IMG/VR virus record: IMGVR_UViG_3300024346_000225
Span: 1 to 36,904 of that record
Direction: 5' to 3' (one strand)
From: a virus
DNA: 36,904 nucleotides
Shown: one piece after another, positions 1-36,904 of the stretch
Position numbering within the stretch: position 1 is the stretch's first letter
How the letters are laid out: each line of letters begins with the position of its first letter
The notes under the pieces: model-generated
What the model was told of the DNA's origin: nothing
Databases searched by the model: none
What the model saw: the letters and a program-made list of their open reading frames with translations, nothing else
Translations under genes and position numbers: made by a program

Positions 1-157
1 TGAGGTTCTAAGGGGTGAGACTATTAACCACCCTAATATACCGGCTTTCGAGTGTCATAAAATGACGACATACAGGGAACATAGTGCGGCGTTGATGCGC
101 GATGATGCAAGATCTTTAAAGCGTGATGCTGATATTCAGAATATCCAAAGGCGGGTG
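1..157. repeat. Left copy of 157-bp terminal repeat
   Basis: Bases 1-157 match 36748-36904 with only two differences (T22 versus G36769, C145 versus A36892). Both fall at third codon positions of the gene that crosses the join and are silent. This is what an overlap between the ends of a contig from a circular or circularly permuted phage genome looks like, with the two differences reflecting strain variation. A fixed direct terminal repeat is possible but fits less well with the headful-type terminase. Confidence 0.95.
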
Positions 158-169
158 AGTAATGGATAA
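2..169 (+). CDS. Hypothetical protein, C-terminal part (gene crosses the contig join)
   Basis: This open frame has no start at the left edge; it is the end of the gene that begins at 36677. Joined across the repeat it encodes 79 residues ending in RRVSNG, with the stop at 167-169. The N-terminal part at the other end carries CxxC and further cysteines, so it may bind a metal. The C-terminal part seen here is charged and probably helical. The next gene starts at 162, overlapping by 8 bases, as expected in a tightly packed early operon. I do not recognise the family. Confidence 0.8.
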   Translation, partial: EVLRGETINHPNIPAFECHKMTTYREHSAALMRDDARSLKRDADIQNIQRRVSNG

Positions 170-533
170 GATACTGGCAGAGTTCGAAATGGCGTGTGTT
201 GAATTGCTGCCAAAAGATGCTGCAAGACGAATACTAAGCGCAGAAGGTCTTTATAATAATCCTAGAACATTAGAGTTGTTTGATATGTTCGAAGCAGGCT
301 ACGAAGCAGCCAAGGCTAGTGAGTGGGTAAGCGTTGAGGATGAATTGCCGAGCGCTGGCGTAGATGTATTAATTTCTTCAAATTACGGGATTACAACAGG
401 CGAATATTCTATATTTTCAGAGAGCTTACAGGATCGCGAGTCAGGAAATAACGTTGGCATGGCGAATATGAGTGGACTGGTATTTACTCCTACCCACTGG
501 ATGCCACTACCAAAAGGCCCAAGCGATGAATGA
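162..533 (+). CDS. DUF551-like phage protein
   Basis: A 123-residue protein. Its second half has the DUF551 pattern: EWVSVEDELPSAG near residues 53-65, then VLISS, and a closing THWMPLPKGP near 111-120. Such proteins are common in early regions of temperate and lytic phages of Gammaproteobacteria; their function is unknown. The first 50 residues are helical and have the GYEAAK type motif often seen in these proteins. It overlaps the previous gene by 8 bases and the next start by 8 bases, so it is part of the same early transcript. Confidence 0.75.
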   Translation: MDKILAEFEMACVELLPKDAARRILSAEGLYNNPRTLELFDMFEAGYEAAKASEWVSVEDELPSAGVDVLISSNYGITTGEYSIFSESLQDRESGNNVGMANMSGLVFTPTHWMPLPKGPSDE

Positions 534-963
534 CCTACTAGACAAACTCGACGCAGTAATAAAAACCGGAGTCACTAGCGCAGACCAAGCAAACGATCTA
601 ATCGTTCAGTGCTATAACGCGATAACTGATTTACAAGCGAAATCTGACAAACCAAAAAAAAGGACAACGACTCAGAATGCAGCTATGCATAAGTATTTCC
701 AGCTAATGGCGCAAGCGCTTAATGATGCTGGGTATAGCTATAGTGATTTTATAGAGCTGGTGGAGAAAAAGGGTAATCAAGTTGAGTGGACTGAAAGTAA
801 CTTTAAAGAAACAGGCTGGCGCATAGTTCAAAAAGCGATGTTTAACAAAGAGAGCACGTCCGACCTTGACACTCATGAAGTAACTAAGGTCTATGAGGTT
901 ATCAATAGTCGATTTGCTGAGTTGGCTGGTGTATCAATGGTTTTCCCGAATTGGAGGGGTTGA
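526..963 (+). CDS. NinB-like phage recombination-associated protein
   Basis: A 145-residue protein starting at the ATG that overlaps the previous stop (ATGAATGA). An in-frame start at 472 exists but would add a stretch translated from inside the DUF551-like gene. The core reads RTTTQNAAMHKYF (about residues 46-58), then ALNDAGY, WTESNFKE, and a C-terminal LDTHEVTKVYEVINSRF. The R-x-x-x-QN-x-x-x-H start and this helical layout are typical of phage proteins often called NinB-like. In lambda, NinB (Orf) helps load recombination proteins on SSB-coated DNA. The gene lies three genes before ninG, which supports a recombination role. The equivalence is inferred from pattern only. Confidence 0.55.
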   Translation: MNDLLDKLDAVIKTGVTSADQANDLIVQCYNAITDLQAKSDKPKKRTTTQNAAMHKYFQLMAQALNDAGYSYSDFIELVEKKGNQVEWTESNFKETGWRIVQKAMFNKESTSDLDTHEVTKVYEVINSRFAELAGVSMVFPNWRG

Positions 964-965
964 GA

Positions 966-1238
966 ATGAAGGCAAACGAAATTCTAAGAAATGGCGCTAA
1001 GCACATAGAAGATCGTGCAGCTAGTAGAGATACGGAAGGCGGCGAACGCTCAATGAAGCGATGTGTTGAGGCGTTCAATGCACTAGAAGGTACAGGATTA
1101 ACGGAGGCGCAAGGCTGGCGATTCATGGTCGTGCTGAAGCAGGCGCGGGCAACAGCAGGGAAGTTCAACATTGACGATTACGAAGATATGGCGGCTTATG
1201 CGGCATTAGCGGCAGAGTGTGAGAGTTCAAATGACTAA
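966..1238 (+). CDS. DUF6378-like phage protein
   Basis: A 90-residue protein. The start at 966 is preceded by a strong GGAGGGG ribosome site at 952-959; an earlier in-frame start at 951 lies inside that site. The pattern of an N-terminal ...RDTEGGERS... followed by LTEAQGWRFMVVLKQARAT and a closing DDYEDMAAYAALAAEC is that of the DUF6378 family, whose members usually end in a D-x-x-x-D-x-A-(G/A)-YAAL motif. These are small helical phage proteins of unknown function. The stop overlaps the next gene's start. Confidence 0.65.
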   Translation: MKANEILRNGAKHIEDRAASRDTEGGERSMKRCVEAFNALEGTGLTEAQGWRFMVVLKQARATAGKFNIDDYEDMAAYAALAAECESSND

Positions 1239-1428
1239 CTTAATCAAACCAGGTGAAGACGCTGCAATAAATCGCAAGCTCCAAAAATGCCACGAGGTCT
1301 ACGCGCGAAAAGGTAAGGGCGGGTTGATCGAAATGGTGCTAAAACTTTTCATCGAAGTTCGGCGGCTATCGATTGCTGTTGATCTTAAAGACGAACAATT
1401 AAAAAGGTTACGAAATGAGGAAATGTAA
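1231..1428 (+). CDS. Hypothetical small helical protein
   Basis: A 65-residue protein. ATG 1231 is preferred to the GTG at 1219 because it overlaps the preceding stop (ATGACTAA), the layout used throughout this cluster. The sequence is basic and helical, ending in a leucine-rich stretch (LSIAVDLKDEQLKRLRNEEM) that could form a short coiled coil. No family is recognised. It lies directly before ninG and overlaps it by 14 bases, so the two are likely translationally coupled. Confidence 0.6.
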   Translation: MTNLIKPGEDAAINRKLQKCHEVYARKGKGGLIEMVLKLFIEVRRLSIAVDLKDEQLKRLRNEEM

Positions 1429-2011
1429 ACAATGTAAGGCGGTAGAATTGCCATCGGTTGCAAAGTGTACATCCATACTTGAGAAAAAAGGCTATTGCTC
1501 TGTTGAATGTCTAGCAGATCACACAAAAGAAAAACGCATTGTTGCAGAGCAAAAGAAGAAAGCCAAAGAGCTAAAAGAAATGAAAGATCGCGTCGAAAGC
1601 CAAGGCGCAAAATCAAAGCTAATGCAGAGAGCACAGACATCGTTTAACGCTTACATTCGCGCAAGAGATGCAAAGCATGGCTGTATTAGTTGCGGCACTC
1701 TAAAAGCCGTCAATGGCGGCTACACTGGCGCTGGTGGTTGGGATGCTGGGCACTATCGAAGTCGCGGCGCAAGCCCAGAATTAAGATTTAATGAAGATAA
1801 TTGTTTTAAGCAGTGCGTTAGATGCAACCGGGATTCCAGTGGCAACGTAGTCAACATGCGAATCGGAATCTTAAAGCGAATCGGACAAGAAAGGCTAGAT
1901 GCAATCGAAGGGCCTCGCGAACCAGCTAAATACACAGCTAATGATTTGCGCGAAATAGCAGCGAAATACAAAGCCAAGCTAAAAGAAATAAATAATAACA
2001 AAAACGCATAA
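1415..2011 (+). CDS. ninG: NinG/Rap recombination endonuclease
   Basis: A 198-residue protein close to lambda NinG (Rap, about 204 residues), a structure-specific nuclease that acts on branched recombination intermediates such as D-loops and Holliday junctions. Visible elements are an N-terminal zinc-type pair C4/C7 and C28/C32, a basic coiled-coil region (40-70), then the nuclease core: CISC (90-93), WDAGHYRSR (109-117), ELRFNE (122-127) and CVRC (134-137). A short glycine-rich insertion (about 100-108) sits before WDAGH compared with lambda. Its presence, with RecT and SSB elsewhere, indicates a recombination pathway that could generate concatemers for packaging. Confidence 0.93.
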   Translation: MRKCKQCKAVELPSVAKCTSILEKKGYCSVECLADHTKEKRIVAEQKKKAKELKEMKDRVESQGAKSKLMQRAQTSFNAYIRARDAKHGCISCGTLKAVNGGYTGAGGWDAGHYRSRGASPELRFNEDNCFKQCVRCNRDSSGNVVNMRIGILKRIGQERLDAIEGPREPAKYTANDLREIAAKYKAKLKEINNNKNA

Positions 2012-2056
2012 CAAGTCTATTTAATGTTAGTAAGAATTCTAATCTAATACTAAATA

Positions 2057-2082
2057 GCGCTTTACTACGGCGCTTTACTACG
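2057..2082 (+). repeat. Perfect tandem 13-bp repeat in early promoter region
   Basis: Two head-to-tail copies of GCGCTTTACTACG (2057-2069 and 2070-2082), immediately before TAGTAT (2086-2091). A third partial copy (GC) follows. The repeat lies where a -35 region and spacer would be expected for the following gene, so one copy may be a recent duplication changing promoter spacing, or the pair may be a regulator site. Confidence 0.8.
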
Positions 2083-2085
2083 GCA

Positions 2086-2126
2086 TAGTATCTGTATTGA
2101 AACGAACAACGCAGAGCGAGAAAGTC
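2086..2126 (+). promoter_or_regulatory. Shared early leader motif (TAGTAT plus GAAACGAACAAC...GCGAGAAA)
   Basis: The segment TAGTAT, then TTGAAACGAACAAC, then GCGAGAAA directly before the start at 2127 matches the leaders before 29720 (TAGTAT, CGAAACAAACAACAGCG, AGAAACGAA) and before 31720 (TAGTGT, CAACGAACAGAAGCGAGAA). TAGTAT is the likely -10 element by analogy with the divergent promoter pair at 29582-29685. The -35 element here is unclear because of the tandem repeat. Confidence 0.5.
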
Positions 2127-2378
2127 ATGAAAATATTATCTAACGCAGCAATGAACGCACACAGCATCGAGAAAGTGGCAATAATAGTTAATCAAGTTTG
2201 CGCTGATACTGCGACAGCTGAAGAAATCGCAGCACAGTACGCGGTACAAGCATGCTTAAGCAACGATGACGAAGTGGTCGGTGATTTGGTTGAAGTTCAT
2301 CTTGAGTTTTTGGCAGAAGCGGGCGGAGATTTCGAGTTTAGAGAAGCCAAAAAATTAGCATTAGCGTGGGAAGTATAA
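2127..2378 (+). CDS. Hypothetical early protein
   Basis: An 83-residue acidic, helical protein. I chose ATG 2127 because it follows a GCGAGAAA leader shared with two other operon-first genes; an upstream TTG at 2097 is in frame but would lie inside that leader. Short amphipathic helices are separated by polar turns (for example VNQVCADTATAEEIAAQYAVQACL). No family is recognised. It is the first gene after an 85-base gap and probably opens a new transcript that continues into the HTH gene. Confidence 0.6.
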   Translation: MKILSNAAMNAHSIEKVAIIVNQVCADTATAEEIAAQYAVQACLSNDDEVVGDLVEVHLEFLAEAGGDFEFREAKKLALAWEV

Positions 2379-2379
2379 A

Positions 2380-2574
2380 ATGACACCTGAACAACTAAAA
2401 AAGGCCCGCTTAGATGCTGGACTCTCTCAAGAAGAAGCGGCGGCCTTGGTCTACATTAGCACATCGAATTGGCGCAAATGGGAGAGTGAAATGCCACTGG
2501 GCAAAGCTGAACGAAACAACCGAAGAGCCCGAGTCGAACTGTTTGAATTCAAGGTAAGGGAGCAATCAAAATGA
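2380..2574 (+). CDS. XRE-type helix-turn-helix DNA-binding protein
   Basis: A 64-residue protein made almost entirely of a Cro/CI-type HTH: MTPEQLKKARLDAGLSQEEA with the recognition-helix region ALVYISTSNWRKWES (about 22-36). Proteins of this type bind operator DNA as dimers. The short length lacks any oligomerisation or protease-sensing domain, so it resembles Cro-like or accessory phage regulators rather than a full repressor. It lies one base after its upstream partner and overlaps the start of the next small gene by 4 bases. Confidence 0.8.
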   Translation: MTPEQLKKARLDAGLSQEEAAALVYISTSNWRKWESEMPLGKAERNNRRARVELFEFKVREQSK

Positions 2575-2687
2575 ACGGCGTATATGTAAGCAGCAGAATG
2601 GCAGTCGAGTTCATGCTAAGTCATCCGAACCGCCATATCGTTGCAACCAGCGGGCATTGGTGCCTGTTTGAAAAGTGGGGAGAGTAA
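2571..2687 (+). CDS. Hypothetical small protein (38 aa)
   Basis: A short frame in the gap between the HTH gene and the next gene; it starts with ATG overlapping the HTH stop (ATGA) and ends two bases before the next start. The product begins MNGVYVSSRMAVEFML and ends with CLFEKWGE. No domain is recognised. The tight junctions on both sides are the main evidence that it is translated. Confidence 0.5.
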   Translation: MNGVYVSSRMAVEFMLSHPNRHIVATSGHWCLFEKWGE

Positions 2688-2688
2688 A

Positions 2689-2961
2689 ATGGATAATAGC
2701 TCAGGGCAAAATTGCAATTGCATCGAAGTACGTAACGTAGATGATAGGCCGTCGTGGTGGCACAAATTAACAGCAACACAGCAAGCAGAGCATAAGAACT
2801 TTGAAGAAATGCAACGTCACTACCTTTTTGGCGGCGAAATATTTATAAGTTCAAAGCCTGATTTAATTGAAGGCGTTAAAAGCGTAAATCATAAGCCGTT
2901 TCCAAAAGAAACTAACACTGATCAGCCATATTGGAGAAGCTTGGAGAATCATAATGACTAA
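2689..2961 (+). CDS. Hypothetical early protein
   Basis: A 90-residue protein starting at ATG 2689, with GGGGAGAG just upstream as ribosome site; a start at 2641 is possible but lies inside the preceding small gene. The N-terminus has a CNC motif and a tryptophan pair (PSWWHKLTA), and the middle is aromatic and charged. No family is recognised. It overlaps the next gene by 8 bases (ATGACTAA), consistent with translational coupling. Confidence 0.6.
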   Translation: MDNSSGQNCNCIEVRNVDDRPSWWHKLTATQQAEHKNFEEMQRHYLFGGEIFISSKPDLIEGVKSVNHKPFPKETNTDQPYWRSLENHND

Positions 2962-3901
2962 CGAATATAGAGCAATAACCGAAGATGACATAATGCAGGA
3001 AGGTGACGAGATTTTTCATCAAGGCGCATGGATAAAGCAAGTGCCAATATTCGGGGCTGAGTATAGGTTGCTTGCAACTGAGTTGACTAGATACCGCCGC
3101 CCAATAGCCAATGACAGCTACGCAAGCCAAACAGGCCCAGTGGTCGATAAACTGACTAAAGCAGCTGATCTAATAATGGATGAAGTGGCAAGTAATCACG
3201 TTGGTTACTCTCAATGCTTAGCTGCTGCTTCTCGTGTGTTCGATGCATGTATCAATAACCAGGAAGATGATATGGAATACTTATTTGCACTTGCGCCAAC
3301 CGGCTCCACCACTGTGTTTCCAAATCTAGCAATTCCAGAGCGCGAGCGGACGTTGAATTTGTGGGCGGATATTTACTCAACGTGGGGTGATTTAGCCACC
3401 AATGAACGACTAATCACCGGTGCGCGTGCAATAACAGAAAACGATTGGCGCGAACGACGTGAATTACGAAAGAGCGCAGGTTTGATTGATGTGAATGATG
3501 TAGCGCCGATGCCTGAGCCGCAAGAGTGGGATGGTGAAGGTCTGCCACCGGCTGGGGTTGAGTGTCGAGTAATTCCGCACAATGCCTCATGGGGTTTTAA
3601 ATCAAGTTCTCAGCCTCATGGCTTTGTTGTTGCGTATAACAACGAAGAATTTTGGTGGAAAAATAGTACAGGATTTCAAACAATATCAAGAATCGATAAA
3701 GTTGATTTCGAAGCAATCAAAACCGAGCCAGCAGAGGCAGAGAAAGAGGCGGAGGCCAAAAATCGCCTTAAGTTCTGCTATGCCGCTGAGGATATATTCT
3801 CAAATGTTAATTCGATATCAATGCGCCAATCTAATCAGCATGAAATAGCTGGAGCATTTTATGACGCAGGCTATCGACTAAAGGAGAGCGGCAATGAGTG
3901 A
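2954..3901 (+). CDS. Hypothetical mosaic phage protein
   Basis: A 315-residue cytoplasmic protein that seems to be built from several short modules common in phage early genes. The N-terminal 45 residues (YRAITEDDIMQEGDEIF...W) look like a small beta module; a helical middle follows; near residue 190 is WDGEGLPPAGVECRV, a module found in many phages; the C-terminal 45 residues (YAAEDIFSN...EIAGAFYDAGYRL) are a helical tail. No enzymatic motif is visible. It may be a modular adaptor; its function is unknown. The stop overlaps the next start by 8 bases (ATGAGTGA). Confidence 0.6.
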   Translation: MTNEYRAITEDDIMQEGDEIFHQGAWIKQVPIFGAEYRLLATELTRYRRPIANDSYASQTGPVVDKLTKAADLIMDEVASNHVGYSQCLAAASRVFDACINNQEDDMEYLFALAPTGSTTVFPNLAIPERERTLNLWADIYSTWGDLATNERLITGARAITENDWRERRELRKSAGLIDVNDVAPMPEPQEWDGEGLPPAGVECRVIPHNASWGFKSSSQPHGFVVAYNNEEFWWKNSTGFQTISRIDKVDFEAIKTEPAEAEKEAEAKNRLKFCYAAEDIFSNVNSISMRQSNQHEIAGAFYDAGYRLKESGNE

Positions 3902-4184
3902 TTACGTTGCAACTTGTGAAATTGAAACAATATCGTTCTCAGGCGAAGGCGCTACACCAGAATTAGCCATGGAGGACTTTCTTAGTAATGGTGAGTTTGA
4001 GCAATATTGCGAATGTCAGTGTATCAAATCCGGCGAAATTATGACTGTAAGAGTTTACGAGTCAATAAGTTCAGAGGAAATGGACTACGAAGAAAAAGAA
4101 ATGGCAGAGAGTTACGGATGGGATTTTGCTACTAGGGGTCAGCCTGTGATTGTCAGGCAGGTTGAATACAGGGTCTGGCAATGA
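3894..4184 (+). CDS. Hypothetical acidic early protein
   Basis: A 96-residue acidic protein starting within the end of the previous gene. It begins YVATCEIETISFSGEGATPELA, an alternating beta pattern, and ends with QPVIVRQVEYRVWQ; a glutamate-rich central segment (SSEEMDYEEKEMAES) is notable. Such acidic small phage proteins can mimic DNA or inhibit host enzymes, but nothing here identifies a target. The ribosome site AAGGAGAG (3881-3888) lies 5 bases before ATG 3894. Confidence 0.6.
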   Translation: MSDYVATCEIETISFSGEGATPELAMEDFLSNGEFEQYCECQCIKSGEIMTVRVYESISSEEMDYEEKEMAESYGWDFATRGQPVIVRQVEYRVWQ

Positions 4185-4339
4185 GTGATTGTAGAGCAAA
4201 ATTCGAAGAAGAAAACCCAGTCCCTGACGGCGTAATATGGTGGTTTCGCGTATACGCTGGGAATACACCTAAGTTTGATGCGGCAGCTGATGAATATCAA
4301 AAACGATATTTGGAGTGGATGGAGGCTCATCATGAGTAA
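4181..4339 (+). CDS. Hypothetical small protein (52 aa)
   Basis: A short frame bridging two genes: ATG 4181 overlaps the previous stop and its own stop overlaps the next start (ATGAGTAA). The product has a PVPDGVIWWFRVYAG stretch and a helical C-terminus (AADEYQKRYLEWMEAHHE). No domain is recognised. The gap would otherwise be an unexplained 150 bases inside a tightly packed operon. Confidence 0.6.
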   Translation: MSDCRAKFEEENPVPDGVIWWFRVYAGNTPKFDAAADEYQKRYLEWMEAHHE

Positions 4340-4649
4340 CAAAACAGAACTAAAACCAACAGTTAAACTAAATGGTGACATAATTACTATAAATGACCAA
4401 TTGATGATCAATGTTCCTATGTCAATTAACGCAAAAGATTTCGATTTGACTTTAGTTAATGCGCTCTGGTCAATTATTAATGATCTACGTGAACTAGATA
4501 AAGTCAGTACTGATATGTTAATGGTTTTAACAACAGAGCGTGATGCGCTAAAGGCTGAGAATGAGCGGCTACGCTTGGGAGTTCAGAACCTGTTAGAAGA
4601 TCGCGCTGAAATACTTGGAACGATAAGGGATATCGCTAGGAGTATGTGA
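4332..4649 (+). CDS. Hypothetical protein with C-terminal coiled coil
   Basis: A 105-residue protein. The start at ATG 4332 overlaps the preceding stop and follows GGATGGAGG; an upstream in-frame ATG at 4275 lies inside the previous gene. The N-terminal third is beta-like (VKLNGDIITINDQLMINVPM), the C-terminal half has heptad-like leucines (LRELDKV...ERDALKAENERLRLGVQNLLEDR), as in many small phage early proteins. It is the last gene of this cluster before the non-coding region. Confidence 0.6.
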   Translation: MSNKTELKPTVKLNGDIITINDQLMINVPMSINAKDFDLTLVNALWSIINDLRELDKVSTDMLMVLTTERDALKAENERLRLGVQNLLEDRAEILGTIRDIARSM

Positions 4650-4802
4650 CATGATTGAAAACGTAAGGGGTAAATAGTAAACTAAGCGAATCAAGATAGC
4701 CAAATATCCCCGACAGGGCTAGGAGGTGATTACTCACAATCTGCAACAGGTCACTGCTAAACCTGAGCCTGACACTCTGCGAAGAGTCTGGTAGTTCACT
4801 AT
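4650..4802 (+). ncRNA. Hairpin-rich non-coding segment upstream of tRNA-like element
   Basis: There is no gene here. Successive hairpins can be drawn on the + strand: TAGCC (4697-4701) with GGCTA (4717-4721); GTGA-TTAC-TCAC (4726-4737); CAGGT (4747-4751) with ACCTG (4761-4765); ACTCT-GCGA-AGAGT (4774-4787), closed by a GNRA-type tetraloop. With the tRNA-like element that follows, this looks like one structured transcript. The family is not recognised. Confidence 0.45.
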
Positions 4803-4891
4803 GCGGATACAGCACGAGGTCGTGCAACTGTTAACCTAAGCAGTCGGAGTCTACTAGCGTAGGACGGGTTCGATTCCCACGATCCGCTCCA
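4803..4891 (+). tRNA. tRNA-like element with long variable arm (degenerate or unusual tRNA)
   Basis: The acceptor strands GCGGAT (4803-4808) and ATCCGC (4882-4887) pair, followed by T and an encoded CCA (4889-4891). A D-like arm GCAC/GTGC (4812-4825) has GG in its loop. An anticodon-like stem ACTGT/GCAGT (4827-4844) has an 8-base loop TAACCTAA. A long variable arm CTAC/GTAG (4851-4862) follows. The TTCGATT loop is closed by GGG/CCC (4866-4878). Problems: two mismatched pairs at the base of the T-stem, one at the base of the acceptor, no T8, and an unusual anticodon loop. No amino acid is assigned. It is either a decayed type II tRNA or a tRNA mimic. Confidence 0.5.
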
Positions 4892-4903
4892 ATTACCTTT
4901 CCT

Positions 4904-4932
4904 TTGCCATTCCTTGGCGCATAGCGTAAAAT
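4904..4932 (+). promoter_or_regulatory. Strong sigma70-type promoter for the late region
   Basis: TTGCCA (4904-4909) and TAAAAT (4927-4932) are separated by 17 bases; each matches consensus at five of six positions. It sits 27 bases upstream of the first late gene (start 4959), just after the tRNA-like element. It probably drives the fibre, packaging and head genes, though host RNA polymerase alone would not explain late timing. Confidence 0.65.
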
Positions 4933-4958
4933 TACACGAAAATCAATGAGTTTGAATT

Positions 4959-6080
4959 ATGGCAGACGTAGGCAACTACCCAACAAAAGATAGCATTAGC
5001 AACGGCGATCAATTCATAGCTTACGAAACTTCTAGTGGTCAAGTTGTTAAAATACCCTACAGCGTACTTCGTGAAGCACTGGCGACAACTTTTAGGCAGC
5101 TAACTGACACCCCAGGGTCTTATGTTGGTCAGTTCGGTAAAACGCTCGTCGTAAATAGCACGGAAACAGGGTTAGAGTTCACGACAGCCGCAGCCCCGTC
5201 TGCATATCTTGGGTTGACTGATACGCCTGGGTCATATACTGGGCAAGGCCTAAAGCAGCCCCGCGTTAACACTGGTGAGACCGGTATAGAATTTAGTGAT
5301 CCTTTATTCACGGGCCTAGTAGACACGCCAACAACTTACGTTGGACAGGCCAGTAAGTTGGCAAAGGTAAATACTGGAGAGACTGCGCTAGAATTCAGCG
5401 ATATTAATTTTATTGATTTGGCCGATACTCCGGCCTCAATGGGCGCGCCAGGGCAACTTATTAAAGTAAACCCAGGTGGTACCGCCCTAGAATACACTTC
5501 AGAAGCCTTCATTCAACTTCCTGACACACCGGCAACCTATGCAGCCCAAGGATTAAAAGTTGCAAGAGTTAATGTGGCTGAGAATGCTATAGAATTTGTC
5601 GATACAGCATCAACACAAACTACCGGATGGGCATTATACCAAGACGATGTTTATACGTCTGGCGCACCATTTGTTATTAGCGCTGGAGTCACCTCAGACT
5701 TGCCAAACAATGCGGCGACAATAATTGACACTTTCGTACCTCCTGGTGTTACGGTCCTTTACGATGGGACGGTAATAACACCAGAAAACATAGGTGATGC
5801 CTATGAGATCAGGATTGATTTTAAAACGAGTAACAATAACGTTTCCGGTCTTGCTGACCTAATTATTGATATTGGAGCTCCGGTAGGAGCTATTGCCACT
5901 CGAACATTCTCCTTTCCTAAGGGGGCCGGAACAACAATTGACTACTCAACTACAACGGCGTTTTACTCACTGGCAACATTCGTTACTAATGGCGGGACCA
6001 TTAAAATAAATTCAATAACTGGTGATACCTCGGTTTGGGATATATCGTATACTATTTTTAGAACACACAAAGGCAGTTAA
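4959..6080 (+). CDS. Virion fibre-like protein with five LTDTP repeats and C-terminal jelly-roll-like domain
   Basis: A 373-residue protein. After a short N-terminal beta segment (1-44) come five imperfect repeats of about 35 residues (near 45-74, 83-112, 117-146, 151-179, 184-213), each with a core (L/V)xDTPxxY followed by GQ.x.K...VN..ET.(L/I)EF. Such repeats occur in trimeric phage fibres and head or neck appendages. The C-terminal 155 residues start with GWALYQDDVYTSG and end with ISYTIFRTHKGS, a beta-rich receptor-binding type domain seen in many phage structural proteins. Its location before terminase is unlike P22. It may be an extra host-binding fibre or head decoration. The repeat number may vary between relatives. 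Confidence 0.75.
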   Translation: MADVGNYPTKDSISNGDQFIAYETSSGQVVKIPYSVLREALATTFRQLTDTPGSYVGQFGKTLVVNSTETGLEFTTAAAPSAYLGLTDTPGSYTGQGLKQPRVNTGETGIEFSDPLFTGLVDTPTTYVGQASKLAKVNTGETALEFSDINFIDLADTPASMGAPGQLIKVNPGGTALEYTSEAFIQLPDTPATYAAQGLKVARVNVAENAIEFVDTASTQTTGWALYQDDVYTSGAPFVISAGVTSDLPNNAATIIDTFVPPGVTVLYDGTVITPENIGDAYEIRIDFKTSNNNVSGLADLIIDIGAPVGAIATRTFSFPKGAGTTIDYSTTTAFYSLATFVTNGGTIKINSITGDTSVWDISYTIFRTHKGS

Positions 6081-6125
6081 ACGCAGTGTCGGCGAACGGC
6101 ATATACTGAGTAAGCAGGCAAACTT
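6081..6125 (+). promoter_or_regulatory. Leader with small hairpin before small gene
   Basis: The bases GTCG-GCGAA-CGGC (about 6090-6102) can form a hairpin, followed by CATATACTGAGT and a closing AAACTTATGA at the start. This resembles the leader before the scaffold gene (GCATATACCGAGT...AAGCTTATGA), suggesting a related regulatory element at two late genes. The hairpin itself is short and uses one G-T pair. Confidence 0.35.
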
Positions 6126-6263
6126 ATGAAAGCAGCAGTAACATTAAACGGAAAGCCGTTAAGTCATTACAGTGACGAAGAGATAGCTCACGCATTAGCA
6201 AAAGAAACTGAAGAGGACTTGACGGATCAAGAGCAAGAAACAATCGACGGAGCGACTGACTAA
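6126..6263 (+). CDS. Hypothetical small acidic protein (45 aa)
   Basis: The product starts MKAAVTLNGKPLSHYSDEEI and becomes strongly acidic (KETEEDLTDQEQETIDGATD). Its stop overlaps the small terminase start by one base (TAATG), so the two are probably coupled. No family is recognised. Small acidic genes directly before terS occur in several podophages, but a packaging role is only a guess. Confidence 0.6.
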   Translation: MKAAVTLNGKPLSHYSDEEIAHALAKETEEDLTDQEQETIDGATD

Positions 6264-6766
6264 TGGCAGCATCTAAAGATAGCGAGGTGAGAATTGGTAG
6301 GCCAACTGATTATAATGACGATCTTGTCATCTCTATGTGCGAGAGAATAGCGTCTGGTGAGTCGGTTAGGTCTATAACGTCTGATGAAGAAATGCCAGCA
6401 ATGGCTACGTTCTTTCGCTGGTTAAATGAGAAGCCTGAGTTTAAAGAGCAATACGCGACAGCTAAGGAGCTTGGGGCTGAAGCTTTGTTTGCTGAGATCA
6501 TTGGAATTGCTGATGATGGCACTAACGATTTAATGGAAAAGATAGGAAAAGATGGTGGGGCGATAGGATATCAAACTAATGGTGAAGTTATAGCTAGGTC
6601 AAGACTAAGGGTCGACACTCGCAAGTGGTATTTATCTAAAGTATTACCTAAAGTTTATGGTGACAAGCAAACCATCGAGAACACCCACTCATTCAGTCAG
6701 ATACCCGATGACGAGCTAAACAATCGAATAAAGGCGCTAGAGAATGAACTCAAAAGCCAAGATTGA
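6263..6766 (+). CDS. terS: Terminase small subunit (Sf6 gp1-like)
   Basis: A 167-residue DNA-recognition subunit of the packaging motor. The N-terminal half has the Sf6-type pattern GRPTDYNDDLVISMCERIASGESVR (start about residue 12) followed by MPAMATFFRWLNEKPEFKEQY, an HTH-like DNA-binding unit; the middle (EALFAEIIGIADDG) is the oligomerisation region; a basic RSRLRVDTRKWYLSKVLPKVYGDK follows; the C-terminus is acidic and polar and probably contacts the large subunit. Sf6 and P22 use headful packaging from a pac site in or near this gene; the same is likely here. It overlaps terL by 23 bases. Confidence 0.92.
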   Translation: MAASKDSEVRIGRPTDYNDDLVISMCERIASGESVRSITSDEEMPAMATFFRWLNEKPEFKEQYATAKELGAEALFAEIIGIADDGTNDLMEKIGKDGGAIGYQTNGEVIARSRLRVDTRKWYLSKVLPKVYGDKQTIENTHSFSQIPDDELNNRIKALENELKSQD

Positions 6767-8204
6767 ATACTTGCAGCTGCTTGAAGAGCAGGTAAAGCGA
6801 AAGAAGGCGACCATGTATATTAGGCGCTTCAATCAGCTCTATGATTGGCAAAAGCAATTTATAACGTCAACTGGTGACTACTTCGAGTGCTGTCTATGTG
6901 CGGGTAATCAGATCGGGAAAACATTTCTGGGCACGTACATTGATGCCTGTCACTTGCTGGGTGAGTATCCAGAAGACTGGCAAGGTCATAAGTTTGACTT
7001 CGCTCCGATGTGTTGGGGCTTGGGCTATTCAATGGAAAAGACCCGAGACCTGCTGCAAACTGCGCTGTTTGGAAAGTATACCGGTAGTCAATTTGAAGGT
7101 GGATTAGTACCTAAGGATAGAATAATAAACTGGGAAAGCGCCACAGGAACGCCAAACGCCATGCGATCTGTTCGCGTTAGGCATGCGAGTGGCGGCGTAT
7201 CAACCATGCAGCTATGGTCATACAGTCAAGGTCAGCATGCAATCATGGGTGACGTTGTAGACTGGGTTCATATTGACGAAGAGCCGACAGACGCAAAAAT
7301 TAGGCCGCAAGTTCTAACTCGCACAGTAAACGGTGATAAGGGCAAAGGCGGAAGGGTTATTTACACGTTTACGCCAGAAAATGGCAGAACTGAGCTTGTG
7401 GTTCAGTTTATGGATAACCCTAGCTCGTCTCAGTTCTTTATGATGAAAGGGTGGTCTGATGCACCTCACATCACAAAAGAAAAAGCCGAACGAATGCTAG
7501 AGGCGTTCCCTACCCACCAGCGCGAAATGCGAACCAAAGGCGTACCAATGCTTGGTCACGGTCGAATCTATGATCTAAGCGAGGATTACATTACTTGTGA
7601 CGCATTTGAAATACCTAGCCATTTTTTTGTTATCGATGGCATGGATTTTGGCTGGGATCATCCACAGGCACACGTGCAGTTGGTTGAAGACCGAGACAAT
7701 GGCATGTTTTACCTAACAAGAGCATACAAAGAGCGAAAGCAATCAGCCAATGACGCTTGGGGGTCAGTCAAGGTGTGGGCTAGTGACGTACCAACAGCGT
7801 GGCCTCACGACGGGCTACAGCATGAAAAAGGACGTGACGCAGGCGTTCAGCAGAAACAACATTACAGTGACGCTGGGTTTACAATGCTTCACAGCCACGC
7901 GACATGGCCTAGCGGCGGGAACACAGTGGAGGACGGACTATATGAGCTTAACGACTTGCTGATGAAGGGAAAGCTTAAGGTATTTAAGGGATTGAGACAT
8001 ATTCTAGATGAAATGCTACAATATCACAGAGATGAAAAAGGCAAGATAGTCAAGTCAAATGATGACTGCTTGGATGCACTTCGATACGCATATATGATGC
8101 GGAGATTTGCAAAAAGGGAAGGCGATCTTGGAGAATCAAAAAACCATTATATTCCACCAGTAATCAAGCCGCAGGGCCGAATAAATGCAAATAGAAGATA
8201 TTAA
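6744..8204 (+). CDS. terL: Terminase large subunit (ATPase and nuclease)
   Basis: A 486-residue packaging motor protein, of normal length for the P22/Sf6 group. The ATPase domain shows the Walker A-like AGNQIGKT (53-60) and Walker B VHIDEE (175-180) followed by the coupling region YTFTPENG (207-214). The nuclease domain opens with FVIDGMDFGWDHP (295-307), carrying the first acidic metal ligands, and ends with SNDDCLDALRYAYMM, the usual C-terminal acidic motif. It docks on the portal, pumps DNA with ATP and cuts when the head is full. It overlaps terS upstream and portal downstream by about 20 bases each, consistent with stoichiometric coupling. Confidence 0.95.
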   Translation: MNSKAKIEYLQLLEEQVKRKKATMYIRRFNQLYDWQKQFITSTGDYFECCLCAGNQIGKTFLGTYIDACHLLGEYPEDWQGHKFDFAPMCWGLGYSMEKTRDLLQTALFGKYTGSQFEGGLVPKDRIINWESATGTPNAMRSVRVRHASGGVSTMQLWSYSQGQHAIMGDVVDWVHIDEEPTDAKIRPQVLTRTVNGDKGKGGRVIYTFTPENGRTELVVQFMDNPSSSQFFMMKGWSDAPHITKEKAERMLEAFPTHQREMRTKGVPMLGHGRIYDLSEDYITCDAFEIPSHFFVIDGMDFGWDHPQAHVQLVEDRDNGMFYLTRAYKERKQSANDAWGSVKVWASDVPTAWPHDGLQHEKGRDAGVQQKQHYSDAGFTMLHSHATWPSGGNTVEDGLYELNDLLMKGKLKVFKGLRHILDEMLQYHRDEKGKIVKSNDDCLDALRYAYMMRRFAKREGDLGESKNHYIPPVIKPQGRINANRRY

Positions 8205-10269
8205 AGATCTGGTACAAACTTCGGATTCTGTCACGAATGCAACCCGTGAAGAAGCAAGCACAATGCTGTTTTTTGGCCGTGCAAATCAATGGGATGACTT
8301 CGGCTATGACGGTGTGCAGCTTCAATACCGTGGCCAATTCGACATCATTAAGCCTAAGCGCAATAAAATACTTGCAGAGCTATGGCAATCACCGCCGCAG
8401 GTCGAATTTAAAGCGCGTGATGGCGCCAACCCTGACACTGCTGAAATACTAAACGGTAAGTTTAGAAACGACATGATCAGAGGGGAGGAATCAATCGAGA
8501 CGATGATTCAAGACCAAGTTGATTGTGGATTTGGTGCGTTTAGGTTCTGTACTGAATACGAATCACGCAATAACGACATGAACGACCACCAACGTATAAC
8601 CCCAAAGCCAATCAATGAAGCTAACAACGTTGTTTATATGGACGCCGGTGCACGCACTAAAGACAAGTCTGATGCTCGTTGGGGTTTGATTATATCCACG
8701 TTCAGCACTGACTCATGGAAGCACTATTGCAAAGAGATAGGTATTGATTGCGATGAGAATGAAGCGCCACCTGTGTTTAAACAGCCAAATACATCTAACA
8801 ACTGGTTATGGGGTGGCGCTAATACTAATGAAATAAAAATCGGCGAGTTCTATCATAGAGAGCGTAAACGTGAACGTGTTCTAAAGTTTGAAGACCCCTT
8901 GGGTGAGTCGATTATTATCAAGCAAAAAGAGCTAAAGGCTCGCATGGATGAGATTGAGGACGGCGGCTATTTGCGGGTTGGCGAGAAGTTTACTGATCGG
9001 TGGATAGTAACTAAATATATTGTTGACGGTGACAAGGTACTCAAGAAGCAGACGATACCAGGTGAATACATTCCTATTGTGTGCGCATATGGTGACTGGT
9101 CATACATCGAAGGCCGCGAGCTATGGAGAGGCATCTATTGGGATGCTCAGGACGCACAACGCTTACATAATGGACTAATGAGCTACACAACCGACATCGT
9201 TATGAAAGGCCCTAGACAGAAGCCAATCCTTCCTGCCGGAATGATCCAAGGTAAGGAAACTTATTGGACTGACGCGGGACCGGATGACAATTTCCCGTAT
9301 AAGTTGATTAATGATTTAAACCCAACAACTGGCAATCCTTATGACGCGAGCCAGATAGGCTACATGCAGCCACCGGCCATGCCAGCAGCACAAGCCCAGT
9401 TGATGCAGCTAGTACGCCAGTCTGTAGATGACGTTACGGGCGGAACGATTGACCAAGACATGATGATGAATGGCCAAGTCACTGAAGGTCAGATCATGGC
9501 CGCTCAGAAGTCGAGCAATATGGAGTCATTCCTATATCAAAACAGTCTATCACTTGCAACTAAGCAGGCCGGTAGGATTTGGCTATCAATGTTCAAGGAC
9601 TTGAATGATGGTGAGCAAGAGGTAACAGTGACCAAGATTGACGGATCGGAAGATACCGCCACGCTAATGAAATCAGAGTTTAATTACGAAACTGGCAAAG
9701 AAGAGATCGAGAACGACATTAATGTTGGCTCGTTCGAGGTGTACGTTGATACTGGTCCAAGCTATTCAAGCGTTCGTGAACAAGCAGAGGCAGAGCTGCA
9801 ATCTATGGCGACAGCGTTACAGGGAACCCCAGAGGGCCAGATACTACTACTTAGTTACATGGCAATCAAAGACGCACCAGGGTTTAAAGACATCCGTAAA
9901 TGGGCCAATAATCAATTGATTTTACAGGGAATTAAGGAACCACAGTCTGACGACGAAATAGAAATGTTTGAACAGGCACAGCAGGCAGTACAAGAGCAGG
10001 GACAACAACCCGATCCTAATATGGCGCTAGCTAACGCAGAGCAAGCTAAGGCTGATGCAAGCATGGCCAAGGTTCAATCTGATGCCGCCAACAATACCGC
10101 TAAGAACCAAATTGACGCATTCAATGCAGAGAGTAAGCGGATTGACGTAATAGCTAGCAATAAACTTAAGCAGGTTGATGCCGCTAAGACCGCGAGTGAG
10201 ATAAAAGGCAATGAGCTTGACAATATAGGTAAGCTAGCTGATAGGTTTATGGGACTGCCTGTTCAATAG
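8185..10269 (+). CDS. P22-type portal protein
   Basis: A 694-residue protein, close to the 725 residues of P22 gp1. The N-terminal part is clearly of this family: FFGRANQWDDFGYDGVQLQYRG (about 29-50), IIKPKRNKILAEL, KDKSDARWGL. The middle includes EYIPIVCAYGDWSYIEGREL and PRQKPILP. The C-terminal 100 residues are alanine- and glutamine-rich helices, the equivalent of the P22 barrel that extends into the head. Twelve copies form the DNA channel at the head vertex and anchor terminase, then gp4-type connector. It is followed by a 113-base leader that contains tandem hairpins before the scaffold gene. Confidence 0.95.
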   Translation: MQIEDIKDLVQTSDSVTNATREEASTMLFFGRANQWDDFGYDGVQLQYRGQFDIIKPKRNKILAELWQSPPQVEFKARDGANPDTAEILNGKFRNDMIRGEESIETMIQDQVDCGFGAFRFCTEYESRNNDMNDHQRITPKPINEANNVVYMDAGARTKDKSDARWGLIISTFSTDSWKHYCKEIGIDCDENEAPPVFKQPNTSNNWLWGGANTNEIKIGEFYHRERKRERVLKFEDPLGESIIIKQKELKARMDEIEDGGYLRVGEKFTDRWIVTKYIVDGDKVLKKQTIPGEYIPIVCAYGDWSYIEGRELWRGIYWDAQDAQRLHNGLMSYTTDIVMKGPRQKPILPAGMIQGKETYWTDAGPDDNFPYKLINDLNPTTGNPYDASQIGYMQPPAMPAAQAQLMQLVRQSVDDVTGGTIDQDMMMNGQVTEGQIMAAQKSSNMESFLYQNSLSLATKQAGRIWLSMFKDLNDGEQEVTVTKIDGSEDTATLMKSEFNYETGKEEIENDINVGSFEVYVDTGPSYSSVREQAEAELQSMATALQGTPEGQILLLSYMAIKDAPGFKDIRKWANNQLILQGIKEPQSDDEIEMFEQAQQAVQEQGQQPDPNMALANAEQAKADASMAKVQSDAANNTAKNQIDAFNAESKRIDVIASNKLKQVDAAKTASEIKGNELDNIGKLADRFMGLPVQ

Positions 10270-10308
10270 TTTTTATCTATCAAACTATGATGTACAATAG
10301 CTTTAATA

Positions 10309-10360
10309 AATACCGAGTGCGGCGGTTTCCGCATATACCGAGTTCAGCGGTTTACTGAAT
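10309..10360 (+). promoter_or_regulatory. Tandem covarying RNA hairpins upstream of scaffold gene
   Basis: Two successive units both read TACCGAG, then a stem, then a CGGTTT loop, then the other stem side. Unit 1 pairs GTGCGG (10317-10322) with CCGCAT (10329-10334). Unit 2 pairs GTTCAG (10342-10347) with CTGAAT (10355-10360). The loops agree but the stems differ while keeping pairing, the mark of selected RNA structure. They lie in the 113-base portal-scaffold gap, 23 bases before the scaffold start. P22 scaffold is known to control its own synthesis, so this is a candidate translational operator; that is inference. Confidence 0.6.
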
Positions 10361-10382
10361 TTGCTAGTAAGGGCATAAGCTT

Positions 10383-11360
10383 ATGAGTTTAGAAGATTTA
10401 AGACGCCAAGTTGAAGAAGAGGAATCAGCAGAAGACCAGCCAAAGGTTGAGGTTGAAGAAGCTGTAGCGGTAGAGCCTGAAGATGAAACGCAGAGCGAAG
10501 GCGACGAATCTGAAGAGACTAACGATGATTTCGATTTTGAGATAGATGGCGAAGAACCCAAGCAAGATAAGCCAACGCCAGAACAGGCGATGCTTTATAA
10601 ACTAACTAAGAAGTCCAAAAAGCTATCTGAAGCCAAGAGTGAGAATGAACAGCTACGGGAAGAAATAGAGGCACTAAAGGCCGGCATGGTGACGCAAAAG
10701 CCTCAACCTAAGCCACAGCAGCAACGCCCAACACCTATACTTCCTGATCTGTATGAGGATTTTAATGGCGACCGAGCTAAATACTCTCAAGCAATTAATG
10801 AGTATTTTAATCAGGTTAACCAGCAAAACCAAAACGCAGTGCAGGCTCAGCAGCAAACTCTAAAGCAGAAGCAAGTTGAACAAGATAGAGCGGTGCGACT
10901 GGCTAAGCGGTCGGCAGACTTCATAACAGCGTCAAAGCTGAATGAAGACAAAGCGACTGATTTCATTCAGTGCGGCATTGAGTCACTTGATACCTTGACA
11001 GGCATCAATGGTGGTGGTCTTTATCTATTGGACAGTGTTGGCGAAGATAGCGAGAAATTGGCTTATTACTTGGGTAAAAATCCGGCTGAACTCAACAGAA
11101 TTAAAGAATGGCTCGAAGAAGACAGTACCGGCTTAAAAGCAATTGCAAACATGACACGAATCGTCACGCAAAAGCTAAAGCCAAAAACTAGTAAATCCAC
11201 TAAAACGTTGGAGCCTGATGAACCGCTAACCGGTTCAACTTCAACAAAGAATGCCGGTGAATTGCAACGTAAGTATGATGACGCCATTTCTAGAGGTCAG
11301 ATGGATAAGATAATGGCAATTAGAAGCGAAGCGAGATCTAAAGGCGTTCAGCTAAATTAA
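10383..11360 (+). CDS. P22-type scaffolding protein
   Basis: A 325-residue protein between portal and coat, about the length of P22 gp8 (303). The first 65 residues are extremely acidic (DETQSEGDESEETNDDFDF region), then a long predicted helix (KKSKKLSEAKSENEQLREEIEALK, about 77-100), a proline/glutamine linker, and a second helical region rich in glutamine (NQQNQNAVQAQQQTLKQKQVEQ). The C-terminus is basic (SRGQMDKIMAIRSEARSKGVQLN), as needed for coat binding in P22. It directs procapsid assembly and then leaves the head. Its leader has two tandem hairpins that may regulate it. Confidence 0.85.
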   Translation: MSLEDLRRQVEEEESAEDQPKVEVEEAVAVEPEDETQSEGDESEETNDDFDFEIDGEEPKQDKPTPEQAMLYKLTKKSKKLSEAKSENEQLREEIEALKAGMVTQKPQPKPQQQRPTPILPDLYEDFNGDRAKYSQAINEYFNQVNQQNQNAVQAQQQTLKQKQVEQDRAVRLAKRSADFITASKLNEDKATDFIQCGIESLDTLTGINGGGLYLLDSVGEDSEKLAYYLGKNPAELNRIKEWLEEDSTGLKAIANMTRIVTQKLKPKTSKSTKTLEPDEPLTGSTSTKNAGELQRKYDDAISRGQMDKIMAIRSEARSKGVQLN

Positions 11361-11373
11361 ATAGGAAACTATA

Positions 11374-12624
11374 ATGGCTAACGAAACACTAAAGACGCTT
11401 ATTAGCTTGTATGACAAGACAGCGCGACAAATGGAAAACAACTTTTCATATGCCCAATCAGTGGAAGTTGATACCCATCCCGGCACGCAACTACAAAATG
11501 CAAACAACGTCTATTGGCGTAATGTTGAGCAGCAACGACCTGGCTTTCAAGGCTGGGATGCAACAGGCTTAGAGGCTCCAATTATCGAACAGGGCTACCC
11601 GCTGGCGCTGTCCGAGCCTTGGAACGACTTTATTCCTGTTCGTGTTGATGACTTGCGTGATAAAGGGTTCTTAGAGCGCGCTTCGCGTGCATCTGCCGAT
11701 AAGCAAAACTCAATCTTGAATAAAGGCGTGTCAAACTTAGTTACTACTACCGGCTCACTGTATTACGAATCAAACTCAACCGATTTTGATTTTGTTGCAG
11801 AAGCCGATACGCTAATGACTGAGCGTCAAGCTTACCGTGGCATGGGCAGCTCGTTTTTCCTAACGCCACGTAACAACCAGTTGATGGCTGGTAACTTGGC
11901 ATCGCGTACGCTTTATCCAGAAAACCGATCAGAAAAAGCCTACGGAACTGCCTTAATTGGCGAGAACGTTGCTGGCTTTGACTTGTTGCGTGCTCCGACC
12001 TACGGAACGGTGGCAGCTTCTGCTTATAGCTCAACCATCTCGGCTGACGTTCTGAACATTCCTGAGGGTGCCGACGTGTCTGGCGCGTCACCGGTCAATA
12101 TCGACTATCGATTGGGCACTGTACCGGTAGCGTCTGCTGCTGGTTTAGCTGTTGGTGATGTTGTAACGATGGGCGTTAACTCTGTCGGCATTAGCGATAA
12201 GACTGATACTGGACAGTTGATGACGTTTAAGGTTACAGCTATCAATGGAACTACTGTTAGCGTATTTCCAAAGCCAATCGCCATTGGCCAAGCTGGCATT
12301 ACGCCTGAACAGGAAGCTTATGCAAACATTGCATCGCCTATCCTTTCAGGCGCAACCATCGCAGCAGTTAACGTCACGGGCGGCCAAGCGAATGCATTCT
12401 GGGCTAATGACTCAATCTGTGTTGTTAATGGTGATGCGCCCCTTGAGTTGCTAAATGATTTTGACGGGATGAAGGTTGTGTCTGAAACATTAGCTAACGG
12501 CGTTAAGCTATACATGGCGTATGATGCAAACCTTGCAACGTTAAACTGCCGTGTTCGTATGTTCACATGGTATGGCTTAGTTAATAAAGACCCAAGCCGA
12601 AACGGTGTAGCAATTAAAATCTAA
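11374..12624 (+). CDS. Major capsid protein (P22 gp5-like)
   Basis: A 416-residue HK97-fold coat protein; P22 gp5 has 430. Family landmarks are VYWRNVEQQRPGFQGWD (near 46-62), NDFIPVRVDDLRD (about 84-96), FDFVAEADTLM, MGSSFFLTPRNNQLM and a closing CRVRMFTWYGLVNKDPSRNGVAI. The region around 240-310 (VDYRLGTVPVASAAGLAVGDVVT... onward) corresponds to the inserted I-domain of P22 coat. It forms the icosahedral shell with scaffold. A ribosome site AGGAAA precedes the start and a strong terminator-like hairpin follows the stop, fitting the high output expected of the coat gene. Confidence 0.95.
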   Translation: MANETLKTLISLYDKTARQMENNFSYAQSVEVDTHPGTQLQNANNVYWRNVEQQRPGFQGWDATGLEAPIIEQGYPLALSEPWNDFIPVRVDDLRDKGFLERASRASADKQNSILNKGVSNLVTTTGSLYYESNSTDFDFVAEADTLMTERQAYRGMGSSFFLTPRNNQLMAGNLASRTLYPENRSEKAYGTALIGENVAGFDLLRAPTYGTVAASAYSSTISADVLNIPEGADVSGASPVNIDYRLGTVPVASAAGLAVGDVVTMGVNSVGISDKTDTGQLMTFKVTAINGTTVSVFPKPIAIGQAGITPEQEAYANIASPILSGATIAAVNVTGGQANAFWANDSICVVNGDAPLELLNDFDGMKVVSETLANGVKLYMAYDANLATLNCRVRMFTWYGLVNKDPSRNGVAIKI

Positions 12625-12629
12625 CTGAC

Positions 12630-12648
12630 GGGGGCGAAAGCCCCCTTT
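12630..12648 (+). terminator. Intrinsic terminator after coat gene
   Basis: GGGGGC (12630-12635), a GAAA tetraloop (12636-12639), GCCCCC (12640-12645) and then TTT. Five bases after the coat stop. The T tract is short, so it may attenuate rather than fully stop transcription, lowering expression of neck and tail genes relative to coat. Confidence 0.8.
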
Positions 12649-12658
12649 CTGAGGTCGT

Positions 12659-12949
12659 ATGCAATACCTATACACGAACAAACCAGACAAGCACTGTCAC
12701 AAGGTTAAAGGCGTTTTCGGTCGCCCAGTTCAAACATGCCATATTGAAGAGCTGCTGAAAGCTGGATGGGTTCGAGACCCAAGCAAAGTTCAAACTGAAG
12801 AAAAAAAGCCAGGCCGAGACGAATTAGCATTAAGCCTTGGCATAGATTTATTTGACGAAGACGGTAACAAGCTACATTACAAGTTGATTGATTCAGCTAT
12901 CAAAGAGGCTCAAAACAATGTCGAGCATAAAGAAGGGCGGATTAGCTAG
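12659..12949 (+). CDS. Hypothetical head-neck region protein
   Basis: A 96-residue protein between coat and the gp4-like gene. It begins MQYLYTNKPDKHCHKVKGVF, then QTCHIEELLKAGWVRDP, resembling a small alpha/beta fold with a helix before AGW; the C-terminal half is acidic then helical. Genes of this size and N-terminal pattern are common after coat in P22-like marine phages. It may be a head completion or decoration protein. GAGG 8 bases before ATG is the ribosome site. The end overlaps the next gene by 32 bases. Confidence 0.65.
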   Translation: MQYLYTNKPDKHCHKVKGVFGRPVQTCHIEELLKAGWVRDPSKVQTEEKKPGRDELALSLGIDLFDEDGNKLHYKLIDSAIKEAQNNVEHKEGRIS

Positions 12950-13412
12950 GCGCATTCATAAGGCGCTTGGACTAAATACCCGATTTGTAGAAGCGGACCC
13001 TACCCAAGTGATTGATACGCTCACCACTGTTAATGACTGGATGATGTCAGAGAATGGCATAGGTCGTCGCCTTGGCTGGAATGCAGATAGCCCTAACGTT
13101 GATCCAGATCCAGAAGACGAAACCGGCCTTCCAGACTGGGCGGTTCTCGGCGTTACGTACAATTGCGCCTTGGTTGTTGCTCCTTATTTCGACAAAGAAC
13201 CGTCACAGCTAATCGTGTCTACCGCAATGCGCGGGATGCAAACAATCGTGCAAAGAACTATCGAGCTACAGACCGTTCAATACCCTTGCGGAATGCCAAG
13301 AGGCCAAGGTAATAGAACGACCTATGGTAACCGATACTTCACCAAACAGGATCGAATAGAGACGTTTAACGACTTCTTGAAAGATGAAGGCGGCGAGGTT
13401 ATCACGTCATGA
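12918..13412 (+). CDS. P22 gp4-like tail accessory / head completion protein
   Basis: A 164-residue protein; P22 gp4 has 166. The start at ATG 12918 is preferred over one 30 bases upstream because AAGAGG precedes it. The chain has helices around DPTQVIDTLTTVNDWMMSENGIG and the family-typical YNCALVVAPYF and YPCGMPRGQGNRTTYGN; the last corresponds to YPSRMPTGSGN in P22 gp4. In P22 this protein binds the portal after packaging and begins tail assembly, and it has been reported to have peptidoglycan hydrolase activity. Its place directly before gp10 fits. Confidence 0.85.
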   Translation: MSSIKKGGLARRIHKALGLNTRFVEADPTQVIDTLTTVNDWMMSENGIGRRLGWNADSPNVDPDPEDETGLPDWAVLGVTYNCALVVAPYFDKEPSQLIVSTAMRGMQTIVQRTIELQTVQYPCGMPRGQGNRTTYGNRYFTKQDRIETFNDFLKDEGGEVITS

Positions 13413-14827
13413 GGCTGCCACTATTAAAAGGGATGAAGATTGACGGTGACTCGGAATGGAGAGACTCACTTCCGGTCAATATGGTTGCTTTCGAACAGCA
13501 GGTAGACGGTGACGCTTACTACCTTCGTACACTTGACGGCCTTAGAGATTACTCTACAGCTATCAGTGTGGACCGTGGCAGTATGTGGTCAGATCGGTTT
13601 AATATTCATGCAAGGGTATCTGGTGATAAATTAATTTCAGTTGATCAATTCGGTGCCGTGGCTGAGTTATCGGCGACAACTATTGCCGGCTCATCACAGG
13701 TTCAATTTGCCACATCATTCAACTCTATAGCATTCATTGCTAACGGTGAATATTACCGATATGACCCTATTGGCCTAACGCTAACCCAGATAGCAAAACC
13801 TGTTGGCGCTGGTTATTACACTGACATTACTTGGATTGATGGTTATTACGTTCTATGTGATAGCGAAAACCTATGGTCCACCAATATAGCTGACGAAACG
13901 ATAATAAGCCCAATTTCGTCAGCAGGTTCTGATTTTACCCCTGATGATGTTGTTGCTGTTGGTAAGTCAACTGACAATAAACTTATAGCATTTAATCGTT
14001 ACAGTACGGAAAGATTTGCAAATAATGCCGGCCCACAATTCCCATTTGCCCGACTGCCTAGCGCAGCGATACCTATTGGCATAGTTGGACCAAAAGCAAG
14101 GGTGAGCATCGGTGATGGTACGTGGGCGGTATTTGGCGGTTCTAAAGAGAATTCACCGACGTTCTATCTACTAACCAACTCATACCAAAAAATATCAACC
14201 GGCGAGATCGATACAATAATCGATGGGTATTCAGATTTTCAGTTGACTAATATTCAATTGGAAATCAGGGATACGCGCGACCAGAGGTTACTTATCTGCC
14301 ACCTGCCAAGCGACGTTCTAGTTTACGATGTGACGTTAAGCGGAATAGTTGGCCAGCCGATATGGTACCGGTGGCGGTCTGAAGATAACCCGTGGCGTGG
14401 TATTAATGGCGTTTACGATCCAAGATCTGTCGGTGATTCGTCCTCTGCTTGGATTTACGGCGATAAGCAAGATGGTAGGCTAGGAAAGTTAGACACAACT
14501 ATATGCACACAGTATGGCGTTGATTTGGAATGGTCGTGCTCTTCGCCATTAGTTGTTGTTGGTGGGACTATTGCGTACCTAGAAGTGCTAAGCACTCCAG
14601 GACATACAATAACCGGAAATCCAAAGGTTTTTATCAGTACAACTAGAGACGGCGTTCTGTTTGGACCGGAGGTAATAATTAGCGCCGGCTCTGTAGGCCA
14701 GTATCAAAAACGAATCATTGCACTAAGGCTTGGCGATTACCCGCTCTGGTTTGGCGTTAAGATGCGCGGGTACAGTAGCGCAGTGACAAGCCTTGCAGCT
14801 TTAGAAATTGACACGAGAATGCCATGA
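13409..14827 (+). CDS. P22 gp10-like packaged-DNA stabilisation / tail hub protein
   Basis: A 472-residue protein, the same length as P22 gp10. It opens with LPLLKGMKIDGDSEWRDSLPVNMVAF, corresponding to the P22 MKGM...DYLPVNM start, and has repeated beta-blade-like segments (FIANGEYYRYD, TDITWIDGYYVLCDSENLW, RLLICHLPSDVLVYDV). The C-terminus carries FISTTRDGVLFGPE, matching LFLSATTDGINYG in P22. In P22 six copies extend the neck beneath gp4 and seal the DNA. It overlaps gp4-like by 4 bases and the next gene by 4. Confidence 0.93.
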   Translation: MRLPLLKGMKIDGDSEWRDSLPVNMVAFEQQVDGDAYYLRTLDGLRDYSTAISVDRGSMWSDRFNIHARVSGDKLISVDQFGAVAELSATTIAGSSQVQFATSFNSIAFIANGEYYRYDPIGLTLTQIAKPVGAGYYTDITWIDGYYVLCDSENLWSTNIADETIISPISSAGSDFTPDDVVAVGKSTDNKLIAFNRYSTERFANNAGPQFPFARLPSAAIPIGIVGPKARVSIGDGTWAVFGGSKENSPTFYLLTNSYQKISTGEIDTIIDGYSDFQLTNIQLEIRDTRDQRLLICHLPSDVLVYDVTLSGIVGQPIWYRWRSEDNPWRGINGVYDPRSVGDSSSAWIYGDKQDGRLGKLDTTICTQYGVDLEWSCSSPLVVVGGTIAYLEVLSTPGHTITGNPKVFISTTRDGVLFGPEVIISAGSVGQYQKRIIALRLGDYPLWFGVKMRGYSSAVTSLAALEIDTRMP

Positions 14828-15066
14828 ATAATCAGCTAGGATCACCCCAAGTTTCCTACGGCGACTTAGAGCGACTAGGCTGGCCAAACTCTTTAATTGA
14901 CGACTACCAATCTATTAGGGATCAATTTACGCCATTGCGCGGAGCAGCGGCAGACCCGAATAACATTTACCGGTCAAACCTTAGTGGCATGTATATTGAT
15001 TTAACACTAAAGGTGATCTGGTTTAATCCAACTGCGGGGGCATTAATTGGATGGGTGGCGCTGTAA
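14824..15066 (+). CDS. Small protein in the position of the P22 tail needle
   Basis: An 80-residue protein in the gp10-gp14 gap, where P22 encodes the 233-residue tail needle gp26. It does not look like a needle: no long heptad region, but an N-terminal segment LGSPQVSYGDLERLGWPNSLIDDY, a loop PNNIYRSNLSGMYID, and a C-terminal hydrophobic end FNPTAGALIGWVAL. It could be a short plug or a structural accessory. No family is recognised. It overlaps both neighbours. Confidence 0.65.
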   Translation: MNNQLGSPQVSYGDLERLGWPNSLIDDYQSIRDQFTPLRGAAADPNNIYRSNLSGMYIDLTLKVIWFNPTAGALIGWVAL

Positions 15067-15443
15067 GGCCTGCAAGTCATGAGGATTCGCTTGACGTACT
15101 GAGCGCCCATGGTGTTATAGATAGGCTAATGGTTACGCCAAAAGAGGTTATCCAAGGCACTCCATACATGATCAATAATAGAATGCTTTTAGTGTTAATC
15201 GAGCACTCGAAAGAATCGGTAGAAGCACATATAGGTGAGCCCAAAGAATACTGGTCGCACATACATGATGACATTGAAGAAAGTCTGATTTTCATACGAT
15301 CTTTGGGGTATAATCGGGTTTACACTAATGTTCGAAAATCGCTTAAAACAACGCTTAATCTATTGAAAAAGCATGAGTTTAAGCAAGTGGATATGATTCA
15401 AGATGAGGTGATTTTAGAATGGGAATCGAAGCAGCACTTTTAG
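15051..15443 (+). CDS. GNAT-like protein, P22 gp14-type (DUF2824-like)
   Basis: A 130-residue protein in the position of P22 gp14, a head assembly protein needed for proper DNA ejection proteins or head maturation. The sequence has a GNAT-like flow: a beta hairpin MLLVLIEHSKESVEAHIG, a helix with YWSHIHDDIEESLIFIRSLGYNRVYTNV, and a final strand-like KKHEFKQVDMIQDEVILEWE; no clear acetyl-CoA pyrophosphate loop (Q/RxxGxG/A) is visible, so it is unlikely to be an active acetyltransferase. The start overlaps the previous gene by 16 bases and the end overlaps the next by 25. Confidence 0.6.
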   Translation: MGGAVRPASHEDSLDVLSAHGVIDRLMVTPKEVIQGTPYMINNRMLLVLIEHSKESVEAHIGEPKEYWSHIHDDIEESLIFIRSLGYNRVYTNVRKSLKTTLNLLKKHEFKQVDMIQDEVILEWESKQHF

Positions 15444-16102
15444 TTGGCGGCGGCTTAGTCGGCAACTACATAAACTCAAAAGGTAAGCAGAAGGCTGCCG
15501 CTCAACAGGCGTCTGGAATTCGTGATGCGACCAGTCAGAGCTTACAGACTCAAGAAAGAATGTTTAACCAAGGCCAAGAAGCTACGCAAGGCTATCGAGA
15601 TCGGGGCGAGTGGGCTGGTGATCAGTACAAAGGCCTAATGTCACCGCAAGGCCAAGGCGACTTTGCCAGCCAGTACACGCAAGGCCCGATGTTCCAAATG
15701 TTTGAGAAACAAGCGGAAAAATCAGCGCTTCGCAATGCCAGTGCGACTGGCGGGCTACGCACAGGTCAAACTAATGTTGCCTTAGCATCTATTGCCCCAC
15801 AGCTAATCCAAAAAGCTTATATGGATAAACTCCAAGGCCTGAACGCTTTGCAGGGCTATGGTGCCAACGCGGCAGGACAGACAGCGAGCCTAGCGACTGG
15901 CGTCGGGTCTAATATGGGAAACACTCAGTATCAAGGCGGTGTTGCTGCAACGAATCCACAGTATGACGCCAATACAGCAATGAGTAATTTCTATGGCGAT
16001 GCCGTTAGCACGTTGGGCGGTGTTGGTTATGACGCCATGAGCGCTCCAAAATTACAGCCTACCCAGATTTATACACGACCTGGCCAGACATACGGAAGAT
16101 AA
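15419..16102 (+). CDS. DNA ejection protein, P22 gp7-like
   Basis: A 227-residue protein; P22 gp7 has 229. It opens with a hydrophobic glycine-rich segment (ALLVGGGLVGNYINSKGK) followed by a helix rich in glutamine and alanine, then a repeat of small residues: QYTQGPMFQMFEKQAEKSALRNASATGGLRTG (about 87-118), a widely conserved phage ejection motif. The C-terminus has ANTAMSNFYGDAVSTLGGVG. In P22 gp7 is stored in the head and leaves with the DNA to help form a channel across the cell envelope. It is the first of three ejection genes in a row. Confidence 0.85.
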   Translation: MGIEAALLVGGGLVGNYINSKGKQKAAAQQASGIRDATSQSLQTQERMFNQGQEATQGYRDRGEWAGDQYKGLMSPQGQGDFASQYTQGPMFQMFEKQAEKSALRNASATGGLRTGQTNVALASIAPQLIQKAYMDKLQGLNALQGYGANAAGQTASLATGVGSNMGNTQYQGGVAATNPQYDANTAMSNFYGDAVSTLGGVGYDAMSAPKLQPTQIYTRPGQTYGR

Positions 16103-16104
16103 TT

Positions 16105-17304
16105 ATGACTCAAAACTTATTGCAAGGTGCACAGCAAACAGCCGTAGGTCTTCAGGGCTTGCGACAGTTACGCAATCAAGAGCAGCAGCAGCTACAACAA
16201 CAGCAGCGCAATGATCAGCAATACACGCAACAGCAAGACTCAATGGCTCGAATTAATGAACTGAAATCGCAGTATGGCGAAACGGGCGACCCGGCCGTCA
16301 TGCGTCAATTGATCTTAGAAGACCCTCAATTTGCACAGCAGATCAACCAGCAGTTTGGCGCGCTTGATGACGACTCTAAAATGCAGTCAATGAATGAGGC
16401 CGCAACGCTGAAATTGATGTTAGAAAAGAATCCAGACGAAGCAATGAACTACTGGCAGCAAAACCTAGCCCAGAATCAAGCATTCGCTGGCCTAGCTGAC
16501 AACTTCCAAGCGGGTGATTTTGAAGGTGCAATGAATGAAATTGGATTCGGCGTCACCGCACTTGGCGGCCAAGATGCCTACAATAAGCTATTCGCACAAA
16601 CTCAGGATGCAACGCCTTTTATTAAAGACCTTGAAGCGGCAGGAATAAAGCGTGGCTCGGAAGAGTTCAAACAAGCTGTACTGGAAAAATATGGTAAAGG
16701 CCAGACGATTGGTTATGACGTTGTTGAGGGCATGAATCCAGAAACCGGGAAAAATGAATATTTCCAAGTTAGCCGGGTTAATCCCGGCGAGAAAATACCG
16801 CTAGGCGTTGAGGTCCCAGTTTCAGCGCAGCAACTAAAAACAGAGGCCGCCAATGCGGCTGCGCAAGATAAAGAAAAGGATACATTTGAAAGCACGCTGA
16901 CAACAGTACAAAAGATATTAACCAGCCCTGGTCTATCTGGCTTTTCCGGGTTGGACTCATTTCGCCGATTCATTCCTGGCAGTGAGGCCGCTAACGTTGG
17001 TGCGTGGATTGATCAATTGCAAAGCCAAAACTTCTTGACCGCAGTAACTCAAATGAAGGGCATGGGAGCCCTATCTGAAAATGAAGGTAAAAAGCTATCG
17101 GCATCCGTTGCGGCAATCGATTCAAAGATGTCTGACGCTGCAATCCTAAGAGAGCTTCAATCAATTGAGAGTGATCTGCTGGCTGGACTTGAGCGCATCG
17201 AGTCAGGCAACTTATTAGATGTTAAGGAGCAAAAAGGGGTAGCAGGCATCACACAATCAGAAGCCACGCAAACCAAGACGACTGTTAATTGGAGTGATAT
17301 GTAA
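16105..17304 (+). CDS. DNA ejection protein, P22 gp20-like
   Basis: A 399-residue, glutamine-rich helical protein in the position of P22 gp20 (471 residues). The first 50 residues are almost entirely Q/R/L/N helix (RQLRNQEQQQLQQQQRNDQQYTQQQ). Around 130-190 is the pattern NFQAGDFEGAMNEIGFGVTALGG...YNKLF, seen in many injection proteins. The last 100 residues are helical with SNPGLSGF-like turns (TSPGLSGFSGLDSF). It is predicted to be packed inside the head and injected. It ends by overlapping the next gene by one base (TAATG). Confidence 0.8.
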   Translation: MTQNLLQGAQQTAVGLQGLRQLRNQEQQQLQQQQRNDQQYTQQQDSMARINELKSQYGETGDPAVMRQLILEDPQFAQQINQQFGALDDDSKMQSMNEAATLKLMLEKNPDEAMNYWQQNLAQNQAFAGLADNFQAGDFEGAMNEIGFGVTALGGQDAYNKLFAQTQDATPFIKDLEAAGIKRGSEEFKQAVLEKYGKGQTIGYDVVEGMNPETGKNEYFQVSRVNPGEKIPLGVEVPVSAQQLKTEAANAAAQDKEKDTFESTLTTVQKILTSPGLSGFSGLDSFRRFIPGSEAANVGAWIDQLQSQNFLTAVTQMKGMGALSENEGKKLSASVAAIDSKMSDAAILRELQSIESDLLAGLERIESGNLLDVKEQKGVAGITQSEATQTKTTVNWSDM

Positions 17305-19532
17305 TGGATGTCACGCTCCCAAACGGACAGGTAATAGAAGGTGTTCCAGACGGAACCACAAAAGATCAGATCAAAATAAAAGCTATATCTTCAGGATTGG
17401 CTACAGAGGCTGACTTTCAACAAAGCAACACTGGCCAGCCGGTATCGAGAAACGAAAGTTTTAAGCCAACCACAGTTCCAGAAAAGAAAAGTTTTGGTGA
17501 TAAATTAAAGGATATGTGGATGGGAGGAGAAGAGGGCCAGCGTAATGTATTTGGCTCTCCTGAATTAGCTGAATTCTCAATGCGTGCGGCAAAAACTAGC
17601 CTTGGCGGCCTTTTGACTGGCGACCCTAAAGAGATTCAACAAATGATTGCAGCAAACTATCCTGAGGCTGAATTTGGAGAAATAAATGGCCAGATGGGTG
17701 TTAGGCTTCCGTCTGGCGATTACCTATTGCAGCCGAAAGGGGTGGACCCTCTTGATGTTGCTAGGTTCGGAACCGATGTGGCAGCGTTTACCCCTGCTGG
17801 CAGAATAACTGGAACAGCACTATCTCAACTAGGTAAAGGAGCGTTAGTTGCTGGCGCTACGCAAGGCGTAATGCAAGGTGCAGAGTCTGCTGTGGGTGGT
17901 GAATTTAACCCTGAAGACGTAGTTATTGAAGCCGCTACGCAAGGCGGAATGCAAGTTGCAGCCCCAGTGGTTAGGGCTGGATTAGGAAAGGTTAAAGAAA
18001 CTATATCGCCAATAATTACAAAGATACTTGATAAATTTAAGGGCGGGGCAAAAGAAGCTCCATATGAGGAAGTGGCTAGCGTGTTAGCTGGTGGAAAGGT
18101 GCAAGGCGCCTTACCTGAGATAATGGCAGATCCTGACGTTTTAAAAGCAGCTGACGATTTAGGAATTAATGTAAATCCATCAACTTACTCAACATCCGAC
18201 ATCTATCGAGAAATGGAGAATGCACTAAAAGCAATCCCAGGATCAAAGCTATCGCAAAATGAAAAAGACACAGTGAGGAAATTGGGCGAAAAGGCGGATG
18301 ATTTAATATCTGAATGGACTGGCACGACTGATAAAAGCGCCATATCAGAAGACTTTACAGAGCGTATGCTAGGAACTGTCAAGCAACTAGAAGATGAAGC
18401 GACGGTCTTGTATTCAACTTTCGATGACTTGATTCCTAAGTCAACTAGGCTTCAACCGGGAAAGCTAGATACGGTATCATTTATTAAGCAGCAGATTGAT
18501 GATCTAGGCGGAATTGAAAACCTAGACCCTCAGTTGCTTAAAATATACAAGGCGTTCACGCAGGAAGGTGGGCCAACTCAAGGCCTTATTGAAAAGTTTA
18601 GGAAAGATGCTGGTTCTGCACTGAAGGGACAAGGCCCATTCAAAGATGCTGGACAAGGTGAGCTAAAACTTCTCTATGGTGCGCTCGCTGAAGACTCTTT
18701 AAAACTCCCAGAGTTCCTAGGTATGGTTGATGAGGTTGTGGCAGCACGGACTGTCGTTAAACAAAGGAAGGCCCTAGAGAAAAGCTTAGAAGGTGCGTTA
18801 GGTAAAGACCTGTCTAAATCACTAATGGCTGAACTAAGCTCAGGCGTCAAGCAGTTACAACAAGGGAAAACGGCAAAATTCAATCAGGTAATGAACTCAA
18901 TACCTGAAGAGGATAAGCAGCAAGTAGCCATATCAGCCCTTAACGATATTTTCGCTGGCGGTGCGACTAAGGCTAAGCAGTTTAGCTTATCTGGCTTTGT
19001 AGACTCCTACGAAGCGCTACAGAGAAATCAAGCAGCAGCCAATAAGTTATGGAAATACATTCCGCCAGAGGCCAAACAAAGAATGGATAGCATCTATAAA
19101 GTATCCAAAGGCCTTGTTGAAGCGAATAAGGCAGATTTAAATAATCCATCTGGCACAGCTAGAGCTGTAATTGGTGCCATGGATGCTCCAAATGGTGTTG
19201 TGAATAAACTATTTAAGGTTGGCGGGCAAATGGCAGCAGGCGCTGCCGCCACATCACCTTTCGATGCTGGCGTTACTGGCGCAGGGTTTGGCTTAATGAA
19301 TGCTTTACGAGGCGCAAAAACCAAAGCCAGCCAAGCGGCAGAGGAAATGCTAACAAATCCAGGGTTCCAAGAGGCTATGCAGCGTTATATCAACGGCGAT
19401 TCTACCGCTGCCAATTCAGTGCTAAATAAGTTAAAATCAACTGCGACATGGTTAGCCAGCCAGCCCCCAGAAGTTAAACGAGCAATCTTAAGGCAAGGCT
19501 TAATTCAATATCTGACGAGTGATGAAGAATGA
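17304..19532 (+). CDS. Large DNA ejection protein, P22 gp16-like
   Basis: A 742-residue protein in the position of P22 gp16 (609 residues). It starts with PNGQVIEGVPDGTTKDQIK, a short module found at the start of many internal virion proteins, then a linker, then an alanine/glycine-rich hydrophobic stretch (about 155-200, RITGTALSQLGKGALVAGATQGVMQG), likely membrane-interacting. The middle is helical and charged (DNLGI...; KGQGPFKDAGQGELK, about 434-448), and another small-residue stretch lies at 640-670. It is probably delivered into the periplasm or inner membrane during infection. It is longer than P22 gp16; no lytic transglycosylase motif is seen. Confidence 0.8.
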   Translation: MDVTLPNGQVIEGVPDGTTKDQIKIKAISSGLATEADFQQSNTGQPVSRNESFKPTTVPEKKSFGDKLKDMWMGGEEGQRNVFGSPELAEFSMRAAKTSLGGLLTGDPKEIQQMIAANYPEAEFGEINGQMGVRLPSGDYLLQPKGVDPLDVARFGTDVAAFTPAGRITGTALSQLGKGALVAGATQGVMQGAESAVGGEFNPEDVVIEAATQGGMQVAAPVVRAGLGKVKETISPIITKILDKFKGGAKEAPYEEVASVLAGGKVQGALPEIMADPDVLKAADDLGINVNPSTYSTSDIYREMENALKAIPGSKLSQNEKDTVRKLGEKADDLISEWTGTTDKSAISEDFTERMLGTVKQLEDEATVLYSTFDDLIPKSTRLQPGKLDTVSFIKQQIDDLGGIENLDPQLLKIYKAFTQEGGPTQGLIEKFRKDAGSALKGQGPFKDAGQGELKLLYGALAEDSLKLPEFLGMVDEVVAARTVVKQRKALEKSLEGALGKDLSKSLMAELSSGVKQLQQGKTAKFNQVMNSIPEEDKQQVAISALNDIFAGGATKAKQFSLSGFVDSYEALQRNQAAANKLWKYIPPEAKQRMDSIYKVSKGLVEANKADLNNPSGTARAVIGAMDAPNGVVNKLFKVGGQMAAGAAATSPFDAGVTGAGFGLMNALRGAKTKASQAAEEMLTNPGFQEAMQRYINGDSTAANSVLNKLKSTATWLASQPPEVKRAILRQGLIQYLTSDEE

Positions 19533-20518
19533 GTATAATTCAAACGAACAAGCCTAATTTTTTTGGTAATGGTGCTGAGCCTTTGAAATCTGGGTATATC
19601 TGGGTTGGCGAGCCGAACAAGTCACCGATAGACTACCCGTTGACCGTGACTTTTACTGACTCTGCCGGTGCTTCATTCCCTGCCACACAACCCCTAAGAA
19701 CGAATAACCAAGGGCAGATACAGTGGAATGGTAAGGCTATAATCGCCAGTGTAAACCAAGACTACTCGATGCTTATTCAGGATTCCACACAGACTGATAT
19801 CAATAACGGATATACGACAAGCATAGCCGCCGATTCATCACAAGCTAGCTTCTCTGGTGTTCGAAATTACGGCTTAACGCTCGATGCCGCCAAAGCTATC
19901 AATGCTGCACCCGGAGACACGATAGGAAACATAGGTCGAACCCTAGTTGATGATGGTGAAGGGTTTGATTGGCTAGTGGTAAGCCCTACAGGGGGTATGG
20001 CCGACAATCTAGACTTGATTGACATGACTAATGGCCTACAGGCGCGACGATTAATAAAAGAAGAGCAACCTATTGCTGGGTATGTTCAGTGTGGCAAAGA
20101 GTATTATTGTGATGATTCAGTAATACTGACAAAGTATGATTTCGCAGCAGATCTAGCTGCTGATGATGTTTTTGAAAGCTTTGGTCCAACGGCATCAGGG
20201 GCTGATAATCCTTTTGCTGACATGGATATTTTACCTCCAAACACTAAGTGGCTAATAATTGCCATTCAGGTCAGGACGCTATCAGATCCAGCTAGCATGA
20301 TTGTTTCCATGCGAAAGACAGGTACGGCAATAACTAAATTCGATTGCATTAAGCTGCGGGCAGCGATAGATCCGGTTGCTGCTGCCGGCGGAACTATATT
20401 CACAAGCGAATTTAAAATTGCGGTTGATGGCGATCTTAGGTTTGACATATTAAAATCAGGCATTACGTCTGGCAGCGGCCTAACATTTATACAGTTGCGC
20501 GGATTCGGAGTTAAGTAA
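19529..20518 (+). CDS. Tailspike head-binding / adaptor protein
   Basis: A 329-residue protein whose first 110 residues match the P22 tailspike head-binding fold: SGYIWVGEPNKSPIDYP, ATQPLRTNNQGQIQWNGK, DYSMLIQDSTQTDI. In P22 this region attaches the tailspike to the tail machine. Then comes a short linker helix region (GLTLDAAKAINAAPGDTIG) and a C-terminal beta-rich domain (about 190-329) without beta-helix repeats. The large beta-helix follows as a separate gene starting right at the stop. So this looks like an adaptor on which the 708-residue protein is mounted. Confidence 0.8.
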   Translation: MSIIQTNKPNFFGNGAEPLKSGYIWVGEPNKSPIDYPLTVTFTDSAGASFPATQPLRTNNQGQIQWNGKAIIASVNQDYSMLIQDSTQTDINNGYTTSIAADSSQASFSGVRNYGLTLDAAKAINAAPGDTIGNIGRTLVDDGEGFDWLVVSPTGGMADNLDLIDMTNGLQARRLIKEEQPIAGYVQCGKEYYCDDSVILTKYDFAADLAADDVFESFGPTASGADNPFADMDILPPNTKWLIIAIQVRTLSDPASMIVSMRKTGTAITKFDCIKLRAAIDPVAAAGGTIFTSEFKIAVDGDLRFDILKSGITSGSGLTFIQLRGFGVK

Positions 20519-22645
20519 ATGGCAAACTTTCCAAACTATTCAAAGAAAAGCTTTACAGTATCGCAAAACTTTTTAGCTCGCGATCCATCAGGTGGTGGTG
20601 ATGTCATTCGGGTCCAGGGCCAATCGATACTTGATGCTGCCGTGCTTGAAATTCAACAAAGCGGCAATATTGTAAATTCAATCGATACGCTGACACAGGC
20701 CATTACTACAGATTATCCGAGTGGTCAATATGTACTAACGGGTGGTAGCGCAATCGTATTAGATGGTGATCAATCAATATACCGAGTAAGCGATCCAGGC
20801 AGTGGTGGAATCGTCATGACTAATGGCAATGAATTAATGTTGTTATTTCAGGCTAATACCGGGGATGCTGGGGACTATAATGTAGGTTCAGCAGACGGAG
20901 AAATTCCAACTAACGCGATAGCAGACACGCTGAGAATTAAATCAGTCGCCTCAATCGCAGACCTGCCGCCCGTAGTTATCGGAAATACGATCTCAACTAA
21001 CGGCTATCACCCAGCTTCAACCGCTGGCGGCATTGGTAAGGGCGTCGGCAAAGTAGCCCGTCACGACGGTGTTATTAATTTTGACCCGACTCGTGTAGCT
21101 GAAATCGGCACGGCTGCTTATTACGTTAATTCTGGCGTTGATGCTGATTGTTGGGTGCGTACTAGCGCTGGCTACATAACACTAGCGAAGGCCGGGGCAA
21201 AATTTGACGCGTCAGACGAAAGCGCCGTATTCGCCGCAGCAGCTAGCCTCCAAAAAGTCATCGAGTTTAACGACGATGAAATATCTATAAACACAACAGC
21301 AGTAACGACACATTTAAATCTGTTTGGAAAGGGGAGAATAAACTTAATAGATAATGCGACGACACACATGTTCACGCTTGGGGCGTCTGCGAATTACTCA
21401 CTAACGTTCACAGGTGAGTTCACTCTCGATGGCAATAAGCTTAACCAGGTTGTGGCCCCCGGCTTAGGTCCTGATCTTATTAGTGCCCAGGCCGTAGTTA
21501 ATGTTTTTGGTAAATTAACTTTGCAAAACGGTCAGCGTTACGGTCTGAAAACTAATGGCCCTAGTGGATTAGTGATAAACCATATCGCCGGTCTTGGGAT
21601 GGATAACGACGTTGTTCAAATGGAAAACTCTGACAACTCAAGTATCGACCTAGTAACCTCAGATGCAAGCTGTTCCGGCCATACGATGAAATTAAAAGAC
21701 GACTGTCAAGGAAATACAATTGGCCGCGTCAACGGGTTTACAGTAGCGCCCCGATTTGCCCTAGAGCTGTTCTCAGATAACGCGAAGGCGACTGCGCCCA
21801 GATATAATACTGTCGGAGAGGTCAACGTAAACGGTCAGAACTCAGGCGGCGGTGTTAGCATATCGGGAGCGCATAACAATACTATTAACGCTGTTAATGC
21901 TATTGATTGCCCGTCTGTTGCTTCGTTAGAGTTTGCACAAGGGGCGTCTGATAATACCGTTGGTAAATTGGTTGCTGAAAATTGTAACAGGTTAGCTCTA
22001 ACGGGAACCGGAGCTAAACGAATAGCTCGAAACGTAGTTGGGCATGCAACAATTTTGGGAACTATAGCCAACTCGATTGGTATTTATTTTTTCGAGGCTG
22101 ATGGGTGTCATGTTAATTCGGCAATAATTAAAGATGTCAATACTAATCACTCGATAAGAATGCAGAATGCTAACAAATGCAAAGTGACAAATTTTTCATC
22201 TGATGGTGGATCTGGCGTAGCGCTTGAGGGTGTTCTAATAGACGGTAGTAGTAATCAGTGTGAAATTACTGATGGCACTATTGAAAATCACACAGTTAGT
22301 GGTCGATTTGCGATAAAGGACACTACGACGAATACCAACTTTTTTGCCCGCATTAAATGTCGCAATAATTTTAGTTTTTTCACTATACCCGCGACATCGC
22401 AAGCAATCGACATACAGAACAATGATGGCCCTCTAGCAGGTTCTGTTACGCTAACAGCAGGAACTGCTACTACTGTGATTAATTCTTCAATTACATCACT
22501 GTCACGCATTAGTTTATTGCCTACAAATGCAGCAGCGGCAGCACTAACGGGGATATACATTTCCGCAAAAAACTCACAAACGAGCTTTGTTATAACGCAC
22601 TCAACAGCAGCAGGAACAGAAACATTTGACTACACAATTGATTAA
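20519..22645 (+). CDS. Beta-helix tailspike, putative surface-glycan depolymerase or hydrolase
   Basis: A 708-residue protein. Residues about 1-200 hold an N-terminal attachment module and a region rich in polar loops (STNGYHPASTAGGIGKGVGK, VNSGVDADCWVR). From about 225 the protein has repeated short strands with N/D/G turns (FTGEFTLDGNKLN, NTIGRVNGF, NNTINAVNAID, DNTVGKLVAENC), the look of a right-handed beta-helix. The final 70 residues (SVTLTAGTATTVINSSI to FDYTID) are a beta-sandwich-like trimerisation domain found on other spikes. It probably degrades or binds host surface polysaccharide. Candidate catalytic acids lie between the strands but cannot be picked from the sequence alone. Confidence 0.85.
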   Translation: MANFPNYSKKSFTVSQNFLARDPSGGGDVIRVQGQSILDAAVLEIQQSGNIVNSIDTLTQAITTDYPSGQYVLTGGSAIVLDGDQSIYRVSDPGSGGIVMTNGNELMLLFQANTGDAGDYNVGSADGEIPTNAIADTLRIKSVASIADLPPVVIGNTISTNGYHPASTAGGIGKGVGKVARHDGVINFDPTRVAEIGTAAYYVNSGVDADCWVRTSAGYITLAKAGAKFDASDESAVFAAAASLQKVIEFNDDEISINTTAVTTHLNLFGKGRINLIDNATTHMFTLGASANYSLTFTGEFTLDGNKLNQVVAPGLGPDLISAQAVVNVFGKLTLQNGQRYGLKTNGPSGLVINHIAGLGMDNDVVQMENSDNSSIDLVTSDASCSGHTMKLKDDCQGNTIGRVNGFTVAPRFALELFSDNAKATAPRYNTVGEVNVNGQNSGGGVSISGAHNNTINAVNAIDCPSVASLEFAQGASDNTVGKLVAENCNRLALTGTGAKRIARNVVGHATILGTIANSIGIYFFEADGCHVNSAIIKDVNTNHSIRMQNANKCKVTNFSSDGGSGVALEGVLIDGSSNQCEITDGTIENHTVSGRFAIKDTTTNTNFFARIKCRNNFSFFTIPATSQAIDIQNNDGPLAGSVTLTAGTATTVINSSITSLSRISLLPTNAAAAALTGIYISAKNSQTSFVITHSTAAGTETFDYTID

Positions 22646-22661
22646 CAACAGAGGTAACACA

Positions 22662-22775
22662 ATGGAATATCACGTTTATATGACTACTCAACCAGATCCT
22701 ACGCCGCCGCCACCTCCACCACCTAGTGACGCTAGCGGCGGGCCTGGTGGGCGCAACAATGACACAGGCACTTAA
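22662..22775 (+). CDS. Small polyproline protein (37 aa)
   Basis: A short frame with a good AGAGGT ribosome site 4 to 9 bases before ATG 22662. The product begins MEYHVYMTTQPDPTP and has seven consecutive prolines, followed by SDASGGPGGRNNDTGT. Runs of proline stall ribosomes unless EF-P helps. The mRNA can also pair CGCCGC (22702-22707) with GCGGCG (22735-22740). It lies four bases before a GTG-started membrane gene, so it may act as a leader that paces lysis gene translation; that is inference. Confidence 0.6.
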   Translation: MEYHVYMTTQPDPTPPPPPPPSDASGGPGGRNNDTGT

Positions 22776-22778
22776 TTT

Positions 22779-23321
22779 GTGATCGATCCAGCGCACCTAG
22801 GCGGGTTTATCATTGATTCAATTTTCGTACTTATTGCGATAGCAATTTATTACGTTAGTAGAAACTCAGTCGCTTTGTGTGCGCTGGTCGTGTATTTGAC
22901 CGTCCTAATATTCGCTTATGGTGGGTTAGAACTAGTCAACTACAACAGCATTTTTAATGTCGATTATCATTTTTTAATGGCTGGCCTAGTGCTGGCCTTT
23001 TTGATTTTTACAGTACGAAAACCAAGCTATTGGGTGCTAAAACTTGCGCTGTGTCTAAACTTTCTCATTCATGCCGTTATGATCGTGAAAGAGCCCGCAC
23101 AGCAAATGTATTTAATCAGCTCAAACGCCTATACTGTCATATATAACAGTTATGAGAACGCGCGAATCATAGTAGTTTCGCTCCAACTAATGGGGTTAAT
23201 TAATGGCATCAAATATGGGGGAAATAACGATACTAATAATCGGCTTCGTTCTCGTATTTGGCGCACTTTTAATGATCTTCGCGTTCATACCATCCGCCTA
23301 TTACGAGTTAAAAGGTTATGA
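22779..23321 (+). CDS. Multi-pass membrane protein, GTG start (lysis cassette)
   Basis: A 180-residue protein starting with GTG 22779, four bases after the polyproline gene. Four hydrophobic helices are seen near residues 8-26, 30-50, 63-80 and 85-100, followed by a polar segment and a basic end (NRLRSRIWRTFNDLRVHTIRLLRVKRL). Its 3' end overlaps two other frames (23203 and 23318). Position between tailspike and endolysin suggests a holin, antiholin or superinfection-exclusion role; no family is recognised. The basic tail may be partly a shadow of the overlapping hydrophobic frame. Confidence 0.55.
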   Translation: MIDPAHLGGFIIDSIFVLIAIAIYYVSRNSVALCALVVYLTVLIFAYGGLELVNYNSIFNVDYHFLMAGLVLAFLIFTVRKPSYWVLKLALCLNFLIHAVMIVKEPAQQMYLISSNAYTVIYNSYENARIIVVSLQLMGLINGIKYGGNNDTNNRLRSRIWRTFNDLRVHTIRLLRVKRL

Positions 23322-23526
23322 GCGAAAACATCAGAGACTTGCCGACAGAAGCGATAGTAAGCAAGCAATTCAAAGAGATACGGCAGGAGTTCAAAGAGGA
23401 ATTCAAAGAGAATCGACAGGAGATTCGAGAGCTAACCAAGCTAACGCACGAAAATGCGCTGAGCATCAAAGAATTGGTTGGTGCACTTTCAGAGTCGTCA
23501 CTAGAGTCAAGGTATACAAGGAATGA
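23203..23526 (+). CDS. Putative single-pass membrane protein, overlapping frame
   Basis: A 107-residue frame whose first 45 residues make a convincing N-terminal membrane helix: EITILIIGFVLVFGALLMIFAFI then YYELKGYERKHQ. The rest is basic and polar. It overlaps the previous gene by 119 bases and the next by 209. The hydrophobic part is more protein-like than the overlapping frame of the 180-residue gene, but the C-terminal half looks like a shadow of the coiled-coil gene. Topology (N-terminal helix, polar tail) would suit an inner-membrane spanin, or a frame that joins the next by a +1 shift. Uncertain. Confidence 0.35.
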   Translation: MASNMGEITILIIGFVLVFGALLMIFAFIPSAYYELKGYERKHQRLADRSDSKQAIQRDTAGVQRGIQRESTGDSRANQANARKCAEHQRIGWCTFRVVTRVKVYKE

Positions 23527-23704
23527 TGTCAAGGGCCTAGCTGATAGATTTGATAAATTCGCCGATGAAACAGATGATAGGGTCGAGATTTTAGAGGTGG
23601 CGAGTGCAGAAAAAAAGGCGAACCAGAAGTTAATTATTGCAATATATTCAGCCATACTTGCATCCATATTTACATTCGGTGGCTGGCTATTTGGTAAAAG
23701 TTGA
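23318..23704 (+). CDS. Coiled-coil protein with C-terminal membrane anchor
   Basis: A 128-residue protein. Residues 15-110 are a charged heptad-rich helix (KQFKEIRQEFKEEFKENRQEIREL region), and the last 25 residues form a transmembrane helix (IIAIYSAILASIFTFGGWLF) ending in GKS. This tail-anchored coiled-coil layout resembles haemolysin XhlA-type and other phage lysis accessory proteins. Its start overlaps the preceding stop by 4 bases (ATGA), and the M15 endolysin starts 8 bases after its stop, indicating a lysis role. Confidence 0.7.
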   Translation: MSENIRDLPTEAIVSKQFKEIRQEFKEEFKENRQEIRELTKLTHENALSIKELVGALSESSLESRYTRNDVKGLADRFDKFADETDDRVEILEVASAEKKANQKLIIAIYSAILASIFTFGGWLFGKS

Positions 23705-23712
23705 GGTGATTT

Positions 23713-24099
23713 ATGTTCACACTATCACAAAGATCCATACAGCATATGAGTGGCATCCATATCGACCTACGCCGTGTCGCTGACAGGGCTATTCAGCTAA
23801 CTAAAATTGATTTTGGTATCCCAAGCACTGGCGGCATTCGATCCGCTGAAATGCAAAACGAACTCTTTAAAGCTGGTAAGTCAAAGTGTGATGGCTACGA
23901 AAACATGTCATACCATCAAAGCGGAAATGCCCTAGACTTTTACGCATACGTTGACGGCGCTGCAAGCTGGGAGCCTGAGCACTTAGCACAAGTAGCCTGC
24001 GCATTTCTTCAAGCTGCCAATGAGCAAGGCGTAAAGCTTAAATGGGGTGGACTATTCAAATCATTCACTGATATGCCACACTTCGAGATTGAATCATGA
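23713..24099 (+). CDS. Endolysin, M15-family peptidase
   Basis: A 128-residue zinc peptidase of the VanY/T5-endolysin type, predicted to cut peptide bonds in peptidoglycan (L-alanyl-D-glutamate type in close relatives). Zinc ligands are visible as H68 and D75 in YHQSGNALDFY and H123 in MPHFE; the substrate loop includes GIRSAEMQNELFKAGKSKCDGY (41-62) and GLFKSFTD. No signal peptide is present, so release needs a holin. The gene lies between coiled-coil and holin-like membrane proteins. GAGGTGATTT before the start supplies the ribosome site. Confidence 0.92.
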   Translation: MFTLSQRSIQHMSGIHIDLRRVADRAIQLTKIDFGIPSTGGIRSAEMQNELFKAGKSKCDGYENMSYHQSGNALDFYAYVDGAASWEPEHLAQVACAFLQAANEQGVKLKWGGLFKSFTDMPHFEIES

Positions 24100-24302
24100 A
24101 CGAACACACCGAACCACGTCTAGTTTGGACAAGATTTGCGGGCTTGTGCGCTCTTTTCCATGCCCTAGCCTACACTTTGTTCGTAGTGCCAATTAGCGAG
24201 CCTGTGCTATGGTTTGACGGATTTGTAGTGGCTTGCTGGATGCTGGGTGGTAATGGTCGGGCAGCTTTAATTGATGCAATTAGAAATTGGAAGGCGAAAT
24301 GA
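24096..24302 (+). CDS. Small two-helix membrane protein (lysis cassette)
   Basis: A 68-residue protein starting inside the endolysin stop (ATGA). Two hydrophobic stretches are seen: FAGLCALFHALAYTLFVVPI (about 14-33) and LWFDGFVVACWMLGG (38-52), with a basic end NWKAK. The size and place suit a holin or antiholin partner of the next gene, which starts one base after its stop. No family is recognised. Confidence 0.65.
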   Translation: MNEHTEPRLVWTRFAGLCALFHALAYTLFVVPISEPVLWFDGFVVACWMLGGNGRAALIDAIRNWKAK

Positions 24303-24303
24303 T

Positions 24304-24648
24304 ATGTGGCAATCTATACTAAAACCTGCACTCGGATTAGTTGAAACAGTCATAAAGGGGAAGCAGCGTGTTAAAGAGGCAGAAATCTCTGCGAAAGAGA
24401 AGGCAATCGAGTCAAAAGACAATTGGGAACTCGAAATGGCCAAGGCTTCAGCGACTAGCTGGAAAGATGAGCTTTGGACTGTTTTGTTTGTTGCTATCAT
24501 TGCGGCTTGCTTTATCCCTAGTACACAGCCTTATGTCTTTGAGGGCTTTCGTGCGCTGGAGGAGACGCCTACTTGGTTTCAAATAGCAATTGGCATGTCG
24601 GTAAGTGCATCGTTCGGAATAAAGGCTTATACGATGTTTAAAAAATAG
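24304..24648 (+). CDS. 3TM-type holin
   Basis: A 114-residue protein starting at ATG 24304 after a GGAAGGCG ribosome site. The N-terminus is amphipathic (WQSILKPALGLVETVIKGKQRVKEAE), followed by a charged helix (EKAIESKDNWELEMAKASATSWKDELWT) and two hydrophobic helices (VLFVAIIAACFI and WFQIAIGMSVSASFGIKAY). This order (amphipathic start, charged linker ending in SW-x-x-(D/N), then membrane helices) is typical of the phage 3TM holin family. It would open the membrane for the M15 endolysin. It is the last rightward late gene. Confidence 0.8.
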   Translation: MWQSILKPALGLVETVIKGKQRVKEAEISAKEKAIESKDNWELEMAKASATSWKDELWTVLFVAIIAACFIPSTQPYVFEGFRALEETPTWFQIAIGMSVSASFGIKAYTMFKK

Positions 24649-24662
24649 CCCATTACTGGGCT
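24640..24662 (-). terminator. Terminator between convergent late and leftward operons
   Basis: AGCCCA (24647-24652) and TGGGCT (24657-24662) form a six-base stem with a four-base loop. Read leftward it is followed by ATTTTTT (24646-24640), a good intrinsic terminator for the leftward operon. Read rightward, the tail is less T-rich (TCATCATT), so stopping of late transcripts is weaker. The stop codon of the 54-residue leftward gene sits in the loop. Confidence 0.8.
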
Positions 24663-24817
24663 TCATCATTAATTGAAAACAGCTTGCACGCGACAATAGT
24701 CACAACGCAAACCAAAATAATCATCCTGCATAATAGCGCATACTCGCTAAACGTCAGCATCCCAACGAACGCAAACGCGGCTATTGAGAATAGTAAAAGT
24801 GATAGTGTTGGTTTCAT
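24653..24817 (-). CDS. Small hydrophobic membrane protein (54 aa)
   Basis: A 54-residue leftward gene, last of the operon. The chain opens with MKPTLSLLLFSIAAFAFVGM, then a second hydrophobic stretch MIILVCVVTIVACKLF, so two membrane helices are predicted. Its start overlaps the stop of the 90-residue gene (ATGA) and its stop lies in the terminator loop. The function is unknown; small inner-membrane proteins in such positions often block superinfection or alter the host envelope. Confidence 0.65.
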   Translation of the reverse strand: MKPTLSLLLFSIAAFAFVGMLTFSEYALLCRMIILVCVVTIVACKLFSINDEAQ

Positions 24818-25086
24818 TTTTCAGCCTTCTTTTTTATGCTAATTCTTAGTGTGTCCAAGTCATAGCCACGCCTATCTAGCTCTTCAATTAATGATGGACG
24901 CATTTCTGAAGTTCCGTTAATTACGAAGTTCGGAATCTCAGAACAAATGTAGTTTAACACTAGCTTCGTATCGCACTTCGGCACGCCTTTACCAAAAAAA
25001 ACGCAAATATCGACCTCGCCATAATCCTTACCCATTTGCATTTTGATTTCTTCATCGCCAACCTTTGGCTTACGGTATCTTTTCAT
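24814..25086 (-). CDS. Hypothetical accessory protein
   Basis: A 90-residue basic protein, likely alpha/beta: VDICVFFGKGVPKCDTKLVLNYICSEIPNFVINGTSEM then a helix-rich end (LIEELDRRGYDLDTLRISIKKKAEK). No family is recognised. It is coupled to both neighbours by ATGA overlaps. The C-terminus is lysine-rich, suggestive of nucleic-acid or membrane contact, but this cannot be resolved from sequence. Confidence 0.6.
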   Translation of the reverse strand: MKRYRKPKVGDEEIKMQMGKDYGEVDICVFFGKGVPKCDTKLVLNYICSEIPNFVINGTSEMRPSLIEELDRRGYDLDTLRISIKKKAEK

Positions 25087-25181
25087 TTCCGCACCTTAGC
25101 GCCACACCGGGCGCACTTGTAAATAGTAATTGGCGGGTTAATGATCCATATCTTCAACTCGCCACCGCAACTACATTTCAT
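25083..25181 (-). CDS. Tiny zinc-ribbon protein (32 aa)
   Basis: A 32-residue frame with two cysteine pairs, CSCGGELK (residues 3-10) and CARCGAKVRK (23-32), the layout of a rubredoxin-type zinc ribbon reduced to its minimum. ATG 25181 overlaps the upstream stop (TAATG) and its own stop overlaps the next start (ATGA). The gene is shorter than most annotation cut-offs, but the paired C-x-C / C-x2-C knuckles and the tight junctions support it. Confidence 0.65.
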   Translation of the reverse strand: MKCSCGGELKIWIINPPITIYKCARCGAKVRK

Positions 25182-25393
25182 TAAATCGTTATTCCCGTTG
25201 CCATTTGAATTTTTAGCAGCGTTTTAGCTGATGGATTGGATGTGCCAGAAAGCGTCTTACATAGGCCACTTGTCGGTATCTCGCAATCTGCCGCCATATT
25301 CTCGATCGTTAATTTATTTTCTTTGCGGTAGTTTATGATAGCCTGCCTAAATGCTGCTAATCTTTCTGCAACCGCCTGGTCTAGGTCGCTCAT
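25181..25393 (-). CDS. HTH DNA-binding protein (XRE-like)
   Basis: A 70-residue protein with an N-terminal helical region (DLDQAVAERLAAFRQAIINYRKEN) followed by an HTH: LTIENMAADCEIPTSGLCKTLSG, then SNPSAKTLLKIQMATG, which resembles the fourth and fifth helices of XRE-type domains. It may regulate the leftward operon or host genes. It overlaps the previous gene by 4 bases and the next by one base. Confidence 0.7.
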   Translation of the reverse strand: MSDLDQAVAERLAAFRQAIINYRKENKLTIENMAADCEIPTSGLCKTLSGTSNPSAKTLLKIQMATGITI

Positions 25394-25605
25394 ACAAATC
25401 CCAAATCACGGTCATCCTGATCAACACGACTTGAAATGTGTTCGTCGATTGCGTGCCATATTCGTACTTTTGCCATGTCTGTTTTGCTATTTCGCTTATC
25501 ACCTTCTGCCTTACGCTCGTCTTCTCGAGTTTTATACTTAGCGCAACGATGTTTGATTATTGCATCCATGGCTGGATCTATTTGATTTTTCATTACTTCC
25601 ACCAC
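25390..25605 (-). CDS. Hypothetical basic accessory protein
   Basis: A 71-residue, highly charged protein rich in lysine and arginine (KHRCAKYKTREDERKAEGDKRNSK region) with a C-terminal WHAIDEHISSRVDQDDRDLGF. Helical in outline; no family is recognised. It starts within the end of the MazG-like gene (13-base overlap) and overlaps the HTH gene by 4 bases, so it is part of the same transcript. Confidence 0.55.
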   Translation of the reverse strand: MVEVMKNQIDPAMDAIIKHRCAKYKTREDERKAEGDKRNSKTDMAKVRIWHAIDEHISSRVDQDDRDLGFV

Positions 25606-26123
25606 TCAGTTGATTCATTAATTTCCTGATAATTCGGGCCCTTCAACAGCTTTCCACAAGCGTACGTCTTACCATTTACAGTTTGATCTTTTGCCGAATA
25701 GGCACCAAAATAATTTTGCGCAATAGGATTGATGCAAACTTCAATACCGAGTTGCTTGAAATGGTCATGCGCATCTTTTAACTCCGTTTCAAGTATCATT
25801 TTGCTGAAATTAGATTGATTAACGATGTGCAACGCAGACCACCAATATACATTTAGCTCATGTAATAACGCTCTTGCCGCGTGTGCTTGATGCAGTGCTA
25901 CTTTAGCTGCATACCTAGAGCCAAGCAGCTCTATCGGTCTAGTTACCACGATAATGTCACACAGTTCTTTGACTAAATTACCGAGTGATTTTGCTTCTAA
26001 GGCCTCTAGCACTTCCTCTGCAATGAACCCCTTGTATCGATCCGCTACCGCGGCGTCACTTGACTCAACACGAATTAGGTCATGCCACCGATCCAATTCT
26101 TCTAACACTTGACTCATATTCAT
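25593..26123 (-). CDS. MazG-like all-alpha NTP pyrophosphohydrolase
   Basis: A 176-residue protein. The N-terminal half has the metal-binding pattern of the all-alpha NTP pyrophosphatase superfamily: E36, E37 and E40 in GFIAEEVLEALEA, and E53 and D56 in NLVKELCDIIVV. These enzymes hydrolyse (d)NTPs to NMP and pyrophosphate, for example to remove modified nucleotides or reset ppGpp-linked signals; phage versions can alter nucleotide pools. The C-terminal 70 residues are less typical (ISPIAQNYFGAYSAKDQ-like region and GKTYACGKLLKGPNYQEIN) and may form a separate beta part. Its substrate is unknown. Confidence 0.7.
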   Translation of the reverse strand: MNMSQVLEELDRWHDLIRVESSDAAVADRYKGFIAEEVLEALEAKSLGNLVKELCDIIVVTRPIELLGSRYAAKVALHQAHAARALLHELNVYWWSALHIVNQSNFSKMILETELKDAHDHFKQLGIEVCINPIAQNYFGAYSAKDQTVNGKTYACGKLLKGPNYQEINESTEWWK

Positions 26124-26317
26124 CTTGTTTTAACTCCGATACGTTCAAAAAAGTCATCGACGACCTCTACGCATACTTTTTCCATTTCAGTGCGCGGTAC
26201 ACGCACCACTTTTCCAACTGGATCAATCATGGCTAAACTATAGACGCCACCAAAAATGATCCACTCGTTAGTTCGCTTATTCCCACACACCCATGTTTCA
26301 GGCTGATATAAATTCAT
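26120..26317 (-). CDS. Hypothetical small protein
   Basis: A 65-residue protein with a beta-like start (QPETWVCGNKRTNEWIIFGGVYSLAMID) and an acidic helix near the end (EMEKVCVEVVDDFFERIG). No family is recognised. It overlaps the MazG-like gene start by 4 bases. A hairpin lies 11 bases upstream. Confidence 0.55.
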   Translation of the reverse strand: MNLYQPETWVCGNKRTNEWIIFGGVYSLAMIDPVGKVVRVPRTEMEKVCVEVVDDFFERIGVKTR

Positions 26318-26327
26318 ATGATCACCA

Positions 26328-26343
26328 TGGGGCCGGAGCCCCA
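26328..26343. other. Intergenic hairpin (TGGGGC-CGGA-GCCCCA)
   Basis: A perfect six-base stem with a CGGA loop between two leftward genes. Leftward it stands just before the next gene's ribosome-binding region; rightward it is followed by AGTTAGTTGTTATT, a weak T-rich tail. It is one of three similar hairpins in this operon. Confidence 0.5.
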
Positions 26344-26354
26344 GTTAGTTGTTA

Positions 26355-26537
26355 TTATATTGGTTCGTCAGTATCTTCATCGACAGCATAGGCATGGCAA
26401 TAATCGTTTAGCACTTCCTGAACATGGCTGTCTCGGTCTTTTTCTGACATCCCTAGCCATTCTTCAGTAGTCATTCCTGTATCTTCTTCATGCACGCCAC
26501 CAACAAAACCCGTGTCAACTTTGATTACTACACTCAT
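26355..26537 (-). CDS. Small acidic phage protein (DUF7167-like)
   Basis: A 60-residue acidic protein: VDTGFVGGVHEEDTGMTTEEW, then LGMSEKDRDSHVQEVLNDYC and DEDTDEPI. The order of an N-terminal strand with G-x-x-x-E, a (T/E)EEW, and an MSEKDRD helix is typical of a small phage family annotated as DUF7167; function unknown. It has its own gap with a hairpin upstream (26550-26563). Confidence 0.5.
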   Translation of the reverse strand: MSVVIKVDTGFVGGVHEEDTGMTTEEWLGMSEKDRDSHVQEVLNDYCHAYAVDEDTDEPI

Positions 26538-26549
26538 TCGTAAATCCTT

Positions 26550-26563
26550 AGCCCCGAAGGGCT
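26550..26563. other. Intergenic hairpin with UUCG loop on the leftward strand
   Basis: AGCCC (26550-26554), CGAA, GGGCT (26559-26563). Leftward, the loop reads TTCG closed by C-G, an exceptionally stable RNA tetraloop. It follows the HNH gene stop and precedes the next gene's start. Rightward it is followed by TGTTATT, a weak T tract. Confidence 0.55.
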
Positions 26564-26575
26564 TGTTATTAAAAG

Positions 26576-27007
26576 TTAGGTTGCGTTTAGGCCTTCGCCG
26601 TTATCCCTGTGCCACAACGAATGACAGGTAGTACAAAGCCACCTAACATCCAAAGGCCTTGAATAATCATCATGATGCCCGTGAATGCCATGCGTACTAA
26701 AGCAAACCTCGCAAGGCAATACTGTCAATTTACCGTCTCTAATAGCATTTCCGACCATAATATGTGCTGCCCGCTTGATGGTATTTTTCTCAATCCACCT
26801 AGCAGTAGCTCTATTGTGCGCAGCTTTGCCATTTTCTGTTTTCTGGTAATCCCTACGCATCTTCATGCGCTTAGGATCTCTTAACCTTTTTTTGTCATAT
26901 TCTTTCTGACATTCCTTGCACTTATGCGCAAGCCCATCATTGCTTGCTGATCTTTTCCCAAAGTCAGATGCCTTCTTTTCAGTATTGCATGATCTACATA
27001 GTTTCAT
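26576..27007 (-). CDS. HNH endonuclease with N-terminal zinc finger
   Basis: A 143-residue protein starting at ATG 27007, 5 bases after a perfect AGGAGGTGA ribosome site; an earlier in-frame ATG (27031) lies inside the promoter. N-terminal zinc motif: C4/C7 (LCRSCNTEK) and C30/C33 (CKECQKEYDKKR). The C-terminal HNH fold shows CEVC (99-102), GIHGHHDDY (107-115), LDVRWLCTTCHSLWH (119-133). This layout is typical of free-standing phage HNH nucleases, often mobile. It has its own sigma70-type promoter and a hairpin after its stop, so it resembles a moron inserted in the leftward operon between SSB and accessory genes. Confidence 0.88.
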   Translation of the reverse strand: MKLCRSCNTEKKASDFGKRSASNDGLAHKCKECQKEYDKKRLRDPKRMKMRRDYQKTENGKAAHNRATARWIEKNTIKRAAHIMVGNAIRDGKLTVLPCEVCFSTHGIHGHHDDYSRPLDVRWLCTTCHSLWHRDNGEGLNAT

Positions 27008-27026
27008 ATTTTCACCTCCTGCGTAG

Positions 27027-27055
27027 ATCATACGCCAATAAAAACGGAATGTAAA
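27027..27055 (-). promoter_or_regulatory. Sigma70-type promoter for the HNH gene
   Basis: On the leftward strand TTTACA (27055-27050) and TATGAT (27032-27027), separated by 17 bases, five of six consensus bases each. It begins 20 bases before the HNH start and overlaps the region just after the ssb stop. It gives the HNH gene and perhaps downstream accessory genes constitutive expression. Confidence 0.7.
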
Positions 27056-27064
27056 AGATATTCC

Positions 27065-27424
27065 CTAGAATGGGATCGAATCATCAAAATCATCAATCCT
27101 TGGCGGAGCACCATTTGACACTGGCTGTTGTGGTTGCTGGTTAAAACCGCCTTGTGGCTGGTTATGTGGCGCTGGCTGTTGTGGCTGAGCGCGATTGTCA
27201 GACCAAAAAACCTTACAGTTTCCTAGTATTGGCCCTTTAACTCCCTGATCCTTTTCCTCTTTCGTTACGTCCTGAGTAACCATTCCACTGTTCCCGTACT
27301 GGTCTAATTGATCAAGATCAATAAACACGGTTGCATCAAGATATGTACCCTTTTGCCCCTTGAATAACCGTCCTTTTTCTATCTTGCTAACATCTATTTT
27401 TAAGCTTACGCCTACTTTGCTCAT
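27065..27424 (-). CDS. ssb: Single-stranded DNA-binding protein
   Basis: A 119-residue protein. The first 75 residues are beta-rich, as an OB fold (VSLKIDVSKIEKGRLFKGQKG, YLDATVFIDLDQLDQYGNSG, GNCKVFWSDNR); then a proline/glutamine-rich flexible linker (QPQQPAPHNQPQGGFNQQPQQP); and the acidic SSB tip DDFDDSIPF, close to the bacterial DDDIPF that docks partner proteins. It coats ssDNA during replication and recombination. It lies right after recT, overlapping by 4 bases, so the pair forms a strand-annealing unit. Confidence 0.88.
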   Translation of the reverse strand: MSKVGVSLKIDVSKIEKGRLFKGQKGTYLDATVFIDLDQLDQYGNSGMVTQDVTKEEKDQGVKGPILGNCKVFWSDNRAQPQQPAPHNQPQGGFNQQPQQPVSNGAPPRIDDFDDSIPF

Positions 27425-28338
27425 TGCTGTGATTCCTCTGCTTTTCGTGCTGCCCGCTCTTCGGACAGTAATTGTTTAATTTGTCGGCGCTCAGGTGCGC
27501 CCAAGTGTTTCCAAGCCTTCTCTTGATCTTCTGGCTCTTTAGATGTCCATTCGTCTAGCAATGATTCGCCGTCACTGTTTGACATATGCCCGACTAATAA
27601 TTGAGCGAATTGATACTCGTCACTAGCAATTACCTTTTCTTGTCGCTCAGCTTCAAAGTCGATACCTTCGCCGCCTTCGTTTATGATCTTAATAGCTTCA
27701 CTCATACGCTCAACTTTTGGCCAGTATTTCGAAGCCTGCTTGACCACTGTTTTTTTAATCATTTCCTTTTCGTCGGTAACCCAAGGCCCAGATTTTTTCT
27801 TATAGGCCATTGAACGATTACGGATAGCGAAAATATCGTCTATTTTCATTTCATGAGTTAAGAAATCGCCGTCTGCGAGTTTAACAACACAATAAGCCCC
27901 AATTATAGCGCCACGGTCACCAAATGCGCTGTATTCGTGTTTTGGTTCGACTGAGGTGCCTTTGTTTATGTAAGTGTCGTTAGCGTGAACAATCTTACAC
28001 TGTGACCACGTAACAGAACCCGTATCTTGCGCCAAGTGCATCAAACCCATATAGGACACATCAAGGCAAATCATGCCGTCACGCGGTACCAAATAAGCAT
28101 ATTTGAGTGCAGGATTTAGCGTTAGGCCGATAGCCGCAATGTTCCTAACTGCATTTTGCACGCTTACTGGATTTGATACCGCTATTTTTACGGCATAATC
28201 GTTTTTGTATAGTTGTTGAATAGCGTAGTTCTGCTCAGCTTCCCAGTGTACCGATCCATGCACGCTCGCCAGCTTTGCGAAATCCTGCTGAACTGATACA
28301 ATGGATTCTTCTGGCCTCATTTGAATTACTTCCGTCAT
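27421..28338 (-). CDS. recT: RecT-family single-strand annealing protein
   Basis: A 305-residue protein; E. coli RecT has 269. Family marks are [25 protein letters not shown] (about 62-86), the [15 protein letters not shown] segment (93-107), [18 protein letters not shown] (139-156) and [27 protein letters not shown] (about 181-207). RecT anneals complementary single strands and promotes strand invasion. The C-terminal 80 residues are charged and variable. No recE-type exonuclease is found next to it, so it may use host nucleases or another partner. It is followed by ssb. Confidence 0.93.
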
Positions 28339-28349
28339 ACCTACCCCTT

Positions 28350-28370
28350 GCCGCCTTGTGCGGCTTTTTT
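28350..28370 (+). terminator. Rightward intrinsic terminator inside the leftward operon
   Basis: GCCGC (28350-28354), CTTGT loop, GCGGC (28360-28364), then TTTTTT (28365-28370). It looks like a classic terminator on the + strand, although both flanking genes are leftward. In the leftward transcript the same hairpin lies just before the recT ribosome site (AAGGGG). It may stop antisense transcripts from the late region. Confidence 0.65.
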
Positions 28371-29310
28371 AATACTTAATTGAAACGTTAGCTATTTCAT
28401 TATTATGAATTGCCAATACTAATTTTTTAGCTGTCTCTTCATCGATTCCTAGATCCATTATTGACTCTTTAGCTGCCTTACGAATCGCGCCAACGTGTTT
28501 TTTGTTAGCTTCACGTTTAGCGTTTTCGTCTGCAATGCGCTTAGCCTCAGCCTCTTGACGTGCAACTTCAGCTACACGTGCGTTCTCTGCCGCTTGTGCT
28601 GCATCTAGCTTAGCTTGCTTTTCTGCTAATACTCGGCGCTCTTCGGCTTGCTTAGCTTCAATCTTCGCACGCTCTTCAGTAGCAATGCGCTGGCGTTCTG
28701 ACTCGTCCGCCTTTCGCTGTATTTCCGCTTCACGCTCAATTGATGCCAGACGCTCACGCTCTGCCGACTCTTCAGCTATCCGCTTTTCGCGTGCTTCTTG
28801 ATCCGCTTTACGCTGTGCTTCTAGTTGCTCCGCTTCAATGCGTTCAGCTTCAAGTTTTGCAGCTCGGTCAGTGTCGAATTGAGCGTTAAGAAGCAAACCG
28901 AATTCGTGATCAATTTCAACCTTTGCAGCTAGTTCGGCGGCCTTTTCTGCGTTCATTTTTTCGATAGCCAGCCGAGTGGCTTCTTCTTCAAACTCAGTTA
29001 GTGGCTTGCGAATCTCTTCAGCTAACTCTGTTAACGCATCTTTAACGAGCTTTCGATTAGCGTCAATGACCTTTGGAATTGCCTTGTATTCAGCCGCAAG
29101 CGTCTTACCGTGCCCTTCGAGATAGGTCTTTGATTTAGTTACTTTCGTAACAAGCGCTTTAATTGCCGCACGGCCTTTAGCTGTTGTGACATCAGGAACG
29201 AATGCCCGCGCTTCTGCTTGTAGTTGTGCAACCACATCGTTGACTTTTTCGCCCTTAGTGAAGAACGGCACCAACTCAACTTTTTCCAATACGATTAATT
29301 CGTTACTCAT
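28369..29310 (-). CDS. Long coiled-coil protein next to recT
   Basis: A 313-residue protein dominated by a charged alanine/glutamate/arginine helix (about 105-280, with runs like AERIEAEQLEAQRKADQEAREKR in pieces), preceded by a more globular N-terminus (VELVPFFTKGEKVNDVVAQLQ, TTAKGRAAIKALVTKVTKSKTYLEGHGKTLAAEYK) and followed by a short globular end (KHVGAIRKAAKESIMDLGIDEETAKKLVLAIHNNEI). Proteins of this layout occur near recT in many phages; their role is unknown. The globular ends suggest an adaptor or structural protein linking two partners, possibly part of the recombination unit. It overlaps the HTH gene by 4 bases. Confidence 0.65.
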   Translation of the reverse strand: MSNELIVLEKVELVPFFTKGEKVNDVVAQLQAEARAFVPDVTTAKGRAAIKALVTKVTKSKTYLEGHGKTLAAEYKAIPKVIDANRKLVKDALTELAEEIRKPLTEFEEEATRLAIEKMNAEKAAELAAKVEIDHEFGLLLNAQFDTDRAAKLEAERIEAEQLEAQRKADQEAREKRIAEESAERERLASIEREAEIQRKADESERQRIATEERAKIEAKQAEERRVLAEKQAKLDAAQAAENARVAEVARQEAEAKRIADENAKREANKKHVGAIRKAAKESIMDLGIDEETAKKLVLAIHNNEIANVSIKY

Positions 29311-29552
29311 TTTGCTGCTTCCTTTGTTAGCTTTTGTAGCCTTTCAGCAAGCTCTAATAGCTCACTACCTGTTAAATTTAGCTGCTGGCTAAACTGATAT
29401 ATTCGCTCAACACTCCAAGCTGTTCGGCCTGCTAATTGGTTAGAGATCGTTTGAGGGCATAAATCAACGCACTTACTAATGGCCTTTATTGACAACCCTA
29501 GAGTGATCATTTCATGACGAACGACTTTTGATATTGCTTGCTCTATATTCAT
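29307..29552 (-). CDS. HTH regulator, first gene of leftward operon
   Basis: An 81-residue protein with an HTH: LGLSIKAISKCVDLCPQTISNQLAGRTAW (about 18-46), flanked by helices, then FSQQLNLTGSELLELAERLQKLTKEAAK, a leucine-rich end that could dimerise. As the first gene after the divergent promoters, it is the leading candidate for a self-regulating switch protein that binds the palindrome at 29660-29674. It is too short for a CI-type repressor with a cleavable domain. Confidence 0.75.
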   Translation of the reverse strand: MNIEQAISKVVRHEMITLGLSIKAISKCVDLCPQTISNQLAGRTAWSVERIYQFSQQLNLTGSELLELAERLQKLTKEAAK

Positions 29553-29581
29553 AACTTCCCCTTATTTGGTGAGTGGCACAG

Positions 29582-29610
29582 ATACTAAAGCAATCATGGC
29601 CAGTTATGAA
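29582..29610 (-). promoter_or_regulatory. Leftward early promoter
   Basis: On the leftward strand TTCATA (29610-29605), 17 bases, TAGTAT (29587-29582). The 29-bp element shares 22 bases with the rightward promoter at 29657-29685, including TTCATAAC, ATTGC and TTAGTAT. It lies 30 bases before the HTH gene start and probably drives the whole leftward operon. Confidence 0.7.
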
Positions 29611-29656
29611 ATAATAAAAAAGAATAATGAGTTGTATTTATATGAATTAACGGTAT

Positions 29657-29685
29657 TTCATAACGTAACGTTATTGCATTAGTAT
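29657..29685 (+). promoter_or_regulatory. Rightward early promoter
   Basis: TTCATA (29657-29662), 17 bases, TAGTAT (29680-29685). Both boxes are identical to those of the leftward promoter, and both differ from sigma70 consensus in the same way. The following leader has CGAAACAAACAACAGCG and AGAAACGAA before ATG 29720, shared with two other operons. Confidence 0.7.
29660..29674. promoter_or_regulatory. Operator-like palindrome
   Basis: ATAACGT, a central A, ACGTTAT: a perfect 15-base inverted repeat overlapping the -35 end and spacer of the rightward promoter. A bound dimer would block polymerase. The HTH proteins at 29307 and 31860 are the obvious candidates. Confidence 0.65.
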
Positions 29686-29719
29686 TACCACATCGAAACA
29701 AACAACAGCGAGAAACGAA

Positions 29720-29872
29720 ATGTATAACTCAATCAACGACGCAGAAACAACATTAGGTAACAGCGGTGTATTTGAGTGGTTCGAATACGAAATGCTAGAA
29801 GCGGTTGCAGAGTGGATGTATCACGAGGACGCAACGCCAGAGCAGGCCGCCGAATATTTTGAAGTTGCATAA
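29720..29872 (+). CDS. Hypothetical small acidic protein (50 aa)
   Basis: The first gene of the rightward early operon, 35 bases after the -10 element. The product is acidic and helical: FEWFEYEMLEAVAEWMYHED then TPEQAAEYFEVA. No family is recognised. The GCGAGAAACGAA leader supplies the ribosome site. Early first genes of this kind are often host-takeover proteins, but there is no direct evidence here. Confidence 0.6.
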   Translation: MYNSINDAETTLGNSGVFEWFEYEMLEAVAEWMYHEDATPEQAAEYFEVA

Positions 29873-29894
29873 TTAACCGAATTGGAGAGCTAAA

Positions 29895-30077
29895 ATGACA
29901 GATCAAGTTCAATTAAAGAAAGATGCAGAGCGTTACAGATTCTTACGCAACGGTGACGATGGTGAGCTCTGGAATGATTTGAAGCTTAAACCGGCTGATT
30001 GGGATGTGTTGTGTGATGAATTCGGCGAGTCATTCGACCAAGTAGTTGATGAACTCATGATCAAGAATCAAAGGTAA
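29895..30077 (+). CDS. Hypothetical phage protein with DAERYRFLR motif
   Basis: A 60-residue protein with a GGAGAG site 6 bases before ATG. KKDAERYRFLRNGDDGELW near the start is a motif common in many small phage early proteins; the rest is acidic and helical (ESFDQVVDELMIKNQR). The function is unknown. Its stop overlaps the next possible start. Confidence 0.6.
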   Translation: MTDQVQLKKDAERYRFLRNGDDGELWNDLKLKPADWDVLCDEFGESFDQVVDELMIKNQR

Positions 30078-30082
30078 TGGCT

Positions 30083-30253
30083 ATGAACATTTTAGAGCGA
30101 TTTGAAATAGCTGTTAAAGAGTCACTGAAATTGCATGAAGAGCTGGCAAATCAAGGCCATGATATTGGCGCTGTTGAGGCCACTAAAGCAACTTTGCGAA
30201 TAATTGAAACACTGAAAAACGAGGACAAACCAAATGAATTACACTCAATATAA
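30083..30253 (+). CDS. Hypothetical helical protein (56 aa)
   Basis: A small frame in the early cluster. ATG 30083 has AAAGG 8 bases upstream; ATG 30077 overlaps the previous stop but is too close to that site. The product begins MNILERFEIAVKESLKLHEELANQG and stays helical to the end. No family is recognised. It overlaps the next gene by 20 bases. Confidence 0.55.
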   Translation: MNILERFEIAVKESLKLHEELANQGHDIGAVEATKATLRIIETLKNEDKPNELHSI

Positions 30254-30401
30254 AAATTACACCATTTACGAGACCGGCAACTCACTATTCAAGTTTGCAT
30301 TCGTTAGTGATAGCTACTCTCACGGGAATGACCAGCAGGGCCATGCAGATTCACTAGAGCAGGCACACCAGAAAATCGACGAATTGGAGGCATCAAAATG
30401 A
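30234..30401 (+). CDS. Hypothetical small protein (55 aa)
   Basis: The frame starts at ATG 30234, after GAGGA, and its stop overlaps the next start (ATGA). The product has YTIYETGNSLFKFAF (a beta hairpin-like stretch), then QQGHADSLEQAHQKIDELEASK, an acidic helix with histidines. No family is recognised. Confidence 0.55.
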   Translation: MNYTQYKNYTIYETGNSLFKFAFVSDSYSHGNDQQGHADSLEQAHQKIDELEASK

Positions 30402-30754
30402 ACACTGCACATTGCCCAAATTGCAAAAGCATTGGCACTAAATACGACTCGAATCACAATTGTCTGAACTGCAGTCACAAAGTATGGTTTGATGATTTCG
30501 GCGGCATCACGCACATCGAGTTAACGCAGTACACCGACAAAAACGAAATGACACGGTACCGCGCAAATGAGGTGCCAGCTAATACGAACGGGCCAAGACT
30601 AAGAATTGACTCGCTCATGTATAAGACGGCACTAAAGAGGGCGCAAGCAAGCGCCAAAACGCTAGAAGTCGAGGTAGTAGACTTGACACACAAATCAGAG
30701 CTGCACAGCGCTTACACGCTAGAACAGGCTCACGCATTAATGGTAAAGGGGTGA
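30398..30754 (+). CDS. Hypothetical protein with N-terminal zinc ribbon
   Basis: A 118-residue protein. HCPNCKSIGTKYDSNHNCLNCSHK (5-28) holds two C-x2-C pairs (C6/C9 and C22/C25) and is likely a zinc ribbon. The rest has FDDFGGITHIELTQY and a long helix (RIDSLMYKTALKRAQASAKTL), followed by a mixed C-terminus. It may bind nucleic acid or act as an adaptor. No family is recognised. Confidence 0.6.
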   Translation: MNTAHCPNCKSIGTKYDSNHNCLNCSHKVWFDDFGGITHIELTQYTDKNEMTRYRANEVPANTNGPRLRIDSLMYKTALKRAQASAKTLEVEVVDLTHKSELHSAYTLEQAHALMVKG

Positions 30755-30757
30755 TTT

Positions 30758-30964
30758 ATGAATAACATGCAATCAGTACTAAACGACATCATTGAAATGT
30801 CAAAAGAGTTGCTTTTACTACGCGACGAGAATCGCGAGATTAAATCAAAATACGAAGCGGTCGTCGCAGAACTAGAGGCCGCGCAAGGTGAGATTAATGA
30901 AAATCGCGAGCAAATATTAGTGCTATGCGAAACAATAGAGCTGTTAATGGATGGCGAGCTATGA
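30758..30964 (+). CDS. Small coiled-coil protein
   Basis: A 68-residue, almost wholly helical protein with heptad-like leucines (NDIIEMSKELLLLRDENREIKSKYEAVV and ELEAAQGEINENREQILVLCETIELL). It could form a dimer or trimer. The stop overlaps the next gene's start (ATGA). No family is recognised. Confidence 0.6.
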   Translation: MNNMQSVLNDIIEMSKELLLLRDENREIKSKYEAVVAELEAAQGEINENREQILVLCETIELLMDGEL

Positions 30965-31041
30965 ACACTTTAATGTACATCCTACTCGCAATTTTAATCG
31001 GGTCACTACTGGCTATGTGGCTCGTGAGAGGTGGAAAATGA
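30961..31041 (+). CDS. Tiny transmembrane peptide (26 aa)
   Basis: The product is nearly one membrane helix: MNTLMYILLAILIGSLLAMW followed by LVRGGK. Starts and stops overlap both neighbours by 4 bases (ATGA). Very small, but the hydrophobic content and the coupling suggest a real product. Confidence 0.55.
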   Translation: MNTLMYILLAILIGSLLAMWLVRGGK

Positions 31042-31202
31042 AAACCAGATTCAGGTATTGGAATTGGTCTAACATGATACCAATTGCGATTGGCGCCATT
31101 ATCCTAACTGTAGCACTATGCTACACGGTGGGAAAAGCAAGAGAATTCGAACGAAACAGCATTTGCAACATTTCAATAGTCGATGATATTTGTGGGAGAT
31201 AA
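31038..31202 (+). CDS. Small membrane protein (54 aa)
   Basis: ATG 31038 follows AGAGGTGG. An N-terminal basic and aromatic segment (TRFRYWNWSNM) precedes one hydrophobic helix (IPIAIGAIILTVALCYTVG), then a polar tail with two cysteines (SICNISIVDDICGR). It pairs with the preceding tiny membrane peptide. A longer frame starting at 30951 exists but would overlap it; ATG 31038 has the better ribosome site. Confidence 0.6.
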   Translation: MKTRFRYWNWSNMIPIAIGAIILTVALCYTVGKAREFERNSICNISIVDDICGR

Positions 31203-31208
31203 AGTTTA

Positions 31209-31499
31209 ATGAATGTGAGAATAGTTTGTGCGGCAAATCAATACACAACAGAGGAAGGCGAAACGTTTTTATTAATTGGCGCTAGGCATTGGGATAACCA
31301 CATGAGAAAGCAGGCTGCAATTATCGAAAAGTGCCGAGGCGTTAAAATACACAATGGAACAAACGAGGTGCAGGGATTCATTGACCAATTTGGCAGCTTC
31401 TATAATCGAAAATTGGCGTGGTTAATAGCTGAAAATGAGGGGCAGATTATTAGAGGTGTCGGTTCTGATGGGAAGCTCTATTCTGAGAACCTATACTAA
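31209..31499 (+). CDS. Hypothetical phage protein of GF(I/V)DQFG family
   Basis: A 96-residue protein with EVQGFIDQFGSFYNRKLAWLIAENEGQI (about 53-80), a motif that recurs in many phage small proteins (GF..(Q/R)(F/Y)G.F..R..A). The N-terminus is alpha/beta (VRIVCAANQYTTEEGETFLLIGARHWD). The function is unknown. A strong terminator follows its stop. Confidence 0.65.
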   Translation: MNVRIVCAANQYTTEEGETFLLIGARHWDNHMRKQAAIIEKCRGVKIHNGTNEVQGFIDQFGSFYNRKLAWLIAENEGQIIRGVGSDGKLYSENLY

Positions 31500-31501
31500 A
31501 T

Positions 31502-31531
31502 AAAAAGGCACCCATTAGGTGCCTTTGTTTT
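31502..31531 (+). terminator. Intrinsic terminator ending the first rightward early operon
   Basis: AAAGGCACC (31504-31512), CATTA loop, GGTGCCTTT (31518-31526), then GTTTT. The A-rich lead-in and T tail are symmetrical, so it can work both ways. It starts three bases after the stop of the last gene. Confidence 0.88.
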
Positions 31532-31533
31532 AT

Positions 31534-31719
31534 CTAGTTCATACCCCACGCATTTACTAGTGAAAAACCATCATACCACCGATACCCGCCTAATCTAATT
31601 CAAATAATCTGAACGTACCTTCAAAATGTTTCAACTAGATAATTGTATATTGTGTATAAAACGTATAATTTGTAGTGTACTATTAACCCACCAAATCAAC
31701 GAACAGAAGCGAGAACGAA
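31534..31719 (+). promoter_or_regulatory. Promoter region for the second rightward early operon
   Basis: No gene is seen. Near the end are GTATA motifs at nine-base steps (31645-31649, 31654-31658, 31663-31667), then TGTAGTGTACT and the leader CAACGAACAGAAGCGAGAACGAA before ATG 31720. Candidate boxes are TTGTGT (31650-31655), 17 bases, TAGTGT (31673-31678), aligned with TAGTAT in the other copies; TATAAT at 31664-31669 is another possible -10. The GTATA repeats could be a regulator site. Confidence 0.5.
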
Positions 31720-31863
31720 ATGACTAAATCGGAGCTAGAAGAAAGAATCGCAAAACTTGAGGAAAAAAATAAGGATGCATTTTTAGTGGATGATAAAGAT
31801 GAGGTGGTGGCCTTCTATGCTGGTCAGTTAAAAATCCTTCGCGAATGGCTGGAAACTAAATGA
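31720..31863 (+). CDS. Hypothetical small helical protein (47 aa)
   Basis: The first gene after the promoter region, led by GCGAGAACGAA. The product is charged and helical (KSELEERIAKLEEKNKDAF, then VVAFYAGQLKILREWLETK). The stop overlaps the HTH gene start by 4 bases (ATGA). No family is recognised. Confidence 0.6.
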   Translation: MTKSELEERIAKLEEKNKDAFLVDDKDEVVAFYAGQLKILREWLETK

Positions 31864-32021
31864 CACTATCGGAACATATAAAGCGCTTAGAGCCTAGGCT
31901 TAACGTAACGCGCCTAGCTGAGTTTTGCGGCTTAGCTAGGGCAACACTAAACAACAAATTCAATCGTTCGCCTGAGCTGATTACGCAGCTTGTGAGTGAG
32001 TGGCAGGAGTCAGTGAAATGA
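31860..32021 (+). CDS. Small HTH protein (Cro-like size)
   Basis: A 53-residue protein made almost wholly of a helix-turn-helix: LNVTRLAEFCGLARATLNNKFNRS (about 14-37), then helices SPELITQLVSEWQESV. It is short like small phage regulators and is the second gene of its operon. It may bind the palindrome at 29660 or the GTATA repeats upstream. It overlaps the next gene by 4 bases. Confidence 0.65.
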   Translation: MTLSEHIKRLEPRLNVTRLAEFCGLARATLNNKFNRSPELITQLVSEWQESVK

Positions 32022-32395
32022 ACTATTCAGAAAAGAGTGATTTTGAAATAAACGTAGAGGTTGCGAAAAAATACTTGCCATGCGATTACTACATAAACCA
32101 AGCGCGGAATACAGTCGATTTGATTTCAATGCAAATGTATTTGGGGCCGCATGGAGAGCCGGACGAACGAGAAGTAAAGTATGGTGAATTCAACCCAACT
32201 GGGTCATGGGCAGATATTGGCCCGATAATTGAGAAGTATGGGATTGATATTGAATGGCCGGAAGTGCATTTAGGCTCAGTAGGATCATGCAAAAAATATA
32301 GACGTGGTGACGCTGATATAATTGTTGAATTTAAACTAAAATCACAAGCACTGAGAACGGCGGCAATCGTATTTTTAATGATGGAGGTGGAGTGA
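32018..32395 (+). CDS. ninX: NinX-like protein (DUF2591)
   Basis: A 125-residue protein. The start at ATG 32018 overlaps the previous stop; a longer form from 32000 lies in the HTH gene. NinX landmarks are the N-terminal MNYSEKSDFEINVEVAKKYL, the middle FNPTGSWADIGPIIEKYGIDI (about 67-87) and the end LRTAAIVFLMMEVE. Members occur in lambdoid nin regions and other phages; the function is unknown. It overlaps the next start by one base (TGATG). Confidence 0.85.
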   Translation: MNYSEKSDFEINVEVAKKYLPCDYYINQARNTVDLISMQMYLGPHGEPDEREVKYGEFNPTGSWADIGPIIEKYGIDIEWPEVHLGSVGSCKKYRRGDADIIVEFKLKSQALRTAAIVFLMMEVE

Positions 32396-32619
32396 TGGGC
32401 GCAACAAATAATCAAATAGAGTTAATAGAAATTCTTTTGGAGACTGGCGCAACAATGGAGTGTGATGACAAAGGAAATCCTGATACATCATTTTATGACT
32501 CGGTAGAGCTGGCCGATAAATTTATAAAAAAATGGGGGAATTTGGCTAGGTCACCATCATTCAAAACAAAAAGGCCACCAAAGAGATTTATGAATTGGTA
32601 TGACTGCCCAAAGAGTTAA
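32395..32619 (+). CDS. Hypothetical basic protein
   Basis: A 74-residue protein starting at ATG 32395 behind GGAGGTGG. It begins with an acidic helix (NNQIELIEILLETGATMECDDKG) and ends basic (RSPSFKTKRPPKRFMNWYD). No family is recognised. It is the last gene before the 570-bp non-coding region. Confidence 0.6.
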   Translation: MGATNNQIELIEILLETGATMECDDKGNPDTSFYDSVELADKFIKKWGNLARSPSFKTKRPPKRFMNWYDCPKS

Positions 32620-32629
32620 TCATATAAAC

Positions 32630-32657
32630 TTGCAAGCTAACTAGGCTTTGCTATAAT
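32630..32657 (+). promoter_or_regulatory. Strong sigma70-type promoter of candidate small RNA
   Basis: TTGCAA (32630-32635), 16 bases, TATAAT (32652-32657). It starts 11 bases after the last gene's stop, and no coding start follows for 530 bases. The expected transcript start is near 32664. Confidence 0.7.
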
Positions 32658-32663
32658 ACTAAG

Positions 32664-32804
32664 TAGGCGTGTGGAAACGTCTTTAGAAATGGTTTATAAG
32701 TTAGGAAAGGTTATTTAGTAACAGGTTCAGAGGCTTTGGGTTTATACCTAACTTCCCTGACCAGCCTTTTCCAACTGGGCTTGTTAACTAAATAGCCTTT
32801 TTTT
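32664..32804 (+). ncRNA. Candidate small RNA with pseudoknot-capable terminator fold
   Basis: About 140 nt from promoter to terminator. A 5' hairpin pairs GGCGT (32666-32670) with ACGTC (32677-32681). The long stem GGTTATTTAGTAACA (32709-32723) with TGTTAACTAAATAGCC (32782-32797) has 15 pairs with one bulge and is followed by seven T (32798-32804). Inside it, AGGCT (32731-32735) pairs with AGCCT (32763-32767) and GGG (32738-32740) with CCC (32755-32757). The remaining apical loop contains CCTAACTT (32747-32754), exactly complementary to AAGTTAGG (32698-32705) upstream. The order makes a pseudoknot or an alternative fold. No family is recognised. Confidence 0.65.
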
Positions 32805-33192
32805 ATGCCCGAAAATCTAAGATATACGAGAACTTCCTTTTGGAATGTGAGAGTTATAAAGATTAGTACGGCACCCTTCTAAATACCCTCCACAAGCCCT
32901 GAATCATTCATTACGGGCGAGACACAGTAAAAAGCTAGTCCCGTAGCACGTCAAAGCTTGCGACATTAAAGAAGCAATAAAGATACACCTACCAATCAAA
33001 TGACGTTTAAGAGCGCGGATAAACAGCGGTAAAGTCATGGTAATGAGGTCTGGGCGTCCCTACAAGGATTTGTGAAACGTCGCTGATACTATTTGATTGG
33101 TTTGTAATGCGAAGGTCGGTAAATTGGTTGGTTAAGCTTAGTAAACCATCCATGACAATCCGCTCTTAATTGACAACTATGGAAAAAATAAA
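32805..33192. other. Structured non-coding segment, candidate replication origin
   Basis: No gene is seen in 388 bases. Structures: TACGGG (32912-32917) with CCCGTA (32940-32945); an 18-bp stem made of ACCAATCAAAT-GACGTTT (32991-33008) and AAACGTC (33075-33081) plus ATTTGATTGGT (33091-33101), with nine unpaired bases on one side; TTAAGAGCG..GAT (33008-33020) against ATCCGCTCTTAA (33158-33169), which would compete with it; and TGGTTGGTT (33125-33133) with AACCATCCA (33144-33152), one mismatch. The segment lies directly before the replication genes. It could be an origin, a second RNA, or a long 5' leader. Confidence 0.5.
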
Positions 33193-33441
33193 ATGCTACC
33201 AGAAACACACCACCAATTAGACGAAAAATGGCTAACAGAAAAGTTTAACGAACTAATTGGAATAACAGGAATAAATCACGCAAAAGCAGTGGCAGATAGG
33301 TATTCCATCGTCTACGCTGATACTTTCGAGAAAGAAACATTAGGACACAAGAAGCACAACAAAGCACGACATGAGGCTAATCAACGGCTAGTAAAGCTGT
33401 TTAAATCACTAGCGGCAAAGCCAATACAGCCAACCGCTTAA
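33193..33441 (+). CDS. Hypothetical protein before helicase
   Basis: An 82-residue basic protein: LPETHHQLDEKWLTEKFNELIG, then a histidine- and lysine-rich segment (LGHKKHNKARHEANQRLVKLFKS). GGAAAA lies 8 bases before ATG. The basic helical character and its place suggest a DNA-binding or replication accessory protein; no family is recognised. Confidence 0.6.
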   Translation: MLPETHHQLDEKWLTEKFNELIGITGINHAKAVADRYSIVYADTFEKETLGHKKHNKARHEANQRLVKLFKSLAAKPIQPTA

Positions 33442-33475
33442 ACCAATCCTAATTTGCATCTTGCAAGGGGAAATC

Positions 33476-34981
33476 ATGAAATTTGAAGATTTACGACCGC
33501 ACCAGCAAAAAGCCATTCAAATGCTACGCAAAGAATGGAAAGTAAAAAGAACACACCAAGTAAGCGCGCCAGTGGCATTCGGAAAAACAGCCACAGCCGC
33601 ATACCTAGCAAAGTCATTTTCAGACCGAGGTAAGCGTGTTCTGTTCGTTGCGCCATACACTATCCTGGTGACTCAAACATCGGACCGTTTTCAAGAGTAC
33701 GGACTAGATAAGCCCGGAATAATTTGGCGGGACCACCCGGACTATAACCCAAACGCAATGGTCCAGATAGCGAGCGCAGACACACTCATACGTCGAGACT
33801 TTCCAGAAAATATAGATTTAATGATTGTCGATGAAAATCATATACGACGCATAAAATTACTAGAAATCATAGAAAATGCAGATTTCCCGGTGGTTGGGTT
33901 AAGTGGGACCCCATTTACACCATGGCTTGGTAAATATTACGATAACTTTGTGAAGCCATGCACTATGCGCGAGCTAATAAACTCCGGGTATCTTTCAGAA
34001 TATGACTTTTATGCGCCAATTAAGCCCGACGTTACCGGGGTAAAGGTCACAAATACAGCCGGGTTTGGAATGGATTACAAGGAACAGGAAGTAGCGGAAA
34101 TCATGGGCGATGCTAAAATTGTAGGAAATATCGTACAAAATTGGCTTGAAAATGGTGAGGACCGCCCAACGATCGCATTTTGCTGCAATGTTGCCCATGC
34201 AAACCACATCACGAACGGCTTCAATAGTGCAGGCGTAGCGTGCGAGGTTATGACCGCAAAAACACCACACGAAGAGCGACAAGAAATTATCGGACGTTAT
34301 GAGCTAGGCATTACAAAGATAATCTGTAATGTTGGCGTATTAGTTGCTGGGTTCGACTCTGACGTTAGGTGTATAATTTACGCTAGACCTACTAAGTCAG
34401 AAATACGCTGGGTCCAGTGTATTGGCCGTGGACTTAGGACCGCACCAGGTAAAGATGTTTGTATTGTGTTCGACCATTCAGGGACCGTCCACCGCTTAGG
34501 ATACCCGGACCAGATAGAATATGACGAATTGAAAAGCGATAAGGACGGCAAAGACAAAGCCGAACAGATACGGCAGGAAATTGAGAAGCTAGAAAAGTCA
34601 CCAAAGGAATGCCCGAAGTGTAAATTTATGAAGCCGGTTGGTTCTCCACAGTGTCCAAAGTGTGGGTTTAAGCCATTAGGCGGTGAAGACGTTGAAACCG
34701 ACGAAACACGGCAAATTCAGAAGCTAAAGCAGAAGCTTGAAAAAAGCGAGATTCCAGAGCTTGACCGTCAAGCATTCTATTCTGAGTTATTAGGATATGC
34801 CCGCGAAATGACAGCAAAAGGAAAGCACTATTCGGAAGGATGGGCGGCTCATAAATATAAAGCTAAGTTTGGGACATGGCCTAATAAGCAGCAGAAATTT
34901 CCATCACCACCATCGATTCAAATGAGAAGCTGGATTAAGTCACAGCAAATTAGATACGCAAAATCGAGGACCAAAAAATGA
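33476..34981 (+). CDS. SF2 helicase with C-terminal zinc motif
   Basis: A 501-residue protein starting at ATG 33476 behind AAGGGGA; the frame reaches back to 33461 but without a better site. Motifs: Q-like LRPHQQKAI (6-14), motif I APVAFGKTATA (31-41), Ia VLFVAPY (55-61), II DENH (119-122), III SGTP (143-146), V VGVLVAGFD (286-294), VI QCIGRGLR (314-321). A zinc pair C379/C382 and C393/C396 follows, then a helical end with GWAAHKYKAKFGTWP, common in phage helicases. It likely unwinds DNA during replication or recombination. It overlaps the primase by 4 bases, suggesting that they act together. Confidence 0.9.
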   Translation: MKFEDLRPHQQKAIQMLRKEWKVKRTHQVSAPVAFGKTATAAYLAKSFSDRGKRVLFVAPYTILVTQTSDRFQEYGLDKPGIIWRDHPDYNPNAMVQIASADTLIRRDFPENIDLMIVDENHIRRIKLLEIIENADFPVVGLSGTPFTPWLGKYYDNFVKPCTMRELINSGYLSEYDFYAPIKPDVTGVKVTNTAGFGMDYKEQEVAEIMGDAKIVGNIVQNWLENGEDRPTIAFCCNVAHANHITNGFNSAGVACEVMTAKTPHEERQEIIGRYELGITKIICNVGVLVAGFDSDVRCIIYARPTKSEIRWVQCIGRGLRTAPGKDVCIVFDHSGTVHRLGYPDQIEYDELKSDKDGKDKAEQIRQEIEKLEKSPKECPKCKFMKPVGSPQCPKCGFKPLGGEDVETDETRQIQKLKQKLEKSEIPELDRQAFYSELLGYAREMTAKGKHYSEGWAAHKYKAKFGTWPNKQQKFPSPPSIQMRSWIKSQQIRYAKSRTKK

Positions 34982-35910
34982 AAACAATTGATTTTGTTAC
35001 TGGTAGATGGTCAGAAATTTTTGCCTATTACAATCTACCTCCCATAGATGCTCGAAATCATTACCGTGGCGAATGCCCAATGTGCAGCGGGAAAAGCAAA
35101 TTACGTGTTGATGATCTAGACGGATCTGGCTCATGGATATGTGTTTGCGGCTCCGGTGATGGGTGGTCACTGCTCACTCAGTCAACAGGGAAAGATTTTA
35201 GGACATTAGCAAAGGAAATAGATGAAGCCTTTGGCAACACTTTTGAAGGCGATTACCAGAAGCCAAAAGTAAACGACCGCTTAGTTAATACCGTGGCGCG
35301 CTTCCGGTCCATATCAAAAATAGAGGGAACCTTAGGGCAGGAATACCTAAACGGTCGCGGAATCACTCAAATGCCAACAGGTGGCGTCAAATACAGTGAG
35401 AGCGAGCATCACACAGACGCAGGCCGCAACTTTGGCGCAATGTATGCTATTGCATCAAATGAATACTCCGAAGCCATACAGCGTCATTTAACGTACCTAG
35501 ACGGTGACAAAAAAGCAGATATTGAACGCAATAAAAAAATGCTGTCACTTCAAGAGTACAGCGGATCAATTGCCGTTAAGTTATTTCCGGCTAGATCAAC
35601 TTTAGGCATAGCCGAGGGCATAGAAACTGCACTATCAGCACACCAGCTTTATAAGTTGCCGGTATGGTCCACACTAAACGCCAGTATTATGAAAAAGTTC
35701 AAGGCCCCGTCCGGGGTCGATACGTTGATGATATTTGCCGACAACGACGCAAACGGCACCGGACTAAATGCCGCATTCGAGTGCGGAAATAAAAATTTAC
35801 TTTCAAACAATGACGTAAACACAGTAGTTATTCGGTGGCCTAAGTTGCCAGATTTTAACGACATGCTACTGGATGGGTGTGACATTTTTGAATGGAAATT
35901 AACAAAGTAA
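34978..35910 (+). CDS. Zinc-binding TOPRIM primase
   Basis: A 310-residue protein. N-terminal zinc region: C33/C36 (GECPMCSG) and C55/C57 (WICVCGSGDGWSLL). The TOPRIM part shows E213 in LGIAEGIETALSA (209-221), D255/D257 in IFADNDANG (252-260) and a final PDFNDMLL (291-298). This is the layout of P4-alpha-type and other phage primases, without a helicase domain; the preceding SF2 protein supplies that. It makes RNA primers at the phage fork. No DnaB-type helicase or helicase loader was seen in the window. Confidence 0.9.
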   Translation: MKTIDFVTGRWSEIFAYYNLPPIDARNHYRGECPMCSGKSKLRVDDLDGSGSWICVCGSGDGWSLLTQSTGKDFRTLAKEIDEAFGNTFEGDYQKPKVNDRLVNTVARFRSISKIEGTLGQEYLNGRGITQMPTGGVKYSESEHHTDAGRNFGAMYAIASNEYSEAIQRHLTYLDGDKKADIERNKKMLSLQEYSGSIAVKLFPARSTLGIAEGIETALSAHQLYKLPVWSTLNASIMKKFKAPSGVDTLMIFADNDANGTGLNAAFECGNKNLLSNNDVNTVVIRWPKLPDFNDMLLDGCDIFEWKLTK

Positions 35911-35951
35911 CCGCTAATAACAAAACAATCTAATAGGGTTAGTGATGTCTA

Positions 35952-35980
35952 GTGACAAAGTGCATGTATAGAAGTATGCT
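35952..35980 (+). promoter_or_regulatory. Candidate promoter for the third early operon
   Basis: GTGACA (35952-35957), 17 bases, TATGCT (35975-35980), in the 99-base gap after the primase. Matches to consensus are moderate. It would drive the genes from 36010 across the join. Confidence 0.4.
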
Positions 35981-36009
35981 TGCAGTCCAACTAACGAAAG
36001 GGGAATGGG

Positions 36010-36207
36010 ATGAATGCTAGTGATTTTAATGAATGGTACGAAGTCGGGGTTTCGGTGATTCTAACTGATGATTTCGGAAAAGAGCACCAAACAAACACAA
36101 AATCTGAAGCGTGGGAGCTTGGTGATGGTAGTCCGGTAATTATGGTCGATGGTCGCTCAGGAGGCTATGACTTAAATCGAATAAAGGTTATGGAGTCGCA
36201 TAAATGA
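36010..36207 (+). CDS. Hypothetical small protein
   Basis: A 65-residue protein behind AAAGGGGAA. It looks beta-rich: EVGVSVILTDDFGKEHQTNTKS, then GDGSPVIMVDGRSGGYDLNRIKVM. It overlaps the next gene by 4 bases (ATGA). No family is recognised. Confidence 0.6.
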   Translation: MNASDFNEWYEVGVSVILTDDFGKEHQTNTKSEAWELGDGSPVIMVDGRSGGYDLNRIKVMESHK

Positions 36208-36365
36208 GCGTAATAAAATCAAACTTCACAACACGCATTAGCAATCACATACAAAAGGCAATACGCGAAGAGTCGGCGCGCACCGGTAAAAGCGTTAACC
36301 AAGTATCTGAAGAGGTTTACATTGCCGGTTTGCGCACACTCAGCATAGTAAAGGTGGATAGCTAA
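36204..36365 (+). CDS. Ribbon-helix-helix-like (Arc-type) DNA-binding protein
   Basis: A 53-residue protein with the layout of Arc: a short strand (SNFTTRIS), helix 1 (NHIQKAIREESARTG), turn KSVNQ, helix 2 (VSEEVYIAGLRTLSI). Arc-type proteins bind DNA as dimers with the N-terminal strands. In P22 Arc and Mnt control immunity genes; here it sits in an early operon and may repress it. Confidence 0.65.
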   Translation: MSVIKSNFTTRISNHIQKAIREESARTGKSVNQVSEEVYIAGLRTLSIVKVDS

Positions 36366-36366
36366 G

Positions 36367-36663
36367 ATGAATGAAAAGATGTTCAGCCATTTGACCACTT
36401 GTGATGACGTAAATTCAATAAAAGACGGCGATCTGCTTGTTATTCAGCGAAAGAGTGATAAGCGAAACATCATTGTACAGTGCAAAAAAATATTGAATCG
36501 ACGATCTGGCAATGAAGAGGTGTTAATTAGCCGCGGCAAAAACGACTACTTTATTTGGTCAATGTACAAAAATGGGGAAAGTTGGGTGTGGCGAGTATGG
36601 AATTTAGGTGGTGTTGAGCTGACCAATATCACCAATACTATGAATAATTTTCCACGCAATTAA
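36367..36663 (+). CDS. Hypothetical early protein
   Basis: A 98-residue protein with a small-barrel-like start (DGDLLVIQRKSDKRNIIVQCKKI), then SGNEEVLISRGKNDYFIWS and SWVWRVWNLGGVEL, alternating strands with many aromatics. The function is unknown. It follows the RHH gene by one base. Confidence 0.6.
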   Translation: MNEKMFSHLTTCDDVNSIKDGDLLVIQRKSDKRNIIVQCKKILNRRSGNEEVLISRGKNDYFIWSMYKNGESWVWRVWNLGGVELTNITNTMNNFPRN

Positions 36664-36676
36664 GGGGTGAGTGATA

Positions 36677-36904
36677 ATGAAAAAATGCAGGTCATGCAAG
36701 GGGTGCTTGTGGGTTACAGAAAGATTGGATGGGTGCAGTCTTGGATTTGAGGTTCTAAGGGGTGAGACGATTAACCACCCTAATATACCGGCTTTCGAGT
36801 GTCATAAAATGACGACATACAGGGAACATAGTGCGGCGTTGATGCGCGATGATGCAAGATCTTTAAAGCGTGATGCTGATATTCAGAATATACAAAGGCG
36901 GGTG
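36677..36904 (+). CDS. Hypothetical zinc-type protein, N-terminal part (gene crosses the contig join)
   Basis: The N-terminal 76 codons of a 79-residue protein completed at 158-169. ATG 36677 follows GGGGTGAGTG. The start KKCRSCKGCLWVTERLDGCSL has C-x2-C-x2-C plus a fourth cysteine, and a fifth is in FECHKM; it may bind zinc. The rest is basic and helical (SAALMRDDARSLKRDADI). No family is recognised. Confidence 0.75.
   Translation, partial: MKKCRSCKGCLWVTERLDGCSLGFEVLRGETINHPNIPAFECHKMTTYREHSAALMRDDARSLKRDADIQNIQRRV
36748..36904. repeat. Right copy of 157-bp terminal repeat
   Basis: It matches bases 1-157 except at 36769 and 36892, both silent in the spanning gene. See the left copy. Confidence 0.95.

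Follow-up and report, generated by a model that had tools for sequence, protein, structure and literature searches.

Does the stretch at positions 32630-32804 of a virus genome encode a new small RNA, and if so, of what kind? The window analysed here is the entire 36,904-nt IMG/VR virus record IMGVR_UViG_3300024346_000225 (36.9 kb), which carries P22-like terminase genes. An initial annotation, made from sequence alone, proposed that this stretch holds a candidate phage small RNA with its own promoter, a terminator and a pseudoknot-like fold. Below we show the sequence features of the locus, its homologues, the covariation among them, the absence of an Rfam match and the changing gene neighbours, and discuss which parts of the proposed RNA remain inferred.

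Putative promoter and 5′ unit in the window

The putative promoter (32630-32657, plus strand) consists of a −35 element TTGCAA at 32630-32635, a 16-nt spacer and a −10 element TATAAT at 32652-32657, and no other site of the window combines 10 of 12 matches with a TG ahead of the −10 box. The promoter is inferred without transcript data, as is the transcription start of the 5′ unit, predicted at about 32664. The claim of a TTGCAA-16-TATAAT promoter thus held, with its coordinates confirmed and with counterparts in relatives, and the claim that no usable start codon follows had to be corrected, since an ATG exists at 32687, albeit with a poor ribosome-binding site and without conservation. It opens a 9-codon frame (MVYKLGKVI) that stops at 32714-32716, in the 5′ arm of the long hairpin. 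A leader peptide starting at this ATG was considered and rejected, as the relatives have no counterpart of it.

Downstream of the promoter, the computed fold gives a 5′ hairpin (AGGCGT..ACGTCT, 32665-32682, plus strand) and then a long hairpin (32706-32803, plus strand), with a run of seven T (32798-32804) at the end of its basal stem, an architecture that recurs in relatives. The terminator hairpin with seven T that had been claimed is therefore present, and its stem, described as 15 pairs, was measured as 17 contiguous pairs (32703-32719/32787-32803) when G-U is included, the pairs extending into the T-run. The fold before this T-run is the most stable ahead of any run of six or more T in the window, and for the 143-nt RNA the computed folding energy is −48 kcal/mol (z = −4.0 relative to 200 shuffles).

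Two contacts could cross this arrangement. In the first, the upstream pseudoknot strand (AAGUUAGG, 32698-32705) is the exact complement of a strand in the apical part of the long hairpin (CCUAACUU, 32747-32754), so that AAGTTAGG and CCTAACTT can pair across the stem with 41 nt between the arms; the claimed complementarity between loop and upstream sequence is exact, only the distance having been given as 42 bases. In the second, the loop of the 5′ hairpin bears the strand UGGAAA (32672-32677), which is complementary to UUUCCA (32768-32773) in a 3′-side bulge of the long hairpin that is left unpaired in the MFE fold. Taken from the window alone, the first contact is weak evidence and could be due to chance: an equally good 8-mer appears in 6-9% of shuffles of the two segments (P about 0.06-0.09), and some 8-mer self-complement is present in 24% of whole-RNA shuffles. 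A nested fold with part of CCTAACTT in the apical stem is favoured by 3.7 kcal/mol over both arms free, and a competing hairpin can form in the window RNA before the 3′ arm is transcribed. A search for antisense targets of the small RNA within the window gave none above background, and its complementarity to the downstream block is no better than that of shuffles.

Recurrence of the 5′ unit in thirteen phages

The hairpin itself drew no match, either as an exact pattern in IMG/VR or by BLAST with the hairpin alone against phages and plasmids. The closest relative found was an IMG/VR contig (L002/L013) whose BLAST-shared part is only 32901-35903, comprising a noncoding block, phrog_852, a helicase and a primase, with the reported hairpin lying outside. 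Pattern scans for the core of this block, termed here the 3′ domain, returned only L002 plus chance matches, mostly in coding sequence. A covariance model built from the conserved noncoding block (32901-33190) found only the window and L002/L013 among about 90 loci, and when applied to whole related phages it detected a diverged homologue in Pseudoalteromonas phages HS1/HS5 (E = 1e-4). In HS5, this homologue sits some 10 kb away from the helicase gene, in a gap of 570 nt that has a head gene on one side and methylase pieces on the other, and the same gap holds a TTGCAG-16-TATAAT promoter-like site plus a hairpin resembling the reported one upstream of the block. BLAST from the HS5 gap yielded 34 Vibrio and Pseudoalteromonas phage records, most of them unannotated at the match. 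A set of 348 further records was not counted among the members, since in many of them the match covers just some 50 nt where the query begins. ROOL was also suspected from rumen contigs and rejected, as the matches look like repeats in coding sequence.

Thirteen phages were compared: the window, HS5, NF, BS5, HS2, 1.085.O, H105/1, vB_VnaS-L3, H2, Seahorse, 1.074.O, 1.233.A and 1.003.O. All share a layout of TATAAT, 5′ hairpin, upstream strand and long stem, usually followed by CCTTTTTT. TATAAT precedes the 5′ unit in every one of them, a TTGCA element lies upstream of it in 8 of the 13, and CCTTTTT or a longer T-run is found in 12, being missing in HS5. Several relatives share an ATTTAGT-type stem arm.

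To evaluate the crossing complementarity, the stretch running from TATAAT up to the stem was compared with the stretch that the stem encloses, and the longest run of one that is perfectly complementary to the other was taken. The mean length of this run across the 13 phages is 8.1 nt with the phage's own loop versus 5.5 nt with foreign loops; the own-loop sum was equalled in none of 100,000 permutations, and shuffles combined by Fisher's method give P = 3e-9. These tests are not fully independent, since some of the phages are closely related, and the stem arms were picked by eye, on the basis of the stem and not of the crossing pair.

The pairing is maintained while its letters change. The strands read AAGTTAGG/CCTAACTT in the window, AATGGTTTGG/CCAAACCATT in HS5, GATAATTGGTG/CACCAATTATC in NF, AGATGGT/ACCATCT in HS2 and GTAGATATAG/CTATATCTAC in H105/1. 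Close relatives alter both sides of the contact together: BS5 and HS2 are nearly identical in promoter and stem and carry GATAATTGGT/ACCAATTATC versus AGATGGT/ACCATCT, and the pair 1.074.O and 1.233.A carries TGAAGG/CCTTCA versus GTCGAAG/CTTCGAC. The initial annotation had named stems drifting without compensatory change in related phages as grounds for refutation, and the opposite was found.

In total, the reported pseudoknot of upstream strand and apical loop is present in 9 of the 13 phages, with counterparts of other letters in HS5, NF, BS5, HS2, 1.085.O, H105/1, H2 and Seahorse. It was not found among the strings chosen by eye in vB_VnaS-L3, 1.074.O, 1.233.A and 1.003.O, where only the kiss was seen. 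The kissing contact between the 5′ hairpin loop and the 3′-side stem bulge, which the initial annotation did not include, is found in all 13 phages by strings again chosen by eye, with only 5 bp in Seahorse. Selecting strings by eye biases both tallies toward pairing; the tests free of such choice are the own-loop permutations, the column shuffles and the slid controls. Counterpoints to the pseudoknot remain in the nested apical stem preferred by the MFE fold and in the four phages with a kiss only. Nevertheless, own-loop complementarity with changing letters across the 13 phages supports the pseudoknot-like fold that had been proposed, and we infer from sequence comparison that the crossing pairing looks like an element of the fold.

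Because promoter, stem, T-run and crossing complementarity recur in relatives with other letters, the feature goes beyond chance. The rival view that a good-looking promoter, a hairpin and an 8-nt complement arose by chance in noncoding DNA rich in AT draws support from the P of 0.06-0.09 of the complement alone, but recurrence with compensatory change in 12 other phages refutes it, and we consider it all but excluded. The switch between terminated and read-through forms, also suggested initially, is plausible given the T-run in 12 of 13 phages and its loss in HS5, but switching has not been shown.

The 3′ domain and its probable link to the 5′ unit

The block at 32901-33190 (plus strand) is a structured noncoding domain with interleaved pseudoknots, identified by conservation and covariation and without an open frame. 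It is 70% identical to L002, versus 50% upstream of the block and 62-68% in the flanking genes. All 44 pairs are kept in the window and L002 with 10 double changes, and slid controls reached at most 2. A P1 hairpin (TACGGG/CCCGTA, 32912-32945, plus strand) shows two of the double changes. Helix PA (32991-33002/33090-33101, plus strand) shows five, a number that 200 column shuffles never reached (maximum 3), and encloses PD (33024-33030/33079-33085), which is invariant between the window and L002. Both PB (33010-33015/33161-33166, plus strand) and PC (33034-33040/33150-33156, plus strand) cross PA.

In most relatives the pairs of the 3′ domain were found again with other letters, the order of the 3′ strands being PA, PC, PB. 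PB reads AGAGCG/CGCTCT in the window, TTAGACC/GGTCTAA in HS5, GATACG/CGTATC in BS5 and AGGCG/CGCCT in NF, and PC occurs in eight letter versions. Two inner changes from U-A to U-G keep pairing on the plus strand only. The conserved pairs with double changes, together with this plus strand-only pairing, thus indicate an RNA fold of the plus strand downstream of the reported feature. A 9-bp helix (32932-32940/33095-33103) is also kept in L002 with two double changes; it competes with the 3′ strand of PA and is possibly an alternative fold of the domain.

Do the two domains belong to one RNA? Most of the relatives read have the 5′ unit followed by the 3′ domain, and the window has no promoter-like site between 32658 and 33190. 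The RNA unit is thus probably larger than the one first annotated and includes the domain at 32901-33190. The main rival holds that two unrelated adjacent parts are involved, a self-terminating small RNA of about 140 nt and a separate downstream structured RNA or element that often travels along. In its favour are the T-run of 12 of the 13 phages, the contig L002, where the 3′ domain stands without a 5′ unit, and the tRNA genes that can intervene; a terminator between the two domains is also a counterpoint to a single RNA. Against it stand the recurrent order of the two domains, the lack of a separate promoter-like site for the second, and HS5, which has lost the T-run yet retains both parts. 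On balance we lean away from the two-part view, without being able to dismiss it.

That the two parts are separable follows from the lone 3′ domain of L002 and from a stray match in Vibrio phage NF (MN812722.2), where a second, stand-alone match to the 1.003.O 3′ domain lies at 10265-10412 on the minus strand, about 11 kb from the NF 5′ unit at 21.7 kb. At the place of the 5′ unit, L002 carries on its minus strand (5284-5431) a TTGAGG-16-TATAAT promoter, about 115 nt and a GCCCCGTT..AACGGGGTTTTTT terminator (z = −4.0), an element that may be another small RNA beside the 3′ domain.

In three relatives, H2, Seahorse and 1.085.O, the space separating the T-run from the 3′ domain contains tRNA genes (Met, Arg, Trp, Gly), which directly follow the T-run (L116 1147-1294, L110 1280-1432 and L111 1209-1435). 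The window has no tRNA at all, and none is annotated beside the RNA in HS5, NF, vB_VnaS-L3 and 1.003.O.

Gene neighbours and likeness to known phage RNAs

The genes beside the RNA change from phage to phage: replication genes in the window, a DNA methylase in HS5, vB_VnaS-L3 and H105/1, a terminase in H2 and Seahorse, a phosphoesterase in NF and an auto-processing chaperone-domain protein in 1.003.O. Since the flanking genes vary, the RNA is not the leader of one gene, and neither a replication origin nor a plain operon terminator fits. A leader of the phrog_852-helicase-primase module, like a replication origin or ColE1-like primer, was at first favoured because the homology with L002 stops at that module, and both were dropped on finding homologues beside other genes.

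One rival view regards the 5′ unit as an ordinary terminator or attenuator before the helicase-primase cassette, with a switch between read-through and small RNA like that of IsrK from prophage Gifsy-1, which has its own promoter and terminator and part of whose transcripts read through to downstream genes (PMC4825925). The stem and T-run, the competing hairpin that forms before the 3′ arm is made and the precedent of a phage small RNA both terminated and read through speak for it, as do intrinsic terminators upstream of the RepL-helicase-primase cassette in five marine phages (L003 4223-4239, L004 3225, L005 3225, L006 3164 and L007 2686). However, the 5′ unit precedes different genes in 12 other phages, so that the downstream operon is not shared, and two kept crossing contacts exceed the needs of a terminator. 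Moreover, IsrK activates one downstream mRNA, whereas here the downstream genes vary and the crossing contacts are the conserved feature. We therefore regard this view as unlikely.

Another rival takes the downstream block as a replication origin or a ColE1-like RNA primer under antisense control, with the hairpin RNA as regulator. In its favour, the homology with L002 does not extend beyond the block together with phrog_852, helicase and primase (32901-35903), and a putative promoter-to-terminator RNA adjoins the block on the minus strand of L002. Homologues nevertheless lie beside methylase, terminase and other genes and not next to the replication genes of their own phage; in HS5 the helicase is at 10.1 kb and the RNA at 21.1 kb; the fixed position of a ColE1-type primer at the replication origin is absent. 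Because the location changes between phages, this rival is largely refuted and is very unlikely to be correct.

The statement that no known family has this layout held: Rfam gave no match at gathering thresholds nor at relaxed E-values for the window, L002, HS5 and five relatives, and its C4 model, representing the C4-type phage antisense RNA of P1, P4 and N15, gave none either. A search of titles and abstracts of the open-licence literature on noncoding RNA of Vibrio or Pseudoalteromonas phages found no paper evidently on this RNA. With its elaborate, covariation-supported and pseudoknotted fold in phage genomes, the RNA resembles GOLLD and ROOL without being a member of either. GOLLD, a large structured RNA found in phages and prophages, frequently lies close to tRNA genes, at times has tRNAs in its linker, and is universally conserved in its 3′ region and less so in its 5′ region. 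ROOL, likewise encoded by phages, is an ornate RNA that contains several pseudoknots and is frequently located near tRNA islands; the function of both is unknown (PMC12286853). Like GOLLD, the new RNA is phage-borne and has tRNAs between its domains in three relatives, but at about 510 nt it is shorter than GOLLD (>800), has a terminator-type T-run in its 5′ unit and lacks an Rfam match. The last point also separates it from ROOL, as does its occurrence in Vibrio and Pseudoalteromonas phages and in the window phage, whose host is unknown. A noncoding RNA of about 800 nt from an ORF-less space is the top transcript of the Vibrio cholerae phage ICP1 and was likened to GOLLD and ROOL by its authors (PMC7567579); ICP1 is without tRNAs, and the likeness to the new RNA rests on no sequence comparison.

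The explanation we find likely is a previously undescribed class of structured phage RNA with its own promoter, two domains and GOLLD/ROOL-like habits, acting in trans. Transcription would begin from the promoter at 32630-32657 and give a 5′ unit (about 32664-32804) in which the 5′ hairpin and the long terminator-type hairpin are locked by two crossing contacts, the kiss (32672-32677/32768-32773) and the pseudoknot (32698-32705/32747-32754). The short form would be an RNA of about 140 nt ending at the T-run, and a fraction of transcripts probably reads through into 32901-33190 to give an RNA of about 510 nt, which in some relatives would include the tRNA genes between the domains. Most likely the product is a folded RNA acting in trans during infection, like GOLLD and ROOL, rather than a single-gene leader. 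Its expression and function, as well as its transcription, termination, read-through, trans action and the single RNA for both domains, are inferred. A bolder reading, possible at most, sees here large ornate phage RNAs that form a new class of their own, apart from GOLLD and ROOL. The fast-drifting yet always self-matching contacts would then serve each phage's RNA as a private lock in folding or in self-assembly, and the linker tRNAs would be made, and perhaps held, together with the RNA during infection.

To date, few large structured RNA classes of phages are known, and what they do has yet to be settled. An unrelated new class in phages whose marine hosts can be cultivated and grow fast (Vibrio natriegens, V. 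alginolyticus and Pseudoalteromonas), with close relatives whose contacts changed in step, offers a tractable system in which expression, fold and need could be tested in existing phage-host pairs. The comparison also shows that a conserved gene sits in unannotated gaps of dozens of sequenced phages.

The neighbour outside the RNA in the window is a PHROG 852 gene of 82 aa (33193-33441, plus strand). Its AlphaFold2 model is a confident three-helix protein (pLDDT 89.6) that found no match in the PDB. The position of PHROG 852 upstream of the phrog_16 helicase is conserved in most relatives that were checked.
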